From positions 62,001-126,000 of the forward strand of contig NZ_SMAA01000002.1 of the NCBI RefSeq assembly GCF_004341685.1: a DNA stretch of 64,000 nt. The letters run 5' to 3'. Position numbers and translations under genes: made by a program. This stretch comes from Pectinatus cerevisiiphilus. Lineage in GTDB: Bacteria > Bacillota > Negativicutes > Selenomonadales > Selenomonadaceae. Positions 1 through 64,000 of this stretch are shown piece after piece. The notes under the pieces were generated by a model that saw only the letters and a program-made list of their open reading frames with translations, had not been told where the DNA came from and did no database searches. How positions within the stretch are numbered: position 1 is the first letter of the stretch; each line of letters begins with the position of its first letter.

Positions 1-3000
1 AGAACCGGTGGTCTGTCCTGTAAATTGTTTGTCCATATAATTCCATTCTATAAAAGTATTTAGTTTATTCTTAGGCCAGAGGTAATCAAGCCGGGCATTT
101 ATTACCCATTCCGGTGTATAGGAAATAGAAGTTTTATAGGATGCGCTGCTTCCTACACTACGCAGGGCATCAGCACCGGAGTATTCAGGTTTTTGCCAAG
201 TGGCGGCAAGATTGAGCGTGGTGCGGTGCCATTTCATATTATGGGTGAGTTCGATGCCGTGGATTTTTGCTTCATCCATCGGGAAATAGGTACTATGGGA
301 ATTCGGAACCACCGGTGTCCAGAGAGCAAACTGATTTTTTGCCCGGCGTTGGAACCATGTTAATACGGTGTCGGTATCAGCACCGGCTAATTTACCCTGC
401 CAATTTAGGCTGAAATCAAACTGGGTACCGTGTTCCCAGGTATTGCCGCCTCGTGTATCGAAAAATTCACCAGCACCAGCATTCGGTGCAATCGTTGCGC
501 CATCACCAAATAATTCGTAGAAATTTGGGTGGCGGTTATAGGTTCCCCAGGTCGTTTTGAAGCTCCAATGGTCGTTGAGCTGCTTTTGCAGGGCGGCACC
601 ACCTGAATACTTCCAGGAACGGTCATTATTGCTCATTGTCTGCATATCGACTTTGTCCAGGCGTATGATAGGTGTGAACTTAAAATCACCGGCATCGTTG
701 AGGGTAATGGTGTCCTGGATGTTGAAATGGTATTCATTTATTTTATACTGGTGTATGTATTGTAGACCGAGGTTTTCTAACATACTCCAATAGGTTTTTC
801 TGCCGCTGACATCGGCATCCATCGTTTCACGGCTCATATCACCGTGTATTTCCAATAGATGGTTGGCACCCATTTTATAACTGCTGTCCATGGCCAGATT
901 CCATTTTTTGGAGTGGTAATGAGCCCAGAGACCACCGGGAGAGGTAATATCCTGCATGCCACCGTTGGCTTCCGGATTTTTTATACCTGCATCCTGTAAC
1001 GCCTGGTAACGTTTATAATAACCTGTATTGAGATAATCTTTTTTGTTATCGAGGTAGCTCAACTGCCAGCCAAAGTCAAGCTTGCCGAAAGTATCGCGTC
1101 GGCCAACGAGAAATTCTTTTTGGTGTGTATCTTGTGTGCTGTCCCAAAATCCTTTTTCATAATTTTCTGGCCGCCAGTAAAGTAATGTTGCAGGCAAAAG
1201 CGGATCAGGAGGAAGATTTTTGTCAAAGAGCTCACCAACATTGGCAGGAAGGTTTTCGTGTAAATCTTTCCAGGATATTTTTGCCATCCAGTGATCGTCC
1301 TGCCACTTGAGCATGCCGTTATTATTTTGGTAACCATTGCTTTGGCGTTTTATATTCTGTGGGTCACCGCCTGCCATATTTGGATACAAATAATGAGGTG
1401 TAAAATCGTAGTCACCCCGCCAAATATCACGCTGGTAGGTAGCCAGCAGGCTGCCATCGCCAAGTGGTGTCGTCAGTTGGTAGGTACCGTTATAGCCACC
1501 ATAGGATTTAAAGCCCTGGGTTATGGAGCCGCCTAGTTTATTCGGTTTTTTGGTGACGATATTGATGACGCCGCCGATCGGTGCACCGGCAAAACGGGCT
1601 GGCACATAGCCGCGGTATACTTCGATACGTTCGACATTATCGACCGGCAATGCGGATAAATTGACGGCGCTTTCACCGTTGAGGTTCATCGGCACACCAT
1701 CGACATAAACGTTGACTTGTGCACCGGTAGCACCACGCACGCGGGCTACCGTATAATGTCCTGTGCCGGATACTTTCTGGACATAAAGGCCGGGGACGCT
1801 CTGTAACATAGCCGGCAGATCTTTTTGTTCACCTTTGTATTGGTCTGTATAAACAACGGATACCTGTCCCGGACTTAGCTGGTTTTCCCATTCGGGGCGT
1901 TTGGCTTCTACTGTGACACTGCCAAGATCAAAGGAAGGCATTCCTGTAGTATTATTATCAGTAGAAGAAACAGCGGGTGCTGTTTGAACCTGTTGTGGTT
2001 CTGTATTGTCTGTTGTTGCTATGGCTGTTGAAGAAACTGTAGTCGGTGATGGAGCTATCGGCTGAGTCGGTTTGTTTTCGTTAACTACCGCGGTAGAGTT
2101 TACTTTAGCAGCGGGAACTGGCTGAGCAAGTTTTTCAGTGGAGATATTGTTCCCTGCGGGAGCACCGATGACCATAGTAGGTGTGTGGGCATTACTATAG
2201 TTTGATATATTTTCTGCCGGTTGGTTTTCTCCGTTTACGACGGCTGTTTTAGCAGCTGTTTTTTTCCGGCTGGGAGCGCCAAACCCGTCCCAGGTGAAAT
2301 CAAGCCGTCCATTGATGCTCCAGTTGTTGCCCGTATTTTGTCCCGCTGTCCTAGCAAATTCCAGATTGAGTTTACCATTAGGGGAAATGCGGTAATCAGT
2401 GCCTAGTTTTAACTCCAGCCAAGTATCATTACCATTGTTTGTGGCAATAGGACGCTGCTGGTAACCGTAAAAGGCATTTATATCCTGGTCACCGGCAAAC
2501 TCATGCATAAGACCGACGCTGCCATAGACATCACCCCTTGTGCCAATGTCACGACCCATGCGCAGGCGCAGCCGTCCGGTAGTATTATTGTAAGATTTCT
2601 GGTCGATGCCGAGATGGTTGCTGAGCTTATAATGGGTGGAGTCAACAGTACCGAAGAAGAGCGCAGCCGCCGGTTCATACCACCAACCACCGCTTAATTC
2701 ATTGCGTTTGCCGTATTGGATGCCGGCATTATATCCCCAGGCACTGTAATCACCTGTTACCTTACCACTGGCACCGGTGCCATCACCAAGATTGGCATAG
2801 ATATTGTAGTCATTGCTGAGGCGGTCGGCCGTGATGCCGGCATCAAGGAAATGCCCCTTATCACCTACCCAGCTGCCATATATACCTACAGCCATACTGT
2901 CCTGGTTGCCGCTGCCCGCGGAAGTGCCGGAGCTGCCCTTTACTTTGCTCAGGAAAAACCCCGTATAAACTTTGCCGTTATAAAACTTTTTGTTTAAAAG

Positions 3001-4998
3001 CTTATCGTAGCCACCCTGCCAGCCTGTGTAATTTTGGCTCAGGCTGTTACCATAAGCGCCACTGCCGTTTAGCTTGCCATGCCATACCTGTCCCCAGGTA
3101 TTTTCGTGGCCGTCGGGGACATCCTTTTTATAGCGGGCGTGCAGGTCGTCAGTACGGCGGAACATATTGAGATAATTTTCCCGCCAGAGGTTATGTGTCA
3201 GCAGTGAATTGTCGCTGACTGCTTTACCGGTACTGGACATCTCTCCTGTGTCGGCAAAACTGTAACCGCTTAGGTACCAAGCTGTCCCTGTCTTATTGGC
3301 AGGATTATTGGGATCGGTAAAATAATTGTCTGCTTTGACTATGTATGGCGTTATCTCATAAGTGCTGAATACACCGTCAGCCAGTGATTTTCTGGCAAGT
3401 ACATTGAAATATTGGTCACCGTGCAAAATACCTACTAATACCGGTACGTTGCCTTTTTCCACAGAATAATTGTCTTTGTTGAGGATTACATCACCGGCAG
3501 GCAGGATACCAATACCGGGCACCCAGCCCAGCTCGATGTACAGATCGGTCTTGCCGCCGCTGGCTGGGGCGGCATCGGTTATATAGACACTGTCTGTATG
3601 GCCGCTGCTGAACTTCATTGCTGAGTTGTAGTCGTTTGGAGTCACATAACCAAGGTCGTAGTTGTAATCAATGGAACCTGAACTGGGATTTCTTCCTTTA
3701 TGCTGTAAGGAGGCATCCATGACATAGTTACCAAGACGGAAGGTGGTGCCTTCACCCAGGGAGGCATTGTCCACATACATGATACGGTTGGGATTAAGGG
3801 CATAGCCATGATATTTGTCTGTCGGGTTACCATTCTCATCGAGATAAAAACCATTGTCATAGGCTGAATAAACGAGTGAATTATAACCACCAACTGTATT
3901 GGCATAGGTCAGGTCAATGACGGAGTTTTTTCCTGTAGTTAAGTTACCCACAGTTATTGCAGTATATTGGTTGTCGGCAACTGGAGTTTTATGATCCGTT
4001 ACGGCAGTGTTGTCCCAGCTAACATCACCTGTTTGACCTGTATCATCTACTACATTACCATTGGCATCTAGGTTCCAATATTGGGGAACTGTTACTTTAT
4101 CATTAAAAAGGCCTGTCTGTGATTGTACATATATAACCCTGTCCATAGGCCGCCAACGGCTGCCGTTGCTAATATTCTTTGAATCATATGAGTGGGCAGG
4201 TGTTGATGTATTTGAATTAAATGATCGATTGTTTTTAAAGAGTTCCCAGTTTTGGGTGGGTAACGAGTCAGAGGATATGTTACTGATATTATCATCTGAT
4301 ACAGTAAGTGCATCTGAGTTCCAACCTGAGGTAGGGATATCCTTGATTTTTGATAGGTCATTGATTTTGGCAAGCTGGAAGTTAGGCAGGTATTTTTTTA
4401 GAAAATCTTTTAATTTGTCTTGGTCACCTGATTTTATAATATCGTATAATTCTTTTTGGCGGTTAGCGGTCAGTAAATCGCTGGTACCATTCCCAGTTTC
4501 ATCATTAACAAAATTACGGAGAATCAGCTCAAGGTTAACCGCTGTTCCTAGTGTCGTCTTACCGTCTGTTGCATAAGCTACACGTTTGTTGCCATTGACA
4601 TCAGTAAAGATAATAGCATTGTAATCACTACCGGTCTTACTATTTATAGCTTTTATTAAAGCAGGAAATCCTAAACCAAACCCATCTTTTCCTTGCAATT
4701 GATAATCATTGCCATCGTAATTTGTAATTGCATTACCAGCGATTTGTATAACATTGGCGGTACCATTTACATCATTGGCACTGGTTATGTTTCTATCACT
4801 AAAAGCATCTTCGGATCTACCTTGGTTATTATCTGTTAACTGACCATTTGTATCGCTGACATCTGTTACCTCGTCAGCTGCCCATGCTTTTGGCATGTAG
4901 ATTGTTACCCCTAATGATAAGGCTATCAGTAGAGGCAGCAGATTCCTTTTATTATGGTATAAATGATTGTTCTTGGCAGTGTTTTTAATTCTGTTCAT
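1..4998 (-). CDS. Autotransporter-TonB-dependent receptor fusion, copy 1 (3' end beyond window)
   Basis: An outer-membrane protein, open from the ATG at 4998 to the window edge (1666 codons). Aligned with copy 2 at 8617-13878, about 80 C-terminal residues are missing. Order: signal peptide ending near 'PKAWA', autotransporter passenger (about residues 40-650), autotransporter beta-barrel (about 650-905), Pro/Thr-rich linker, a TonB-box-like 'SVTVEAKR' (near 1035), plug, and TonB receptor barrel. The passenger should be displayed outside while the receptor imports a ligand using TonB energy. Two cobalamin riboswitches upstream make a corrinoid the likely ligand (inference). The frame relation to copy 2 is constant throughout, so I see no frameshift. 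From the plug onwards it is nearly identical to copy 2; the N-terminal 200 residues are more diverged. Confidence 0.88.
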   Translation of the reverse strand, partial: MNRIKNTAKNNHLYHNKRNLLPLLIALSLGVTIYMPKAWAADEVTDVSDTNGQLTDNNQGRSEDAFSDRNITSANDVNGTANVIQIAGNAITNYDGNDYQLQGKDGFGLGFPALIKAINSKTGSDYNAIIFTDVNGNKRVAYATDGKTTLGTAVNLELILRNFVNDETGNGTSDLLTANRQKELYDIIKSGDQDKLKDFLKKYLPNFQLAKINDLSKIKDIPTSGWNSDALTVSDDNISNISSDSLPTQNWELFKNNRSFNSNTSTPAHSYDSKNISNGSRWRPMDRVIYVQSQTGLFNDKVTVPQYWNLDANGNVVDDTGQTGDVSWDNTAVTDHKTPVADNQYTAITVGNLTTGKNSVIDLTYANTVGGYNSLVYSAYDNGFYLDENGNPTDKYHGYALNPNRIMYVDNASLGEGTTFRLGNYVMDASLQHKGRNPSSGSIDYNYDLGYVTPNDYNSAMKFSSGHTDSVYITDAAPASGGKTDLYIELGWVPGIGILPAGDVILNKDNYSVEKGNVPVLVGILHGDQYFNVLARKSLADGVFSTYEITPYIVKADNYFTDPNNPANKTGTAWYLSGYSFADTGEMSSTGKAVSDNSLLTHNLWRENYLNMFRRTDDLHARYKKDVPDGHENTWGQVWHGKLNGSGAYGNSLSQNYTGWQGGYDKLLNKKFYNGKVYTGFFLSKVKGSSGTSAGSGNQDSMAVGIYGSWVGDKGHFLDAGITADRLSNDYNIYANLGDGTGASGKVTGDYSAWGYNAGIQYGKRNELSGGWWYEPAAALFFGTVDSTHYKLSNHLGIDQKSYNNTTGRLRLRMGRDIGTRGDVYGSVGLMHEFAGDQDINAFYGYQQRPIATNNGNDTWLELKLGTDYRISPNGKLNLEFARTAGQNTGNNWSINGRLDFTWDGFGAPSRKKTAAKTAVVNGENQPAENISNYSNAHTPTMVIGAPAGNNISTEKLAQPVPAAKVNSTAVVNENKPTQPIAPSPTTVSSTAIATTDNTEPQQVQTAPAVSSTDNNTTGMPSFDLGSVTVEAKRPEWENQLSPGQVSVVYTDQYKGEQKDLPAMLQSVPGLYVQKVSGTGHYTVARVRGATGAQVNVYVDGVPMNLNGESAVNLSALPVDNVERIEVYRGYVPARFAGAPIGGVINIVTKKPNKLGGSITQGFKSYGGYNGTYQLTTPLGDGSLLATYQRDIWRGDYDFTPHYLYPNMAGGDPQNIKRQSNGYQNNNGMLKWQDDHWMAKISWKDLHENLPANVGELFDKNLPPDPLLPATLLYWRPENYEKGFWDSTQDTHQKEFLVGRRDTFGKLDFGWQLSYLDNKKDYLNTGYYKRYQALQDAGIKNPEANGGMQDITSPGGLWAHYHSKKWNLAMDSSYKMGANHLLEIHGDMSRETMDADVSGRKTYWSMLENLGLQYIHQYKINEYHFNIQDTITLNDAGDFKFTPIIRLDKVDMQTMSNNDRSWKYSGGAALQKQLNDHWSFKTTWGTYNRHPNFYELFGDGATIAPNAGAGEFFDTRGGNTWEHGTQFDFSLNWQGKLAGADTDTVLTWFQRRAKNQFALWTPVVPNSHSTYFPMDEAKIHGIELTHNMKWHRTTLNLAATWQKPEYSGADALRSVGSSASYKTSISYTPEWVINARLDYLWPKNKLNTFIEWNYMDKQFTGQTTGS

Positions 4999-5170
4999 AC
5001 GGGCATACCTACCCTGGCTGTTGGTTGATTGTGATTCGTCATATAAATAACCTCTTTTTATAAATTTGTGATAAGTATAAGTTCGTTTTCTAACTTGTTT
5101 GCATAGCTGGTGAAGTTATGTTTTGCAGGTTTTCATCAACAATCTCCTCCTAATTGCATTTATATAGAAA

Positions 5171-5208
5171 ATAAAAAAACTGCCGTATGGTTTTGCCGAT
5201 ACAGCGGT
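5171..5208 (-). terminator. Intrinsic terminator of the second cobalamin riboswitch
   Basis: On the minus strand, a GC-rich stem of about 12 pairs (ACCGCTGTATCGG against CCATACGGCAGT, one mismatch and one bulge) with loop CAAAA is followed by TTTTTTTATTTT. It lies between the riboswitch at 5348-5505 and the receptor gene, so it is the probable expression platform. Confidence 0.8.
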
Positions 5209-5347
5209 TTTTCTGTTCGGCGGATAAATGCAGCCAGGTTTTTAATAAAAAGGGATAACCTTAATAGACCTCTTCATACACAGTTTTGTGATGGTTCGGT
5301 TTGGCTGTATTTATCCGCCCGTCTTTCGCAGGTTTATATGGATGCTG

Positions 5348-5505
5348 AAAACAGTTGGTGCTCCGACTCGGTATCAATATTTATCTGCCCCTTTGCAAGA
5401 GGTTCCTTTTAGGATTGGCAGATGAACTACTCCTTACGGTTGCGGGACAGCTCCGGTTTTGCACCGGATTCCCCATAAAAATTCTTTGTTAGAATTACCT
5501 GTTTT
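5348..5505 (-). ncRNA. Cobalamin riboswitch B (second of a tandem pair)
   Basis: The minus strand shows GGGAATCCGGTGCAAA, a complementary CCGGAGC, then GTCCCGCAACCGTAA, which is the conserved cobalamin core with a variant B12 box. A GAGTCGGAGCACC element lies near the 3' end, and the outer stem can form from AAAACAG and CTGTTTT. It is clearly different in sequence from riboswitch A and has no counterpart upstream of copy 2. Confidence 0.82.
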
Positions 5506-5533
5506 CCATTAATTCTGTTATTAAATTGGCGGT

Positions 5534-5567
5534 AATAAAAAAGCCCTCATCTACAATAGATGAAGGC
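5534..5567 (-). terminator. Intrinsic terminator of cobalamin riboswitch A
   Basis: Minus-strand hairpin GCCTTCATCTA / TAGATGAGGGC with a three-base loop, followed by TTTTTTATT. It sits between the two tandem riboswitches. An almost identical hairpin follows the riboswitch of copy 2 (14111-14142). Confidence 0.88.
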
Positions 5568-5672
5568 TATAACGGCACATTTCGTTTACGACAGTAAAAG
5601 ATAATACTGCCGGTACGAAATCCCCTCCCCATCGTTCGTAGGTATAAGCATCAATGATGCTAACGGTGATTG

Positions 5673-5826
5673 TCAAACAGGCAGTTCTTCTGGCTCGGAT
5701 TCATTGCTCATCACACCTTCTCGGGAAAACTCCCAATGGTATCTTGTGATTTGCTCGTCCTTACAGCGGCGGGACCGCTCCGGCTTTGTACCGGATTCCC
5801 TATTAAGCCCTTACGGGCACCTGTTC
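5673..5826 (-). ncRNA. Cobalamin riboswitch A (first of a tandem pair)
   Basis: Minus strand: AGGTGCCC..GGGCTTAATAGGGAATCCGGT, CCGGAGCGGTCCCGCC, GCTGTAA, then GAGCCAGAAGAACTGCCTGTTT. These are the canonical pieces of an adenosylcobalamin-type riboswitch, closed by AACAGG / CCTGTT. It controls the receptor gene at 1-4998 with its own terminator. The copy at 14247-14400 is nearly identical. Confidence 0.93.
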
Positions 5827-5880
5827 CCAATTTACTAAATATCATTAATAGTTATATAAACAATAACTATCGACTAACTA

Positions 5881-5909
5881 ATGGTAACATAAAATATTAT
5901 TGTTGTCAA
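5881..5909 (-). promoter_or_regulatory. Sigma-70-type promoter for the tandem-riboswitch leader
   Basis: Minus strand: -35 TTGACA at 5909-5904, 17-bp spacer, -10 TACCAT at 5886-5881. This starts transcription about 50 bases upstream of riboswitch A. Confidence 0.65.
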
Positions 5910-6320
5910 CATGAGCAATTTAATCTCTTACGGCAAACATATATATGTTAAATTCACTTTTTAATAAAAACTAGCAAAATATTTCTAGATAAAGCAGGCG
6001 CCTATTTACATAAAAGACTTAATCATTCATTTAAAGTGTATACCTGAAATTATTTTTTACAAAAAAAGAGCATAAAACGAAATCCATTACAATTAAAGTT
6101 TTTACAACTCAAAAGAAAGGATAGATATTTTATGCTCAATAAGAACTGAACTATAAAATTATTAGATTTAAAAGGAGGCAACGCAATAAGGAAAGTGGTA
6201 ATACATTTATTATCTGTTTACAGGTGAAATCGTATATACGCCCATAGTGTAAGAGGAAAATAAAGAAGATAGATGATTTAGATTAGAAAAAGTAAAAAAT
6301 TTATATAATACAATTTATAA
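5910..6320. other. Intergenic region without a recognised gene
   Basis: A 411-base AT-rich stretch between the end of the gene at 6321-6938 and the riboswitch promoter. It has a Shine-Dalgarno-like AAAAGGAGG on the plus strand near 6171 but no substantial reading frame after it. An inverted pair (AGAGCATAAAA near 6067, TTTTATGCTC near 6130) is too far apart to be a convincing terminator. No function is assigned. Confidence 0.5.
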
Positions 6321-6938
6321 TCAGGAGTTTTCATCTTCCCGTTTTAATTGTCCCAAGGGTACTTGTTGCAAGGTCTGCCACATTAATTCAGCAAAGCTGT
6401 GTTCGGGTATAGGTTTCCATGCAGATTTCGTTGCCGTTTCTGCAAGTAGGCGGCCTTTATCTGTGTAAACGTCAGTTTTTAATTCACGGTACAGTTTACC
6501 ATGCATGTTAAATAATAATGTTTGTACACAATAGGCTGTCTTTTCGTCTTTTCCCAGTTGGGCTGCATACAGTGTCATATTAAAATAGTCAAGAAGTTTT
6601 TCATTGACAAAGAAAGTCTTTATATCTACCTGTAAAATGTTTTTATCTGTATTACCGAAAGGATCTTTCGTCGCAAAGATTCTGTTTTTGTCAAAATAAT
6701 AGATACCAATAGAATTGTCCATGAGTTGTGTCCAACGTAATGCTTCTTTTTCCGCAGCCGTTTCGGCAGGAGGAAGAACACTTATCTGCCAGTTCAGGGC
6801 ATCATTTTGGGCGTCTTCTGCATAGACAGAACCGGGATATAATAAAAAAATAGCAAATAATATTACGAAATATTTATGTAGATAATATTTTTGGGAAAAA
6901 GATGTGTTTTCAGTGTTTTTTATAGAAGTTTTTTGCAT
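6321..6938 (-). CDS. Small exported protein, last gene of the copy-2 receptor operon
   Basis: I do not recognise the family with certainty. The 205-residue product begins 'MQKTSIKNTENTSFSQ', followed by a hydrophobic segment (about 24-40) ending in 'VYAEDAQ', a probable signal peptide; the mature part is about 165 residues with one cysteine. The start was placed at 6938 because AAAGGTGAAG precedes it, and because the in-frame upstream ATG at 6998 lies in a hairpin. Its pattern (short exported, W and YYD motifs near the N-terminus, 'YRELKTDVYTDKG') resembles the small surface-adhesin-E-like proteins common in Negativicutes; this is tentative. It follows the propeller gene in the same orientation and is probably co-transcribed. 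Its own upstream region is part of a 161-bp tandem duplication. Confidence 0.7.
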   Translation of the reverse strand: MQKTSIKNTENTSFSQKYYLHKYFVILFAIFLLYPGSVYAEDAQNDALNWQISVLPPAETAAEKEALRWTQLMDNSIGIYYFDKNRIFATKDPFGNTDKNILQVDIKTFFVNEKLLDYFNMTLYAAQLGKDEKTAYCVQTLLFNMHGKLYRELKTDVYTDKGRLLAETATKSAWKPIPEHSFAELMWQTLQQVPLGQLKREDENS

Positions 6939-7250
6939 GATGTTAGCCACTTCACCTTTATTAAAATTTGCCGCACTAGTATAGGTATAGTGCGGCAAAG
7001 TATGGTAGTGTAGGGTAGTACTTATAAATATAGTTATTGATTTGGAACGTTTGTAAACGTTATCAAGTTTTGCCGAACTTTTTCAGAAGTTCTTTGCATG
7101 ATGTTGACCATTTTACCTTTATTAAAATTTGCCGCACTAATACAGTGCATAGTGCGGCAAAGTATGGTAGTGTATGGTAATATTTATAAATATGGTTACT
7201 GGCTTGAGGCGTTCGTAAACGTTATCAAGCTTTGCCGAACTTTTTGAGGA
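6934..7250. repeat. 161-bp tandem duplication at the junction of two genes
   Basis: The stretches starting near 6936 and 7097 match at a constant offset of 161 bases. Each contains a TTTGCCGCACT...AGTGCGGCAAA hairpin (6967-6999; 7128-7161), the ATGCAAARAACTTC start of the small exported gene, and the 3' end of the propeller gene. The inner unit therefore holds a start-codon remnant joined to a propeller-tail remnant reading ELLKKFGKT and stop. The hairpins may act as weak terminators or mRNA-end structures. Confidence 0.85.
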
Positions 7251-8517
7251 TTTCGCGCGGCAACATGATTTTGGCAAACTTGGTATGTCCACCACTTACA
7301 GCAGAACGGGATACACCGGCGGCCGCTGAATAAGGGATGACAACGGAGGCTGTGTTGAGCTGACCATAGGCAGTGGAAATGCCTAATCCTTGGGAGTCAC
7401 TGCTGTGGTCATTGGCATTGGCTCTTAATGTCAATGCAGTAGAGCTCATGTCCACGGCAGTATCAATAGTATAGACTAGTTTACCGGCAACAAACCAGAG
7501 AACTGCACCGTCATAAGCAAGCAACCACGTAGCACCAGATTCAACGGTGGCTGTGTAGTCACTGCTTCCGTCGAAAGTACCGTTAGTATATAAGCTTGAC
7601 TGCGGTGCTTTGACAAGTCTGTAGGTATACTGGGAAAAGTCATCGTTATAATTGGCTGTTAATACGTAAGCATCGCTGCCGACTAAAGCAACATCGATAT
7701 AATCACCAGTTTTTACAGGTGCTTCTTTGGGACCGATAGTTTGGATGACACTATTTTTTCCAAAATCAACAATCTGCAATTCTGAGGTATAGGGGCTGCC
7801 ATTATTACCACCAGCATTTTGGGGGCCACCATAACTGGTTATATAAGCATGGGTTCCAGCAGCGTCAATATTGAGCGAATTGGCATTGGTATTTAAGTTG
7901 TAAGTATTAATGGTTTTTCCGGAAAAATCAAGAATGACTAACTGTGAATCACCGTAATTAGCATAACTGCCGTCATCATTGATAAATAAGGCAGCGATAT
8001 AATCAGTGCCATCTATCGTTACTTTATCCATATCGACACCATGACCTTTTTTCCCTGCAAGCGGTGTATAAGTGTAAAAGGTGCTGGTGTAGGTGTAATC
8101 AGTCATATCTATTTTGACAATGGTATTTTGGTCGTAACCCATAATATACATGTCATTGCCATTGGTGACGATGCTGTAGGGGTTAGATGTTTGCCAGTTA
8201 TTACTGGTGGTGTCATCATTCGAAAAATATTTGTTAGGATCGAGTGTCCAGGTGCCCGCTACAGTTGGGTCAAAGACACCGTACTTTGTAAGACTATTAC
8301 TGAGATCATAATCGGCAACTAATGCTTTATTTGTGCTGCTTTGTTTAAAACTGAGTACACGCGGGTCATGGGTTTTAAACGGATCCTTGTCGATTTCGGT
8401 AACGACACCGGCATGCACTGCGCCGGTGCTGTCTACCTGGCTGATTGCCCCGTTTTGATTGGACGAAACATTGTAATCATTCATTACACCTGTTGCTAAT
8501 ACTGATGGATTGGCCAT
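7225..8517 (-). CDS. Propeller-like protein without signal peptide, between receptor and exported protein
   Basis: A 430-residue protein rich in Tyr, Asn, Asp, Thr and Gly with repeated beta units of the type 'SQLVILDF...GKTINTYNL' and 'SELQIVDFGKNSVIQTI', which suggests a beta-propeller; no family is assigned. The start is firm (AAAGGAGG ten bases before ATG), yet the N-terminus MANPSVLATGV has no signal peptide or lipobox. It starts 99 bases after the receptor-fusion stop and should be under the same cobalamin riboswitch. In Bacteroides a surface propeller (BtuG) binds B12 for the TonB receptor BtuB; an analogous partner role is an inference from position and fold only. How it would leave the cytoplasm is unexplained. 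The 3' end is duplicated downstream as a short remnant. Confidence 0.72.
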   Translation of the reverse strand: MANPSVLATGVMNDYNVSSNQNGAISQVDSTGAVHAGVVTEIDKDPFKTHDPRVLSFKQSSTNKALVADYDLSNSLTKYGVFDPTVAGTWTLDPNKYFSNDDTTSNNWQTSNPYSIVTNGNDMYIMGYDQNTIVKIDMTDYTYTSTFYTYTPLAGKKGHGVDMDKVTIDGTDYIAALFINDDGSYANYGDSQLVILDFSGKTINTYNLNTNANSLNIDAAGTHAYITSYGGPQNAGGNNGSPYTSELQIVDFGKNSVIQTIGPKEAPVKTGDYIDVALVGSDAYVLTANYNDDFSQYTYRLVKAPQSSLYTNGTFDGSSDYTATVESGATWLLAYDGAVLWFVAGKLVYTIDTAVDMSSTALTLRANANDHSSDSQGLGISTAYGQLNTASVVIPYSAAAGVSRSAVSGGHTKFAKIMLPREILKKFGKA

Positions 8518-8616
8518 TTTATATTCCTCCTTTAGAATATACCATAAATTAATAGATGAAAGTATTAGTTTGAATCTTTATGTTCCCAATGGAACCACCC
8601 CCTTAAATTTGTACTA

Positions 8617-11600
8617 TTAAAATTTGTATTCAAGCGTCATATAATATGAACGACCGGACAGTGGGTAAGCCGGTGTATTTGTCTCGATACTACCGTCGGC
8701 CATATAGTGTATATCAAAAACATCTTTTCCCCTGTTGAACAGATCATTTACACCGGCAGACAATGTCCAGTCTTTATTGAATTTATACTTGGCACCCAGG
8801 TCAAAAGTAGAAAGGCTGCTCATCCAGTATCGTTCTCTGGCATCAGAAGTACTGCTGCCTATGAATTGACGGTCAAGGTAGTTATATTCAATAAAGGTGT
8901 TGAGTTTATCACCAGGCCAGAGGTAATCAAGTCGGGCATTTATTACCCATTCTGGTGTATAGGAAATAGTCGATTTCATTGACATACCGGCGTCCGCTAT
9001 AGAAGATTCATCTGAGTACTCAGGTTTTTGCCAAGTCGCGGCAAGATTAAGGGTAGTGCGTTTCCATTTCATATTATGGGTGAGTTCAATGCCGTGGATT
9101 TTTGCTTCATCCATTGGGAAATAGGTACTATATGAATTTGGTAGCATTGGCGTCCAGAGGGCAAACTGATTTTTTGCCCGGCGTTGGAACCATGTTAATA
9201 CGGTGTCGGTATCGGCACCGGCTAATTTACCCTGCCAGTTCAGGCTGAAATCAAACTGGGTACCGTGTTCCCAAGTACTACCGCCTCGTGTACCGAAAAA
9301 TTCACCGGCACCGGCATTCGGTGCGATCGTTGCGCCATCACCAAATAATTCGTAGAAGTTCGGGTGGCGGTTATAAGTGCCCCAGGTTGTCTTAAAGCTC
9401 CAATGGTCGTTGAGCTGCTTTTGCAGGGCGGCACCGCCTGAGTATTTCCAGGAACGGTCATTATCGCTCATTGTCTGCATATCGACTTTGTCCAGGCGTA
9501 TGATAGGGGTGAACTTAAAATCACCGGCATCGTTGAGGGTGATCGTGTCCTGGATGTTGAAATGGTATTCATTGATCTTATACTGGTGTATATATTGCCG
9601 GCCTAGGTCTTGCAACATTTCCCAATAGGTTTTTCTGCCGCTGACATCGGCATCCATCGTTTCCCGGCTCATATCCCCGTGTATTTCCAATAGATGGTTG
9701 GCACCCATTTTATAACTGCTGTCCATGGACAGATTCCATTTTTTGGAGTGGTAATGTGCCCAGAGACCACCGGGAGAGATAATATCCTGCATGCCAAGGA
9801 CGGATTCCGGATTTTTTATACCTGCATCCTGTAACGCCTGGTAACGTTTATAATAACCTGTATTGAGATAATCTTTTTTGTTGTCGATGTAACTCAACTG
9901 CCAGCCAAAGTCAAGCTTGTCGAAAGTATCACGCCGACCAACGAGAAATTCTTTTTGGTGTGTATCTTGTGTCTTGTCCCAAAAACCTTTTTCATAATTT
10001 TCTGCATCAAAGGCGAGTAATGTTTGAGGCAAATAGGGTTCAAAAGGAAGGTTTGGGCCAAAATTCTTACTAACATTGGCAGGAAGCTCTTCATGTAAGT
10101 CTTTCCAGGATATTTTTGCCATCCAGTGATCGTCCTGCCACTTGAGCATGCCGTTATTATTTTGGTAACCATTGCTGGTACGTTTTATGTTATCAGGGGC
10201 ACTCTTTCCATCGAGAAAGATATACTGTGGTTTGAAATTATAATCGCCCTTCCAGATATCACGCTGGTAGGTAGCCAGCAGACTGCCGTCACCGAGCGGT
10301 GTCGTCAGTTGGTAGGTACCGTTATAACCACCATAGGATTTAAAGCCCTGTGTTATGGAGCCGCCTAGCTTATCCGGTTTTTTGGTGACGATATTGATGA
10401 CGCCGCCGATCGGTGCACCGGCAAAACGGGCTGGCACATAGCCGCGGTATACTTCGATACGTTCGACGTTATCGACCGGCAGTGCAGATAAATTGACGGC
10501 ACTTTCACCGTTGAGGTTCATTGGTACACCATCGACGTAAACATTGACCTGTGCACCGGTAGCACCACGCACACGGGCTACCGTATAGTGCCCTGTGCCG
10601 GATACTTTCTGGACATAAAGTCCAGGAACACTTCGTAACATGGCAGGCAGATCTTTTTGTTCACCTTTGTACTGGTCTGTATAAACAACGGATACCTGTC
10701 CCGGGCTTAGCTGGTTTTCCCATTCGGGGCGTTTGGCTTCTACTGTGACACTGCCAAGATCAAAGGAAGGCATTCCTGTTGTAGTATTATCGGTAGATGT
10801 ATTATTAGTAGAAGAAACAGCGGGTGCTGTTTGAACCTGCTGTGGTTCTGTATTGTCTATTGTTGCTGCAGCCGTTGAAGAAGCTATCGGTTGGGCTGGT
10901 TTATTTTCATTAACTACTGCGGCAGAATTTACTTTAGCGGTAGAGCTTATTTTAGTAGTAGGAACTGTTTGGGCAGGTTTTTCAGTGGAAATCTTGTTTT
11001 CTGCGGGAGCACCGATGACCATAGTAGGTGCGTGGGCATTACTATAGCTTGGTGCATTTTCTGTCGGTTGGTCTTTTCCATTTACGACGGCTGTTTCAGG
11101 AGTTGTTTTAGCAGCCGTTTTTTTCCGGCTGGGAGCGCCAAACCCGTCCCAGGTGAAATCAAGCCGTCCATTGATGCTCCAGTTATTACCTGTATTTTGT
11201 CCCGCTGTCCTAGCAAATTCTAGATTGAGTTTACCATTAGGGGAAATGCGGTAATCAGTGCCGAGTTTTAATTCCAGCCAAGTATCGTTGCCATTGTTCG
11301 TGGCAATAGGACGCTGCTGGTAACCGTAAAAGGCATTTATATCCTGGTCACCGGCAAACTCATGCATAAGACCGACACTGCCATAGACATCACCCCTTGT
11401 GCCGATGTCACGACCCATGCGCAGGCGCAATCGTCCAGTAGTATTATTGTAAGATCTCTGGTCAATGCCGAGATGGTTACTAAGCTTATAATGGGTGGAG
11501 TCAACGGTACCGAAGAAGAGCGCAGCCGCCGGTTCATACCACCAACCACCGCTTAATTCATTGCGTTTGCCGTATTGGATGCCGGCATTATACCCCCAGG

Positions 11601-13878
11601 CACTGTAATCACCGGTTACCTTACCACTGGCACCGGTGCCGTCACCAAGATTGGCATAGATATTGTAGTCATTGCTGAGGCGGTCGGCTGTGATGCCGGC
11701 ATCAAGGAAATGCCCCTTATCGCCTACCCAGCTGCCATATATACCCACAGCCATACTGTCCTGGTTGCCGCTGCCTCCGGAAGTGCCGGAGCTGCCCTTT
11801 ACTTTACTCAGGAAAAACCCCGTATAAACTTTGCCGTTATAAAACTTTTTGTTTAAAAGCTTATCGTAGCCACCCTGCCAGCCTGTGTAATTTTGGCTCA
11901 GGCTGTTACCATAAGCGCCACTGCCGTTTAGCTTGCCATGCCATACCTGTCCCCAGGTATTTTCGTGGCCGTCGGGGACATCCTTTTTATAGCGGGCGTG
12001 CAGGTCGTCAGTACGGCGGAACATATTGAGATAATTTTCCCGCCAGAGGTTATGTGTCAGCAGTGAGTTATCGCTGACTGCCTTACCAGTATTGGACATC
12101 TCTCCTGTGTCGGCAAAACTGTAACCGCTTAGGTACCAGGCTGTCCCTGTCTTATTGGCAGGATTATTGGGATCAGTAAAATAATTGTCTGCCTTGACTA
12201 TGTATGGCGTTATCTCATAAGTGCTGAACACACCGTCAGCCAGTGATTTTCTGGCAAGTACATTGAAATACTGACCGCCGTGTAAAATACCTACTAATAT
12301 CGGTACATTACCTTTTTCGACAGAAGCATCATCTTTGTCGAGGATTACATCACCGGCGGGCAGGATACCGACGCCGGGCACCCAGCCTAGTTCGACATAA
12401 AGATTGGTCTTGCCACCACCGCTGGCTGGGGCGGCATCAGTTATATAGACGCTGTCTGTATTGCCGCTTCTGAACTTCATTGCCGAGTTGTAGTCGTTTG
12501 GAGTCACATAGCCATAATCGTAGTTGTAATCATTGGAACCTGAACTGGGATTTCTTCCTTTATGCTGTAAGGAGGCCTCCATGACATAGTTACCAAGACG
12601 GAAGGTGGTACCTTCACCTAAAACGGCATTGTCCACATACATGATACGGTTGGGATTAAGGACATAGCCATGATATTTGTCTGTCGGGTTACCGTTCTCA
12701 TCGAGATAAAAACCATTGTCATAGGCTGAATAAACGAGTGAATTATAACCGCCGACTGTGTTGGCATAGGTTAGGTCAATGACGGAGTTTTGTCCTGTAG
12801 TTAAGTTACCCACAGTTATTGCAGTATATTGGTTGCCGGCAACTGGAGTTTTATGGTCCGTTACGGCAGTGTTGCTCCAAGTAATATCACCTGTTTGATC
12901 TGGAGCTTCTACTACATTACCATTGGCATCTATGTTCCAAGATGGGTGGACTTTCACTGTATCATCAAAAAGGCCTGTCTGGGAGTTTACATATATAACC
13001 CTGTCCATAGGCCGCCAACGGCCGCCATTACTAATATTCTTTGAATCGTATGAGTGGGCAGGTGTTGATGTATTTGAATTAAATTTTTGGTTGGGGGAGA
13101 CAGCGAGACCCCAGTTTTGGGTAGATAACGAGTCAGGTGCTATATCACTGATATTATCGTCTGATACAGCAAGTGCATCTGGGTCCCAACCTGAGGCAGG
13201 AAGGTCCTTGATTTTTGATAGGTCATTAATTTTGGCAAGCTGGAAGTTAGGAAGGTATTTTTTTAGGAATGCGGCTAAAGCATTAGAGTCTTTTGATTTA
13301 ATAATATTGTATAATTCTTTCTGGCGGTCAGCGGTCAGTAAATCGCTGGTACCATTTCCAGTTGGATCGTCAAAATAAGCTGAGATAATCTGGTCGGCAG
13401 AATACCCCTCTATTGATATCTTACCGTCTGTTGCATAAGCTACACGTTTACGGCCATTGGCATCGGTAAAAATAATGGCATTGTAATCACTACCAGTCTT
13501 ACTATTTACCTCTTTTAACAAATCTGGTAATGCAGGTTTGTTACTGAAAGGATTCTTACTTGCGGCAATCTCATAAGAGGTGCCTTCATATTTTATTGTT
13601 GTTTTAAATGCATCGCCAGTAACTTGTATGGCATTGGCGGTACCACTTACATCATCGGCACTGGTTATATTTTTAGCACTAAAAGCATCTTCGGAACTGC
13701 CACGGCTATTATCTGTTAATTGACCATTTGTATCGCTGGCATTTGTTATTTCATCATCTGCCCATGCCTTTGGCATGGAGATTGTTACTCCTAGGGATAA
13801 GGCTATCAGTAAAGGCAGCAGCTTTTGCTGATAATGGTATAAAGTATTATTTTTTACAGTATTTTTAATTCTGTTCAT
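8617..13878 (-). CDS. Autotransporter-TonB-dependent receptor fusion, copy 2 (complete)
   Basis: 1753 residues, far longer than a typical TonB receptor (600-900). Signal peptide (1-40, ending PKAWA); passenger (about 41-660); autotransporter barrel (about 660-912, with 'YTGFFLSK', 'YSAWGYNAGIQYGKRNELSG' and 'GRLDFTW'); Pro/Thr/Asn-rich linker (about 913-1035); TonB-box-like 'SVTVEAKR' (about 1043); plug (to about 1165, with 'NVYVDGVPMNL', 'RIEVYRGYVPARF' and 'GGVINIVTKKP'); second barrel ending in the outer-membrane signature 'YYMTLEYKF'. Plug and linker would both be periplasmic, so the topology is feasible. One cobalamin riboswitch with terminator precedes it; the propeller gene follows after 99 bases. 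Corrinoid transport is inferred from the riboswitch. No TonB/ExbBD is encoded in the window. Confidence 0.93.
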   Translation of the reverse strand: MNRIKNTVKNNTLYHYQQKLLPLLIALSLGVTISMPKAWADDEITNASDTNGQLTDNSRGSSEDAFSAKNITSADDVSGTANAIQVTGDAFKTTIKYEGTSYEIAASKNPFSNKPALPDLLKEVNSKTGSDYNAIIFTDANGRKRVAYATDGKISIEGYSADQIISAYFDDPTGNGTSDLLTADRQKELYNIIKSKDSNALAAFLKKYLPNFQLAKINDLSKIKDLPASGWDPDALAVSDDNISDIAPDSLSTQNWGLAVSPNQKFNSNTSTPAHSYDSKNISNGGRWRPMDRVIYVNSQTGLFDDTVKVHPSWNIDANGNVVEAPDQTGDITWSNTAVTDHKTPVAGNQYTAITVGNLTTGQNSVIDLTYANTVGGYNSLVYSAYDNGFYLDENGNPTDKYHGYVLNPNRIMYVDNAVLGEGTTFRLGNYVMEASLQHKGRNPSSGSNDYNYDYGYVTPNDYNSAMKFRSGNTDSVYITDAAPASGGGKTNLYVELGWVPGVGILPAGDVILDKDDASVEKGNVPILVGILHGGQYFNVLARKSLADGVFSTYEITPYIVKADNYFTDPNNPANKTGTAWYLSGYSFADTGEMSNTGKAVSDNSLLTHNLWRENYLNMFRRTDDLHARYKKDVPDGHENTWGQVWHGKLNGSGAYGNSLSQNYTGWQGGYDKLLNKKFYNGKVYTGFFLSKVKGSSGTSGGSGNQDSMAVGIYGSWVGDKGHFLDAGITADRLSNDYNIYANLGDGTGASGKVTGDYSAWGYNAGIQYGKRNELSGGWWYEPAAALFFGTVDSTHYKLSNHLGIDQRSYNNTTGRLRLRMGRDIGTRGDVYGSVGLMHEFAGDQDINAFYGYQQRPIATNNGNDTWLELKLGTDYRISPNGKLNLEFARTAGQNTGNNWSINGRLDFTWDGFGAPSRKKTAAKTTPETAVVNGKDQPTENAPSYSNAHAPTMVIGAPAENKISTEKPAQTVPTTKISSTAKVNSAAVVNENKPAQPIASSTAAATIDNTEPQQVQTAPAVSSTNNTSTDNTTTGMPSFDLGSVTVEAKRPEWENQLSPGQVSVVYTDQYKGEQKDLPAMLRSVPGLYVQKVSGTGHYTVARVRGATGAQVNVYVDGVPMNLNGESAVNLSALPVDNVERIEVYRGYVPARFAGAPIGGVINIVTKKPDKLGGSITQGFKSYGGYNGTYQLTTPLGDGSLLATYQRDIWKGDYNFKPQYIFLDGKSAPDNIKRTSNGYQNNNGMLKWQDDHWMAKISWKDLHEELPANVSKNFGPNLPFEPYLPQTLLAFDAENYEKGFWDKTQDTHQKEFLVGRRDTFDKLDFGWQLSYIDNKKDYLNTGYYKRYQALQDAGIKNPESVLGMQDIISPGGLWAHYHSKKWNLSMDSSYKMGANHLLEIHGDMSRETMDADVSGRKTYWEMLQDLGRQYIHQYKINEYHFNIQDTITLNDAGDFKFTPIIRLDKVDMQTMSDNDRSWKYSGGAALQKQLNDHWSFKTTWGTYNRHPNFYELFGDGATIAPNAGAGEFFGTRGGSTWEHGTQFDFSLNWQGKLAGADTDTVLTWFQRRAKNQFALWTPMLPNSYSTYFPMDEAKIHGIELTHNMKWKRTTLNLAATWQKPEYSDESSIADAGMSMKSTISYTPEWVINARLDYLWPGDKLNTFIEYNYLDRQFIGSSTSDARERYWMSSLSTFDLGAKYKFNKDWTLSAGVNDLFNRGKDVFDIHYMADGSIETNTPAYPLSGRSYYMTLEYKF

Positions 13879-14110
13879 GCGGGTGTACCTACCCTGAACG
13901 TTGGCTGATTGTGATTCATTATATAAATAGCCTCTTTTTATAATTTATAATAAGTATAAGTTCATTTTTTAACTTGTTTGCATAGATGACGGCAAAGTTA
14001 TGTCTGGCAGGTTTTCATTAACAATTTTCCCCCTAATTGCTTATATAAAAAATAGAAATTTTTGTTAGAATTACCTGGTTTTCATTAATTCTATTATTAA
14101 ATTATTGGTA

Positions 14111-14142
14111 ACAAAAAAACCTTCATCTACAATAGATGAAGG
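14111..14142 (-). terminator. Intrinsic terminator of the copy-2 cobalamin riboswitch
   Basis: Minus-strand stem CCTTCATCTA / TAGATGAAGG followed by a run of seven T. It matches the terminator at 5534-5567. Confidence 0.88.
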
Positions 14143-14246
14143 CTATAACGACGCATTCCGTTTACGACAGTAAATAATACTGCCGGTACGAAATCGCCTC
14201 CCCATCGTTCGTAGGTGTAAGCATCAATGATGCTAACGGTGATCGT

Positions 14247-14400
14247 TAAACAGGCAGTTCTTCTGGCTCGGATTCATTGCTCATCACACCTTCTCGGGGA
14301 AAACTCCCAATGGTATTTTGTGATTTGCTCATCCTTACAGCGGCGGGACCGCTCCGGCTTTGTACCGGATTCCCTATTAAGCCCTTGCGGGCACCTGTTC
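14247..14400 (-). ncRNA. Cobalamin riboswitch upstream of receptor copy 2
   Basis: Same landmarks as riboswitch A: AGGTGCCC..GGGCTTAATAGGGAATCCGG, CCGGAGCGGTCCCGCCGCTGTAA, and GCCAGAAGAACTGCCTGTTT closing onto AACAGG. Only this one element is present here. The segment corresponding to riboswitch B and its terminator (about 310 bases) is absent between terminator and gene. Confidence 0.93.
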
Positions 14401-14441
14401 CAATATAAATATAAACTTACATGAAAAAAATCTCTACGGTT

Positions 14442-14470
14442 ATGATAATATTTAAAAAGTCCACTGTCAA
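14442..14470 (-). promoter_or_regulatory. Sigma-70-type promoter for the copy-2 receptor operon
   Basis: Minus strand: -35 TTGACA at 14470-14465, 17-bp spacer, -10 TATCAT at 14447-14442, about 40 bases upstream of the riboswitch. Confidence 0.65.
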
Positions 14471-14782
14471 TACATATACATACATATTATTAAGTACATT
14501 AAAATACGATTTGTTATTATATGACTATAAAATGCTTACTTATTTTACAATATTAACATTTCTACAAATATAAAGTATTACTTTATAACTACATAACTTT
14601 AAAATGTCTACTGATTCTATAAAGGCAACACACTAATTAATATCATTAGTAAGATCGAAAGTTTGTATATCATTGTAGAGGTAAAATTAAAAATAATGTT
14701 GAAATAAAAAGTAATATGTAGTACTATAATAATATAAGCAGTAACAATATGTTACTACACTTAAAAAGATCATTAATAGCAG
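14471..14782. other. Divergent intergenic region between two riboswitch leaders
   Basis: No reading frame of note. A possible promoter for the rib leader lies on the plus strand: TTGAAA at 14699-14704, 17-bp spacer, TACTAT at 14722-14727. The rest is AT-rich and unassigned. Confidence 0.45.
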
Positions 14783-14888
14783 TCTTTGGGGCAGGGTGAA
14801 ATTCCCTACCGGCGGTAAAGCCCGCGAGCCTTTTTGGCAGATTCGGTGTAATTCCGAGGCCGACAGTATAGTCTGGATGGAAAAAGAT
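14783..14888 (+). ncRNA. FMN riboswitch (RFN element)
   Basis: GGGGCAGGGTGAAATTCC, CCGGCGGTAAAGCCCGCGAG, GGTGTAATTCC and CCGACAGTATAGTCTGGATG appear in the conserved order. It lies upstream of the riboflavin operon and should reduce rib expression when FMN is abundant, by way of the terminator at 14969-15009. Confidence 0.96.
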
Positions 14889-14968
14889 TGTGTGGTTTTG
14901 TTGGTAAACTGACGAGATTAGCACATTGATTTATTCCGTTTGAATGTAATTGATTTTATTTTGCCGCT

Positions 14969-15009
14969 TGGCTGTTAAATACTTAGGTGTTTAACAGCTT
15001 TTTTTATTT
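14969..15009 (+). terminator. Terminator of the FMN riboswitch
   Basis: Stem GCTGTTAAA / TTTAACAGC with a loop containing ACTTAGGTG, followed by TTTTTTTATTT, directly ahead of ribD. Confidence 0.88.
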
Positions 15010-15036
15010 GCCGGTATAATGGGAGGCTATGTTACG

Positions 15037-16134
15037 ATGGATGATGATGAGCGATATATGCGAATGGCACTGGAATTGGCAAAAAATGCTGAGGGCAGAA
15101 CCAGTCCCAATCCTATGGTCGGGGCTGTCATAGTAAAAGATGGTCGTGTAGTTGGCTGCGGTTGGCATAGAAAAGCGGGCACTCCGCATGCAGAGGTGCA
15201 TGCTCTTGCCGCGGCAGGAGAACTTGCAAAGGGTGCTGTTATTTATGTTAGCCTTGAACCCTGCTCCCATTTTGGTAGAACACCGCCATGCTGCGATGCA
15301 TTGATAAAGGCTGGTATAAAGCGTGCCGTTATAGCTATGGAGGACACTAATCCCAAAGTATCTGGCCGCGGCATAAAAAGAATGCGTGCTGCCGGCATTG
15401 AAGTAGTAACCGGTATATTGGCAAATGAAGCCAGAAAATTGAATGAAGTATTTTTTAAATGGATAGAAAAAAAGATGCCTTTTGTTACTATTAAAAGTGC
15501 TATGACGTTGGATGGGAAAACAGCTACCTGTACTGGTCAGTCAAAATGGATTACCAGTGAGCAATCGCGGCAATACGGACACCGGTTGCGCGATATAAAC
15601 GATGCAATTATAGTGGGCGTAAATACGGTTATTGCAGACAATCCTTCGCTTACTACAAGGCTTGGCGAAAATGGGAAAAATCCTCTGCGGGTTGTTGTTG
15701 ACAGTTGCGGCCGAATCCCGCTGGACAGTAAATTGCTCAATGATGGGGAAGCTCCTGTGTTGCTAGCGGTGACAGTAAAGGCACCAAAAGAGCGTTTGAA
15801 AGCGTTAGCTGATAAAAATGTCCAATTGATTGAAACCAAGGCTGATGCAAATGGGCGTGTTTGTTTACCAGAACTGTTTATGAAACTGGCACAGCAGGAT
15901 ATATGCAGTGTTTTGGTAGAAGGCGGCGCAACGCTTATGGGAAGTATAATAAAAGAAAAATTGGCAGATAAAGCATATTTTTTCATAGCACCTAAATTAG
16001 TCGGTGGAGAAAAAGCAAAATCCGCTGTTGCTGGTGAAGGTATCGGTAATCTAAGTGATGCTGCACAGCTCACTGAAGTTTTCACAGATATCTTGGATGG
16101 CGGGGATATTTTGGTGAAAGGGTACCTGAGGTGA
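15037..16134 (+). CDS. ribD: Bifunctional riboflavin biosynthesis deaminase/reductase RibD
   Basis: 365 residues. The N-terminal half is a zinc cytidine-deaminase-like domain with H51-A-E53 and PCSHFGRTPPC (Cys76, Cys85), which deaminates the pyrimidine intermediate. The C-terminal half (about 148-365) is the NADPH-dependent reductase domain. An in-frame ATG at 15019 exists, but GGGAGG at 15021-15026 is the ribosome binding site for the ATG at 15037, so the later start is chosen. First gene of an FMN-riboswitch operon; ribE begins four bases after its stop. Confidence 0.95.
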   Translation: MDDDERYMRMALELAKNAEGRTSPNPMVGAVIVKDGRVVGCGWHRKAGTPHAEVHALAAAGELAKGAVIYVSLEPCSHFGRTPPCCDALIKAGIKRAVIAMEDTNPKVSGRGIKRMRAAGIEVVTGILANEARKLNEVFFKWIEKKMPFVTIKSAMTLDGKTATCTGQSKWITSEQSRQYGHRLRDINDAIIVGVNTVIADNPSLTTRLGENGKNPLRVVVDSCGRIPLDSKLLNDGEAPVLLAVTVKAPKERLKALADKNVQLIETKADANGRVCLPELFMKLAQQDICSVLVEGGATLMGSIIKEKLADKAYFFIAPKLVGGEKAKSAVAGEGIGNLSDAAQLTEVFTDILDGGDILVKGYLR

Positions 16135-16138
16135 CTTT

Positions 16139-16792
16139 ATGTTTACAGGAATAATTGAAGAAGTAGGCCATATAGCAGCAATTAAAAATGGAACGGCGTC
16201 TGTTCGGCTGACGATAGCGGCCGAAAAGGTTTTGAGGGATGTCAATATAGGTGACAGTATCGCGGTTAATGGTACTTGTCTTACAGTCACGCAGTATACG
16301 GATAAAAGTTTTTCGGCAGATGTCATGCCGGAGTCGGTCAGAAAGACTTCGCTGAGTGAGTTGAAAACAGGCAGCCTTGTTAATTTGGAAAGGGCACTGC
16401 AAGTTGGGGCACGGCTTGGCGGCCATATTGTAAGCGGCCATATTGACGGTACAGGAAAATTGATAAGCAAGAAACCAGAAGATAATGCCATCATAGTGGC
16501 AATCAGTGCTGCTAAGGATATATTGAAATATATTGTCAAAAAAGGCTCGGTAACAGTGGATGGTATTAGCCTGACAGTAGTTGATGTTGACAGCAGTAAG
16601 TTTTCTGTATCGCTTATTCCGCATACGGCTTCAATAACGACTATAGGCCAGAAAAGTACAGGTGCATCGGTAAATATAGAAACAGATATCCTAGGAAAAT
16701 ACGTAGAGAAACTGCTTTTTCTGCGTGAAACTGAGGGAACACCACAGCCTTCCGGGATTGATATAAATTTTTTGAGTAAAAATGGTTTTTGA
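16139..16792 (+). CDS. ribE: Riboflavin synthase alpha chain
   Basis: 217 residues starting MFTGIIEEVG, the usual start of the family. The two lumazine-binding repeats are visible (about 1-96 and 97-195, the second containing 'DGISLTVVDV'). It dismutates two 6,7-dimethyl-8-ribityllumazine molecules to riboflavin. It lies tightly between ribD and ribBA. The symbol follows Bacillus usage (ribC in E. coli). Confidence 0.95.
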   Translation: MFTGIIEEVGHIAAIKNGTASVRLTIAAEKVLRDVNIGDSIAVNGTCLTVTQYTDKSFSADVMPESVRKTSLSELKTGSLVNLERALQVGARLGGHIVSGHIDGTGKLISKKPEDNAIIVAISAAKDILKYIVKKGSVTVDGISLTVVDVDSSKFSVSLIPHTASITTIGQKSTGASVNIETDILGKYVEKLLFLRETEGTPQPSGIDINFLSKNGF

Positions 16793-16866
16793 AAAGCTTT
16801 GGGATGTTTCATAACGGCTGAACAGCCGATCCTATAAATATTATCTTACGAAAAGAGGCTCTTTTA

Positions 16867-18078
16867 ATGGAAATAAAATTTGATTCGGTAGAAAAAGCAA
16901 TAGAAGATTTTAAAAATGGTAAAATGGTGTTGGTTGTAGATGATGAAAATAGAGAAAATGAAGGGGATTTACTTGCTCCCGCAGAATTGGTCACACCAGA
17001 AATAGTGAATTTTATGGCCACTTATGCCAAAGGGCTTATTTGTATGCCTATGGATGCTGCCCTTATTGATAAAATGGAACTTGCTCCTATGGTTGAACAC
17101 AATACAGATAATCATGAAACTGCATTTACTGTTTCTGTTGACCATGTTGATACCACTACAGGAATTTCTGCTTTTGAACGGGCATTGACGGTTAAAAAGA
17201 TGATGGAAGATGATATCAAGCCAACGGATTTGCGTCGTCCCGGACATGTTTTTCCGCTGCGTGCTGTTGAAGGCGGTGTGCTGCGGCGTACCGGACATAC
17301 GGAAGCAACCGTTGATTTGGCGAGGTTGGCAGGTTTAAAACCGGCTGGACTTTGCTGTGAAATAATGAGTGCGGACGGACATATGGCACGCACACCAGAG
17401 CTGTATGAATTTGCTAAAAAGCATGGCTTATCATTTATAACAGTAGCGGCATTGATAAAATACCGTAAGAGCACAGAATGTTTTGTGAAGAGAGTGGCGG
17501 AAGCTGACTTTCCGAGCAAGTATGGCAAATTTAGAATAGTCGCTTATGAAAATCAACTTGATGATAAATGTCATATTGCTATTGTTAAGGGCGATGTCCG
17601 TGGGAAAAAGAATGTGCTTGTGCGTGTTCATTCAGAATGCTTGACTGGGGATATCCTCGGTTCAATGCGCTGCGATTGCGGTGAACAGTTGGCTGAGTCA
17701 CTACGCCGCATCGAAGCGGAAGGGGAAGGCGTTGTGCTGTATATGCGGCAGGAAGGGCGCGGTATTGGCCTTGCCAATAAGATACGTGCTTATGCTTTGC
17801 AGGATCAAGGCAAGGATACAGTAGAAGCCAATATTATGCTGGGCTTTGCACCTGATATGCGTGATTATGGTATTGGCGCACAGATTTTAGCTGATCTTGG
17901 CCTTACGAGCATTCGTTTGATGACAAATAATCCAGAAAAAAGAGCAGGACTGGAAGGATATGGTCTAAAAATTGTGGAAAGAGTACCTATTGAAATTCCT
18001 GCTAATGATTTTGACGCAAAATATCTCAAGACAAAGAGAGAAAAAATGGGACATCTCTTAAATAATGTCCGGGGCTGA
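16867..18078 (+). CDS. ribBA: Bifunctional DHBP synthase / GTP cyclohydrolase II
   Basis: 403 residues, the normal length of the fused enzyme. The RibB domain (about 1-200) has the acidic metal-binding stretch [10 protein letters not shown]. The RibA domain (about 205-403) has the zinc cysteines in '[17 protein letters not shown]' and the 'RQEGRGIGL' motif. It supplies both precursors of riboflavin. A 74-base gap with a small hairpin (ACGGCTGAACAGCCG) separates it from ribE; AAGAGG precedes the ATG. Confidence 0.96.
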
Positions 18079-18146
18079 AATATTTAATAGAAGCTATAGT
18101 TTGTTCCTTAATTAATTTAAAAAGTATTTATGTGGAGGTTGGCATT

Positions 18147-18611
18147 ATGGCAAAGGTTATTGAAGGTCATTTATCGGCAAAAGGTTTGAAATTTGGAATA
18201 GTAGTGGCTCGTTTTAATGAGTTTATAACTAATAAATTACTTTCGGGAGCGCTTGATACATTGAACCGGCACGATGCGGCTGAAGAAGATGTGACTGTAG
18301 CATGGGTACCAGGAGCATTTGAAATACCATTAGTCGCTAAAAAGATGGCACAAAGTGGTAAATATAATGCTGTCATTTGCCTGGGTGCTGTTATCCGCGG
18401 AGCGACGACGCATTATGACTATGTTTGCAATGAAGTATCTAAAGGTGTTGCTGCTGTAGGGCTTTCTACCGGTGTACCAACACTTTTCGGTGTTGTGACA
18501 ACAGAAAACATTGAACAGGCCATCGAACGCGCCGGCACAAAGGTTGGCAATAAGGGTGCTGATGCGGCTATGGGTGCCATAGAAATGGCAGATTTGCTCA
18601 GAAAGATGTAA
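18147..18611 (+). CDS. ribH: 6,7-dimethyl-8-ribityllumazine synthase
   Basis: 154 residues, with '[15 protein letters not shown]' and '[14 protein letters not shown]', the substrate-binding and catalytic region of lumazine synthase. The ATG at 18147 is preferred over the in-frame GTG at 18132 because GGAGG at 18134-18138 is its ribosome binding site. Last biosynthetic gene of the riboflavin operon. Confidence 0.96.
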
Positions 18612-18663
18612 AAGTGGATTTTATGCGCGGCGATAAACGTTAAGAAGTAAGGGGCTGATTGCT

Positions 18664-19221
18664 TTGAAAGTAGGAATTATCAGCGATACACATGGCTGTG
18701 TCGACAGATTTACGCTGGCTTACAATAAATTGTTTACGGATGCTGACATGATTATTCATGCTGGTGATGTCCTTTATCATGGGCCAAGAAATCCTATGCT
18801 GCCAGATTATAATCCGGCAAAACTGGCTGAGAAGCTTAATAGTTTGCCAATGCCGGTGGTTGTGACACGCGGTAATTGCGATAGTGAAGTGGATACGCTG
18901 GTTTTAAATATGCCTATCCAGGCACCATACACCTACGTCGTAATAGATGGGTTTAAGATAGTCACCACGCATGGACATTATGTCATGACAGATAAAGAAA
19001 AAGATGATATGGCAGCCCATTTGAAAGCCGATTTATTCATAAGCGGGCATGTACATATTAATGTATTGGAAAAACGTGGTAATACCATATTTCTGAATCC
19101 GGGTTCCCCTGCGCTCAGCAAAAGAGAAGATGGCCGGCAGACAGCAGCTGTTTTGAGCGATAAGAAGATTGAGATATTTGATATAGATACAGATGAAGTT
19201 TTATTGTCTATAGATCGGTAA
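18664..19221 (+). CDS. YfcE-type metallophosphoesterase
   Basis: 185 residues with calcineurin-like motifs: DTHG at 8-11, 'HAGDVLYHG' near 36, GN-C near 74, 'THGH' near 100 and GHVH near 122, so all five metal-binding blocks are present. Family members hydrolyse small phosphodiesters; the physiological substrate is unknown. The start codon is TTG (18664), preceded by AAGGGGCTG. It is 52 bases downstream of ribH and may be read from the rib operon. A terminator follows. Confidence 0.85.
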   Translation: MKVGIISDTHGCVDRFTLAYNKLFTDADMIIHAGDVLYHGPRNPMLPDYNPAKLAEKLNSLPMPVVVTRGNCDSEVDTLVLNMPIQAPYTYVVIDGFKIVTTHGHYVMTDKEKDDMAAHLKADLFISGHVHINVLEKRGNTIFLNPGSPALSKREDGRQTAAVLSDKKIEIFDIDTDEVLLSIDR

Positions 19222-19262
19222 TGGAGAAAAATAGCAAGATTTACCTTCATGTATTTACCGTG

Positions 19263-19306
19263 AAAGTAAAAGCAGTGGGATATTTACATTCCACTGCTTT
19301 TGCTTT
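19263..19306. terminator. Terminator after the phosphoesterase gene
   Basis: Stem AAAGTAAAAGCAGTGG / CCACTGCTTTTGCTTT with a 12-base loop, with A-rich and T-rich ends, so it could work in both directions. Confidence 0.75.
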
Positions 19307-19365
19307 AGAATATAGAATTAACTACTAATATATAAACATAAATGCAGGGAGGCCGTTGAGGCATA

Positions 19366-20481
19366 ATGTTCAACATCAGCAACAGCAGAATTTTACATCG
19401 AATCGATTTACCGCTTATAATAGCGGTGTCAATTCTAGTTTTGATCGGTATTGTTATAATAGGCAGTGCCACTCACATCAATACACCGGGCAGTGAAAGG
19501 TATTGGTATGTACAAAGGCAGGGCATATTTGCTCTGGTAGGGGCGTTAATCGTATTTTTGATGATGAAGTTTGATTATCGTGTACTCCAGCATTTGGGTA
19601 ATAAATTGTATATCTTTAATGTATTGATGCTTTTTGCTGTTGATATAGCAGGACACTCTGCACTCGGCGCGCAACGGTGGATACAGATCGGGCCGATCAG
19701 TTTTCAGCCTTCTGAATTTTCGAAGCTTATAATGATAATATCGTTAGCTGTTTTGCTAGAAAATCGTGTAGGTAAGTTGAATACGTTTAAAGAATTGCTG
19801 CCGGTTACACTGTATTTGATAGTACCGTTTTTCCTTGTTGTCACTCAGCCTGACTTGGGAACTGCCTTGGTTTTTCTAGCTATATTTTTCGGGATGATCT
19901 TTGCTGCCGGTGTCAATATGAAATTGATAGGTATAATTTTCGGGATAGGGCTTTCTTGTTTGCCGGTATTCTGGCATTTCTTGAAGGAATACCAGAAAAT
20001 GCGTATGATGGTATTTATTAATCCTAATATTGATCCGTTGGGCTCCGGTTATCATATAATACAATCGAAGATAGCTATTGGCTCAGGGCTTTTGTACGGA
20101 AAGGGATTATTTCATGGGACGCAGAGCCAACTGAATTTTTTACCGGAAAACCATACAGATTTTATTTTTGCGGTAATAGGAGAAGAAACGGGTTTTATTG
20201 GGGCGACAATTGTGTTGCTGATATTCCTTTTTATCTTGTGGCGGGGAATTAGGATAGCCCGTGAAGCAAGTGATAATCTGGGAATGCTGCTCGCAGTGGG
20301 CATGACATCAATGCTGGCTTTTCATGTTTTGGTAAATATTGGTATGACTATTGGTATTATGCCAGTAACAGGCATTCCTTTGCCGTTTATAAGTTATGGG
20401 GTCAGTTCGCTGATAACCAATATCATGGGAATGGGACTGCTCCTAAATATATATAATAATAGGCAGCAATTAATTTTCTAA
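19366..20481 (+). CDS. rodA: Rod-shape SEDS peptidoglycan glycosyltransferase RodA
   Basis: 371 residues with about ten membrane segments, the typical RodA length. SEDS motifs are visible: 'RWIQIGPISFQPSEFSKL' (about 104-121) and 'PVTGIPLPFISYGVSSL' (about 333-349). It polymerises glycan strands for lateral wall growth with a class B PBP, which is not in this window. FtsW is the alternative, but FtsW usually sits in the division cluster. Start ATG 19366 preceded by GGGAGG. Confidence 0.9.
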   Translation: MFNISNSRILHRIDLPLIIAVSILVLIGIVIIGSATHINTPGSERYWYVQRQGIFALVGALIVFLMMKFDYRVLQHLGNKLYIFNVLMLFAVDIAGHSALGAQRWIQIGPISFQPSEFSKLIMIISLAVLLENRVGKLNTFKELLPVTLYLIVPFFLVVTQPDLGTALVFLAIFFGMIFAAGVNMKLIGIIFGIGLSCLPVFWHFLKEYQKMRMMVFINPNIDPLGSGYHIIQSKIAIGSGLLYGKGLFHGTQSQLNFLPENHTDFIFAVIGEETGFIGATIVLLIFLFILWRGIRIAREASDNLGMLLAVGMTSMLAFHVLVNIGMTIGIMPVTGIPLPFISYGVSSLITNIMGMGLLLNIYNNRQQLIF

Positions 20482-20569
20482 TTAATATTACATCAATAAT
20501 TCATAATTTCTCCACAAAAAGGTCACAATATGGGCATATACTGTAGACAAATAAAGGAGGAGATATATT

Positions 20570-20830
20570 ATGATGGGATATGGCGGTTTCGGCGGACATT
20601 ATGGCTTTAGCTTGTTAGGCGCCGGTTTTGGCCTGATAACACATTTGGCATTTACTATATTAGTAATTTTGGCGATAATATATCTTTACAAAAATATTTT
20701 TCGCAATGTTAATAACCGGAGTTTGCGTGGTCAGCAAGATAACGCGGCACTGGAAATATTGAGGGCACGTTATGCAAGAGGCGAAATACCGACTGAAGAA
20801 TTTCAGAAAATGAAAAAAGAATTAGAATAA
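20570..20830 (+). CDS. Small membrane protein with SHOCT domain
   Basis: 86 residues: a glycine-rich N-terminus, one membrane segment (about 22-45), and a C-terminal SHOCT motif ('LEILRARYARGEIPTEEFQ') after about residue 60. SHOCT is a short oligomerisation-type domain; the role of this protein is unknown. AAAGGAGGAG precedes the ATG. A strong bidirectional terminator follows. Confidence 0.75.
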   Translation: MMGYGGFGGHYGFSLLGAGFGLITHLAFTILVILAIIYLYKNIFRNVNNRSLRGQQDNAALEILRARYARGEIPTEEFQKMKKELE

Positions 20831-20893
20831 GTTTTGCCCGTTAAGTTGTTTCGTCGGTAAACTTATTGTTACTTTTTTATTTAACTGTGTAAT

Positions 20894-20941
20894 AAAATAA
20901 GAAGCTCCCCAGTGATATATTACTGGGGAGCTTCTTATTTT
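20894..20941. terminator. Bidirectional terminator between convergent genes
   Basis: A 20-bp perfect stem, AAAATAAGAAGCTCCCCAGT and its complement, with an 8-base loop. It serves the SHOCT gene (+) and the ASCH-like gene (-). Confidence 0.93.
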
Positions 20942-20958
20942 AACGATGTTTTGGGATG

Positions 20959-21303
20959 TTATAGAACTTCGGAAAAATAGATGACTGTTACGGTATCATC
21001 CATTGTTATTCTTTTTTTATAGATATTTTCAAAATCAGCAATCAGGTCTTCACGTGTGTTTATTTCTGGATTTTGGTGGTCAAGATCTTCTGAGGTCAGT
21101 TCAGCCATTTTCTTTACTTGTACTTTATCTAAGAAAGCAACAAAAAGTTTTTTCTTAGGTTGTAGCTTACCGCCTGTAGTTATCCAGACTAATGAACTTT
21201 CAGGGTATTGTCTGCTTACGTCACCTAAACGTACAGTACAGTTTTTTTGGCGGACCATTAGTAATTTTTCGTGCTTGGGTGCTTGGAAATTTAATGACAT
21301 CAT
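20959..21303 (-). CDS. ASCH-like (PUA-fold) small protein
   Basis: 114 residues. 'KNCTVRLGD', the following 'LVWITTGG', the charged beta strand 'LFVAFLDKVQVKKMAEL' and the Y-F ending fit the ASCH domain, a PUA-related fold linked to RNA binding. The match is by eye and function is not assigned. The start ATG has AGGAGAG upstream. It is 54 bases downstream of the Lgt-like gene on the same strand, so they may be co-transcribed. Confidence 0.6.
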   Translation of the reverse strand: MMSLNFQAPKHEKLLMVRQKNCTVRLGDVSRQYPESSLVWITTGGKLQPKKKLFVAFLDKVQVKKMAELTSEDLDHQNPEINTREDLIADFENIYKKRITMDDTVTVIYFSEVL

Positions 21304-21357
21304 ATGCTTTATCTCTCCTATCAGGGGATAAATAACTCCCCAATATATTAAACGTAA

Positions 21358-22158
21358 TCATTCAAAATGATATGTATGTTTTTTCTTGAAGTTCCTTTTT
21401 CGCTGCCAGTAAACGACCAGGCCGCAGATTATTCCGGCTAAGGTAATACACTGGTTGGCATGTAAGATAGCATCTTCTTGCGTAGAAAGGTACATAAAAC
21501 TGAAAGTAAAATGGCCTATCGCAACAAGTACCATGCATATTAGAAAAATATTGCCACGATATATTTTTCTAAATTTTACTTGGAGAAAGGTGAGTATAAG
21601 AGAAAAAAGAAAAATAAAAAACAATACGACCGCCTGGTATAATGCTACTGGTTCAAAATATAGATAATGCTCAAAACCAGATGGACGTTGTTTAAAATCA
21701 ACATAGGCAGCCAAATCATGGTTGCTTATAACAGTGACCAGTGGAAGACCAATGGTGTTTTGCATAAAGAAATTACCGACTTGGTCAACGATGAGGCCGC
21801 AAACCATTCCCGGTAAGAGAATATCCATCCAATACCAAAAATTTTTACCTGATAAATACAGGTAGAAAGCGCAGCCAAGCAGAAAACCGGCAAAGGCGCC
21901 ATAAATGGACATTCCGCCATGGCTTAATAAAAATATACTGAAGGGCTTGTCGATAAATTGGTGCCAATGCAGGAGCACATATACGCCGCGGCTGAGAACT
22001 ATACCGAGCGGAATGCCCCATAAGAACATATCAATAACAGGGGAAAAGTCTTCGTGGTGTATTTTGGTGTTCAGCCACGTTACAAATAATCCTAATAGTA
22101 TAGCGAAGACGACAGTAAGGCCATACCAATATATATGAAGAAAACCTAATGTAAACAT
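21358..22158 (-). CDS. Divergent prolipoprotein diacylglyceryl transferase (Lgt) homologue
   Basis: 266 residues, about seven membrane segments, usual Lgt length. The family landmark is recognisable: 'LLSHGGMSIYGAFAG' (about 77-91) followed by 'VDQVGNFFMQNTIG' (about 124-137). In known Lgt the second motif reads G-R-x-G-N-F with an essential Arg; here the Arg position is Gln. The other essential Arg region near the C-terminus reads 'GHFTFSFMYLSTQED', also without the expected Arg. The His of 'HGG' and the Asn of 'GNF' remain. It may be a paralogue with another activity or an inactive copy, and a canonical lgt probably exists elsewhere. Confidence 0.7.
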   Translation of the reverse strand: MFTLGFLHIYWYGLTVVFAILLGLFVTWLNTKIHHEDFSPVIDMFLWGIPLGIVLSRGVYVLLHWHQFIDKPFSIFLLSHGGMSIYGAFAGFLLGCAFYLYLSGKNFWYWMDILLPGMVCGLIVDQVGNFFMQNTIGLPLVTVISNHDLAAYVDFKQRPSGFEHYLYFEPVALYQAVVLFFIFLFSLILTFLQVKFRKIYRGNIFLICMVLVAIGHFTFSFMYLSTQEDAILHANQCITLAGIICGLVVYWQRKRNFKKKHTYHFE

Positions 22159-22303
22159 AGTATTGTTAATGGAGATGCCTTTCTTTGTGCTGAATTTATA
22201 GTTGCTTATTTTAAGAAGTGACGCGAAATAAAAGCTTATCTTATTTCATTGTAATATTTTAACTCGAATATAAAAATTTAGCAAATAAAATATAAAAGTG
22301 TGA

Positions 22304-22309
22304 TATAAT
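22304..22309 (+). promoter_or_regulatory. Probable -10 element upstream of the DUF1858 gene
   Basis: TATAAT in an AT-rich context about 40 bases before the start codon. No clear -35 is seen. Confidence 0.35.
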
Positions 22310-22346
22310 TAAAGCGTAGTCCATTACGTGTAGGAGGGATAATAAT

Positions 22347-22553
22347 ATGACAATTACAAAGGATATGGGTATTATGGAAGTTGTTCAGAAATACCCTGAA
22401 ACTGTTGATGTTTTTGCTATGTCAGGTATGGGATGTATCGGTTGTGCTGCTGCTCATTTTGAAAATATTGAACAGGGAGCTTTGGCTCACGGCATTGATA
22501 TTGACAAACTGATGGCAGACCTCAATGAAGTTGCTGATGCTCAGCTTCAGTAA
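22347..22553 (+). CDS. DUF1858 redox-disulfide domain protein
   Basis: 68 residues. 'MGIMEVVQKYPETVDVFAM' followed by GMGCIGCAAA (Cys pair near 29 and 32) matches the DUF1858 family, small cysteine-pair proteins often found near hybrid cluster proteins and anaerobic redox enzymes. Exact function is unknown. GGAGGG precedes the ATG and two hairpin terminators follow. Confidence 0.82.
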   Translation: MTITKDMGIMEVVQKYPETVDVFAMSGMGCIGCAAAHFENIEQGALAHGIDIDKLMADLNEVADAQLQ

Positions 22554-22566
22554 TATTTTTACATAG

Positions 22567-22604
22567 ACCCGCTGTTATAAAATTTTTATAGCAGCGGGTT
22601 TTAT
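22567..22604 (+). terminator. Terminator after the DUF1858 gene
   Basis: Stem ACCCGCTGTTATAAA / TTTATAGCAGCGGGT (one bulge), followed by TTTATG. Confidence 0.75.
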
Positions 22605-22631
22605 GTTTGTATAGTGTTTTTGATATTAAAC

Positions 22632-22665
22632 GGGCAGAGATGAATATAAAATCTCTGCTCTTTTT
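22632..22665 (+). terminator. Second hairpin terminator before the convergent regulator gene
   Basis: GGCAGAGAT / ATCTCTGCT stem followed by CTTTTT on the plus strand. It lies just past the 3' end of the minus-strand regulator gene. Confidence 0.65.
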
Positions 22666-22668
22666 GGA

Positions 22669-24348
22669 TTATTTTTTTAACAATCCACCACGTCCACGGC
22701 GTGATAATATACGGCCTTCATTTTTTAGTTCTTCAATAAAAAAACGTATATGGTTTTCTGGTTGACATAATTTTTTTGCCAGAGATCGCCTGCCTATCGA
22801 GGTATGTTTAATATTAGCAAGTTCTATTTCTTCTAAGATCCTTTCTTTTAATGCTTTGGCAGTATAGGGGTTTTCGTTTTGGTAACTTTTCTGGGTAACT
22901 GCTGGCATTTGCATTTTGGAGGGGAGTAGTTCCGGGCCGGGCGATGTATCAGGCGATAGGGTAGTGAGATATTCTACGGTGTTTTCTAATTCCCTGATAT
23001 TGCCGGGCCAATCATAATGCAGTAAGTATGGAATAATCGAATTGAAATAAAACTCTGGGGAGATTATCAGCGTGTCATGTTCCATTGCCTGCCTTTGGTA
23101 GAAGGTTTTGGCCAGCAACATTATATCAGTACCACGATCCCGCAGGGAAGGCATTTCGATGGGCAGCACATTAAGCCTGTAGTATAAATCTTTACGGAAC
23201 AAGCCTTTGTTAATCATTTTTACTAAATCTTGGTTGGTGGCAGCTATCACACGCACGTTTATTGGTATTGTCCTGCTGCCGCCTACACGGCGGATTTGTT
23301 TTTCTTGTAAGGCACGTAGTAGTTTTACTTGAAATGATAATGGGGCATCACCTATTTCGTCAAGAAAGAGGGTACCATGGGTTGCTTCTTCAAAAAGGCC
23401 GATAGCACCATCCCGTTTAGCACCGGTAAAAGCACCTGGAACGTAACCAAATAATTCGCTTTCCAGGAGGCTTTCTGACAATGATGCAAAATTTACTGCG
23501 ACAAAAGGCCCTTTACAATATGAGGAGGCATTGTGGATGCTCTGGGCGATAAGCTCTTTACCTGTGCCGCTTTCGCCCTGGATTAAGATTGGTGAGTTGG
23601 ATTTTGCCATTTTTTGGGCACGAGTGATTACCTGGGACAATACTTTACTTTTGCCTAAAATTTTATCAAAGGTATATACAGCAATATTTCCCTTTTTTGT
23701 TTGTTTTTGGGATACCATTGTTTTTAATTGCTGGATTTCGTTTCTTATATTGTAACTTTTTTTACTTAACCGAATGATATCCTGTACATAATTCGCTGAC
23801 AAAAAATCTGCATAGAGATGCAGAAAGCCTAAATGTGAAAGCATTTCGACGATTGTCGTGATATCAATAAGACGAGTTTTTATATCAATGATATTTTCGA
23901 CAAAATCTGGTACGAGTTCTCTTTCACCGGGAGTTACAGCTATTTTGAGGTGGGGATAGGAGGCCATTTGCGGGCAGCAGGGGTGGTAATTTATGTGGTC
24001 AATGCCGATAGTCTGCAAAAGGGCAATCGTGCGGTTGGTACTGTCGGGCAGATCGTTGACCAAAAGGACGTCTGTACCTGCTTCTAAAGCAAAAAGCTTG
24101 TCAACTTCGTGATAGTTTATTGCCCGGCGGGCTATTAAAACCGTGGAACCACGGCAGCTGCTTTTGGCATGGATATATGCTTCGTGACTAGCGAAGATTA
24201 TGAGGTCTGCGCTTAAATGTGAAGGAATATTCCCGTTGTTGACGCTGTAAGATATTATATTTACACGTGCCCCTAAGAGCTTATGCAGTTGTTGCGTGCA
24301 AGCTTCTGTGGTGTTTATCCCCATCGCGATGAACATAAGTGTTTTCAA
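22669..24348 (-). CDS. Sigma-54-dependent transcriptional activator of the iadA region
   Basis: 559 residues. A unique N-terminal sensory half (1-225) precedes an AAA+ domain with Walker A GESGTGKE (about 261), GAFTGA (about 308), the loop that contacts sigma-54, and Walker B 'GTLFLDEIGD'. The C-terminus (about 500-559) looks like a winged-helix DNA-binding segment, not the common Fis-type helix. I place the start at the TTG at 24348, eight bases after GGAGG; the upstream ATG at 24363 overlaps that GGAGG. The divergent operon at 24577 has a near-perfect sigma-54 promoter, so this protein most likely activates it. The inducer is unknown, perhaps a dipeptide or its breakdown product. Confidence 0.88.
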   Translation of the reverse strand: MKTLMFIAMGINTTEACTQQLHKLLGARVNIISYSVNNGNIPSHLSADLIIFASHEAYIHAKSSCRGSTVLIARRAINYHEVDKLFALEAGTDVLLVNDLPDSTNRTIALLQTIGIDHINYHPCCPQMASYPHLKIAVTPGERELVPDFVENIIDIKTRLIDITTIVEMLSHLGFLHLYADFLSANYVQDIIRLSKKSYNIRNEIQQLKTMVSQKQTKKGNIAVYTFDKILGKSKVLSQVITRAQKMAKSNSPILIQGESGTGKELIAQSIHNASSYCKGPFVAVNFASLSESLLESELFGYVPGAFTGAKRDGAIGLFEEATHGTLFLDEIGDAPLSFQVKLLRALQEKQIRRVGGSRTIPINVRVIAATNQDLVKMINKGLFRKDLYYRLNVLPIEMPSLRDRGTDIMLLAKTFYQRQAMEHDTLIISPEFYFNSIIPYLLHYDWPGNIRELENTVEYLTTLSPDTSPGPELLPSKMQMPAVTQKSYQNENPYTAKALKERILEEIELANIKHTSIGRRSLAKKLCQPENHIRFFIEELKNEGRILSRRGRGGLLKK

Positions 24349-24381
24349 AATATATGCCTCCATATGATAAAAGGGAAAAAT

Positions 24382-24423
24382 AAAAGGGATATAAAACTAT
24401 AACATTATAATGTATTCCCTTTT
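24382..24423. promoter_or_regulatory. Candidate upstream activator site
   Basis: An inverted repeat with arms AAAAGGGATATA and TATTCCCTTTT lies about 100 bases upstream of the sigma-54 promoter, the usual distance for an enhancer-binding site. The assignment is positional. Confidence 0.4.
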
Positions 24424-24520
24424 CTACGCAAAAATCCTTTTACGATGGAAAAAATACTTTAGTAAATAATGTTTTAAGAGAAAATAGATTAATTTTAATT
24501 ATTTCGGTGGAAAAGAAAAG

Positions 24521-24537
24521 TTGGCACGCTATTTGCA
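24521..24537 (+). promoter_or_regulatory. Sigma-54 (-24/-12) promoter
   Basis: TTGGCACGCTATTTGCA matches the sigma-54 consensus TGGCAC-N5-TTGC exactly. It lies 39 bases upstream of the first gene of the yjiH-yjiG-iadA operon. Confidence 0.92.
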
Positions 24538-24576
24538 TATATAAATATGTGTTCATTAATTTAGGAGGGATAGACC

Positions 24577-25242
24577 ATGAAGGAAAAAGAGAAAAAATCT
24601 ATAAAAGTAGGTTGGCAGGGTTATTTGGCTTTATTTGCAGCTATTATACTTTTTTCTGGTATTTTTTCTGCAAATGAGGGCTGGCTCAAGGTATTTGATT
24701 TTAACACGTTGAATGGGGCTTTCGGTAAAATTCAAAGTGGTGCACAGGCTTTGGATTTTCGCGGCGCTGGTGGCAGCGGGGCCAGAGATGGTTTCTTGTT
24801 CTCCATTGAATTAATTCCTGCTATTATTCTGGCATTGGGGATAGTCAATGTCGTTGACGGGCTGGGAGGATTAAGGGCCGCACAAAAATTGATGACACCA
24901 ATATTGAGGCCGTTGCTGGGTATTCCCGGTATTTGTATGCTGGCGACAATAGCCAATATGCAAAGCACGGATGCTGCTGCCGGTATGGTGAAGGAATTGG
25001 TGGATGAAAAGGAAATAACGGATGAGGAACGTTCCGTTAATATAGCCTATCAGACTAGTGCTAGTGCATTTATAACTAATTATTTTTCTTCGGGATCAGC
25101 GGTGTTTTCTTTTATGCTGGTACCGATTATAGTACCTATAATTGTCATGGTTATCTTTAAAATAATCGGCGCTAATTTAATGCGTCTGTACTTAAAAACT
25201 GTATATAAAAATCATTCCCAGGAGGGGACTAACAATGGCTAA
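24577..25242 (+). CDS. yjiH: YjiH-like membrane protein (nucleoside-recognition/Gate domain)
   Basis: 221 residues with several membrane segments and a Gate-type domain ('SIELIPAIILALGIVNVVDGLG', split here as two segments near 76-97). In E. coli yjiG and yjiH sit next to iadA and encode inner-membrane proteins of unknown transport role; the same trio occurs here, so the pair is probably a two-subunit membrane carrier for the iadA pathway (inference). Its end overlaps the next start by eight bases. GGAGGG precedes the ATG. Confidence 0.72.
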   Translation: MKEKEKKSIKVGWQGYLALFAAIILFSGIFSANEGWLKVFDFNTLNGAFGKIQSGAQALDFRGAGGSGARDGFLFSIELIPAIILALGIVNVVDGLGGLRAAQKLMTPILRPLLGIPGICMLATIANMQSTDAAAGMVKELVDEKEITDEERSVNIAYQTSASAFITNYFSSGSAVFSFMLVPIIVPIIVMVIFKIIGANLMRLYLKTVYKNHSQEGTNNG

Positions 25243-25720
25243 TGGTGAAACTGCTGAGGTTAAAAGTAAAAATATATTAGACCTTTTTGTTGAAGGTGCG
25301 CGCCGTGGATTTACCATTGGCACTACCAGCCTTATGCCTAATGTCGTTATGGCGTTCGTTATAATCCGCATTCTTGATGTGACGGGCCTGCTTAAGCTTA
25401 TTGGCAATGTGTTTGCACCGGTAATGGCCCTTTGGGGGTTGCCGGGAGAAGCTGCTATGGTTATAATTGCCTCTATAATGAGTATGGGCGGAGCCGTAGG
25501 CATGGCAGTAAGTCTGTACAATGCGGATTCATTGACTGCGGCGCAGGTGACAATGCTTATTCCGGCTATTTATTTAATGGGAAATCCGGTGCAAAATGTC
25601 GGTCGCTGTCTTGGTATTGCTGGTGTTAATTCTAAGCATTATTTTGCTATAATAGGGATTTGTGTGGTAAATGCGCTGCTTTCTATATGGGCGATGCGGT
25701 TTATATTATTATTTTTGTGA
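25235..25720 (+). CDS. yjiG: YjiG-like membrane protein (Gate domain)
   Basis: 161 residues, about four membrane segments. 'GTTSLMPNVVMAFVIIRIL' and 'NPVQNVGRCLGIAG' resemble the second half of spore-maturation/Gate-domain pairs. It is translationally coupled to the previous gene by an 8-base overlap and precedes iadA by 31 bases. Probable partner subunit of the YjiH-like protein. Confidence 0.72.
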   Translation: MANGETAEVKSKNILDLFVEGARRGFTIGTTSLMPNVVMAFVIIRILDVTGLLKLIGNVFAPVMALWGLPGEAAMVIIASIMSMGGAVGMAVSLYNADSLTAAQVTMLIPAIYLMGNPVQNVGRCLGIAGVNSKHYFAIIGICVVNALLSIWAMRFILLFL

Positions 25721-25751
25721 TATTGCAATGGGCAATGAAAGGAATTAAATT

Positions 25752-26942
25752 ATGACAAAACCATTTTTTACATTATTATGTGGAGCTGATGTTTTAGCCC
25801 CTGAAGATATTGGCAGACAGAATATCCTGATTGCGGGTGAAAAAATAGCGGCGATAGGGCCTAATTTGATTGCTCCGCAGAATTATCCCTGTCAGGTCGT
25901 GGATTTGTCAAATTGTATTTTGATGCCGGGCTTTATTGACAGCCATGTGCATATAACGGGAGGCAGCGGTGAAGGTGGTTTTGCGACGAGAACACCGGAA
26001 ATTCTTTTGTCGCAGATAACTACGTCTGGTGTGACTACTGTCGTAGGCTGTCTTGGTACAGATGGTACGACGCGCAGTGTAGTTAATTTACTGGCTAAGG
26101 CACGCGCTTTGGAAACAGAAGGAATATCTGCTTATATGTATACTGGGGCGTATGAACTGCCGACACCGACTATAACCGGCAGCGTCCGCAGTGATATAAT
26201 AATTATCGATAAAATTATCGGTGCTGGTGAAATCGCTTTATCTGACCACCGTTCGGCGCAGCCTTCTTATCAGGAATACAAAAATCTTGCAGCACAGTCA
26301 CGCGTGGGTGGGATGCTCAGCGCTAAAGCCGGTGTTGTGGATATGCATATCGGTGATGGAAAAGATGGACTGGCAGTATTGTTTAAAATCGTTGATGGTG
26401 GCGAAATTCCTATGACCCAGTTTATTCCTACGCATATAAACCGCAATCATACGCTGCTTAAAGAAGGTATTAAGTGGGCAAAACAGGGTGGTATAATGGA
26501 TATTACTTCAGGCGTTAGTCCTAGTGCGGGCTCGGCAAAAGCGGTTAAACCAAGTCAGGCAGTTAAGCAGGCCTTGGATGCAGGTGTTGCTATAGATAAC
26601 ATTACAATGAGTTCAGATGGTAATGGCAGCATGCCGATATTTGATGAAAAGGGAAATACCGTTGGTGTAGGTGTAGCCAGCCAAAAGTCGATGTTGCAGG
26701 AAATACGGGATATGGTGAAGCTGGAAAAAATTGCACCGTCAATGGCGATCCGCTTAGTGACCAGTAATATTGCCCGGGTTCTGAAATTAACGGCAAAGGG
26801 AACATTAAAAGAAGGAATGGATGCTGATTTTACTGTTGTTGATAAAGATTTTGCACTCAAACATGTATGGGCGAGAGGTACGCAAATGGTAAAAGATGCA
26901 ACTCCGGTAGTCTGGGGAACGTTTGAACATGGTAAGCATTAA
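25752..26942 (+). CDS. iadA: Isoaspartyl dipeptidase
   Basis: 396 residues, amidohydrolase superfamily. Metal ligands DSHVHITGG (about 63-71), the family Glu-Tyr region 'TGAYELPTPT' (about 132), 'FIPTHINRN' (about 223) and the late Asp in 'MSSDGNGSMP' (about 284) are all visible. It cleaves beta-aspartyl dipeptides arising from degraded isoaspartate-containing proteins. Last gene of a sigma-54 operon with two membrane proteins, which suggests uptake and use of isoaspartyl peptides as a nitrogen source. Confidence 0.92.
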   Translation: MTKPFFTLLCGADVLAPEDIGRQNILIAGEKIAAIGPNLIAPQNYPCQVVDLSNCILMPGFIDSHVHITGGSGEGGFATRTPEILLSQITTSGVTTVVGCLGTDGTTRSVVNLLAKARALETEGISAYMYTGAYELPTPTITGSVRSDIIIIDKIIGAGEIALSDHRSAQPSYQEYKNLAAQSRVGGMLSAKAGVVDMHIGDGKDGLAVLFKIVDGGEIPMTQFIPTHINRNHTLLKEGIKWAKQGGIMDITSGVSPSAGSAKAVKPSQAVKQALDAGVAIDNITMSSDGNGSMPIFDEKGNTVGVGVASQKSMLQEIRDMVKLEKIAPSMAIRLVTSNIARVLKLTAKGTLKEGMDADFTVVDKDFALKHVWARGTQMVKDATPVVWGTFEHGKH

Positions 26943-27015
26943 ATAAAAAAATTATAGCGATTGCGTTCTCATGTTATTAGTGGGAAGATAGTTGTTATGC
27001 CAGCTTTTGCAGACC

Positions 27016-27052
27016 AAAAAGGCTGCTTCAATTTTATTGGAGCAGCCTTTTT
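27016..27052. terminator. Bidirectional terminator between iadA and aroB
   Basis: AAAAAGGCTGCT / AGCAGCCTTTTT stem with a 13-base loop; suitable for either strand. Confidence 0.85.
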
Positions 27053-27092
27053 AAATGGAATAATTATGAGATGTTGTTTTATAGCGAGGTCA

Positions 27093-28178
27093 TTATGCGA
27101 GTATGCTTTTGATGGCATGGCGTACAGTTTTTTCGGGAACAGCGTTATCAGAATGGACTTTTCCGATTTCGTCTAAAAGCACCCAATTGATTTTACCGTT
27201 GACGGTTTTTTTATCATGGAAAAGGTCTTGGTAAATACCGTCTTCTGAGCAGAAAGTACATTTTTGCGGCAACCGGCATAATTCAAGAACGTGGCAGATG
27301 GCCTTTATCACATCATCCTGGATGAAGCCTAAGTCGCGGCTGATAATAGCTGCGCCGACCATACCAATAGATACGGCTTCACCGTGGTTGTATTTTTCGT
27401 ATTTTGTTTCTCGTTCGATGGCATGTGCCAATGTATGGCCAAAGTTGAGAATGGCGCGCAGACCTGTTTCTTTTTCGTCTTTGGCAACGACGGCAGCTTT
27501 GATTTCACAGGATCTGGCAATGATATTTTTAAGCACGTCATTATTTAGGGCAAAAATATCAGCGGAGTGGTCAGTGATATAAGTGAAGAAATTTTTATCA
27601 TAGATCAGGCCATATTTTATTATTTCGGCAAGCCCGGTGGATATTTCCCTGACAGGCAGTGTTTGTAACATGTCAAGGTCAATGAATACTGCCTTGGGTT
27701 GGTAAAAAGAACCAATCAGATTTTTGCCGAGCTGATGGTTTACAGCTACTTTGCCGCCGACAGAGGAATCAACATGTGCCAGTAAGCTGGTCGGCATTTG
27801 GATAAAAGGAATGCCGCGCATATATGTAGAGGCAATAAAACCGGCAATATCGCCCACTACACCACCACCTAAGGCGATTATGGGGGATTTTCTGTCAAGG
27901 CCGGCTTTGATAGCCGTTGTGTATAATTCCTGTGCTACGAAAAATGATTTTGATTTTTCACCGGCAGGTATGCTGGTAAGCTGGGGCGCAAATCCGGCTT
28001 TTTTTAATGCCGCAAGTGTCTGTGCCGCATACAGCTTATCGACGTTGCTGTCAGAAACAACGAGTGCTGTGCGTGAAAAGTTACTGTTAGCAAAAAAACT
28101 GGTAATTGTTTCATGCAGGTCATTGTCTATATAAATATTATAGCTGTTGTCTTTTAAAGGGACTTGTACTGTTTTCAC
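27093..28178 (-). CDS. aroB: 3-dehydroquinate synthase
   Basis: 361 residues. The NAD-binding loop 'GGGVVGDIAGF' (about 104-114), the 'DSSVGGKVAVNH' region and the zinc-binding His of 'LNFGHTLAHAIE' and 'HGEAVSIGM' are present. It converts DAHP to 3-dehydroquinate in the shikimate pathway. It overlaps the aroK stop by four bases, and is the last gene of aroC-aroK-aroB. Confidence 0.96.
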   Translation of the reverse strand: MKTVQVPLKDNSYNIYIDNDLHETITSFFANSNFSRTALVVSDSNVDKLYAAQTLAALKKAGFAPQLTSIPAGEKSKSFFVAQELYTTAIKAGLDRKSPIIALGGGVVGDIAGFIASTYMRGIPFIQMPTSLLAHVDSSVGGKVAVNHQLGKNLIGSFYQPKAVFIDLDMLQTLPVREISTGLAEIIKYGLIYDKNFFTYITDHSADIFALNNDVLKNIIARSCEIKAAVVAKDEKETGLRAILNFGHTLAHAIERETKYEKYNHGEAVSIGMVGAAIISRDLGFIQDDVIKAICHVLELCRLPQKCTFCSEDGIYQDLFHDKKTVNGKINWVLLDEIGKVHSDNAVPEKTVRHAIKSILA

Positions 28179-28684
28179 TTTTTCCTCCTGCGTAGATATA
28201 CCATTATTTCGTTTACTATCTGTAATGGCGATAATTCATCTGTATCTATTATAAAGTCAGCTTGATTATAAAAGGGCATCCTTTGCTTTAAGAGAGCTTG
28301 CATTTTATGCAGGTCATTTTTGAGCAGTGGTCTGTCACCACGTCCTTTTGTCCTATTTAAGATTGTGGGGATGTTGGCACGCAGGCAGACGATTATGTTG
28401 CGGCCGTTTTGCAGAATCTGCCTGTTCGCTTCAAATATTGGGACTCCGCCACCGGTGGAGATGACAGTGTGAGTGCGGTTGCAAGTTTCTTTTATGATGT
28501 CTTTTTCCCGTTGACGAAAATATTTCTCACCAAATTTAGCAAACATTTGCGGGATGGACAGGCCTGCCCTTTCTTCAATTAGTGCGTCTGTATCGACAAA
28601 AGCATAGCTAAGTTTTTCCGCAAGAAGACGGCCGACGCTGCTTTTTCCTGTCCCCATGAAACCTATTAAAACTATGTTCATCAT
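28175..28684 (-). CDS. aroK: Shikimate kinase
   Basis: 169 residues. P-loop GFMGTGKSS (8-16), the 'DTDALIEERAG' shikimate-binding Asp near 33, and 'STGGGVP' near 77 are visible. It overlaps both neighbours by four bases (ATGA), indicating translational coupling within the aro operon. Confidence 0.95.
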   Translation of the reverse strand: MMNIVLIGFMGTGKSSVGRLLAEKLSYAFVDTDALIEERAGLSIPQMFAKFGEKYFRQREKDIIKETCNRTHTVISTGGGVPIFEANRQILQNGRNIIVCLRANIPTILNRTKGRGDRPLLKNDLHKMQALLKQRMPFYNQADFIIDTDELSPLQIVNEIMVYLRRRKK

Positions 28685-29829
28685 CTTTTTCCCAGTCTTT
28701 TTTGGTAGTTTTCAATGGCTTTTTTTACATCATTCATGGCATGGCCGCCGAATTGTTCCAAGACTGCATCAGCTATGGTGAAGGCAGCCATAGCCGCACC
28801 AACTATTGAGGCCGCGGCTACAGCGCAGACGTCGCTGCGTTCTTTGGAAGCCAGCACTTCCTGCTTTGTTTCAATATCAATAGAATGAAGGGGTGACATG
28901 AGGGTAGGGATTGGTTTCATTACGGCACGAAGAACGATATCTTCTCCGTTTGTCATGCCGCCTTCCAGACCACCGGCATGATTGGTACGGCGATAAACCT
29001 GTTTGTTTTCATCATAAAACATTTCGTCATGCATTTTACTGCCGGGATTATATGCATAAGAGACACCCTCGCCTATTTCTACTGCTTTTATCGCTTGAAT
29101 AGACATCAGGGATTGGGCGAGTTTACCGTCAAGCCTTTTATCCCATTGAATGTGTGAACCGAGTCCTTCAGGTGCGCCTTTTACTATTACTTCGAATATA
29201 CCACCCAGAGTGTCACCGGCTTGTCCGGCTTCACGGATTTTCTGCCGCATTTTAGTTTCCGCGGCTTCGTCCAGGCAGTTAAGGTCGGATGTGTTATTGG
29301 CTAATTTAGCATAATTTATGTTGTGCCGGTCTATTTCAACGCCGCCTATGTTTACGACATGGGAAAATACGGAAATACCTATATCCTGTAAAAATTGTTG
29401 GCAGACGGCACCAACGGCTACTTTTGCTGCTGTTTCCCGGGCGCTGGCTCTTTCCAGAATATCACGGATGTCTTTTCTGTCATATTTATGTATGCCAACA
29501 AGATCGGCATGGCCGGGGCGGGCGGCTGTCACTTTTTCTCCGAATGGTTCACCAGTGACCGACATCTTTTGGAGCCAATTACTCCAATCCCGGTTTTTTA
29601 TTTGTAAGGTAATCGGATCTCCTAATGTTTCAGCAAAACGGACGCCTGATAGAATATCGACTTTGTCTGTTTCTATTTTCATGCGGCCGCCTCTGCCGTA
29701 TCCTGTCTGGCGGCGGGCCAGCTTTTGGTTTATTTCGTCAATGTTGATTTTTAATCCGGCAGGCAGACCTTCTAAAATGGCGGTAAGGCATTGGCCGTGC
29801 GATTCACCGGCCGTCAGAAAACGTAGCAT
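28681..29829 (-). CDS. aroC: Chorismate synthase
   Basis: 382 residues, starting 'MLRFLTAGESHG' as usual for the family. Further conserved parts are 'RRQTGYGRGGRMKIE' and 'GGLEGGMTNGEDI'. It makes chorismate from EPSP using reduced FMN, for which the rib operon of this window supplies the precursor. First gene of the aro operon, 37 bases after the dGTPase gene. Confidence 0.96.
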   Translation of the reverse strand: MLRFLTAGESHGQCLTAILEGLPAGLKINIDEINQKLARRQTGYGRGGRMKIETDKVDILSGVRFAETLGDPITLQIKNRDWSNWLQKMSVTGEPFGEKVTAARPGHADLVGIHKYDRKDIRDILERASARETAAKVAVGAVCQQFLQDIGISVFSHVVNIGGVEIDRHNINYAKLANNTSDLNCLDEAAETKMRQKIREAGQAGDTLGGIFEVIVKGAPEGLGSHIQWDKRLDGKLAQSLMSIQAIKAVEIGEGVSYAYNPGSKMHDEMFYDENKQVYRRTNHAGGLEGGMTNGEDIVLRAVMKPIPTLMSPLHSIDIETKQEVLASKERSDVCAVAAASIVGAAMAAFTIADAVLEQFGGHAMNDVKKAIENYQKRLGKR

Positions 29830-29866
29830 AATAACAATCCCTTCTATTGAAATATTACTGTAGAGT

Positions 29867-30874
29867 TTATTCGGCCTTCATCCATTGTCTCCAGACGGGA
29901 GGCACAAATATGTCATTGAATTTGGCAACTGCATAGCTGTCTGTGAGGCCTGCAATATAATCTACAACTATTTGCTGCTTTCCCCAGTGTTCTTCCCTTT
30001 CACGAAATTCCTGGGGCAGCTTATGGAAATGCTTCATATAATAATCAAAAAGTTGTTCGATCACGAAACATGCCTGTTTGCGTTCTTTGGCTAACATGGG
30101 GGAATGATATATGTGTTCAAACATAAAATTACGGAAAATATTCATAACCTCTGCCATATGTTCTGATAATAAAATATCATGTTTATCGGTAGATGACAAT
30201 ATCATATCATTGACCATACCGGTTATCATAGCTGAATGGTCCTCACCTAAGGTCGCTGATACGGCTTTAGGCAGATCTGTCTTTTTTAGCAGGCCGGAGC
30301 GCAGGCTGTCATCAAAATCATGGCAAAGATAGGCTATCCTGTCGGCGATTTTTACGATGCGTCCTTCTAAAGTAAAGGGAGCCGTTTTGCCCGTATGGTT
30401 TAAAATGCCATCTTTTACGGCAAGCGTTAAATTGAGCCCTTGGCCGTTTTTTTCTAAGTATTCGACCATGCGTAAGCTTTGCTCATTATGCGCGAAATGT
30501 CCGACCAAATGGTTCATGGCTTCTTCGCCGGCATGGCTGAACGGGGTGTGGCCTACATCGTGGCCTAAGGCGATTGCTTCTGTAAGATCTTCGTTTAACC
30601 GCAGTCCGCGGGCGATGGTTCGGGAAATCTGCGCCACCTCCAGACTGTGGGTCATACGTGTGCGGTAATGATCTCCAGAAGTAATATAAACCTGCGTTTT
30701 ATGCTTGAGCCGTCGAAAAGATTTTGAATGCAAAATACGGTCCCGGTCGCGCTGGTAGGCTGTGCGGAATGGGCACATGGGTTCTTCACGGCTGCGTTTT
30801 GCCTCACGGCTTTTGGCGGCATCAATGGAAAGTATCGTATATTCAAGTTCTTCAGTTCTTTCTCTGACGTTCAT
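29867..30874 (-). CDS. dgt: Deoxyguanosinetriphosphate triphosphohydrolase (HD domain)
   Basis: 335 residues from the ATG at 30874, chosen over the in-frame GTG at 30886 because GCGGGG precedes it suitably. HD-domain metal ligands: 'RMTHSLEVAQ' (His), 'ALGHDVGHTPFSHAGE' (His-Asp) and a later Asp in 'IADRIAYLCHD'. It cleaves dGTP to deoxyguanosine and triphosphate, or is a type-2 dNTPase of broader specificity. It precedes aroC on the same strand. Confidence 0.88.
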   Translation of the reverse strand: MNVRERTEELEYTILSIDAAKSREAKRSREEPMCPFRTAYQRDRDRILHSKSFRRLKHKTQVYITSGDHYRTRMTHSLEVAQISRTIARGLRLNEDLTEAIALGHDVGHTPFSHAGEEAMNHLVGHFAHNEQSLRMVEYLEKNGQGLNLTLAVKDGILNHTGKTAPFTLEGRIVKIADRIAYLCHDFDDSLRSGLLKKTDLPKAVSATLGEDHSAMITGMVNDMILSSTDKHDILLSEHMAEVMNIFRNFMFEHIYHSPMLAKERKQACFVIEQLFDYYMKHFHKLPQEFREREEHWGKQQIVVDYIAGLTDSYAVAKFNDIFVPPVWRQWMKAE

Positions 30875-30979
30875 ATTTATAATCACCCCGCATAAATAAA
30901 AATTCCCAATGTATAAATATATTATAACGGTCTTATTTGAAAAATAATAGAAGTTAATTTCAACCTATTATATATTTAG

Positions 30980-31000
30980 GACATAATATGATATAATGTC
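30980..31000. promoter_or_regulatory. Palindrome over the -10 region of the LptA-like gene
   Basis: A 21-bp near-palindrome with arms GACATAATAT and ATATAATGTC contains a TATAAT (30992-30997), so a repressor bound here would block transcription. No matching regulator is known to me. Confidence 0.4.
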
Positions 31001-31045
31001 ATTAAATATGAAAAGAGTAATAGAAAATTTTACGGAGGCTTTTTT

Positions 31046-31561
31046 ATGCGTATACTGAAAATATCTTTATTTATGTTAGTGGTAATGCTTATAAGCACCT
31101 GTACGGTGGCTTTTGCATCGCCAAAGGTTACTGCTGATAAAACAACCTTTGACATTTTGACAGGAACATATAAGCTGGACGGTAACGTGCGTGTAGAAAC
31201 CAATAGATTTACTGTTACCGCCGACCATGCGCAGGTGAATCTGTCCTCCTTTGAAGTATGGGCACAGAATAATATCAATTGTGTTTATAACCAGGACGGA
31301 ACTGCACCCATGAATTTTAGTGGTGATAACCTGTACGGTTCGTGGAATGACAAGACGATAACGGTGAAGGGCGGCACAGAGTTCAAGACAGGGTCACTGG
31401 TTATAAAAGCGGATAAGACAAGTTTTAACTGGGATACGAAGATCGCTGATTTTTCCGGTAATGTTGTCGTAACCCAAGATGGCAAGACGAAGACATATGA
31501 CCAGGTAAAATATAATGTGGCCGAAAACAAATTTTTAGATAATAATACCACAGCTAATTGA
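31046..31561 (+). CDS. LptA/OstA-like periplasmic lipopolysaccharide transport protein
   Basis: 171 residues with a signal peptide (1-24, ending 'VAFA'). The mature part consists of OstA-type beta repeats: 'GTYKLDGNVRVETNRFTVTAD' read as two strands, 'GDNLYGSWNDKTITVKGG' and 'ADFSGNVVVTQDGKTKTYD'. In LptA such a beta-jellyroll carries LPS across the periplasm. It stands alone, without lptB or lptC neighbours, so LptA versus a small paralogue cannot be decided. GGAGGC precedes the ATG. Confidence 0.8.
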   Translation: MRILKISLFMLVVMLISTCTVAFASPKVTADKTTFDILTGTYKLDGNVRVETNRFTVTADHAQVNLSSFEVWAQNNINCVYNQDGTAPMNFSGDNLYGSWNDKTITVKGGTEFKTGSLVIKADKTSFNWDTKIADFSGNVVVTQDGKTKTYDQVKYNVAENKFLDNNTTAN

Positions 31562-31620
31562 CGTTAAAAGATTTACAGGATTATCTTTTCATACTGTTAC
31601 TGAAATATGGTGATTAATTA

Positions 31621-31655
31621 CAAAGCAGGCATTGTAAAAATGCCTGCTTTGTTTT
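31621..31655. terminator. Bidirectional terminator between the lptA-like gene and ilvN
   Basis: CAAAGCAGGCATT / AATGCCTGCTTTG stem with a 5-base loop, followed by TTTTAC. Confidence 0.88.
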
Positions 31656-32154
31656 ACATATTTTTTATCGGCGTTATGCCGCGGGACAGAGCAATAGGAC
31701 CAGTACGGGCGACTTCAAGAACTTCATAACAGCTTAACATGTCGGTTAGTGCTGCCAATTTATCCTGTTCACCGGTCAATTCCAAGACCACATTTTCGTG
31801 GCCGACATCGACAATATGCGCCCTGAATATATTAGCTATGTTGATTATGTCGGCACGGACGGCAGGAGTGTCTGCTTTGACCTTTATCAGTACAAGCTCG
31901 CGGCTGATAGAGGGCAGTTCGCTTATATTGACTATTTTGATGACATCTATGAGTTTGGACATTTGGTGGATAACTTTATTGAGCTCCATTTCACTGTAGG
32001 CATTTACAACTACATTTATGCGGGTGACGGCATCTTCTTCTGTGTAACCGGCGTTTATTGTTTCAATGTTAAAGGCACGGCGGCTTATTAAGCCGGAAAC
32101 GTGGGTTAGGACACCTGGTTTGTTTTCTACCAATATGGCTATTTGATATTTCAT
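31654..32154 (-). CDS. ilvN: Acetolactate synthase small (regulatory) subunit 1
   Basis: 166 residues. An ACT domain at the N-terminus ('AILVENKPGVLTHVSGLISRR', shown here as the opening of the ACT fold) and the C-terminal small-subunit domain are present. It confers valine feedback control on the large subunit. Four bases downstream of ilvB1, the standard order. Confidence 0.93.
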   Translation of the reverse strand: MKYQIAILVENKPGVLTHVSGLISRRAFNIETINAGYTEEDAVTRINVVVNAYSEMELNKVIHQMSKLIDVIKIVNISELPSISRELVLIKVKADTPAVRADIINIANIFRAHIVDVGHENVVLELTGEQDKLAALTDMLSCYEVLEVARTGPIALSRGITPIKNM

Positions 32155-32158
32155 GGAT

Positions 32159-33853
32159 TTATGCTTCTCCTTCCATCACCATTTCGTCAAGGCGTTTACC
32201 ACCGGGAACCATCGGCAGTACATCTTGTACTTCGGGAACGATGATATCGATAAGTACCGGACCTTGTTCGTGGAGTATTTTAGGCAATAAGGTTTCTAAT
32301 TCGTCTTTCTTTTCAAGACGATAACCTTTGATACCCATTGCTTGGGCGATTTTGACAATATCAGCTTTACTTTTGAAAAGTGAGTGCGAATATCTTTTAC
32401 CATAAAACATACGTTGCCATTGGGTGACCATACCCAATACAGAATTGTGGATGACAATAATTTTTATGTCTATATTGTAATCGGCTATAGTGGCCATTTC
32501 TTGGCAGTTCATCATAATACTGCCATCTCCGGAAAAGAGGAGCACTGTTTTAGCAGGGGCACCAAGCTTAGCTCCCATAGCTGCTGGCAGACCGTAACCC
32601 ATTGTTCCTAGACCGCCCGATGTAATAAAGTTGCGTGGTGTATAAATTTTAAAGAATTGTGCAGCCCACATTTGGTGTTGTCCTACATCAGTGGCAACAA
32701 TTGTATCGTGGCCGGCTAGTGTGGAGATTTTGCTTATTGCTTCTTGCGCAAGGATATGCTCTGGATCTTCTTTATAAGAAAAAGGATGTTCTTGCTTTAA
32801 TTTTACAACATGCTTGTACCAAGCTTGGCAATTCTTTTTTATAGAGTCAGTGTAAGGAGCAAGTTTTTGCAGGAATAATGGCAGTGACTGTTGCAGGTCA
32901 CCAACTACACTCAAATTAACATTGACGTTTTTATTTATTTCTGCATGGTCTATGTCAAAATGGACGATAGAGGCATGGGGTGCAAATTGGCTTACAATAC
33001 CGGTAACTCTGTCGTCAAAGCGAACACCGATACCGAGTAAAAGATCGCAGCCCATAATAGCCATGTTGGCGGCATACGAACCGTGCATACCGGCCATGCC
33101 CAGAAAACCACTGCTGTCAGGGTCAGCACAACCAAGTCCCATCAATGTACTGGTTATGGGAATGTCTATACTGGCGGCAAGTTTGCGCAGCGACTTATAT
33201 GTAGAAGAAGAGACAATACCGCCGCCGGCGAAGATGACAGGTTTTTGAGCTTTTTGTAAAAGGGCAACAGCCTTATCAATATCGGCTTCATTGCACGGGT
33301 AATCCCCGCTGTATCCGCGCAGCTTGACCTTGTCGGGATATACATAATCGATCTTAGCGGCGAAAGCATCTTTGGCCACGTCTATGACCACAGGCCCGGG
33401 ACGGCCTGTCCTTGCTATGAAAAAGGCTTCTTTGAGTACCCGGGGCAGATCTTTTGCGTGCCTAACCAGGTAATTGTGTTTGGTGATTGGGGAGGTTATA
33501 CCGCAGACATCCGCTTCTTGGAAGGAATCCTTGCCAATGAAGGGTGTGGCAACCTGCCCCGTAATACAAACAAGCGGGATAGAATCTATATTGGCAGTTG
33601 CTATCCCCGTTATTAAATTAGTGGCACCCGGCCCCGAAGTGGCAATACATACCCCAACTTTACCGGTGGCTCTTGCGTATCCGTCAGCAGCATGGACGGC
33701 ACCTTGCTCATGTCGCGTCAATATATGTGGAAACTTTGTCTTATAAATTTCATCATATAAAGTGAGAACAGCTCCGCCTGGATAACCGAAGATCAGTTCT
33801 ACGCCTTCTTTTTTAAAACTTTCTATGATGGCTCTTGCCCCGTTTATATGCAC
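32159..33853 (-). CDS. ilvB: Acetolactate synthase large subunit 1
   Basis: 564 residues. TPP motif GDGSIMMNCQEMATIADY with the matching Asn in 'IIVIHNS' (about 440-470), the catalytic Glu in 'TRHEQGAVHAADGYARA', and the FAD-region 'GMAGMHG'. It condenses pyruvate (or pyruvate plus 2-ketobutyrate) for branched-chain amino-acid synthesis. Start GTG at 33853, eight bases after GAGGAGG. A terminator-like hairpin 32 bases upstream separates it from ilvC and could act as a leader attenuator. Confidence 0.95.
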   Translation of the reverse strand: MHINGARAIIESFKKEGVELIFGYPGGAVLTLYDEIYKTKFPHILTRHEQGAVHAADGYARATGKVGVCIATSGPGATNLITGIATANIDSIPLVCITGQVATPFIGKDSFQEADVCGITSPITKHNYLVRHAKDLPRVLKEAFFIARTGRPGPVVIDVAKDAFAAKIDYVYPDKVKLRGYSGDYPCNEADIDKAVALLQKAQKPVIFAGGGIVSSSTYKSLRKLAASIDIPITSTLMGLGCADPDSSGFLGMAGMHGSYAANMAIMGCDLLLGIGVRFDDRVTGIVSQFAPHASIVHFDIDHAEINKNVNVNLSVVGDLQQSLPLFLQKLAPYTDSIKKNCQAWYKHVVKLKQEHPFSYKEDPEHILAQEAISKISTLAGHDTIVATDVGQHQMWAAQFFKIYTPRNFITSGGLGTMGYGLPAAMGAKLGAPAKTVLLFSGDGSIMMNCQEMATIADYNIDIKIIVIHNSVLGMVTQWQRMFYGKRYSHSLFKSKADIVKIAQAMGIKGYRLEKKDELETLLPKILHEQGPVLIDIIVPEVQDVLPMVPGGKRLDEMVMEGEA

Positions 33854-33884
33854 AATAAATCCTCCTCTGAAGATCAACCACAGA

Positions 33885-33944
33885 CAATAAAAAAGCGGTA
33901 AGACAAGCTGTATTATACAGTCTGCCCCGCCGCTTTTTTTATTG
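33885..33944 (-). terminator. Terminator between ilvC and ilvB1
   Basis: AATAAAAAAAGCGG pairs with CCGCTTTTTTATT around an internal smaller hairpin (ACTGTAT / ATACAG). The tail TTTTTTATTG supports termination of ilvC. Confidence 0.75.
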
Positions 33945-33957
33945 CATCATGATATGA

Positions 33958-34959
33958 TCAATTCTTTTTTTTATTCAGCCATGACATCATTTTGCGAAGT
34001 TTTACGCCGACTTCTTCAAGCTGATGTTCAGCGTGTTTGCGGCGCATCGCATAAAATTGAGCGCGACCTGCTTTGTTTTCAGTGAGCCATTTTGTAGCAA
34101 ATGTACCATCCTGAATATCAGAGAGGATGTGTTCCATTTCCTTTTTGGTGTCGTCGGTAATAAGACGAGGGCCTGCGGTGTAATCACCGTATTCAGCAGT
34201 ATCACTGATGGAATGACGCATTTTAGCCATGCCGCCTTCATACATAAGGTCAACGATCAACTTCATTTCATGGAAACATTCAAAAAATGCAATTTCCGGT
34301 TGGTAACCAGCCTTGACCAAAGTTTCAAACCCAGCAGTGATAAGATGGGTAATACCACCGCACAGGACAGCTTGTTCACCAAACAAATCTGTTTCGGTTT
34401 CTTCTTGGAAGGTTGTTTTGATAACACCTGCGCGTGTACCGCCGATACCGCGTGCATAAGCGAGTGCTATATCCCATGCCTTACCAGAAGCATCCTGGTA
34501 TACGCCGAAGATATCAGGAACACCGCCGCCTTCAACAAAAATACGGCGTACAAGATGACCTGGGCCTTTTGGTGCAACCATGAAGACATCAACGTCAGAT
34601 GGCGGCTGGATCTGCTGGAAATGTATATTGAAACCGTGCGCAAATGCAAGCGCACTGCCTGATTTTAGATTAGGAGCAATTTCTGTTTTATATATTTTAG
34701 CTTGTATTTCGTCAGGAATTAGAATCATGGTAATGTCTGCGCCTTTGACCGCATCTGCGACATTAGTGACTTTTAGGCCAGCGTCTTTAGCCTTCTGAAT
34801 TGATTTGCTGCCAGCGTAAAGACCAACAGTGACATCAATACCGCTGTCCTTTAGGTTTAGGGCATGGGCATGACCCTGACTGCCATAACCAATAATAGCT
34901 ACCTTCTTGTCACTTATTGCATTCCAATTAACATCCTGATCGTAATATACTTTTGCCAT
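33958..34959 (-). CDS. ilvC: Ketol-acid reductoisomerase (class I)
   Basis: 333 residues, class I length. NADPH-binding '[15 protein letters not shown]' (about 24-38), '[10 protein letters not shown]' (about 130), and the metal-binding acidic residues of the C-terminal knotted domain ('[16 protein letters not shown]'). It converts acetolactate to dihydroxyisovalerate. It has its own promoter and operator candidate (35015-35072) and its own terminator, so it can be expressed apart from the flanking acetolactate synthases. Confidence 0.97.
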
Positions 34960-34984
34960 AAATAAAACATCTCCCTAAAATTCT

Positions 34985-35006
34985 AATCAGTAATATAATA
35001 CTGATT
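34985..35006. promoter_or_regulatory. Second palindrome in the ilvC leader
   Basis: AATCAGTA and TACTGATT form an 8-bp perfect inverted repeat around a 6-base centre, just upstream of the ilvC ribosome binding site. It may be an operator or an mRNA hairpin. Confidence 0.45.
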
Positions 35007-35014
35007 GTTAGATT

Positions 35015-35039
35015 TACAATGTTACACACGAACATTGTA
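35015..35039. promoter_or_regulatory. Perfect palindromic operator candidate at the ilvC promoter
   Basis: Arms TACAATGTT and AACATTGTA, nine perfect pairs with a 7-base centre, placed immediately downstream of the -10 element and over the expected transcription start. This is the geometry of a repressor site. Confidence 0.65.
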
Positions 35040-35043
35040 TACA

Positions 35044-35072
35044 AGGATACACTCTGATATTAAATTTGTCAA
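35044..35072 (-). promoter_or_regulatory. ilvC promoter
   Basis: Minus strand: TTGACA at 35072-35067, 17-bp spacer, TATCCT at 35049-35044. Confidence 0.75.
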
Positions 35073-35109
35073 TAGAGATTCAAGAAAAAAATTACATAAA
35101 TACATTTTG

Positions 35110-36762
35110 CTAAAAATTTATGAATGTATTTAATCTAGCGTCCGTGTTTGCCATGGGGTCGACGAAAGCCTTGCCAATATTGACGACAAGCGCTGTAGGT
35201 CCCTTTTGCTTTAAAGCGTCACTGAAGGATTCGACAAACTCATCCATACTGTGAACTGTGTAGGCTTTGATACCAAAACTTTCAATGTATTTAGTATAAT
35301 TCATTTTGTATTCGAAGTTGCAGGAGAAATATCTTGCACCATAAAACACCTTTTGCAATTGTCTTATCATGCCCAATGATTCATTATTTATGATGATTGA
35401 TATAATAGGCAGATGGAGGGCGGCTATTGTATAATATTCGCTGCCGGTCATCTTGATACCGCCGTCACCGGCAATATGGATAACTCTTTTTTCGTTTCCA
35501 AAGTAAAGCTGTATGCCGAGTGCTGCGGGCAGACCAAATCCCATAGTACCAAGACCACCTGAAGTAAACCAGGTGCGGGGCTGGTAGCGTCGTATATGCT
35601 GGGCGGCCCACATCTGATGCTGTCCCACATCAGTGGCTACTACATAATCCCCCTTATTTATCGATCGGGAGATATAGTGCATTATGTTTGGAACATCATA
35701 TTTACCAGTATATTCATATGCAAATTTTTCTCTATGCTTTTGCAGAATTTGCCACCATGAGTTTAAATTGTTTATGGGTTCACGCTGCATTAAGAGGTTT
35801 AGGATAGTCTTCATGTCACCAGATAAGCCAATATTACTATGTACATTTTTGTCTATTTCAGCAGGATCAATGTCTATATGGATGAAATGCTTCTCATATA
35901 CATAGTGGGTGATATTACCTGTCTGCCTGTCGCCAAAACGGCTGCCGACAGCTATTATTAAATCGGCTTCGGCAACTGCATAATTGGCTGACTTTCGCCC
36001 ATGCAGGCCGGCAAACCCCATATAGAGGGGATGGTCGCTGGGAAAGGCACCTATTCCCATTAGGGTAGAAACAACAGGAATTTTGTATTTTTCGGCAAAA
36101 GACAAAAGTTCTTTGTGCGCTTCACCGATGATTACACCACCGCCAGCTATAATGACAGGCCGCCGGGAGTTTAAAATTTCATTTATAGCTTCAGCTGCGC
36201 AGATGAGAAAATCGGCATCTGGTTTAGCAGCAGGGGGCTCCGCTTCTTTTGCTGGGTAGGCGACATCAGCATAGAAGAAGTCTTTGGGGATGTCTATGAG
36301 GACGGGCCCCTTACGGCCGCTACAAGCAAGTGAGAAGGATTCCCGCAGCAAGGGAATAAGTTCATTGGCGTTTTGCAGCTTAAAATTATGTTTGGTTATG
36401 GGCATAGTGATACCAAAGATGTCAGTTTCTTGAAAAGAGTCTTTACCCAGCAGGGAACTATCTACTTGTCCTGTTATGATGACCATGGGGATTGAATCCA
36501 TAAATGCTGTGGCTATTCCGGTTACTAAGTTTGTGGCACCGGGGCCTGAGGTTGCTATACATACGCCGGCTTTACCACTGGCGCGGGCATAGCCGTCTGC
36601 GGCATGGGCAGCTGACTGTTCATGCGTAGTTAAAATGAAATCAATGTCGTTGGTTTTGCTGAGGGCATCAAAAAGGGGCAGGATCATTCCTCCTGGATAA
36701 CCGAAAATAGTATTTATGCCATTTTCCTTGAGACATTTTATGATTGCTTGTGATCCTTCCAT
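35110..36762 (-). CDS. Acetolactate synthase large subunit 2
   Basis: 550 residues from the ATG at 36762 (GAGGT seven bases upstream; an in-frame ATG at 36804 lacks a site). Same domains as ilvB1, with 'THEQSAAHAADGYARASGK' at the catalytic Glu and the TPP motif GDGGIKMTGSEYYTIAALHL. The 'MTGSE' stretch differs from the usual 'MNxQE', so this isozyme has diverged. It follows its small subunit, the reverse of the usual large-then-small order. Probably a second isozyme; a purely catabolic acetolactate synthase is less likely, because 'GRKGPVLIDIPKD' and the presence of a small subunit point to the FAD type. Confidence 0.9.
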   Translation of the reverse strand: MEGSQAIIKCLKENGINTIFGYPGGMILPLFDALSKTNDIDFILTTHEQSAAHAADGYARASGKAGVCIATSGPGATNLVTGIATAFMDSIPMVIITGQVDSSLLGKDSFQETDIFGITMPITKHNFKLQNANELIPLLRESFSLACSGRKGPVLIDIPKDFFYADVAYPAKEAEPPAAKPDADFLICAAEAINEILNSRRPVIIAGGGVIIGEAHKELLSFAEKYKIPVVSTLMGIGAFPSDHPLYMGFAGLHGRKSANYAVAEADLIIAVGSRFGDRQTGNITHYVYEKHFIHIDIDPAEIDKNVHSNIGLSGDMKTILNLLMQREPINNLNSWWQILQKHREKFAYEYTGKYDVPNIMHYISRSINKGDYVVATDVGQHQMWAAQHIRRYQPRTWFTSGGLGTMGFGLPAALGIQLYFGNEKRVIHIAGDGGIKMTGSEYYTIAALHLPIISIIINNESLGMIRQLQKVFYGARYFSCNFEYKMNYTKYIESFGIKAYTVHSMDEFVESFSDALKQKGPTALVVNIGKAFVDPMANTDARLNTFINF

Positions 36763-36857
36763 GTTTTTACCTCGATAAAAAATTGGGTTGTTCGTTTTGG
36801 TCATTTATATTGAAATAATAATTAATTTTATATTAGTGCAGGTAGCAGGCTATATAT

Positions 36858-37388
36858 TTAGAGCATATTTTTACCATAAAAAGAATTTTTCTTTTTATTA
36901 CTTGTAATGGTTTGTTCACCTCTTTCCAAGGCGATTTGGCCGGTGCGGATTATTTCCAGGATGCCATAAGGGTCAAGCAGTCTGGTGAAGGCAAGTACCT
37001 TTTCATCTTGGCCGGTTATTTCAAAAATGAGTGTGGTGGCTTGTACATCGATAACCCGCGCACGGAAAAGTTCGGCGATTTTTAAAATGTCGAGACGGTT
37101 GTTAGCAGAAGATTTCACTTTTATCAATGTCATTCCCCGATATACGGCGTCTTCTGGTTTGTGCAGCTGAACTGCGGCAACGTCGGGAATTTTGCCGAGC
37201 TGTTTAATCATTTGGTCGACGATATGTACTTCGCCGCTGAAAAAGATTGTTATCCGTGAGTATTTAGGTGACTCGGTAATACCGACGGAAAGACTGTCAA
37301 TGTTGAATGCCCTGCGGGAAAACATGCTGACAACACGCAACAGTACACCAGGCTGGTTATTGACTAAAACAGAGAGCGCATGTTTCAT
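36858..37388 (-). CDS. Acetolactate synthase small subunit 2
   Basis: 176 residues with the N-terminal ACT domain ('ALSVLVNNQPGVLLRVVSMF') and the small-subunit C-terminal domain ('GILEIIRTGQIALERG'). AAAGGTGATG precedes the ATG. It is upstream of its presumed large subunit with a 95-base gap. The two small subunits are clearly related but far from identical. Confidence 0.9.
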   Translation of the reverse strand: MKHALSVLVNNQPGVLLRVVSMFSRRAFNIDSLSVGITESPKYSRITIFFSGEVHIVDQMIKQLGKIPDVAAVQLHKPEDAVYRGMTLIKVKSSANNRLDILKIAELFRARVIDVQATTLIFEITGQDEKVLAFTRLLDPYGILEIIRTGQIALERGEQTITSNKKKNSFYGKNML

Positions 37389-37578
37389 AGATTACATCAC
37401 CTTTGGGAAATTAATGGTATTGCTAATTAATTAATTCATATAAAAATCATATATTAGTATATAATTTTACATTAATAATAAACAAAAATCCAGATAAAAG
37501 TGAATAAAATTAATATTTTTGTTTATGAATTATGGATTTTTCAAAGGGAAATATGATAATCGCAATAAAAATGATAGC

Positions 37579-38457
37579 TTATCTTCGGGTTAATATAAAT
37601 ATTGTACTGACGATTAATATGCTGCCTATTATTTCAGGCAGGCCAAAGACAACATGCATAAAGAGGACTGATAATAATACTGAGGAAAATGGTTCAATGG
37701 AAGCCAGCGAACCGACCTCTGTCGGGTATAGATACTTGGTGCTTTCTATATAAGCCCAAAAAGATATGACAGTACCGCAGACTATCACGAAAAGCAAAGC
37801 CACTGCTGCTTTTAAGTCAAAGATACCGCTAAAGTCAAAAGGAGATTGGAAAAAAGCAAGCAGAAAGCCACCGAAAAACATACCCCAGCCGACAACAAGT
37901 GAGGAGCGGTATGTTTTGAGCATATTCCTCGGCTGCAAAGTATATAGTGCAGATGCAAAAGCTGAAATCAGTCCCAAAAACAAAGCTTCCCGGGAGATAG
38001 CCAAGGTATGGAGGGAACCCTTGGTGGCGAGCAGAAAAGTCCCGGTGATGGCCATCAGGATGCATAATAATTCCCTGAACATGGGTTTGCGTTTTTCGGT
38101 GATTAATATATAGATGAGGATTACTATCGGCATGAGATACTGCAAGATAGTAGCTGTGGCAGCGTTACTGTATAAAATAGTGGAAATAAAAGTAAATTGG
38201 GTACCGAGCATACCAAACATGCTGAAGATGATTATGTCACGGACGCTTTTTCCTTGCCAGATAGATAAAGTTTTGCCATGATAAATAAGTTTGTCTACTG
38301 CTAGTAGAATAATACCGGCACATATCAGCCTGACACATGTCAGCCATGCCGTATTAAACATTTTTTCATGCAGCAGATATTGCATTACTACACCTGTAGC
38401 TCCCCAAAAAGTGGTTCCCAAAATAATTAAAAGGAACCCTTTAACCCTATTGCTCAT
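37579..38457 (-). CDS. EamA/DMT-family transporter
   Basis: 292 residues, about ten membrane segments in two EamA repeats (the first opens 'LLIILGTTFWGATGVVM', the second near residue 160). DMT carriers export amino acids or metabolites; the substrate is unknown. Its position beside the ilv genes could suggest amino-acid export, but that is weak. The ATG at 38457 is preferred over an in-frame ATG at 38505 because AAAGGAGAA precedes it. It is transcribed divergently from the thi operon. Confidence 0.85.
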   Translation of the reverse strand: MSNRVKGFLLIILGTTFWGATGVVMQYLLHEKMFNTAWLTCVRLICAGIILLAVDKLIYHGKTLSIWQGKSVRDIIIFSMFGMLGTQFTFISTILYSNAATATILQYLMPIVILIYILITEKRKPMFRELLCILMAITGTFLLATKGSLHTLAISREALFLGLISAFASALYTLQPRNMLKTYRSSLVVGWGMFFGGFLLAFFQSPFDFSGIFDLKAAVALLFVIVCGTVISFWAYIESTKYLYPTEVGSLASIEPFSSVLLSVLFMHVVFGLPEIIGSILIVSTIFILTRR

Positions 38458-38582
38458 TAAAATAATATTCTCCTTTTGTAATGTTATGATGAAATCTTTA
38501 ATCATTTTAAGCTATTTCCATTAAATCTTTCAAGTATAACGGGAAAAACGAATAATATGGTAATAAGGAAATAAACATATAT

Positions 38583-38611
38583 TTGACAAAATTATTTAAC
38601 CGTTTTAAAAT
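38583..38611 (+). promoter_or_regulatory. Promoter of the thi operon
   Basis: TTGACA at 38583-38588, 17-bp spacer, TAAAAT at 38606-38611, about 20 bases before the riboswitch. Confidence 0.75.
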
Positions 38612-38633
38612 ACAAGCTGTAATTGAATATGAA

Positions 38634-38720
38634 ACGAGGGAGCCTATAAAATAGGCTGAGAAAGGGCTGTGAGCACCTGACCTTTGACCTGATCGGGATA
38701 ATGCCTGCGTAGGGAGTTTG
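38634..38720 (+). ncRNA. TPP riboswitch (THI box)
   Basis: AGGGAGCC..GGCTGAGA and the conserved CCTTTGACCTGATCGGGATA, ATGCCTGCGTAGGGA occur in order. It sits in front of thiS and should shut the operon off when thiamine pyrophosphate is present. Confidence 0.96.
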
Positions 38721-38734
38721 TTTTTGAATGCGTA

Positions 38735-38771
38735 ACGTCTATCCTGGTCAGGGTAGGCGTTTTATTTTTTT
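38735..38771 (+). terminator. Terminator of the TPP riboswitch
   Basis: ACGTCTATCCT pairs with AGGGTAGGCGT (two G-U pairs) around a short loop and is followed by TTTATTTTTTT. Confidence 0.85.
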
Positions 38772-38786
38772 ATGGGGTGATAGAAT

Positions 38787-38993
38787 TTGCAGATTTTTAT
38801 TAATGGAAAGAAGACGCAGCTGGAGGAGGGGACTTCACTTCAATCAGTGATGGAAAAAAAGGCAATGTCTGGCGGACGGGCTGTAGCTGAGCTGAATGAG
38901 CAGATAATTGCGAAGGAAGTCTGGCCGAAGACTGCACTGAAAGAAAATGATATGCTGGAAATTGTTACATTTATGGGAGGGGGTTCCAAATGA
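38787..38993 (+). CDS. thiS: Thiamine sulfur-carrier protein ThiS
   Basis: 68 residues, ubiquitin-like, ending in GGGSK. Active ThiS ends Gly-Gly, so the tail 'MGGGSK' extends two residues past the Gly-Gly; this is seen in some homologues, which may be processed, or it may simply be family variation. Start TTG at 38787 after GGGGTGAT. Overlaps thiG by four bases. No thiF is in the operon, so activation must come from elsewhere. Confidence 0.88.
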
Positions 38994-39787
38994 TAAACAA
39001 ATTAGAAGCCGATTCTTTGAAAATCGGCAAAGAAACTTTAAAGAGCAGACTTTTTATAGGTACCGGTAAGTTCTCCAATAATAAAAAAATGCCGGAAATT
39101 ATTCATGCGGGGAATGCTTCTGTTGTAACGGTGGCTTTGAGAAGGGTAGACCAGAAATCGACAGAAGAAAATATTCTTGATAATATTCCCAAGGATGTTA
39201 TTTTGATGCCTAATACATCAGGGGCCAGAACAGCCAAAGAAGCTATTCGGATAGCCCATTTAGCCAAAGCAATGGGTTGCGGCGATTGGATAAAAATAGA
39301 AGTTATTTCTGACAACCGCTATCTTTTGCCTGATAACCAGGAAACATTGCTGGCGACAGAAGCCTTGGTCAAAGAAGGCTTTACTGTACTGCCGTACATA
39401 AGTCCGGAATTGATGACGGCAAAACGGTTGGAAGATGCAGGCGCTGCTGCGGTAATGCCTTTTGCTGCACCAATAGGATCAAACAGGGGACTTAGGACGA
39501 AAGAACTGGTCCAAATATTAATTGACGAAATAGATGTGCCAATCATTGTTGACGCAGGGATAGGCAGACCATCTGAAGCTGCTGAATGTATGGAAATGGG
39601 GGCAGCAGCGGTCTTGGTAAATACAGCTGTGGCTACAGCAGGAAATCCGCTCAAAATGGCAGAAGCTTTTTCATTGGCCGTTGCGGCGGGAAGAACAGCA
39701 TTTTTGGCGGGAACGGGACGCGTTTTGTCCGCAGGGGCAAGTGCGTCTTCACCACTTACAGGTTTTTTGCGTAAGGAGGAAGCATGA
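38990..39787 (+). CDS. thiG: Thiazole synthase ThiG
   Basis: 265 residues, TIM barrel. '[14 protein letters not shown]' near the N-terminus, '[11 protein letters not shown]', and '[21 protein letters not shown]' (two strands near 185) are the family landmarks. It forms the thiazole phosphate from DXP, dehydroglycine and ThiS thiocarboxylate. Coupled by overlap to thiS and followed within two bases by thiH. Confidence 0.95.
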
Positions 39788-39788
39788 T

Positions 39789-40901
39789 ATGCCCGCTAAA
39801 TCATATTTGGAAGAAAAGCAGCAGTATAATGGCTTAGATTTCGCTGATTTTTTTAAGAAAGTAACTGATGATGATATATTGCGGGTTTTGGTTAAAGATA
39901 AGATAACACGCATGGATTTTTTGAAGCTGCTTTCACCGATAGCACAAAAGCATTTGGAAGAAATGGCACAGCGGTCTCGCCGTGATACCATAAGAAATTT
40001 CGGTTATACTATGCAGCTGTTTACACCTATGTATATTGCCGATTATTGTGATAATTTTTGCGTGTATTGCGGATTTAACCATAATAATAATATCAACCGC
40101 CGCTGCCTGACGATGGATGAGATTGCTAAAGAAGCAGAAAATATCGCGCAAACAGGCTTGAAAAATATTTTGGTTCTGACGGGTGAATCAATCAAATATA
40201 GTCCAGTCGATTATATTTTGGAAGCAGTAAAGGTATTGCGGAAGTATTTTGACAGTGTATCTATCGAAGTTTATTCCTTTTCGCAAGAGGATTATGTACG
40301 TGCAGTAGAAGCTGGTGTAGATGGGATGACGATGTTCCAGGAATGCTATAATAAAGATATTTATCGTACGCTGCACCCGGGCGGGCCTAAGGCAAATTAT
40401 GAATATCGGCTGGATGCGCCGGAACGCGCTTGTAAAGCAGGGCTGCGCAATGTGAATGTCGGTGCCTTGCTGGGTCTTAATGAATGGCGGGAAGAAGCAT
40501 TCTTTACAGGCGTCCATGCGGATTATCTGCAACATAAATATAAGGATGTGGAAATTGCCGTTTCTACACCGAGGATGCGTCCTTGCTCAGCCGGTTATGC
40601 CCCACGTTCAATTGTAGAAGATATAGATTTGGTACAGTATATAACGGCACTGCGTATTTTCCTGCCGCGTGCAGGCCTTACCTTATCAACAAGAGAAAGA
40701 CCGCAGATGAGAGATCATCTCGTGAAAATGGGAATTACAAAGATATCTGGCGGCGTGACAGTTGCTGCGGGTGGACATACCAAAGGCGACGATGACGGCC
40801 AGTTTGAGATATCTGATCCGCGCTCGGTAGCGCAGATGGCACAGATGCTTTATGCCGAAGGTTACCAGCCTGTCTATAAAGATTGGCAGACACTTATTTA
40901 A
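39789..40901 (+). CDS. thiH: 2-iminoacetate synthase ThiH (radical SAM)
   Basis: 370 residues. CDNFCVYC near residue 86 is the CX3CX2C cluster motif, followed by 'GFNHNN'. It cleaves tyrosine to dehydroglycine and p-cresol for ThiG; as an anaerobic ThiH it fits an anaerobe that lacks ThiO. The ATG at 39789 was chosen because AGGAGGAAGC precedes it; the reading frame extends 108 bases further upstream inside thiG without a ribosome site. Confidence 0.93.
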   Translation: MPAKSYLEEKQQYNGLDFADFFKKVTDDDILRVLVKDKITRMDFLKLLSPIAQKHLEEMAQRSRRDTIRNFGYTMQLFTPMYIADYCDNFCVYCGFNHNNNINRRCLTMDEIAKEAENIAQTGLKNILVLTGESIKYSPVDYILEAVKVLRKYFDSVSIEVYSFSQEDYVRAVEAGVDGMTMFQECYNKDIYRTLHPGGPKANYEYRLDAPERACKAGLRNVNVGALLGLNEWREEAFFTGVHADYLQHKYKDVEIAVSTPRMRPCSAGYAPRSIVEDIDLVQYITALRIFLPRAGLTLSTRERPQMRDHLVKMGITKISGGVTVAAGGHTKGDDDGQFEISDPRSVAQMAQMLYAEGYQPVYKDWQTLI

Positions 40902-41005
40902 TTAATCGTAAATATTTGCAGGAATATCCTGTCTGTATGCGAAATAGTTATATGATGCATGATTAGAGCATTCATCGTACAATGTACCCACACAGGAGGA
41001 TATTT

Positions 41006-41665
41006 ATGAATCTAAGAGCAGGCATGGAATCTTTTTTTAACACAGGAATTTATGGGATAACTGCTGAAAAGGTATCAAACGGACGTAATAATATTGAAGT
41101 GGTTCGTGAGATGCTGGATGGTGGTATTAAATTTATTCAGTATCGTGAAAAAGAAAAAGACGCCCTTTCTCGTTATGAAGAATGTCTTATTTTGCGTGAT
41201 ATGGTAAAACAGGCTGGCGGTGTTTTTATCATTGATGACTTTATAGATTTGGCGATAGCAGTCAATGCTGATGGAGTTCATATCGGGCAATCTGATCTGC
41301 CGCCGAATGTCGTTCGCAAAATGCTCGGCAATGGCAAGCTGATTGGTTTGTCCACTCATAGTGTGGAAGAATTGGATCGGGCAAATGAGCTAAAAAAATA
41401 TATTGATTATATAGGGGTCGGACCTATACATGCAACACCCACTAAAAAGGAAGCTGTTCCAGTCGGTTTTAGTTACCTGGATTATGCAGTAAAAAATTCG
41501 CAGCTGCCGCTTGTTGCAATTGGCGGTATAAAAGAACATAATATTGATGAAATAATTGATGCAGGGGTTAAAACAGTAGCAGTAGTCAGTGATATTGTGG
41601 GAGCAGATAATATAAAGAATAAAGTGCAAAGACTGCGGAAAAAAATATTTCCCGATATTTTTTGA
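41006..41665 (+). CDS. thiE: Thiamine-phosphate synthase ThiE
   Basis: 219 residues. 'GITAEKVSNGRN', 'FIQYREKEKD', 'HIGQSDLPPNVVRKML' and 'GVGPIHATPTK' match the family. It joins thiazole phosphate and HMP pyrophosphate. Start ATG at 41006 after AGGAGG; 104 bases from thiH. thiC and thiD are not in the window. Confidence 0.93.
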   Translation: MNLRAGMESFFNTGIYGITAEKVSNGRNNIEVVREMLDGGIKFIQYREKEKDALSRYEECLILRDMVKQAGGVFIIDDFIDLAIAVNADGVHIGQSDLPPNVVRKMLGNGKLIGLSTHSVEELDRANELKKYIDYIGVGPIHATPTKKEAVPVGFSYLDYAVKNSQLPLVAIGGIKEHNIDEIIDAGVKTVAVVSDIVGADNIKNKVQRLRKKIFPDIF

Positions 41666-41678
41666 GTTTTGTATTTTA

Positions 41679-41723
41679 TAACGAAAGACGGATTGCTGAG
41701 TTTGGGCAATCCGTCTTTCGTTA
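41679..41723 (+). terminator. Strong hairpin after the thi operon
   Basis: An 18-bp perfect stem TAACGAAAGACGGATTGC and its complement, loop of nine bases. The 3' side has no long T-run (ATGGAAAA), so termination may be only partial and the ABC genes could receive read-through. Confidence 0.6.
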
Positions 41724-41774
41724 TGGAAAAAGAAATTTCTGCCCATAATTGTAAAGTCAACGGAGGAATAATAC

Positions 41775-42611
41775 ATGCAAGCAGCTGTATCAGCAGAAAA
41801 TATTGCTGTCGGGTATGATGATCGTATTATATTAAAAAATTTTAATGCAGAGATAGCCGCAGGCCAATTTGTTGGGATTATTGGATGTAATGGTTCGGGG
41901 AAAAGTACATTGCTGAAAGCATTGCGGGGACTGCATCCTGTAAAAACAGGCACAATAAGTTATTTCGGCCATGATATAGCTTCCTTAAGTGCCCGGCAGG
42001 CAGCCCAAATGGCAGCCTATATGCAGCAGAGCACGCATATAGAGTTTAATTATACAGGTAAAGAGGTCGTTTTATCGGGACGGTATCCGCATTTAAAATG
42101 GTGGCAAAGAGAAAACGCACAGGATGAAGAGCTGGTGCAGGCATGTATGGAATATACAGGAACAGGAAATTTACAGGATGTGCCTGTAAATGAAATTTCC
42201 GGCGGGCAAAGGCAGCGGATTTTTCTTGCAAAAATTTTAGCGCAGATGACACCTATCTTATTTATGGATGAACCTACGGCGGGGCTGGATATGGTTTATC
42301 AGGAAGAAATTTTCCGTTTTACAAAAGAACTGGCGCAAAATGGCAAGACCATATTGATGGTTGTACACGAGTTAAATTTGGCAGCCAGATATTGTGATAG
42401 AATATTATTGCTGGGAGAAGGGAAGTTGCTTGCTGATGGAGCTCCGGCAACTGTCTTTACAGAAGAAATACTGAGCCGTGCATATCATGCTGACGTACAG
42501 ATTGTGAAAAATCCATTGACCAGTAATTTGGAAATCACTACGCGGACAAATATTACGATTGAAAAGAAGGGTGAGGCTCTCTTAAAGCAAATTTGCGGTC
42601 AAGGGCAATGA
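41775..42611 (+). CDS. ABC transporter ATP-binding protein, corrinoid/iron-complex type
   Basis: 278 residues. Walker A GCNGSGKST (about 37-45), signature 'ISGGQRQRI' (about 144), Walker B 'ILFMDEPTAGLD' (about 162). The type is FhuC/BtuD/FecE. Its partners are the lipoprotein at 43685 and the FecCD permease at 45849. Whether the cargo is a corrinoid or an iron complex is not decided by this protein; see the TIM-barrel neighbour. Confidence 0.88.
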   Translation: MQAAVSAENIAVGYDDRIILKNFNAEIAAGQFVGIIGCNGSGKSTLLKALRGLHPVKTGTISYFGHDIASLSARQAAQMAAYMQQSTHIEFNYTGKEVVLSGRYPHLKWWQRENAQDEELVQACMEYTGTGNLQDVPVNEISGGQRQRIFLAKILAQMTPILFMDEPTAGLDMVYQEEIFRFTKELAQNGKTILMVVHELNLAARYCDRILLLGEGKLLADGAPATVFTEEILSRAYHADVQIVKNPLTSNLEITTRTNITIEKKGEALLKQICGQGQ

Positions 42612-42639
42612 CTGGTAAAATACTGCTAAAGAAAGTAGA

Positions 42640-42670
42640 TTGACAATATATAAACTATATACTTTATAAT
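42640..42670 (+). promoter_or_regulatory. MerR-type promoter 1 (19-bp spacer)
   Basis: TTGACA at 42640-42645, spacer of exactly 19 bp, TATAAT at 42665-42670, with a dyad of arms TATAAA and TTTATA around CTATATAC over the spacer. The long spacer with a central dyad is typical of promoters activated by MerR-family proteins. The expected start lies only about 8-10 bases before the next ATG. Confidence 0.75.
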
Positions 42671-42685
42671 TAAATAGAGATTAAT

Positions 42686-43657
42686 ATGAAAAATTTATTA
42701 AATTATTGTGCGATTGAATGGTACGAAGATGATCTGGTTAAAAATGGATTTACGTTGGATGAATATTTGCGAAAATATGATTTCGCTGGAATAGAACAAT
42801 TCTTTTATAATACATATATCCCTATGTCACGCTATCAACATGATACTGTGGGTGGGCATTTGGCATATTGGGCATATTGGCTTGACCTCTGGGAAAATAA
42901 TGTCGACAATATGAGAAGCCAATTTATAAGTGAACAGGAAAAATGTTCTTATTTTGGTGGTGCTAAAAATAAGGATGAGTGGCTGTCTGTAATCAGGGAA
43001 AATATTAATATCGCACTGTCGCAAAAACCGGAGTATCTGGTATGGCATGTTGCCGAATGCAATTTAGCGGATATATATACATTTTCCTTCAGGCATAGCG
43101 ATGAAGAAATCGTTAAAGCAGCGGCAGAAGTCTTTAACTGCGTAGCTGATATTATTCCCGACAACGTGCTGGTGCTTTTTGAAAATTTGTGGTGGCCTGG
43201 ATTGCGACTGCTGGATAAAAATGTTGTACATAAATTTTTTTCCCTTATAAAAAAGGCAAATGTCGGTATTATGCTTGATACTGGGCATTTGCTCAATACT
43301 AATGACCAACTTGAAAATGAACAACAGGCAATAGAATACATATTGATGAGACTTGACGCATTAGGTATGGAGGCAGAAAGAATAAAAGGAATCCATTTAA
43401 ACTATTCTCTTTCTGGTGAATATCAGCGGTCTTTTAAACATCATATTCCGGAAAATATAGATGAAAAAATATTGACAGAACATGTTGTGGCTATAGACCA
43501 ACATCGGCCTTTTACACAAAATGGAGTAAGAAGGATATTAGAAAAGATAAAACCGGAATATCTTGTACATGAACTCAACTATAAAGATTTTTCCCAATTG
43601 GATGAACTTTTGGCAGCACAATTGGCGGCATGTGGTTTATTTAATATTGAAGCATAA
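42686..43657 (+). CDS. TIM-barrel (AP endonuclease 2/xylose-isomerase-like) protein, CbiR-like candidate
   Basis: 323 residues. Metal-ligand patterns of this superfamily are visible: 'FENLWWPG' (about 169), 'MLDTGHLLN' (about 197), 'GIHLNYS' (about 236) and 'VHELNY' (about 300). The superfamily includes sugar isomerases and the cobamide-remodelling hydrolase CbiR, which removes the lower ligand of pseudocobalamin. Because it sits inside a BtuFCD-like ABC operon of a genome with riboswitch-controlled B12 receptors, a cobamide-salvage role is proposed; this is inference. A sugar-phosphate isomerase role is the alternative. Weak ribosome site (GAGA) and a near-leaderless mRNA are predicted. Confidence 0.65.
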   Translation: MKNLLNYCAIEWYEDDLVKNGFTLDEYLRKYDFAGIEQFFYNTYIPMSRYQHDTVGGHLAYWAYWLDLWENNVDNMRSQFISEQEKCSYFGGAKNKDEWLSVIRENINIALSQKPEYLVWHVAECNLADIYTFSFRHSDEEIVKAAAEVFNCVADIIPDNVLVLFENLWWPGLRLLDKNVVHKFFSLIKKANVGIMLDTGHLLNTNDQLENEQQAIEYILMRLDALGMEAERIKGIHLNYSLSGEYQRSFKHHIPENIDEKILTEHVVAIDQHRPFTQNGVRRILEKIKPEYLVHELNYKDFSQLDELLAAQLAACGLFNIEA

Positions 43658-43684
43658 TTTTTAGCAAAGAAGAGGAAATAACCG

Positions 43685-44689
43685 GTGGGACAAATACAAA
43701 AGACGAGAAAAATATTTTACATTTTGGCCGTAATAACGATATGCAGTTTTTTTATTGCAGGGTGTGCCCCAAAAACTGCGCCTGAAAAATCCGCACAAAG
43801 CGCATATTCGGTGGTTGATAGCCACGGGACAAAAGTCGATTTTGCCAAAAAGCCACAAAAAGTTATTACACTTTCTATGAGCACTGATGAAATTGTCCTG
43901 GGGTTGGTTAAACCAGACAAACTTATAGCCGTAAACTATCTTTTGGACGATCCGGTGAGTTCTAACATTCCAGAGCTTGCACAACAAATTCCGACAAAGA
44001 TAAAAGATCCTTCTGCGGAAGAAATTTTTGCGATGAAACCGGATTTAGTAATAATTCCTGATTGGAATAATATTGAAATAGCTGATAATCTTCGAGATCT
44101 TGGCTTGAATGTTGTGATCGTGCCTGGGGCAAAAAATATTGATGAAGTAAAAACTTCAATACAGCTCATTGCAGATTCTTTAGGAGAACATGAAAAAGGA
44201 ACAGCGCTTATTGCGCTTATGGATAATAAAATTAGTGAGATACAAGATAAAGTTGCCAAAATACCACAGGCAGATAGGAAGAAAGTTGTTATTCTTTCTC
44301 TTATGCCCGGTTATGGGGGAATCGGTTCCTCCTTTGATGACTTGTGCAAGTATGCGGGAGTTACAAATGGCATGGCTGAGGCCGGGCTGCAAAATGGGCA
44401 AGCGATTAGTAAAGAAGAATTGGTAAAGATTAATCCTGATGTTTTATTCTTGCCTAGTTATACAGACCACGATTCCATTGATGCAAAAGCACGCGATGAA
44501 AAATATCTTGATGATCCCGCTCTGCAAGTGATCAATGCGGTTAAAAATAATCAGCTTATTTATCCGCGTGAAGGGTATCTGTATTCTGTTTCGCAGAATA
44601 TCGTTTTTGGTATCCAGGAGATCGATCGTTGCGTTTATGGTAGTGACTTTGATTTTCCTGATAAAACGCATTTATCTGTGGCTGAGTAA
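43685..44689 (+). CDS. Periplasmic-binding lipoprotein, corrinoid/iron-complex ABC transporter
   Basis: 334 residues. Start GTG at 43685 after GAGG. Signal peptide with lipobox 'FFIAGC' (lipidated Cys near 27), so it is anchored to the inner membrane face or cell envelope. BtuF/FhuD-type fold: 'VITLSMSTDEIVLGL', 'DPSAEEIFAMKPDLVIIPDW' and 'INPDVLFLPSY'. It delivers the ligand to the permease. It lies 27 bases after the TIM-barrel gene. Confidence 0.88.
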   Translation: MGQIQKTRKIFYILAVITICSFFIAGCAPKTAPEKSAQSAYSVVDSHGTKVDFAKKPQKVITLSMSTDEIVLGLVKPDKLIAVNYLLDDPVSSNIPELAQQIPTKIKDPSAEEIFAMKPDLVIIPDWNNIEIADNLRDLGLNVVIVPGAKNIDEVKTSIQLIADSLGEHEKGTALIALMDNKISEIQDKVAKIPQADRKKVVILSLMPGYGGIGSSFDDLCKYAGVTNGMAEAGLQNGQAISKEELVKINPDVLFLPSYTDHDSIDAKARDEKYLDDPALQVINAVKNNQLIYPREGYLYSVSQNIVFGIQEIDRCVYGSDFDFPDKTHLSVAE

Positions 44690-44712
44690 GATGATAAATA
44701 ATATATATAAGT

Positions 44713-44742
44713 AAAAAAACTGCCTAAATGGCAGCTTTTTTT
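44713..44742. terminator. Bidirectional terminator between the binding protein and MerR genes
   Basis: AAAAAACTGCC / GGCAGCTTTTTTT stem with a TAAAT loop, overlapping the last codons of the convergent merR-type gene. Confidence 0.88.
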
Positions 44743-45575
44743 ATGCTCTTTACACGCAGGATAATTTTGTTTATGTAGTGCTCAACGTCGTCAGTCACCC
44801 AATGGTTTTGCACAGGGGCAACAAAAATATTGCCTATTGGTTCGAGTCCGTTTACATGCATGAAGTTTTGCAGGATTGTCATTATTTTATGTATTTTTTG
44901 GTAATATGAACCTTGGAAAGAGAGTTTTAGATAAAGACCAGCTGGACGTATGTAAGTATTATCTACCGATAGCTTTGAGTCATTGTCATACACTGAATAG
45001 AAGGCAGCGGCTTTATTTGGCCTGTCGTTAAAAAATTCATTGCCGTCAACCATCCAGCCCACAGTTTTTTGTTTAAATTGGCCTTCGGAAAATACGTTGT
45101 AGACATGGCGCGCAATCATTTTTATTAAAGCCTTGTCTTTAATGTTTTTGCCTATAGGAGTCAGACATAGCGGCTTACTTGATTCATAAGTTAAAAAAAT
45201 TTGATTTAGTATGACGTTATGTAATTGTTCTGTATTTTCCTTAACACGCAGTATATTTTGATGAAGCTTTTCCATAAAGGCGATTGTTGAAAGGCATTCT
45301 TCATCTTTTTCTGCAAGTAGTTTTATAAAAGTGTCAGGAGATTTGTTTGTTATGTATTCTTTAATTCTGGCGATGGGAATATCAAGCTTGCGTAGATTAA
45401 GTATAATTTCCAAAGTAAGATATTGGCTTATGGCATAATGCCTGTAACCGTTGCTGCTGATAAACGCTGGTTTTAAAAGGCCTATTTTGTCATAATATAA
45501 AAGTGTTTGTTTGGGAATTTTGTAGAGGCTTGATAACTCACCGCTTGTAAAGTAATCATTACAATTTTTGTCCAT
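44724..45575 (-). CDS. MerR-family regulator with effector-binding C-terminus
   Basis: 283 residues. N-terminal MerR winged helix (about 8-80: 'FTSGELSSLYKIPKQTLLYYD', then 'YRHYAISQYLTLEIILNLR'), coiled region (80-130), and a C-terminal domain (about 140-283) like the GyrI/BmrR ligand-binding fold. Start ATG at 45575, 13 bases after GGTAGG, rather than the in-frame ATG at 45590. It lies between the binding-protein and permease genes in the opposite direction. Three promoters around it have 19-bp spacers with similar dyads, so it is the likely activator; the ligand is unknown. Confidence 0.85.
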   Translation of the reverse strand: MDKNCNDYFTSGELSSLYKIPKQTLLYYDKIGLLKPAFISSNGYRHYAISQYLTLEIILNLRKLDIPIARIKEYITNKSPDTFIKLLAEKDEECLSTIAFMEKLHQNILRVKENTEQLHNVILNQIFLTYESSKPLCLTPIGKNIKDKALIKMIARHVYNVFSEGQFKQKTVGWMVDGNEFFNDRPNKAAAFYSVYDNDSKLSVDNTYIRPAGLYLKLSFQGSYYQKIHKIMTILQNFMHVNGLEPIGNIFVAPVQNHWVTDDVEHYINKIILRVKSIKKAAI

Positions 45576-45657
45576 TATTACACCTACCAATGATTAAGTT
45601 ATCATATTTTATGATAACTTGTTAGCTCAAAATATACAAGAATAGTGAAAGAAATAA

Positions 45658-45688
45658 TTGACAATACATTTGCTATATAGTTTATCCT
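45658..45688 (+). promoter_or_regulatory. MerR-type promoter 2 (19-bp spacer)
   Basis: TTGACA at 45658-45663, 19-bp spacer, TATCCT at 45683-45688. The spacer ends in GCTATATAGTT, nearly the same as promoter 3. Confidence 0.75.
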
Positions 45689-45764
45689 TTATAAGTATTT
45701 ATAGTTTTTGGTTATGAAAGGATATGGTATACTGATCGGTATGCAGTGTAGCTTTTAAAAGCAA

Positions 45765-45795
45765 TTGACAGTACAATAGGTATATAGTTTAAAAT
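45765..45795 (+). promoter_or_regulatory. MerR-type promoter 3 (19-bp spacer)
   Basis: TTGACA at 45765-45770, 19-bp spacer, TAAAAT at 45790-45795. The spacer contains GGTATATAGTT. It is the nearer of two tandem promoters for the permease gene. Confidence 0.75.
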
Positions 45796-45848
45796 GGCAG
45801 TTTATTTGTACACATTAAATTTGCCTAAACGTTTCGAGGAGGTTTCAG

Positions 45849-46880
45849 ATGCTGTCAAGCAGACATAATAAAAATATTTTTCTTCTGTTTCTCATTTTCT
45901 TTTTAATTGTAGTTTCTCTTATCTCATTGTCCTATGGACAAATAAATATACCGTTAAAGAATACTTTAGCAACAGTTTTATATCATTTGGGAATGTGGGA
46001 TGGAGACAATGCATTTACTAAGGAACAGGATGCAGTTATTTGGTTTATCCGCATGCCGCGTGTATTGATTGGCATAATGGTAGGAGCTGGTTTGGGAATT
46101 TCAGGTGCAGTAATGCAGGGGCTCTTTAATAATCCTTTGGTCGATCCTGGGATTACTGGTGTTTCCGCAGGTGCAGCAGCAGGGGCAGTGCTGGCTATTG
46201 CATTAGGCTGGTCAGCGGAAAATATTTTAGTAATGCCAATGTTCGCGCTGGGGGGGAGTATTAGTGCGGTGTTTTTAACTGTTTTTCTGGCAATGCGCAG
46301 AGGAAAAATTCCGGTAATGACGCTGCTTTTAGCGGGCGTGGTTGTAGGGATGCTGCTGGGAGCGGTTACGGCAGGTATTTTGACAGTGATGAATGAACAA
46401 AAGCTGCAAAGTTATTTGTTTTGGATTATTGGTGGACTAGATTACAGGCGGTGGGAACATGTTTATATTGCGGTGCCGCCTATATTGACAGGCATTTTGA
46501 TTATGTTGGCTGCCGCGCGGCATTTAAATGTATTGGCTATGGGAGAAACTGAGGCGCGAGCCGTAGGTATGGCAGTACTGCCGTTTCGCATGGGAATTAT
46601 GTTAACGGCAGCAGCGGTTACAGCCGTATCAGTTTGTGTGAGCGGTAATATAGGTTTTGTAGGTTTAATTATACCGCATATGATGCGAATTCTACTTGGT
46701 CCGGATCATCGTCTGCTTTTGCCTGCCAGTGCTTTGGCCGGGGCGGTTTTTTTGGTGGGCTGCGATTTATTGGGGCGTGTGATAATTCCTCCGGCCGAAA
46801 TACGTGTGGGGATTATGACGGCACTAATCGGTGCACCATATTTTTTGTATCTGCTGAGAAGGATGCAAAGAAATTTTTAG
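45849..46880 (+). CDS. FecCD/BtuC-type ABC transporter permease
   Basis: 343 residues, about ten membrane segments. 'PRVLIGIMVGAGLGISGAVM', 'NPLVDPGITGVSAGAAAGA' and the coupling region 'GNIGFVGLIIPHMMRILLGPDH' are the family landmarks. GGAGG nine bases before ATG. Probable channel of the importer whose ATPase and binding protein are at 41775 and 43685; having its own MerR-type promoters keeps it coordinated although the MerR gene separates it. Confidence 0.9.
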   Translation: MLSSRHNKNIFLLFLIFFLIVVSLISLSYGQINIPLKNTLATVLYHLGMWDGDNAFTKEQDAVIWFIRMPRVLIGIMVGAGLGISGAVMQGLFNNPLVDPGITGVSAGAAAGAVLAIALGWSAENILVMPMFALGGSISAVFLTVFLAMRRGKIPVMTLLLAGVVVGMLLGAVTAGILTVMNEQKLQSYLFWIIGGLDYRRWEHVYIAVPPILTGILIMLAAARHLNVLAMGETEARAVGMAVLPFRMGIMLTAAAVTAVSVCVSGNIGFVGLIIPHMMRILLGPDHRLLLPASALAGAVFLVGCDLLGRVIIPPAEIRVGIMTALIGAPYFLYLLRRMQRNF

Positions 46881-46931
46881 AGTGTATGGCTTGAAAATAG
46901 TTATTCAAAGTCGGTTTTGTGGATAATTATA

Positions 46932-46971
46932 ACGAAAGCACCTGCCGTAGATGCAGGTGCTTTCGTCTTTT
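46932..46971 (+). terminator. Terminator after the permease gene
   Basis: ACGAAAGCACCTGC / GCAGGTGCTTTCGT with a 7-base loop, followed by CTTTTC. Confidence 0.88.
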
Positions 46972-47046
46972 CATGAGTAACACACTTTTTTATCTATATG
47001 AAATATAAGTGGTAAGCAGTAGGAATACTATTTTAATAGTAGGATG

Positions 47047-47550
47047 TCAGCAGGTATGTTGCTGGAGTGGATCTGGACCGAAACGATTAGGCCCAGAAGT
47101 CCCTGGTTTTAGTAGTAATATAAAGCTTATAATAATATTAGCTATAGGAACCAATGACCACAGCATAAACCAGCCAGATTTATTTATATCATGGCAACGC
47201 CGAATTGACAGCATGATTTGTAAAACGGACGCGGGAATATAAATAAAAAAGTTAAGTATAGCATTATCTGCTACTAGGGCGAGGCAGCTAAAAGCAAATA
47301 TAAAGAGCCCGCGTAAAATATACCGTTGGCGGTTTAACCGCCCTGAAATTTGGAAAAACATTTCTCTGAGCTGGGAGGATGTATTCATAGATGGGGCTGT
47401 CTTTGAAGAATCAACAACAGGTGGAGAATTTTGCGGAACAGAGCTGGATGGCTGTGATTGTACTGAAGTATTTAATGCAGCACCGCATTTTGGACAAAAA
47501 TTAGCTGTATCCTTGATAGGAAAACCACATTGTGGACAAAAATTATTCAT
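47047..47550 (-). CDS. Zinc-ribbon + DUF805 membrane protein
   Basis: 167 residues. A zinc ribbon (Cys5, Cys8, Cys19, Cys22) and a Ser/Pro-rich linker precede a DUF805 membrane domain (about 65-160) with 'SGRLNRQRYILRG', 'IRRCHDINKSGWF' and the ending 'NRFGPDP'. Function of DUF805 proteins is unknown. First of a group of eight zinc-ribbon proteins; its paralogue is at 55170-55739 on the other strand. Confidence 0.82.
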   Translation of the reverse strand: MNNFCPQCGFPIKDTANFCPKCGAALNTSVQSQPSSSVPQNSPPVVDSSKTAPSMNTSSQLREMFFQISGRLNRQRYILRGLFIFAFSCLALVADNAILNFFIYIPASVLQIMLSIRRCHDINKSGWFMLWSLVPIANIIISFILLLKPGTSGPNRFGPDPLQQHTC

Positions 47551-47581
47551 AAATGTTCCTTTTTTAAGATGTAATTATGAT

Positions 47582-48421
47582 TTAGAGTTTAAGATTGTGG
47601 GCATTGGCATTATCATGTAGTGCTGACATTTCTGTTAATACGAGGTTTGCCATATCAACATTTTTTTGTTCATATAGATAACCTTGAAGATGAGATGGGT
47701 TACTGCCAACACCAGTAGTGAGTTTTCCGGGGATGACATTTCCGTTACTGTCTAATGTATATAATGCAAAAACAGGGATTGTATGTGTAGTGCCTGTCCA
47801 AGCACCAGCTTGTGAATCTTTATCATGTGTATCATTATCTATTGTCATTTTAAATAAAACATGGTTTAATGTTCCGCTATTACGTTTTTCTACAAAATTA
47901 TATAAATCAAGTGTAGAATCTATAGCACCTATTCTGTCATTTTTAATATCCCATACTAAAAAACGATGTCCTTTTCCACCCACAATATTTAAACAACCTG
48001 TTGGATCATGCCCATATGACGTGGCTTCTACCGTACCAATAATACCTCTTGCCTTGAATTCTTGTTGAACGATATTTATAGGGTCTTGGCTTTGAGGTGT
48101 TTGGGGAGGCGTTGCTGTTGATGCTGCTGTTGTTTCTGTTGGTGCTGGTTCGCTATTATTTTCAGCTGAGGCGGGTCCTTTTGCGGAGAGGGCATGTATT
48201 GTATAGTAGGTTCCGCCACCGATACCGATAATGAGTATAGCGATTACAATACCGATTAGAGTTTTTTTATAGCGCGCTATGGTACCGGCTGGTTGAGTAA
48301 CATTCATGTCTGTTGATGGGATTTTGGTTCCCTTATTAATGAGTAAGGGTGTACCGCAGGTAGGACAAAATTTTTCATCTTCTGTGATGGGAGTACCACA
48401 TTTCTCACAAAATTTACTCAT
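47582..48421 (-). CDS. Zinc-ribbon, single-pass membrane protein with paralogues in the cluster (type X)
   Basis: 279 residues. Zinc ribbon (Cys5, Cys8, Cys19, Cys22), one membrane segment (about 52-74), a Thr/Pro/Gln-rich linker (about 80-112), and a globular C-terminal domain with 'WTGTTHTIPVFALY', 'GNVIPGKL' and 'YEQKNVDMANLVLTEM'. The same domain occurs in the products at 53724-54575 and 57733-58584. With the ribbon inside the cell the domain would be outside. Function unknown. GGAGC precedes the start. Confidence 0.8.
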   Translation of the reverse strand: MSKFCEKCGTPITEDEKFCPTCGTPLLINKGTKIPSTDMNVTQPAGTIARYKKTLIGIVIAILIIGIGGGTYYTIHALSAKGPASAENNSEPAPTETTAASTATPPQTPQSQDPINIVQQEFKARGIIGTVEATSYGHDPTGCLNIVGGKGHRFLVWDIKNDRIGAIDSTLDLYNFVEKRNSGTLNHVLFKMTIDNDTHDKDSQAGAWTGTTHTIPVFALYTLDSNGNVIPGKLTTGVGSNPSHLQGYLYEQKNVDMANLVLTEMSALHDNANAHNLKL

Positions 48422-48518
48422 AATATTAGCTCCTTTGCAATGAGGAAAGACGATATGTTTAAAATCTTTATTGATGTGTGTAATGGAAAATATCTATATG
48501 GGATATAGTCGGGGATAC

Positions 48519-49208
48519 TTATTCATTCACTTTATCTGATTGTATTTCAATAGTGATATCAGTAGGGTCCTTTTGTTCTACGATGCCTACACATGTTCCA
48601 GAAGCAGATACGAAATCTCCATTATTAATTTTATTGACTTGTGATACTTTTTCTTTATCAACATCGATGACGATAGAAAAATTTTTTCCTGCGGCATTAC
48701 GGTTATAGATTTGTAATCCGTAGTCCTGGGCGTTGTCAAATTGCCCTTTGTGGCTAAGAGTGCCAGTTATTTCTACATGTTTACCTTTGTATTTCTTTTC
48801 GGCACTAGCCTGGTCTCGAATATAATCATTGGCCATGTCTGTTGCTTTGACAGAAATAGTCGATACTGGGGAACCCTTGCCCAAATAAGCAATAAGGCCT
48901 ATGGAGAGGCAAATTACAGCTAAGACAATGAGAACGATTGTTATATATTTGTGTTTTACAGGACTGTTTTCCTTTTGCGTATAAGTGAAGTTGGGTGAAG
49001 AATTAGAAGTGCTTTGAGGTTGGGCAGACGGGGAAACTGCCTCTGGATGGATAGCTGCACCGCACTGCGTACAAAATTTGGTTCCTTCCGACAAAGTGGC
49101 ATGACATGCCGGACATATTTCTATAACGGGTTGTTTAGTTCCACATTCAGTACAAAATGTAGCTTCATCGTGTAATAGAGCACCACAATGGGGACATTTT
49201 TTTGACAT
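48519..49208 (-). CDS. Double zinc-ribbon membrane protein with OB-fold-like domain
   Basis: 229 residues. Two zinc ribbons (Cys5/8/19/22 and Cys32/35/46/49), one membrane segment (about 90-110), then a tRNA_anti-like OB-type domain ('MANDYIRDQASAEKKYKGK', 'VEITGTL', 'GDFVSASGTCVGI'). Its paralogue at 56646-57518 has three ribbons. Function unknown. GGAGCG precedes the ATG. Confidence 0.8.
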   Translation of the reverse strand: MSKKCPHCGALLHDEATFCTECGTKQPVIEICPACHATLSEGTKFCTQCGAAIHPEAVSPSAQPQSTSNSSPNFTYTQKENSPVKHKYITIVLIVLAVICLSIGLIAYLGKGSPVSTISVKATDMANDYIRDQASAEKKYKGKHVEITGTLSHKGQFDNAQDYGLQIYNRNAAGKNFSIVIDVDKEKVSQVNKINNGDFVSASGTCVGIVEQKDPTDITIEIQSDKVNE

Positions 49209-49845
49209 AAAAATCGCTCCTTTAATTTACAATGTGTATTTTATTCGAGGGGAATGTCTTAGTAAATAGAAAAATGAAAAATGCACTGAGGATTGTATAA
49301 TTATCTTTTAGAGTGGTTTTTCCCCGATAATGCGGCGATTTCATAATCATCGGTGATTTTTCCGTAAGCGTGAGAAAATTGTGACTGCATTGACATGACG
49401 CGTTTATTTCTTATACTGTTATCTATATGGGAATATCCGGGGATGGGTATTTTCCTTTGTAAAGGGTATTTTTTATTTAATAGTATGAATGAGTTGCTTT
49501 TTGTGTTGAAGGGGGATTCATTCAGTGTACTAGGCGAAGTGTAAAGGATCAAATTCATCTTAAAATGTGTTCATCGTTCGTATATAACGTTTTTTAGTAA
49601 TTATAATTAAGCTGATATTTACATTATACTAATTATTAAAGACATATTTTGTCATAAAACTAAAAATTTTTCATATAAAGTGTTTTTTTATAATACAATA
49701 TAAAAATTAATGGTGGATGATGTTATTTAATTGATTATTAAAAAAATGCGTGATAAATTTTTGCCTTTTTACAAACGGGGAGTAGATAGACAAATATTGT
49801 CTGCTTGTTGTTCTATAATAATTTTATATTAAGTTAGAAAAGAGG
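49209..49845. other. Intergenic region between divergent zinc-ribbon and WYL genes
   Basis: 637 bases, very AT-rich beyond 49560. A minus-strand frame at 49301-49558 (85 codons) has no ribosome site and no recognisable domain, so I do not call it. A TATAAT near 49815 could serve the WYL gene. No structured RNA was recognised. Confidence 0.5.
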
Positions 49846-50865
49846 ATGATGAATATTTCGAAAAGTAGTCGCATATTAGAGTTGTATAAAATGCTTCAGA
49901 TGGGACAAGTCGTCAATAAGCAAGAGATGGCAATTATTTATAAGGTAAGTGATCGGTCTATCCAGCGTGATTTGGATACCATTCGTAACTTTTTTTCTGA
50001 CCAATGTGTAAAAAAAGGTGTTATACAGGAAGTTGAATATGATAAAAAATTAAATGGATATCATTTAATAACAGAGGATGTAGAATATCTCACGGAAGGT
50101 GAACTGCTGGCTATTTGTAAAATTTTAATTGAAAGCAGGGCTTTTTCTAAAGAGAAATTAAAATCTCTTTTGAATAAAATACTAAAAAGATGTATGACCA
50201 TAAAGGATTGCAAGAAAATAGTTGACTATATAGCCAATGAACTGTTTGCTTATATAGATCCGAAACATGTTTCTGCTGATACGGAACGGCTTTGGGAAAT
50301 AGCAGAAGCAATACAGCATAAACAAATTATAGAATTTACTTATGCTGGACTGAACCAGACAGAAGCTAAACTTCATAGAATAATGCCGGTAGGGATTTTG
50401 TTTTCGGAATATTATTTTTATATTATGGGCATTATTAATGATAGTGAAAAAAGAAAACATTTTCATTTAAAAGATGACCAATCCCCTACTATTTATCGAA
50501 TAGATAGAATTAAATCTATTAACATCCTTAAAGAAACTTTTAAGATTGCTTATCGAAATAAATTTAAAGAGGGTGAATATAAGAATAGAACACAATATAT
50601 GTTTGGTGGAAAAACACAGCGTATTCGGTTCCGGTATTTTGGAGCATCTATTGAAGCGGTTTTGGACAGGTTGCCTACGGCAACTGTTATAAAGGAAAAA
50701 GGAAGCCGCCATGTCATAGAGGCAGAGGTATTCGGGACAGGAATACTTATGTGGTTGTTAAGCCAAGGACGTAAGGTCGAAGTCTTATCACCACCGCAGC
50801 TGCGGACTGCTTGGGAAGAAGAGGCAAAAGCTATTGTGGCTATGGCGATGAAAGGAGCAAGCTGA
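49846..50865 (+). CDS. HTH-WYL transcriptional regulator
   Basis: 339 residues. N-terminal winged helix (about 8-70, 'MAIIYKVSDRSIQRDLDTIR'), a central linker, and a WYL-type domain (about 145-225, 'IIEFTYAGLNQTEAKLHRIM', 'YYFYIMGI') plus a C-terminal extension. WYL regulators bind nucleic acids or nucleotides and often control defence or stress genes. It lies at the divergence point between the two zinc-ribbon sets and may regulate them (inference). Start ATG 49846 or 49849 after AAAGAGG. Confidence 0.85.
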   Translation: MMNISKSSRILELYKMLQMGQVVNKQEMAIIYKVSDRSIQRDLDTIRNFFSDQCVKKGVIQEVEYDKKLNGYHLITEDVEYLTEGELLAICKILIESRAFSKEKLKSLLNKILKRCMTIKDCKKIVDYIANELFAYIDPKHVSADTERLWEIAEAIQHKQIIEFTYAGLNQTEAKLHRIMPVGILFSEYYFYIMGIINDSEKRKHFHLKDDQSPTIYRIDRIKSINILKETFKIAYRNKFKEGEYKNRTQYMFGGKTQRIRFRYFGASIEAVLDRLPTATVIKEKGSRHVIEAEVFGTGILMWLLSQGRKVEVLSPPQLRTAWEEEAKAIVAMAMKGAS

Positions 50866-51082
50866 TAGTAGAGGGGAAGGAATGTGTTGAAATAGACATA
50901 TAGATGTAAGATGAGAATGTGATTAGAATTGAAAAATTATGAGTATATACAGGAGCTTTAAACGAAAATCACATTCATATAATCTGATATGAAGCTGATT
51001 GTGTACAGGATTGTTGGTTAGTAAAGGAAAATAACGGGGAATCCCCATTTTTGTGAAATTTATGAAAAGGAATTCGATTTTT

Positions 51083-51739
51083 ATGAAAAAATTATTAAAA
51101 ATGTTTGTATTTGGTGTGTTTGTGATAGGATTGTTCTGCATACCATCTATGGCAGCAGCACAAGAAACTAGTTTTCTCACACCTAAAGGATATGATTATC
51201 TGCCCGGAGCCAATAAGAAGAATCAATTAAACACCACTTATGATGGTGAACAACTTAAATTTATCGAATATACTAGAGCTGGGTTATTGAAATTAATGAG
51301 TCGAGATAATAATAATGATTATTTATCGTTTACTAATTTTGATGGAAAGGATTATAATAGCGGAGTAACCTATGGCATTCGCAAAATTGAAACCATAAAT
51401 CCTAAGATGACTTTTTTTGAAATCACAGCAAGTCGTGGAGCGCATGGTAAAAATTGTGGGTATTGGATTATTGGTAAACATAACGGGCAATGGGTAACAT
51501 ATATCTCTCTTGATAATTTGGCAGCTATGGGATATACATCTGGAAAATGGCATACTATACGGACCAATATTAATAGTGACGAAACAGGTCGACTGATTTT
51601 CATTAGCAGTCATACCTACATGCCGCCAGGGGCAAAATACGGATATCAAAGTCGTTCTGTTAACGATTTTAAAATACAATTATTCTGGGATCAGGATGCG
51701 CAATGGTTTGGTATGAAAAGTTTAGAAAATTTATCGTAA
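51083..51739 (+). CDS. Secreted protein of unknown family
   Basis: 218 residues from the ATG at 51083 (AAAAGGAATT upstream), with a signal peptide (1-26, ending 'PSMAAAQ'). The mature part is mixed alpha/beta, rich in Tyr, Gly, Asn and Trp, with two short aromatic motifs near 'GKNCGYWIIGKHNGQW'. I do not recognise the family. It is 18 bases upstream of the acyltransferase gene and probably co-transcribed, so a cell-surface role is plausible. Confidence 0.7.
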   Translation: MKKLLKMFVFGVFVIGLFCIPSMAAAQETSFLTPKGYDYLPGANKKNQLNTTYDGEQLKFIEYTRAGLLKLMSRDNNNDYLSFTNFDGKDYNSGVTYGIRKIETINPKMTFFEITASRGAHGKNCGYWIIGKHNGQWVTYISLDNLAAMGYTSGKWHTIRTNINSDETGRLIFISSHTYMPPGAKYGYQSRSVNDFKIQLFWDQDAQWFGMKSLENLS

Positions 51740-51757
51740 TAGGGGTTTTAGCATTTT

Positions 51758-53065
51758 ATGAGCAATAGTCGCAGCAAAGGGATGATCTACGATTCAGGAC
51801 ATTCTTTTAATCGGGATCATATTTTAGGGTTAGATGCGTTACGCACACTGGCAATTGTAGGCGTGACGCTGTTTCATATCTTTCCAGATGTAGTAAAGGG
51901 CGGTTACCTGGGAGTATCATTATTTTTCGTTCTTACAGGATATTTGCTTGCTTTTACAAGTAAAAAAGAATGGCAAGCCAAATCGTTTAGTCTTGTCAAT
52001 TATTATTTAAAAAGGATTAAACGTATTTATCCATCGCTTCTTATTGTCATATTTACTACATTAGGCATTTATCATTTTTTTGCCACTGATGCAATTACAG
52101 GAATACGGGCAGAAGTAATTTCTATTGTATTGGGATATAACAACTGGTGGCAGATTGCGCAAAATGCGGATTATTTTACAAGGATTACAAATGCGTCACC
52201 ATTTACACATTTGTGGTTTATGGGAATAGAATTACAATATTATTTAGTCTGGCCGATAATTTTTTTAGTATACATTTTAATTGTAAAAATACGAGGAAAA
52301 TATGACGACGGTGTAATAGCAATTGCTCTTTTGGGGATAGCCGCTTCAATATTAATGCCCTTACTGTATCACGAAGGAGCAGATATAACACGCCTTTATT
52401 ATGGTACAGACACTAGAGTATACGCTTTGTTTTTTGGCGCAGCGATGGGGTTATACAACAAGAACGAGCGAAATATAACAACACGTAGAGGTGGGCATGG
52501 CATATTTAAATGTGGCTTGTTCGTTTTTTTATTGATAGGTGTAATTACTGCTTATTATCTTATGGACGGACAGGATGCTTTTGTTTATCAAGGTGGAATG
52601 TTACTTGCGACGGTAGGATTTTGTGTTTTGCTCAGTATTGTGGCAGATCGTGGCATGAATATAGGAATTTATTTAGATACAGCAATTTTTCGCTGGATTG
52701 GTAAGAAAAGTTATGGAATTTTCCTTTGGCAGTATCCTGTTATCTATCTCTTTAACTATAAGGGGTGGAATAAATATCCTTTGTATGAAGTGATAGAAAT
52801 AGCTGCGATAGTATTGCTGGCTATTTGGTCAGACGCTGTAGCTAAATTTATATTGAAACAAAAATTGCCTTATATCGGCAGACGGTTTGTTATTATCCAA
52901 TGTGTTGTGTTTATGGTAATTACAGTAAGTGGTGTTAGCTTGATGGGCTACGGCTGTGAAGAAATTGTCGCGTCTGCTTTTAGTAGAGATGTTGATACCA
53001 AGTTACAAGATAAGCTTGCAGAAAATAAAGCAGACATGCAGGAGCAAAATGGATTAAGCAGTTAG
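51758..53065 (+). CDS. OatA-like acyltransferase, N-terminal membrane half (ends at an in-frame amber codon)
   Basis: 435 residues of acyltransferase-3 fold: 'LGLDALRTLAIVGVTLFHIF', 'GVSLFFVLTGYLLAF' and about ten membrane segments. OatA-type enzymes O-acetylate peptidoglycan or other surface glycans: the membrane half carries acetyl groups outwards and an SGNH half transfers them. The stop TAG at 53063-53065 is in the same frame as the SGNH part at 53105-53608, with no other stop between. The intact product would be about 617 residues, the usual OatA size. Confidence 0.82.
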   Translation: MSNSRSKGMIYDSGHSFNRDHILGLDALRTLAIVGVTLFHIFPDVVKGGYLGVSLFFVLTGYLLAFTSKKEWQAKSFSLVNYYLKRIKRIYPSLLIVIFTTLGIYHFFATDAITGIRAEVISIVLGYNNWWQIAQNADYFTRITNASPFTHLWFMGIELQYYLVWPIIFLVYILIVKIRGKYDDGVIAIALLGIAASILMPLLYHEGADITRLYYGTDTRVYALFFGAAMGLYNKNERNITTRRGGHGIFKCGLFVFLLIGVITAYYLMDGQDAFVYQGGMLLATVGFCVLLSIVADRGMNIGIYLDTAIFRWIGKKSYGIFLWQYPVIYLFNYKGWNKYPLYEVIEIAAIVLLAIWSDAVAKFILKQKLPYIGRRFVIIQCVVFMVITVSGVSLMGYGCEEIVASAFSRDVDTKLQDKLAENKADMQEQNGLSS

Positions 53066-53608
53066 ATAGAACCTCAGGAACAACAAGATATATCACAAGT
53101 AAATTTGGATGGTGCAATCTGTATAGGTGACTCCGTTATGCTGGGGTCAGCAAAAGAAATTAGGCAAGTTTTGCCTGCCTGTTATATTGATGCGGAAGTA
53201 TCCCGCTATGTGGGCGGCGCTCTTGACGTAGCAAAGGATCTAGACGCACAAGGAAAATTAGGTAATATTGTTGTTATTGCTTTGGGCACCAATGGGCCGA
53301 TTGCAGGGCAGGAACGCTATGAAGTGCAAACTAGAGAATTATTGGCATATCTGGGAAATGAAAGACATATTTTCTGGGTCAATGTTTATTGTCCAAACTT
53401 GACATGGCAAAATACTAATAATGAATATTTAGAAAACATGGCTAAAGAGCATAGTAATGTAACAATAGTTGATTGGTATAGCCTAATTTCAAATCATCCT
53501 GAATGGCTTGTAAATGACCATATCCATCCCAATGATGAAGGAACCGTCCAATATGCAAAATTGCTTCATGATACTATGGCTCAAACATTGGCAGTGCAAA
53601 CCGAATGA
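53066..53608 (+). pseudogene. SGNH acetyl-transferase/esterase half, in frame after the amber codon
   Basis: The frame continues from 53066 to 53608 and contains SGNH blocks: 'IGDSVMLGS' (catalytic Ser), 'ALGTNG' and 'NDHIHPND' (Asp/His). A possible TTG start at 53105 lacks a ribosome binding site. It is therefore either the downstream part of a gene broken by one nonsense mutation, or translated by read-through of TAG. The active-site residues are intact, which argues for a recent event or real read-through. Confidence 0.75.
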
Positions 53609-53723
53609 TCAGTTGCAGTAGGTGTTTAAAGTATAGAAAGATGGATAAAATGGTTATATATAAAGAGTATTATGGGAATTGGTAACATGAATTTGTATAA
53701 GATGTTTTATGTAAGGAAATGAT

Positions 53724-54575
53724 ATGGATAAATATTGTAGGAACTGCGGGGCAAAATTATCAGATTCAAGCAAATTTTGTTCTGAGTGTGGAACTAGAGT
53801 TAACAATACAGTCGATTCCAAGAGTGACTTTATAGAGACGGATATAAGCGGTAATAAAAAACGTATGTTAATTATGGCAACAGTATTAGTGGCTATTTTA
53901 GTAATCATAGGTGTTACAGTTGGTATATTTTGGTATGAAAAGACTAATGACAGTACGCCAGCACCTCAACCAACTGTGGTTGAACAAACCACTGGAACAC
54001 AAAGTACTCCAGAGTCCCAACCAGAAACTCAAGATTCTCCACCAGAAGAAAATATTCTCGATGCGACACAAAGAATTCTTTCAGGAGCATTAAGGCCAGA
54101 GCAAAAGGTAATAGCTTCTACTTTAGGGCATAATGAGAATGGATTTTTGGCATTAGTGAATGACAGTCATGGCAACTATAAGTTTATTATTTATGATAAA
54201 AATAATGATAGAATTGCCAAGGTCTATTTTTCAATGAAAACGTATAATTTTTATATTCAAAAATCATATAATACATTTGATCCGCTCATATGTTTATTAG
54301 AAATAGATGATGATGTACGTGATAATGATGAAGGTCTAGGTATTTGGAATGGTTCAAAACATACCTTTCCGATATATGCTCTTTTTAAAGTGGATCAATT
54401 GGGAAATGTAATACCAGGTATGTTATATAGTGGTTACGGCTTAAAACCAAGTCATTACCATGAAGTTTTAAAGGAACAGAAAAATGTCGATATGGTTAAT
54501 TTATTATTGACTGAGATGAAAACATTACATCAGTATATTGATGAGCACAATGTTTCAATTCCAGCATCGAATTGA
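53724..54575 (+). CDS. Zinc-ribbon, single-pass membrane protein type X, copy 2
   Basis: 283 residues. Zinc ribbon (Cys5, Cys8, Cys19, Cys22), membrane segment (about 52-72), Pro/Thr/Gln-rich linker (about 78-112), and the same C-terminal domain as 47582-48421 ('NGSKHTFPIYALF', 'GNVIPGMLYSGYG', 'EQKNVDMVNLLLTEMKTLHQ'). It is over 85 percent identical by eye to the product at 57733, and even the 60 bases upstream match. This is a segmental duplication. Function unknown. Confidence 0.82.
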   Translation: MDKYCRNCGAKLSDSSKFCSECGTRVNNTVDSKSDFIETDISGNKKRMLIMATVLVAILVIIGVTVGIFWYEKTNDSTPAPQPTVVEQTTGTQSTPESQPETQDSPPEENILDATQRILSGALRPEQKVIASTLGHNENGFLALVNDSHGNYKFIIYDKNNDRIAKVYFSMKTYNFYIQKSYNTFDPLICLLEIDDDVRDNDEGLGIWNGSKHTFPIYALFKVDQLGNVIPGMLYSGYGLKPSHYHEVLKEQKNVDMVNLLLTEMKTLHQYIDEHNVSIPASN

Positions 54576-54589
54576 TTGAGTAGCAAAAT

Positions 54590-54665
54590 GGTATTTAACT
54601 GTTAGAGAAAATAATGGACGTCTTATTAGAAGTGGGTATTATATGCATTTTCATAAATTGTTTTT
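54590..54665 (+). pseudogene. Remnant of a small secreted-protein gene start
   Basis: The bases after the type X gene resemble the 5' region and first codons of the intact gene at 58663 (GGTATTTAACTG..AGAGAAAA, then GTCTTATTAG, GGATTAT-like and CATAAATTG), with many changes. The match ends at 54665, exactly where a 35-bp repeat begins, so the duplicate was truncated there. Confidence 0.6.
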
Positions 54666-54735
54666 GGTTCTACACTATGTGTTGGGGTAAGCAAAAATTC
54701 GGTTCTATACTAAATGTTGGGGTAAGCAAAAATTC
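54666..54735. repeat. Tandem 35-bp repeat resembling an insertion-sequence end
   Basis: Two adjacent copies, each starting GGTTCTA and containing ATGTTGGGGTAAGC or close, with 3 differences in 35 bases (54666-54700 and 54701-54735). An inverted copy of the core (GCTTACTCCAACATT, 54738-54752) follows, then TTTTTTT, so it can also form a terminator-like hairpin. The GGTTCT start is reminiscent of ISL3-type ends; no transposase is present. Confidence 0.6.
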
Positions 54736-54851
54736 AAGCTTACTCCAACATTATTTTTTTCACTTAATTATGATATTGAATAAATAAGCATTATAGAGGA
54801 AACAAATGATTTCATTTTTCTGATATCATTCTATATTATGAGGTGAGCACA

Positions 54852-55085
54852 ATGTCTGCTAGATTAGTGCGAATGATCGGATTGCGGATTGTATATTACA
54901 GAAAAGTGCAAGGATATATGCAGCAACAATTGGCACAAAAAATTGACATAAGTTATAGTTGTTTAGGAAAAATAGAGTGTGGCAGATTAAAAAATTGTGC
55001 ATCATTACCATTATTAATAAAAATTGCTGATGGATTAGATATTAAACTAATTGATTTATTAAATGAGAATAATAAAATTTCATAA
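54852..55085 (+). CDS. Small XRE-type helix-turn-helix protein
   Basis: 77 residues forming one HTH_3 domain: 'RIVYYRKVQGYMQQQLAQ', 'ISYSCLGKIECG' and 'PLLIKIADGLDIKLIDLL'. Start ATG at 54852 with GAGGTG upstream, not the in-frame GTG at 54843. It probably regulates itself and neighbouring genes; a link to the zinc-ribbon genes that follow is only positional. Confidence 0.8.
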   Translation: MSARLVRMIGLRIVYYRKVQGYMQQQLAQKIDISYSCLGKIECGRLKNCASLPLLIKIADGLDIKLIDLLNENNKIS

Positions 55086-55169
55086 ATTGAGTATGTATAA
55101 GGTTATATTAAAAGCTTTTATTTCTAAGAGTTTTTATTTAAATATTTATCAAAGGGGGACTGAATTATT

Positions 55170-55739
55170 ATGAGTAAATTTTGTCCAAACTGTGGAAAGC
55201 CATTACAAGAAGGTAAAATATTTTGTCCAAGTTGTGGTACAAAGGTAGTAATGAATTCATCAGTAGATTCACTTCCAAATAATATTGAAAATGCGGTATC
55301 TACATCAGTAACGCATTTTCAGTCTCAAGCAGAAATGGTGTCTATTAATAATGGGGTACCAAAACAAAGTTTATTTGGAAAATTTTTATCTTGGCGTGGA
55401 CGTATTAGTAGAGGCGATTGGATCATAAGAAAAATTATTATTTTAATTATTCTTATGATATCTATACTTGTTCCTATGGTTACTATTTCTAGTATAGTGT
55501 CAGATGGCAATACAGGAATAAGCAATGTACTTCCATGTGTATTAATTGTTTTAGTTCCGTTTTGTTTTCTTTCATCGATAGCATTGGATATTAAAAGATG
55601 CCATGATACCGATAAATCAGGTGATTTTTTGTGGGTAGGTTGTATACCATTCTATGGATGGATAAAAGTTCCTCTTTGTTTATGGTTTAAACATGGTACA
55701 ACAGGAGCTAATAAATATGGACCTGATCCTTTAGCATAG
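55170..55739 (+). CDS. Zinc-ribbon + DUF805 membrane protein, copy 2
   Basis: 189 residues: zinc ribbon (Cys5, Cys8, Cys19, Cys22), linker, then a DUF805 domain (about 72-185) with 'RGRISRGDWIIRK', 'DIKRCHDTDKSGDF' and the ending 'ANKYGPDPLA'. Paralogue of 47047-47550. GGGGG precedes the ATG. It is 11 bases upstream of the next gene, so they are co-transcribed. Confidence 0.82.
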   Translation: MSKFCPNCGKPLQEGKIFCPSCGTKVVMNSSVDSLPNNIENAVSTSVTHFQSQAEMVSINNGVPKQSLFGKFLSWRGRISRGDWIIRKIIILIILMISILVPMVTISSIVSDGNTGISNVLPCVLIVLVPFCFLSSIALDIKRCHDTDKSGDFLWVGCIPFYGWIKVPLCLWFKHGTTGANKYGPDPLA

Positions 55740-55750
55740 GAGCAATTAAT

Positions 55751-56317
55751 ATGAATGCCACAAAATGTGCTGCGTGTAATAGAGAAATAAATATGAATTC
55801 TAAATTTTGCCCATACTGTGGTGCCAACCAAACTGGGGTTAGTAATAAAACAGTAATACCATCACCTACTAATACTGATGTACAAGAATCATTTGAATTT
55901 GTAAAATTAAAAAAATGGCTTGGGGTAACTCGGTATGGAAAAAGTGTGACTCAGATTGAACTAAATGGTAATATAATGAATATTTATCAATATCAAATAT
56001 TGGATCCATTTATTAAATATGGTAAAAAAAATTGGCAAATACCTATATCTGATATTCAAGATATTTTTAGTGAAAAAAAAGTAAATATTATTGGGATTGT
56101 TATGGTTATCTTATTAATCTTTTTTTCACGTAGTGATTTTCGTATATTATTAGCTATAATTCTAGTAGTGCCTTTTCTTAGAAGTCGTAAAGTAAGTATA
56201 AGAACGGGGAATACAGTAATTCCTTTTAACGTGGATTTGAAAGATGATAGTTTTAAAAAATTTGTAGAAATGCTAAGATATAAAAATAGAAATTTCAAAT
56301 TAAATGAAATGGCATGA
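55751..56317 (+). CDS. Zinc-ribbon protein with central hydrophobic segment (PH-like?)
   Basis: 188 residues. Zinc ribbon (Cys6, Cys9, Cys20, Cys23), followed by a beta-rich part (about 50-105, 'VTQIELNGNIMNIYQYQI'), two close hydrophobic segments (about 112-145), and a short C-terminal beta part ('VSIRTGNTVIPFNVDLKDD'). The arrangement resembles PH-like membrane proteins with an interrupted domain, but I do not assign a family. No paralogue is present in the other zinc-ribbon set. Confidence 0.7.
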   Translation: MNATKCAACNREINMNSKFCPYCGANQTGVSNKTVIPSPTNTDVQESFEFVKLKKWLGVTRYGKSVTQIELNGNIMNIYQYQILDPFIKYGKKNWQIPISDIQDIFSEKKVNIIGIVMVILLIFFSRSDFRILLAIILVVPFLRSRKVSIRTGNTVIPFNVDLKDDSFKKFVEMLRYKNRNFKLNEMA

Positions 56318-56645
56318 AATGAAATGTTAAGTATGAAGGGCGGTTAATGTGGTCTTGATAGTTACACATAAATAAGCAAATAATAATGACCAATGGTATA
56401 GAAAATAGATTTGAAGTATACAATTGGGAATGCTTTAAAAATTTATGTTACTTTTATATTTTTATGAAAAATTATAATTATTTTTTAGTATTATAATCTG
56501 GGCGATAGATATTATAGCTAAACATTGAATTATAAGTATAATATTTGGTCATTTCTTTACTTTTACAGGCAATAGCTAAAATATAAAAAATGTAATTTTA
56601 AAGTGATTATGGATAATCACAAAGTTTATCAAAGGAAGTGTAATA
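56318..56645. other. Intergenic region without a recognised gene
   Basis: 328 AT-rich bases between two zinc-ribbon genes. No convincing frame, terminator or structured RNA was seen; AAAGGAAG just before 56646 is the ribosome site of the next gene. Confidence 0.5.
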
Positions 56646-57518
56646 ATGTCGAAAAAATGTTCGAAATGCGGCGCTATATTGGAAGATAATAGTGCCTTTT
56701 GTACTGAATGCGGTGCCCAGACAGAGAAAACAGATAGTAATGAGGTTAATTTTCAGTCCAATAATAAATTAAATACTCGTAAATGTCCTAATTGTGGCGC
56801 AGCTTTACAAGATGACGACATTTTTTGTACTGAATGCGGTACGAAAATACAAGATAAAGCTAATACTAGTGATAAAATTAATCATTCTGAAACAAATAAT
56901 AATCTAATAAGATGTCCTAATTGTGGTGCAGCTTTACAGAGTAATGCTGTTTTTTGCACTGCATGTGGTACAAAAATTCAAGTAGGACCAGCAAATAATA
57001 ATGCAGGTCAGGCTAATAATATGAACAATTTTACATATACTAATAATACTCCACCTAAAAAATCAAACTTAAAAAAAGGTATTAGTATCATTGGGACTGC
57101 AATAGTAGTAATTTTATTTATACTGAGTAGGGCAGGCGTATTTAACGATAGTGATACTCATACCAATTCAGGTAGTAGTATAACAGTAAAAGCTGAAGAT
57201 ATGGCAAATGACTATATTCGCGATCAAAGTAGTGCAGAAAGTACGTATAAAGATAAAAAAGTAAAAATTACGGGTCAAGTTATTAATAAAGCTCAATTCT
57301 TAAATAATCAGGATTATGGCGTGACAATATTCTTTAAAGAAAGTGGAGGAAAAACTTATTCCATTATTGTCGCTATAGATAATAAAAATGTTGATGATGT
57401 AAATAAACTTCATGAAGGAGATTTTGTATCGGCTGAAGGTACTTGCCTGGGCATAGTAAAACAGAAAGATCCAACAGATATTACCATACAAATTATGGGA
57501 GATAAGATAAATAAATAG
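56646..57518 (+). CDS. Triple zinc-ribbon membrane protein with OB-fold-like domain
   Basis: 290 residues. Three zinc ribbons (Cys5/8/19/22, Cys47/50/61/64, Cys90/93/104/107), Asn-rich linkers, a membrane segment (about 142-162), and a tRNA_anti-like OB-type domain ('MANDYIRDQSSAESTYKDK', 'VKITGQV', 'GDFVSAEGTCLGI'). It differs from its paralogue at 48519-49208 by an added ribbon and longer linker. Function unknown. AAAGGAAG precedes the start. Confidence 0.82.
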   Translation: MSKKCSKCGAILEDNSAFCTECGAQTEKTDSNEVNFQSNNKLNTRKCPNCGAALQDDDIFCTECGTKIQDKANTSDKINHSETNNNLIRCPNCGAALQSNAVFCTACGTKIQVGPANNNAGQANNMNNFTYTNNTPPKKSNLKKGISIIGTAIVVILFILSRAGVFNDSDTHTNSGSSITVKAEDMANDYIRDQSSAESTYKDKKVKITGQVINKAQFLNNQDYGVTIFFKESGGKTYSIIVAIDNKNVDDVNKLHEGDFVSAEGTCLGIVKQKDPTDITIQIMGDKINK

Positions 57519-57732
57519 GGGAAAGTTATTCTGCCTGATAAAGTTAATCGAGTATATATAATGCAGAGTCACATTTATATAGTTTTATACGAAGTTAATT
57601 GTGTCAAATTGTCGGGTATAAGAAAATTTATAAAAATGTGTTCGATTTATAGCATATATAAACTATGCATAGAGAATATTATGGTAATTGGTAACATGAA
57701 TTTGTTTAAAATGTTTTATATAAGGAAATAAT

Positions 57733-58584
57733 ATGAATAAATATTGTAGAAACTGTGGAGCAAAATTATTAGATTCAAGTAAATTTTGTCCTAAGTGCGG
57801 AATCGTTGTTGATAATAATACAATAGTTTCTCAGCATACTTGTTTAAAGACAGGCATGAGTGATAAAGAACGTATGACAGTTATAGTAACTGGGGTAGTG
57901 TCTATTTTAGCAATTATAGGTATTGCAGCTGGTATATTTTGGTATAAAAAAACTGGTGCCAGTATATCAACACCTCAACCGGTTGTGGCTGAACAAGCTA
58001 CTGGAACACAAAGCACTCCAGCGTCCCAACCAAAAACTCAAGAGTCTCCACCAGAAGAAAATATTCTCGATGCGACACAAAGGCTTCTTTCAGGAGCATT
58101 AAAGCCAGAGCAAAAGGTAATAGCTTCTACTTTAGGGCATAATGAGAATGGATTTTTGGCATTAGTGAATGACAGTCATGGCAACTATAAGTTTATCATT
58201 TATGATAAAAATAATGATAGAATTGCTAAGGTTTATTTTTTAATGAAAACGTATAATTTTTATATTCAAAAATCATATAATACATTTGATCCACTCATAT
58301 GTTTGTTAGAAATAGATGATGATGTACATGATAATGATGAAGGTCTAGGTATTTGGAACGGTTCAAAACATACCTTTCCGATATATGCCATTTTTAAAGT
58401 AGATCAATTGGGGAATGTAATACCAGGTATGTTATACAGTGGTTACGGCTTAAAACCAGGTCATTACCATGAAGTTTTAAAGGAACAAAAAAATGTTGAT
58501 ATGGCTAATTTATTATTGACTGAAATGAAAACATTACATCAGTATATCGATGAACACAATGTTTCAATTCCAGCATCAAATTGA
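57733..58584 (+). CDS. Zinc-ribbon, single-pass membrane protein type X, copy 3
   Basis: 283 residues: zinc ribbon (Cys5, Cys8, Cys19, Cys22), membrane segment (about 53-74), linker, and type X C-terminal domain almost identical to copy 2 from residue 110 onwards; the ribbon-to-linker half is more diverged (for example CPKCG against CSECG). The near-identical C-terminal half suggests recent duplication or gene conversion. Function unknown. Confidence 0.82.
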   Translation: MNKYCRNCGAKLLDSSKFCPKCGIVVDNNTIVSQHTCLKTGMSDKERMTVIVTGVVSILAIIGIAAGIFWYKKTGASISTPQPVVAEQATGTQSTPASQPKTQESPPEENILDATQRLLSGALKPEQKVIASTLGHNENGFLALVNDSHGNYKFIIYDKNNDRIAKVYFLMKTYNFYIQKSYNTFDPLICLLEIDDDVHDNDEGLGIWNGSKHTFPIYAIFKVDQLGNVIPGMLYSGYGLKPGHYHEVLKEQKNVDMANLLLTEMKTLHQYIDEHNVSIPASN

Positions 58585-58662
58585 TTGAGTAGTATTATTA
58601 CTGTTTAACTAATATACATTAGGCCAAGCGGCAGAATGGTCTTTAACTGCTGGAGAAAAGTT

Positions 58663-59103
58663 ATGAAAAAAGTAATGTTTGTCTTATTAGGATTATGCAT
58701 TATATCATTATCACAAATTGCTTTTGCTAATCCTTATCCTAAGTATTTAAATGGTGATACAAATTTTGTTATGTGTCTTGGACATAATGGTACCGGTTGG
58801 TATGTTGATAAAAGTTCATTAGAAGTAGAAAAATACGCTCCACCGCAGTATATAATAGCAGTTAATGTTGTACGAGTTGATAATGTAGATAAGGGGAATA
58901 TAGATATATCTGATATACAAACATTACGGTTTTTCTATAATTATAATTTGAGAAGAATGTATGTAGATCAGGATGGTAACTCAGATTGGAGTTATATTAA
59001 TCCAGATAAAGGAATAGGTGCTACAGCCGTTGATGAAGCAGGTGAAATGGCATTTGAATTAGCTTATAAAATTAAATTTTATAATAAATCTATTTATGAA
59101 TAA
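58663..59103 (+). CDS. Small secreted protein
   Basis: 146 residues. Signal peptide (1-22, ending 'IAFA'), then a compact mature domain with 'GTGWYVDKSSLEVEKY', 'YIIAVNVVRVDNV' and 'MYVDQDGNSDW'. This pattern is common among short exported proteins of Negativicutes; no function is known to me. The ATG at 58663 follows GGAGAAAAG; an in-frame upstream ATG at 58636 lacks a site. It follows the type X gene by 78 bases and a degraded copy exists at 54590-54665. Confidence 0.75.
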   Translation: MKKVMFVLLGLCIISLSQIAFANPYPKYLNGDTNFVMCLGHNGTGWYVDKSSLEVEKYAPPQYIIAVNVVRVDNVDKGNIDISDIQTLRFFYNYNLRRMYVDQDGNSDWSYINPDKGIGATAVDEAGEMAFELAYKIKFYNKSIYE

Positions 59104-59224
59104 GTTATAAAATAATAAGAAACTGGATAGAATATAATAAAGTTCGCAAAAAGGAATAGGAAAAACCATCGGTAACTCCGAAAAAGATAAGTGACCAAAC
59201 AAACCTAAAAGGAGTTGAAAACCG

Positions 59225-59368
59225 ATGGCTCATACTTATTCTAACCTACCTTTAGAAAAAATGCTACTACAATTCATGACCGAAGATGATCCAATGCTTG
59301 CTATGCTCAAGTGGCTTTGTGAAAAGCTCATGGAAACTGAAGTGAATGCAAAAATCAATGCTGCTATA
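59225..59368 (+). pseudogene. IS256-type transposase, 5' fragment
   Basis: 'MAHTYSNLPLEKMLLQFMTE' followed by 'MLKWLCEKLMETEVNAKI' matches the N-terminus of mutator transposases. The frame leaves homology near 59368 at the junction with the IS3 sequence. AAAGGAG precedes the ATG. Confidence 0.75.
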
Positions 59369-60475
59369 TTTCCTCCGGAGTATTGTAATTCAAGCTTTGA
59401 TGAAGCCGCTTTTCATTGTAATAGCGGATATATTCATTGATGCCGATACGGGCTTGTCTTGGTGATTCATATTCTTTTGGATACACATTCTCGTATTTTA
59501 CGGTGCGCCATAAACGTTCAATGAAAATATTATCATAGGCACGTCCACGATGATCCATACTTATTTTGCAACCAGCATCAATAAAAATATTCGTGTACCG
59601 TGGGCTGGTAAAATCACTGCCTTGATCACTGTTCATAATTGTTGGTGTTCCTATTTGTAACGCTTTTCGACTCGTTTCTAGTACGAACTCGATATCCATC
59701 GTATCATCTAACATTCAAGCAATGACATACCGTGAATACCAGTCAATAATGGCTGTCAGATACAGCCATGAAGAACGAATGGGAATATATGTTATGTCAA
59801 TACTCCAGACTTGATCAGGATGCTCTATTGATAAGCCTTTTAGTAGATACGGATATATAGGATTTTGTGGATTGGTGCGGCTGGTATTCTGACGAGGATA
59901 AATAGCCTGTATGCCCATTTGCTGCATATGTCTCAATACTGCTTTATGATTAATGTGAATGCTTTCATAACGGTTTAACCATGCGCATATGCGGCGATAT
60001 CCAAACTCTGGATGTGCTGTGTATATTTTATCAATATGTCGTTTAATTTCTAAATCATTGGTATCTGGTAATCTGTGTCGGTAGTATAACGTAGTTCTAT
60101 TAATTGACAGCAGGCTGGCCTGCTCGACAATAGGAATATCTGCACCAGACCAATCAACCAGTGATTGCCTTGCAGCCGAAGAAAAATCACAGACCAGATT
60201 TTTTTTTTCAACCACTCATTTTGAGTAGTCAGTTTGCCAATTTGAGCATAAAGTTCGTCAATTTCGGTCTCGTGTTCTTTTTTCTCTTTACGTTTCTGGG
60301 CAGCATCGTTTTCAAAAACAGATGCGAGTCCTGCAATAGCTTCGTTTTTCCATCTTGAAAGCATATTTGGATGAATGCTATGTTCTGAAGCAATTTCGTT
60401 GAGCGTACGTTCGCCTTTTAAGACTTCAAGAACCAGTTTTGCTTTTTCGTTAGGTGTGTGTGGATTACGTTTCAT
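59364..60475 (-). pseudogene. IS3-family transposase orfAB, disrupted
   Basis: orfA starts at the ATG 60475 (AAGGAGA upstream) with a helix-turn-helix ('ERTLNEIASEHSIHPNMLSR', about 20 residues in). At an A10 run (complement 60199-60208) a -1 shift would join orfB, as in classic IS3 elements. orfB has DDE motifs 'WSIDITYIPI', 'NSDQGSDF' and 'FIERLWRTVKYE'. A TGA at 59717-59715 replaces the Trp of the usual 'VIAW', cutting orfB in two. The last codons after 'NTPEEI' are lost at the junction, so the element is inactive. Confidence 0.85.
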
Positions 60476-60546
60476 AAGAATGTCTCCTTCATCTAAAATA
60501 TTAGTCAATACCTAACTTAAAAACAACTGATTTTTTGTCTTAATTT

Positions 60547-60834
60547 ATGGGTTCATTATATTTTGCACCAATAGATTTCCGTAAAATTGCCTCTACCAAT
60601 ATGCTTGAGCGGCTCAATCGGGAAATTCGCCGACGGACAACCGTTGTAGGAATTTTCCCCAGTATGGATTCTTATATTCGACTAGTTGTGACATATCTGA
60701 TCGAATATAGTGAAGACTGGTCAATGAGCCACTGCTATATTAATCCAAATATACTACAACAGGTTAAAGAAAAAAGACAAAATCGGTTGCTTAATTGCTT
60801 CGGGGGTACCTTAGATTTTGCGAACTACTATTGA
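60547..60834 (+). pseudogene. IS256-type transposase, 3' fragment
   Basis: 'ASTNMLERLNREIRRRT' and 'VVGIFPSMDSYIRLVVTYL' are the conserved C-terminal region of mutator transposases. The frame ends at 60834 within the terminal inverted repeat, as is normal for these compact elements. Confidence 0.82.
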
Positions 60835-60911
60835 CATTAGCAGAAACTGTTATTATATAGGAATAGATAATGACCGCAGACATTATTCAGTAATCAGGTA
60901 TATTTTCCGGT

Positions 60912-60945
60912 AAAACAAAAAGGCTTCCGAAATTTCGGAAGCCTT
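60912..60945 (-). terminator. Terminator of tRNA-Thr
   Basis: AAGGCTTCCGAAA / TTTCGGAAGCCTT perfect stem, followed on the minus strand by TTTGTTTT. Confidence 0.88.
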
Positions 60946-60956
60946 GATTTTCTATA

Positions 60957-61032
60957 TGGAGCTGGCAATAGGATTTGAACCTACGACCTGATCATTACGA
61001 ATGACCTGCTCTACCAACTGAGCTATGCCAGC
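60957..61032 (-). tRNA. tRNA-Thr (anticodon CGT)
   Basis: 76 bases including an encoded CCA. Acceptor GCTGGCA / TGCCAGC, D arm GCTC..GAGC, anticodon loop TTCGTAA giving CGT (reads ACG, Thr), T arm with GGTTCAAATCC. All four arms pair. Confidence 0.95.
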
Positions 61033-61182
61033 AGACAACGTATATATCATAATTGAAAGAGCGTTTTTTGTCAAGAAAATATTAAAACGACAATCCATAT
61101 TCATATCAGTCTACTTTAGAAAAAGTTAGGCTGTGAAGGATTGCCGCTTGTTTAGAAAACGATAACAAAATAGGATAAAATA

Positions 61183-61608
61183 TTAAGCCTTAAGTTTAGC
61201 AATTACATCCTGTGTTACGTCTACTGTACCATAGAATACAACGGAGCTATCGAGAACTGCATCAAGGCCTTTTTCTTTAGCTGTAGCGTCAACTGCTTTA
61301 GAGATATTATCGCGAATTGGCTGGAAAAGTTTGTTCTGTTGTTCAGTAACTTGTTGGTTTAATTTGTCGAAAAGGTCTTTTTTGCCTTTATCGTCAAGTG
61401 AAGCCGATTTTTCGTTAAATTCGTTTTGAGCCTTTTGACGTGCAAGATCAACAGCAGCGTTAGTGGTTTGCATATCAGGATAATTTGCAATGACTTCGCT
61501 CATGTTTACAGAACCAAGCCCAGCAGCTGATGCCTGTGCCGGTGAATAAGCTCCGTAAATGCATATAGCGAATACGACTGCAAAGATAATGCTGAAAAAT
61601 TTGTTCAT
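61183..61608 (-). CDS. Skp/OmpH-family periplasmic chaperone
   Basis: 141 residues with a signal peptide (1-28, ending 'AQASAAG'). The mature part is short beta, a long charged coiled coil (about 55-110, 'ARQKAQNEFNEKSASLDDKG'), and a closing beta segment ('GLDAVLDSSVVFYGTVDVT'), the Skp/OmpH architecture. It would hold unfolded outer-membrane proteins such as the large receptors at the other end of the window. GGAGG precedes the ATG at 61608. Confidence 0.88.
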   Translation of the reverse strand: MNKFFSIIFAVVFAICIYGAYSPAQASAAGLGSVNMSEVIANYPDMQTTNAAVDLARQKAQNEFNEKSASLDDKGKKDLFDKLNQQVTEQQNKLFQPIRDNISKAVDATAKEKGLDAVLDSSVVFYGTVDVTQDVIAKLKA

Positions 61609-61839
61609 GATTCATGACCTCCATTTAGCTATTTATAGCATATTTTTATGTTAGCAGAACTATAGTTAAGTGTACGTTATCAGTTTGTATTTAGCAAGTT
61701 TTTTTTCTATTTAGGGAAATTTTCTTTGATTTGGTGCAGGTTTATATAGTAGGTTTCATAAATAAAGAAAGTAGAATTGAAAATGACACTGTAAATAAAA
61801 AATGTTATAATATTGGTATAATTTTTTGAGGATGATGAG

Positions 61840-62496
61840 ATGAAAGCTGTAATTTTTGATATGGACGGAGTTATCGTGGATAGCGAAACCATTCACATTA
61901 AAATGAAGATACAGGCTTTAAAAGAATATGGTATAGAGTGCTCACCAAAAGAATGCATGGCATATTTTGGGCGTTCTTCCAATGCTTTTTTTAGTGATTT
62001 TATAAAAAAGGCATCTGCGGATATTCCTTTACAAGAGATTGTTGCGCGGAAACACCAGTTGTTTTTGCAATATGCGTCTGATAATGGGGCGGTAGAGCCT
62101 ATCGATGGGGCATTAGACCTTATTAAAGAACTTCGTAGTAAAAATATACCTTTAGCTTTGGCTTCTTCATCTGTGCGTTATAATATAGAATGGTTTTTGA
62201 AAAAATTTGGTGTTTTTGATTGCTTTGATGTTATCTTGAGTGGTGCAGAATTGACGGAGAGCAAGCCAAATCCTGAAATATATTTATTGGCAGCGCAAAA
62301 ACTTGGCATAAAACCTCAAGAATGTGTAGTTATAGAGGATGCTGAGGCTGGTATAAAAGCGGCAAAAAGCGCGGCATGTTACTGTATTGCGTACTGCAAT
62401 CCGGCATATAAAGACTGTGGACAGGATGCTTCTGCGGCTGATATGCGGGTAAATTCTTTGAAGGACATTTCCATAGAAAAAATAATGAATATATAA
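61840..62496 (+). CDS. HAD-superfamily phosphatase/phosphoglucomutase-like protein
   Basis: 218 residues. HAD motifs: 'FDMDGVIVDSE' (about 6-16), 'ALASSSV' (about 107), 'ESKPNPEIY' (about 144) and 'VIEDAEAGIKAAKSA' (about 167). The subfamily (beta-phosphoglucomutase-like) includes sugar-phosphate phosphatases and mutases; the substrate is not determined. It is 18 bases upstream of the alcohol dehydrogenase, hence likely co-transcribed. Confidence 0.88.
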   Translation: MKAVIFDMDGVIVDSETIHIKMKIQALKEYGIECSPKECMAYFGRSSNAFFSDFIKKASADIPLQEIVARKHQLFLQYASDNGAVEPIDGALDLIKELRSKNIPLALASSSVRYNIEWFLKKFGVFDCFDVILSGAELTESKPNPEIYLLAAQKLGIKPQECVVIEDAEAGIKAAKSAACYCIAYCNPAYKDCGQDASAADMRVNSLKDISIEKIMNI

Positions 62497-62514
62497 ACTT
62501 TGGAGGAGTATATT

Positions 62515-63699
62515 ATGAAAAGTTTTGAATATTGCTGTCCTACTGAGATTATTTTTGGTAAAGATGCAGAACTAAAGGCAGGAAAAAAGATAAAAGCATG
62601 CGGAGCTAGTAAAGTGCTTGTGGTATATGGCGGCGGCAGTGTGAAAAGAAACGGTCTTTTAGATAGAATAGGTACAAATCTGACTACTGCTGGTTTGCAA
62701 TATATAACCTTGGGCGGCGTGAAACCAAATCCTGTTGTGTCTTTTGTGCGTGATGGAATAAAGTTGGCTTTACGGGAAAAAGTGGATTTTATTTTGGCTG
62801 TGGGTGGCGGCAGTGTCATTGATACTGCGAAGGCTTTAGCACATGGAGTGGCTAATAGTAAATATGATATATGGGACGATATATGGCAGAAAAAAGTAGA
62901 AATTCATAAGACTACGCCATTGGCTTCTGTGCTGACTTTAGCTGCAGCGGGAAGTGAAACAAGTGATTCAGCTGTTTTAACCAATGAAGAAACAGGGCAG
63001 AAACGCGGTTTAAGTATGGTACTTAATAGACCTAGAATGGCTTTTATGAATCCGGAATTGACCTATAGCGCACCTAAATTTCAAGTGGCTTGTGGGATTG
63101 GCGATATCCTTATGCATACGCTGGAACGTTATTTCTCCAAGGATAAGGATAATTATATGACAGATTTCATAGCAGAAGGTTTGTTAAAAAATGTTATTGC
63201 TTTCAGCCATGATGCATTGGAAAAAGAAAATGATTATTTGTCCAGAAGTGAAATAATGTATTGCGGCAGCTTATCCCATTGTGATTTGACGGGCTTAGGC
63301 AGGCAAAAGGATTTTAGTGTCCATAAACTAGGACATGAATTGAGCGGTAAATTTGACGTAACACATGGTGCTTCACTCACAACTATGTGGGCATCGTGGG
63401 CACGTTATAGTTATAAAACAGACATTGCACGTTTTGCAAGACTGGCTAATGTCCTTTGGCAGATAGATGAAAAGGACGCGGAAACAGCTGCACTTAAAGG
63501 GATTGATAAAATGGAAGAATATTTTCATTCTATTGGTTTGCCGACATGCTTTAGTGAACTGGGAATTGGTGTCCAGGATGAAAAGAATATCAGCTATCTG
63601 GCTGATATGTGTACTGATGGTGGCAGTAAAACGGTGGGAAATTTTAAGCCGATTGCCAAACAAGATGCGATTAACATGTATAAAATGGCTAATCATTGA
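62515..63699 (+). CDS. Iron-containing alcohol dehydrogenase
   Basis: 394 residues. NAD(P)-binding 'GGGSVIDTAKALAHG' (about 95-109), metal-binding 'GIGDILMHTLERYF' (about 194) and 'FDVTHGASLTTMW' (about 278). Closest in type to butanol dehydrogenases (BDH), NADPH-dependent aldehyde or alcohol reductases of fermenters. The ATG at 62515 with GGAGGAG upstream is preferred to the in-frame start at 62500. Confidence 0.9.
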   Translation: MKSFEYCCPTEIIFGKDAELKAGKKIKACGASKVLVVYGGGSVKRNGLLDRIGTNLTTAGLQYITLGGVKPNPVVSFVRDGIKLALREKVDFILAVGGGSVIDTAKALAHGVANSKYDIWDDIWQKKVEIHKTTPLASVLTLAAAGSETSDSAVLTNEETGQKRGLSMVLNRPRMAFMNPELTYSAPKFQVACGIGDILMHTLERYFSKDKDNYMTDFIAEGLLKNVIAFSHDALEKENDYLSRSEIMYCGSLSHCDLTGLGRQKDFSVHKLGHELSGKFDVTHGASLTTMWASWARYSYKTDIARFARLANVLWQIDEKDAETAALKGIDKMEEYFHSIGLPTCFSELGIGVQDEKNISYLADMCTDGGSKTVGNFKPIAKQDAINMYKMANH

Positions 63700-63717
63700 T
63701 ATTTAGGAGCGATTGCT

Positions 63718-64000
63718 ATAAAAGATAGTAAATGTTTATTATGTCCGCGTCACTGTGCCGTAAACCGCAGTCAAAATGAACGAGGTTTTTGCGGGGCAGG
63801 AGCACAAGCTAAGGTGGCGCTGGTCAGTGTCCACAAATGGGAGGAACCGTGTATATCAGGCAAAAATGGAGCCGGTACGGTGTTCTTTTCTAATTGTAAT
63901 CTAAAATGTGAGTTTTGCCAGAATTATACGATAAGTGCTCAGGGGTACGGTATTTCAGTAGATGTAGCACGGCTGGCAGAAATTTTTTTAGAACAGCAGC
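63718..64000 (+). CDS. Radical SAM protein, PflX-like (3' end beyond window)
   Basis: The frame opens after the previous TGA and runs off the window. 'CLLCPRHCAVNRSQ' and 'GFCGAG' form the cysteine-rich N-terminus typical of COG1313/PflX-type proteins, followed by CNLKCEFC, the CX3CX2C radical SAM cluster motif. AGGAG at 63705-63709 is followed by no ATG, GTG or TTG in frame; ATA at 63718 (8 bases away) or ATT at 63712 are the only possible starts. Function of the group is unknown; it is related to pyruvate-formate-lyase-activating enzymes. Confidence 0.82.
   Translation, partial: MKDSKCLLCPRHCAVNRSQNERGFCGAGAQAKVALVSVHKWEEPCISGKNGAGTVFFSNCNLKCEFCQNYTISAQGYGISVDVARLAEIFLEQQ

Follow-up and report, generated by a model that had tools for sequence, protein, structure and literature searches.

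The window, that is the whole stretch of 64,000 nucleotides of Pectinatus cerevisiiphilus analysed here, carries a single open frame of 1753 aa (copy A, 8617..13878) in which an autotransporter is fused to a TonB-dependent receptor; window coordinates are on the minus strand unless marked (+), and positions prefixed C2 refer to the contig holding the window. The frame starts with a Sec signal peptide recognised by eye in the translation (residues about 1–40, 13759..13878), MNRIKN..LLPLLIALSLGVTISMPKAWA|DD with cleavage near AWA|DD, and continues into a passenger of residues about 41–600 (12079..13758), which was delimited from the translation and the comparison of copies and matches no Pfam or NCBIfam family. 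A 12-strand autotransporter barrel with its pore helix follows (residues about 601–910, 11149..12078), where Autotransporter PF03797 matches residues 642–887 with 8e-31 and 108 bits, over the curated Pfam cut-off, and NCBIfam TIGR01414 (autotrans_barl) matches residues 575–910 with 107 bits. The barrel terminates in ..NGRLDFTW and leads into a linker of about 125 residues (about 911–1035, 10774..11148) that should be flexible and periplasmic from the model and from its composition, 70% of its residues being A, P, S, T, G, N or Q. The next segment, residues 1036–1165 (10384..10773), contains the TonB-box-like sequence LGSVTVEAKRP (about 1040–1050), which is conserved among relatives, and a plug with PF07715 at residues 1058–1160 (2.9e-17), and the rest is a BtuB-like receptor barrel (residues 1166–1753, 8620..10383) with TonB_dep_Rec PF00593 at residues 1281–1713 (1.3e-27), both over their curated cut-offs; the whole protein terminates in ..YMTLEYKF. 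The domain searches thus confirm the fusion in one frame that had been proposed in a sequence-only reading of this DNA, and the signal peptide and the two C-terminal ends it named, GRLDFTW for the barrel and Phe for the receptor, are present in the translation. The first barrel had been taken for an autotransporter domain, and this holds by PF03797 and TIGR01414 and by a structure model of the fragment 560–1753, which shows the pore helix (fragment residues 37–69) and 12 strands, followed by a disordered linker. The design is topologically sound, since the periplasm is where an autotransporter barrel has its C terminus and where a TonB receptor has its N-terminal plug side.

Like the type Va autotransporters VmaA-C of Veillonella (PMC7549365), copy A has a signal peptide and a passenger, both judged by eye from the translation, a PF03797 barrel of 12 strands and a pore helix, but the barrel is internal instead of at the extreme C terminus, with 843 residues beyond it, and the fused barrels form a clade of their own. 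Multibarrel outer-membrane proteins are a known class (Solan et al. 2021, PNAS, as cited in PMC11494523), and the copy A chain is, like GfcD (PMC11494523), predicted from Pfam, NCBIfam and Foldseek to have more than one membrane beta-barrel; the pairing here is of a type Va autotransporter with a TonB-dependent receptor. Our literature search, which covered few subscription papers so that absence is weak evidence, found no description of an autotransporter-TonB receptor fusion and no paper linking autotransporters to cobalamin riboswitches, in agreement with the earlier reading, whose author knew of no characterised example, even though the multibarrel class itself was already known.

The plug and the barrel of a 22-strand receptor are recognised through PF07715, PF00593 and Foldseek, while the receptor part of the fragment model has low confidence (mean pLDDT 57.8, pTM 0.49) and is too weak for the strands to be counted. 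Compared as a profile with the PDB, the receptor matches BtuB at 1e-20, on par with Cir, and Foldseek on the receptor model matched PirA, BtuB, Cir and related receptors. The siderophore uptake system XusA-XusB of Bacteroides (PDB 9gbc), also a TonB receptor with a partner, is among the structural matches; it differs in its siderophore cargo, in that XusB is a surface lipoprotein, and in having no fusion. The top-scoring receptor model was TIGR01779 (TonB-B12), with 106 bits against a cut-off of 599.7, and the receptor thus falls outside the BtuB equivalog.

The second copy of the same design that had been noted at 1..4998 is intact (copy B), with 1748 aa in full, and stops 248 bp past the edge of the window, at C2:61752. 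It is uninterrupted in the contig, is 86% identical to copy A across the full length, and is followed beyond the window by its own propeller gene (C2:60346-61653) and an Adhesin_E-like gene, the locus being duplicated in tandem. The only PF03797 domains in this genome are those of the two copies, which also hold two of its eight plugs. Between the copies the codons of the autotransporter barrel show 27 synonymous and 2 amino-acid-changing differences, and those of the plug 20 and 1, indicating that both halves are under purifying selection. The receptor barrel has 106 synonymous and 99 amino-acid-changing differences, the latter clustered in some segments, and the N-terminal part of the passenger is the most diverged region of all (residues 1–260, 68% amino acid identity, 31 synonymous against 80 amino-acid-changing differences). 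These differences indicate that both barrels are maintained, and that the parts which change are likely exposed.

A propeller gene of 430 aa is located 99 bp downstream of copy A (7225..8517), adjacent to the receptor gene as btuG is, and BtuG-like by model, Foldseek and profile. The product has no Pfam or NCBIfam match. It was modelled with a pLDDT of 83.5 and a pTM of 0.87, and the top Foldseek matches of the model are 8ptf, 3dsm, 8bai, 8okv, 8bn0, 8bmy and 8bmz, nearly all of them solved with cobalamin; 8ptf, 8bai, 8okv and 8bmy are cobalamin-bound BtuG structures. BtuG makes up most of the top 12 matches with E values from 1e-8 to 4e-7, which points to a BtuG fold for the modelled protein, with TM-scores that are moderate (0.5–0.65). 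BtuG is also the best PDB match of the sequence profile (E 1.1e-5), over a span of only about 70 residues. The lipoprotein signal and the anchoring Cys of BtuG are missing, as the start Met abuts the propeller domain, and no HlyD-type adaptor, which could have indicated a type I secretion route for such a signal-less propeller, scored above the cut-off in this genome. The genome has two propellers, both at this locus. Further downstream lies the gene of an exported Adhesin_E-like protein of 205 aa (6321..6938), with PF16747 at 23.3 bits, below the cut-off of 23.7, and its homologues recur at related corrinoid loci. The spacer between these two genes, window about 6880–7220, contains short repeats, and similar translated fragments occur there twice.

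Searched for alone, the propeller was found in 46 of 301 Negativicutes genomes, and the double-barrel profile, which has matches in 53 genomes, hits every one of these 46. It adjoins 24 of 27 Negativicutes fusions, and those at L168, L171 and L172 have no propeller adjacent. The start codon of the free propeller directly abuts the domain in most Negativicutes, and there is no signal peptide; those at L102, L105 and L178 have one. It had been suggested that the passenger could be a surface captor that passes the ligand on to the adjoining receptor; the theme of capture followed by import is likely to stand, but the adjacent BtuG-like propeller is a good candidate for the captor and by our analysis a better one than the passenger, for which no sign of ligand binding was found. 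That the fused passenger itself captures and transfers the ligand, the propeller being an accessory or active elsewhere, seems rather improbable. The variability of residues 1–260 is what would be expected of an exposed part facing a ligand or a partner, but no binding domain is recognised in the passenger by Pfam or NCBIfam, a gene for a BtuG-like binder stands next to most of the fusions, and the passengers differ between the long and the short fusion types, both of which keep the propeller.

Copy A is preceded by a cobalamin riboswitch (RF00174, 14236..14413, 113 bits) that lies 358 bp before the ATG, and copy B by two in tandem, one of 111.5 bits (5663..5839) and one of 58.9 bits (5336..5518), where the gathering threshold of the covariance model is 31.5 bits. 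Both copies thus have upstream the riboswitch that would be expected of a btuB gene. Directly 5' of the copy A riboswitch is a promoter-like sequence TTGACA-17-TATCAT (14442..14470), and a terminator-like hairpin with a T-run (14118..14144) is found between the riboswitch and the ATG, each by match to the consensus only; the hairpin is a possible expression platform. Twelve cobalamin riboswitches were detected in the 2.63 Mb of this genome, three of them at the fusion locus. Others, at C8:103929, C4:184361 and C19:22489 and 22161, directly precede three other TonB receptors, and five of the eight receptors in the genome therefore appear to be corrinoid-regulated. An FMN riboswitch of 125 bits is located at 14778–14892(+), ahead of a riboflavin operon that is divergent from the fusion gene and reads as ribD-ribE-ribBA-ribH (15019–18611(+)), and a TPP riboswitch of 69.1 bits at 38626–38732(+).

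All 27 Negativicutes fusion operons examined have one or more cobalamin riboswitches upstream, and such riboswitches also precede unfused relatives in Selenomonas, Sporomusa, Pelosinus and Synergistota. No riboswitch above the threshold was found in the locus DNA searched for two termite-gut fusions (L106 and L068). Genes for CbiZ, CbiK and methylmalonyl-CoA mutase, all corrinoid genes, are neighbours of the loci in relatives, as is an SbmA/BacA-like ABC transporter. The riboswitch of a gene named btuB2 in S. ovata answers to many corrinoids (PMC9600662). Cobalamin riboswitches stand ahead of the two copies and of all the Negativicutes relatives tested, which makes a corrinoid the very probable cargo, a strong assignment that we infer from the regulatory sequences. 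An iron compound or haem, imported together with the Adhesin_E-like protein and an FTR1/P19-like locus, is a most improbable cargo: the receptor is similar also to Cir and enterobactin receptors, and an FTR1/P19-like cluster with ABC transporter genes was seen by eye at C2:48001-54219 (L003), about 8–14 kb beyond the start of the window, but none of this accounts for a cobalamin riboswitch at every Negativicutes fusion, for the BtuG-like fold of the partner or for the corrinoid genes near the relatives. The iron or haem cargo was set aside in favour of a corrinoid on the riboswitches and the BtuG-like fold.

The census with the double-barrel profile gave 26 full-span, stop-free fusion frames of 1418–1853 aa, both window copies included, in 20 of 381 Negativicutes genomes, and with one further frame-split fusion (G160) there are 27 fusions in 21 of the 381 genomes and in 11 families, bearing out the recurrence in Negativicutes for which such a census had been advised. 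A scan of named genomes found the fusion in Sporomusa ovata, S. acidovorans, a Pelosinus MAG, Anaerospora hongkongensis, Phascolarctobacterium MAGs and others, and a phylum-wide draw of 399 genomes, few of them Negativicutes, gave zero additional fusions. A sequencing error joining two separate genes in both copies, named beforehand as a finding that would overturn the fusion, is absent, since the copies are uninterrupted, both barrels are under selection and 26 frames span the design. The fusion is rare in the family of the window, as it might be if neighbouring genes had been joined by a frameshift into something functionless, but two intact copies under purifying selection and full-span frames in 20 genomes make an artefact or a decaying gene practically negligible. 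Sequencing error, pseudogene and chance are excluded by the uninterrupted copies, the selection and the 26 stop-free frames.

The linkers of 26 relatives are 85–143 residues long with 57–76% A, P, S, T, G, N or Q; they show low conservation, are disordered by prediction and would be accessible to proteases in principle. The chain might thus be a polyprotein whose cleavage in the linker yields as much autotransporter as BtuB-like receptor, both of the ordinary kind, in which case the fusion would serve co-expression instead of tethering, and receptor and autotransporter are indeed separate adjacent genes in relatives. We regard such cleavage as unlikely, as the length of the linker is kept within the range given, not one intact member of the fused clade in Negativicutes is split at the linker, and the two frames that are split (L060 and one copy at L168) break within a barrel or plug.

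Almost all fused receptors share a single clade of the receptor tree with relatives from termite-gut MAGs, and on the autotransporter tree all fused Negativicutes barrels form one clade. A single grouping of all Negativicutes fusions on the receptor tree, a quick tree, is rejected with p 2e-87. The fusion at L178:5502-9944, where the propeller has a signal peptide, has an autotransporter half that groups with the others and a receptor half from a different clade, which rules out a single origin of all fusions; this placement, together with the one autotransporter clade, indicates that the receptor half was probably exchanged while the autotransporter half was retained. The parts are combined in other ways in relatives. 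The operons of Selenomonas and Phascolarctobacterium (L047-L056, L112-L117) share with this locus the wider receptor family, the propeller and, at L048 and L049, a cobalamin riboswitch, but there the receptor is unfused and the propeller is the N-terminal head of an autotransporter of 1700–4700 aa directly downstream of it, an arrangement found also in Sporomusa. In Synergistota the propeller has a Sec signal, with a Synerg-CTERM sorting domain in the member tested.

Because of the riboswitches, the pairing with the propeller, its predicted BtuG-like fold, the likeness of the receptor to BtuB and the corrinoid-gene neighbours, we read the locus as a corrinoid capture-and-import unit in which an autotransporter is joined to a BtuB-like receptor, with a probability of about 0.75. 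Several findings count against this reading, namely the failure of the receptor to reach the BtuB equivalog, the weak receptor half of the double-barrel model, the moderate TM-scores of the propeller and the short span of its sequence match to BtuG, the three fusions where it is missing, the absence of a signal peptide from almost all free propellers of Negativicutes, and the two termite-gut fusions where no riboswitch was found. In the capture-and-import unit, ample corrinoid would switch the operon off through the cobalamin riboswitch and scarcity would switch it on. The long fusion protein would be exported by Sec, and both the 12-strand autotransporter barrel and the BtuB-like barrel would insert in the outer membrane, tethered from the periplasmic side by the flexible linker, with the passenger displayed next to the TonB-powered receptor. 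The BtuG-like propeller from the neighbouring gene would bind the corrinoid at the surface and pass it to the BtuB-like receptor, which would import it with TonB. The joined autotransporter would then be a dedicated surface capture platform, plausibly with a role akin to that of the lipid anchor of BtuG in Bacteroides. The passenger might give the propeller, which is otherwise unanchored, a platform to dock on, a suggestion that we make only weakly. Tentative as well is the full picture of an uncut, tethered machine of two barrels, where the passenger docks the unanchored propeller over the receptor and the propeller comes to the surface by an undescribed route independent of a signal peptide; if true, this would place a capped TonB transporter outside Bacteroidota, one in which a protein platform replaces the lipid anchor.

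BtuG is the B12-binding lid of BtuB in the BtuB-BtuG complexes of Bacteroides, and lipoprotein-capped TonB transporters have been called seemingly exclusive to Bacteroidetes (PMC10404256). The locus resembles the BtuB-BtuG system (PMC10404256) in its riboswitch control, its BtuB-like receptor and the adjacent gene for a propeller with the BtuG fold, but it belongs to a different phylum, its receptor carries a fused autotransporter, and its propeller is no lipoprotein and in most cases comes without a signal peptide. BtuG-type corrinoid capture would thus extend past Bacteroidota, contrary to the suggested exclusivity (PMC10404256), and the fusion system appears to be an undescribed way of scavenging vitamin B12. 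An odd two-barrel architecture that is widespread, in 11 families of Negativicutes, would gain a specific and testable function. The capture domain would reach the surface variously, as an autotransporter passenger, with a Synerg-CTERM anchor, by Sec secretion or signal-less. The system would also open to experiment how a protein without signal peptide could act at the surface, and how BAM folds two different barrels per chain when one C-terminal strand is internal.

Outside Negativicutes, fusions are found in the termite-gut MAGs at L106:6239-10837, with PF03797 at 44.6 bits, and at L068:3888-8408, which is similar by eye. Three termite-gut Deltaproteobacteria MAGs (L069, L071, L072) have a related receptor with a C-terminal barrel like those of Opacity or OMP_b-brl, below the Pfam cut-offs in L069 and L071 and judged from frame length and tree position in L072, and these may be a second kind of double-barrel receptor. 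At ten corrinoid loci (L165, L166, L167, L169, L173, L174, L175, L177, L057 and L060) there are recurrent signal-less neighbours: a papain-like C1 peptidase of about 300 aa, a weakly CHAT-like protein of about 197 aa, a DUF2325-like protein of about 540 aa and a protein of about 375 aa with the motif DWFxNLF. They possibly constitute a corrinoid-regulated protease set, and at L173 a cobalamin riboswitch (1211–1394) lies directly ahead of the C1 peptidase gene.
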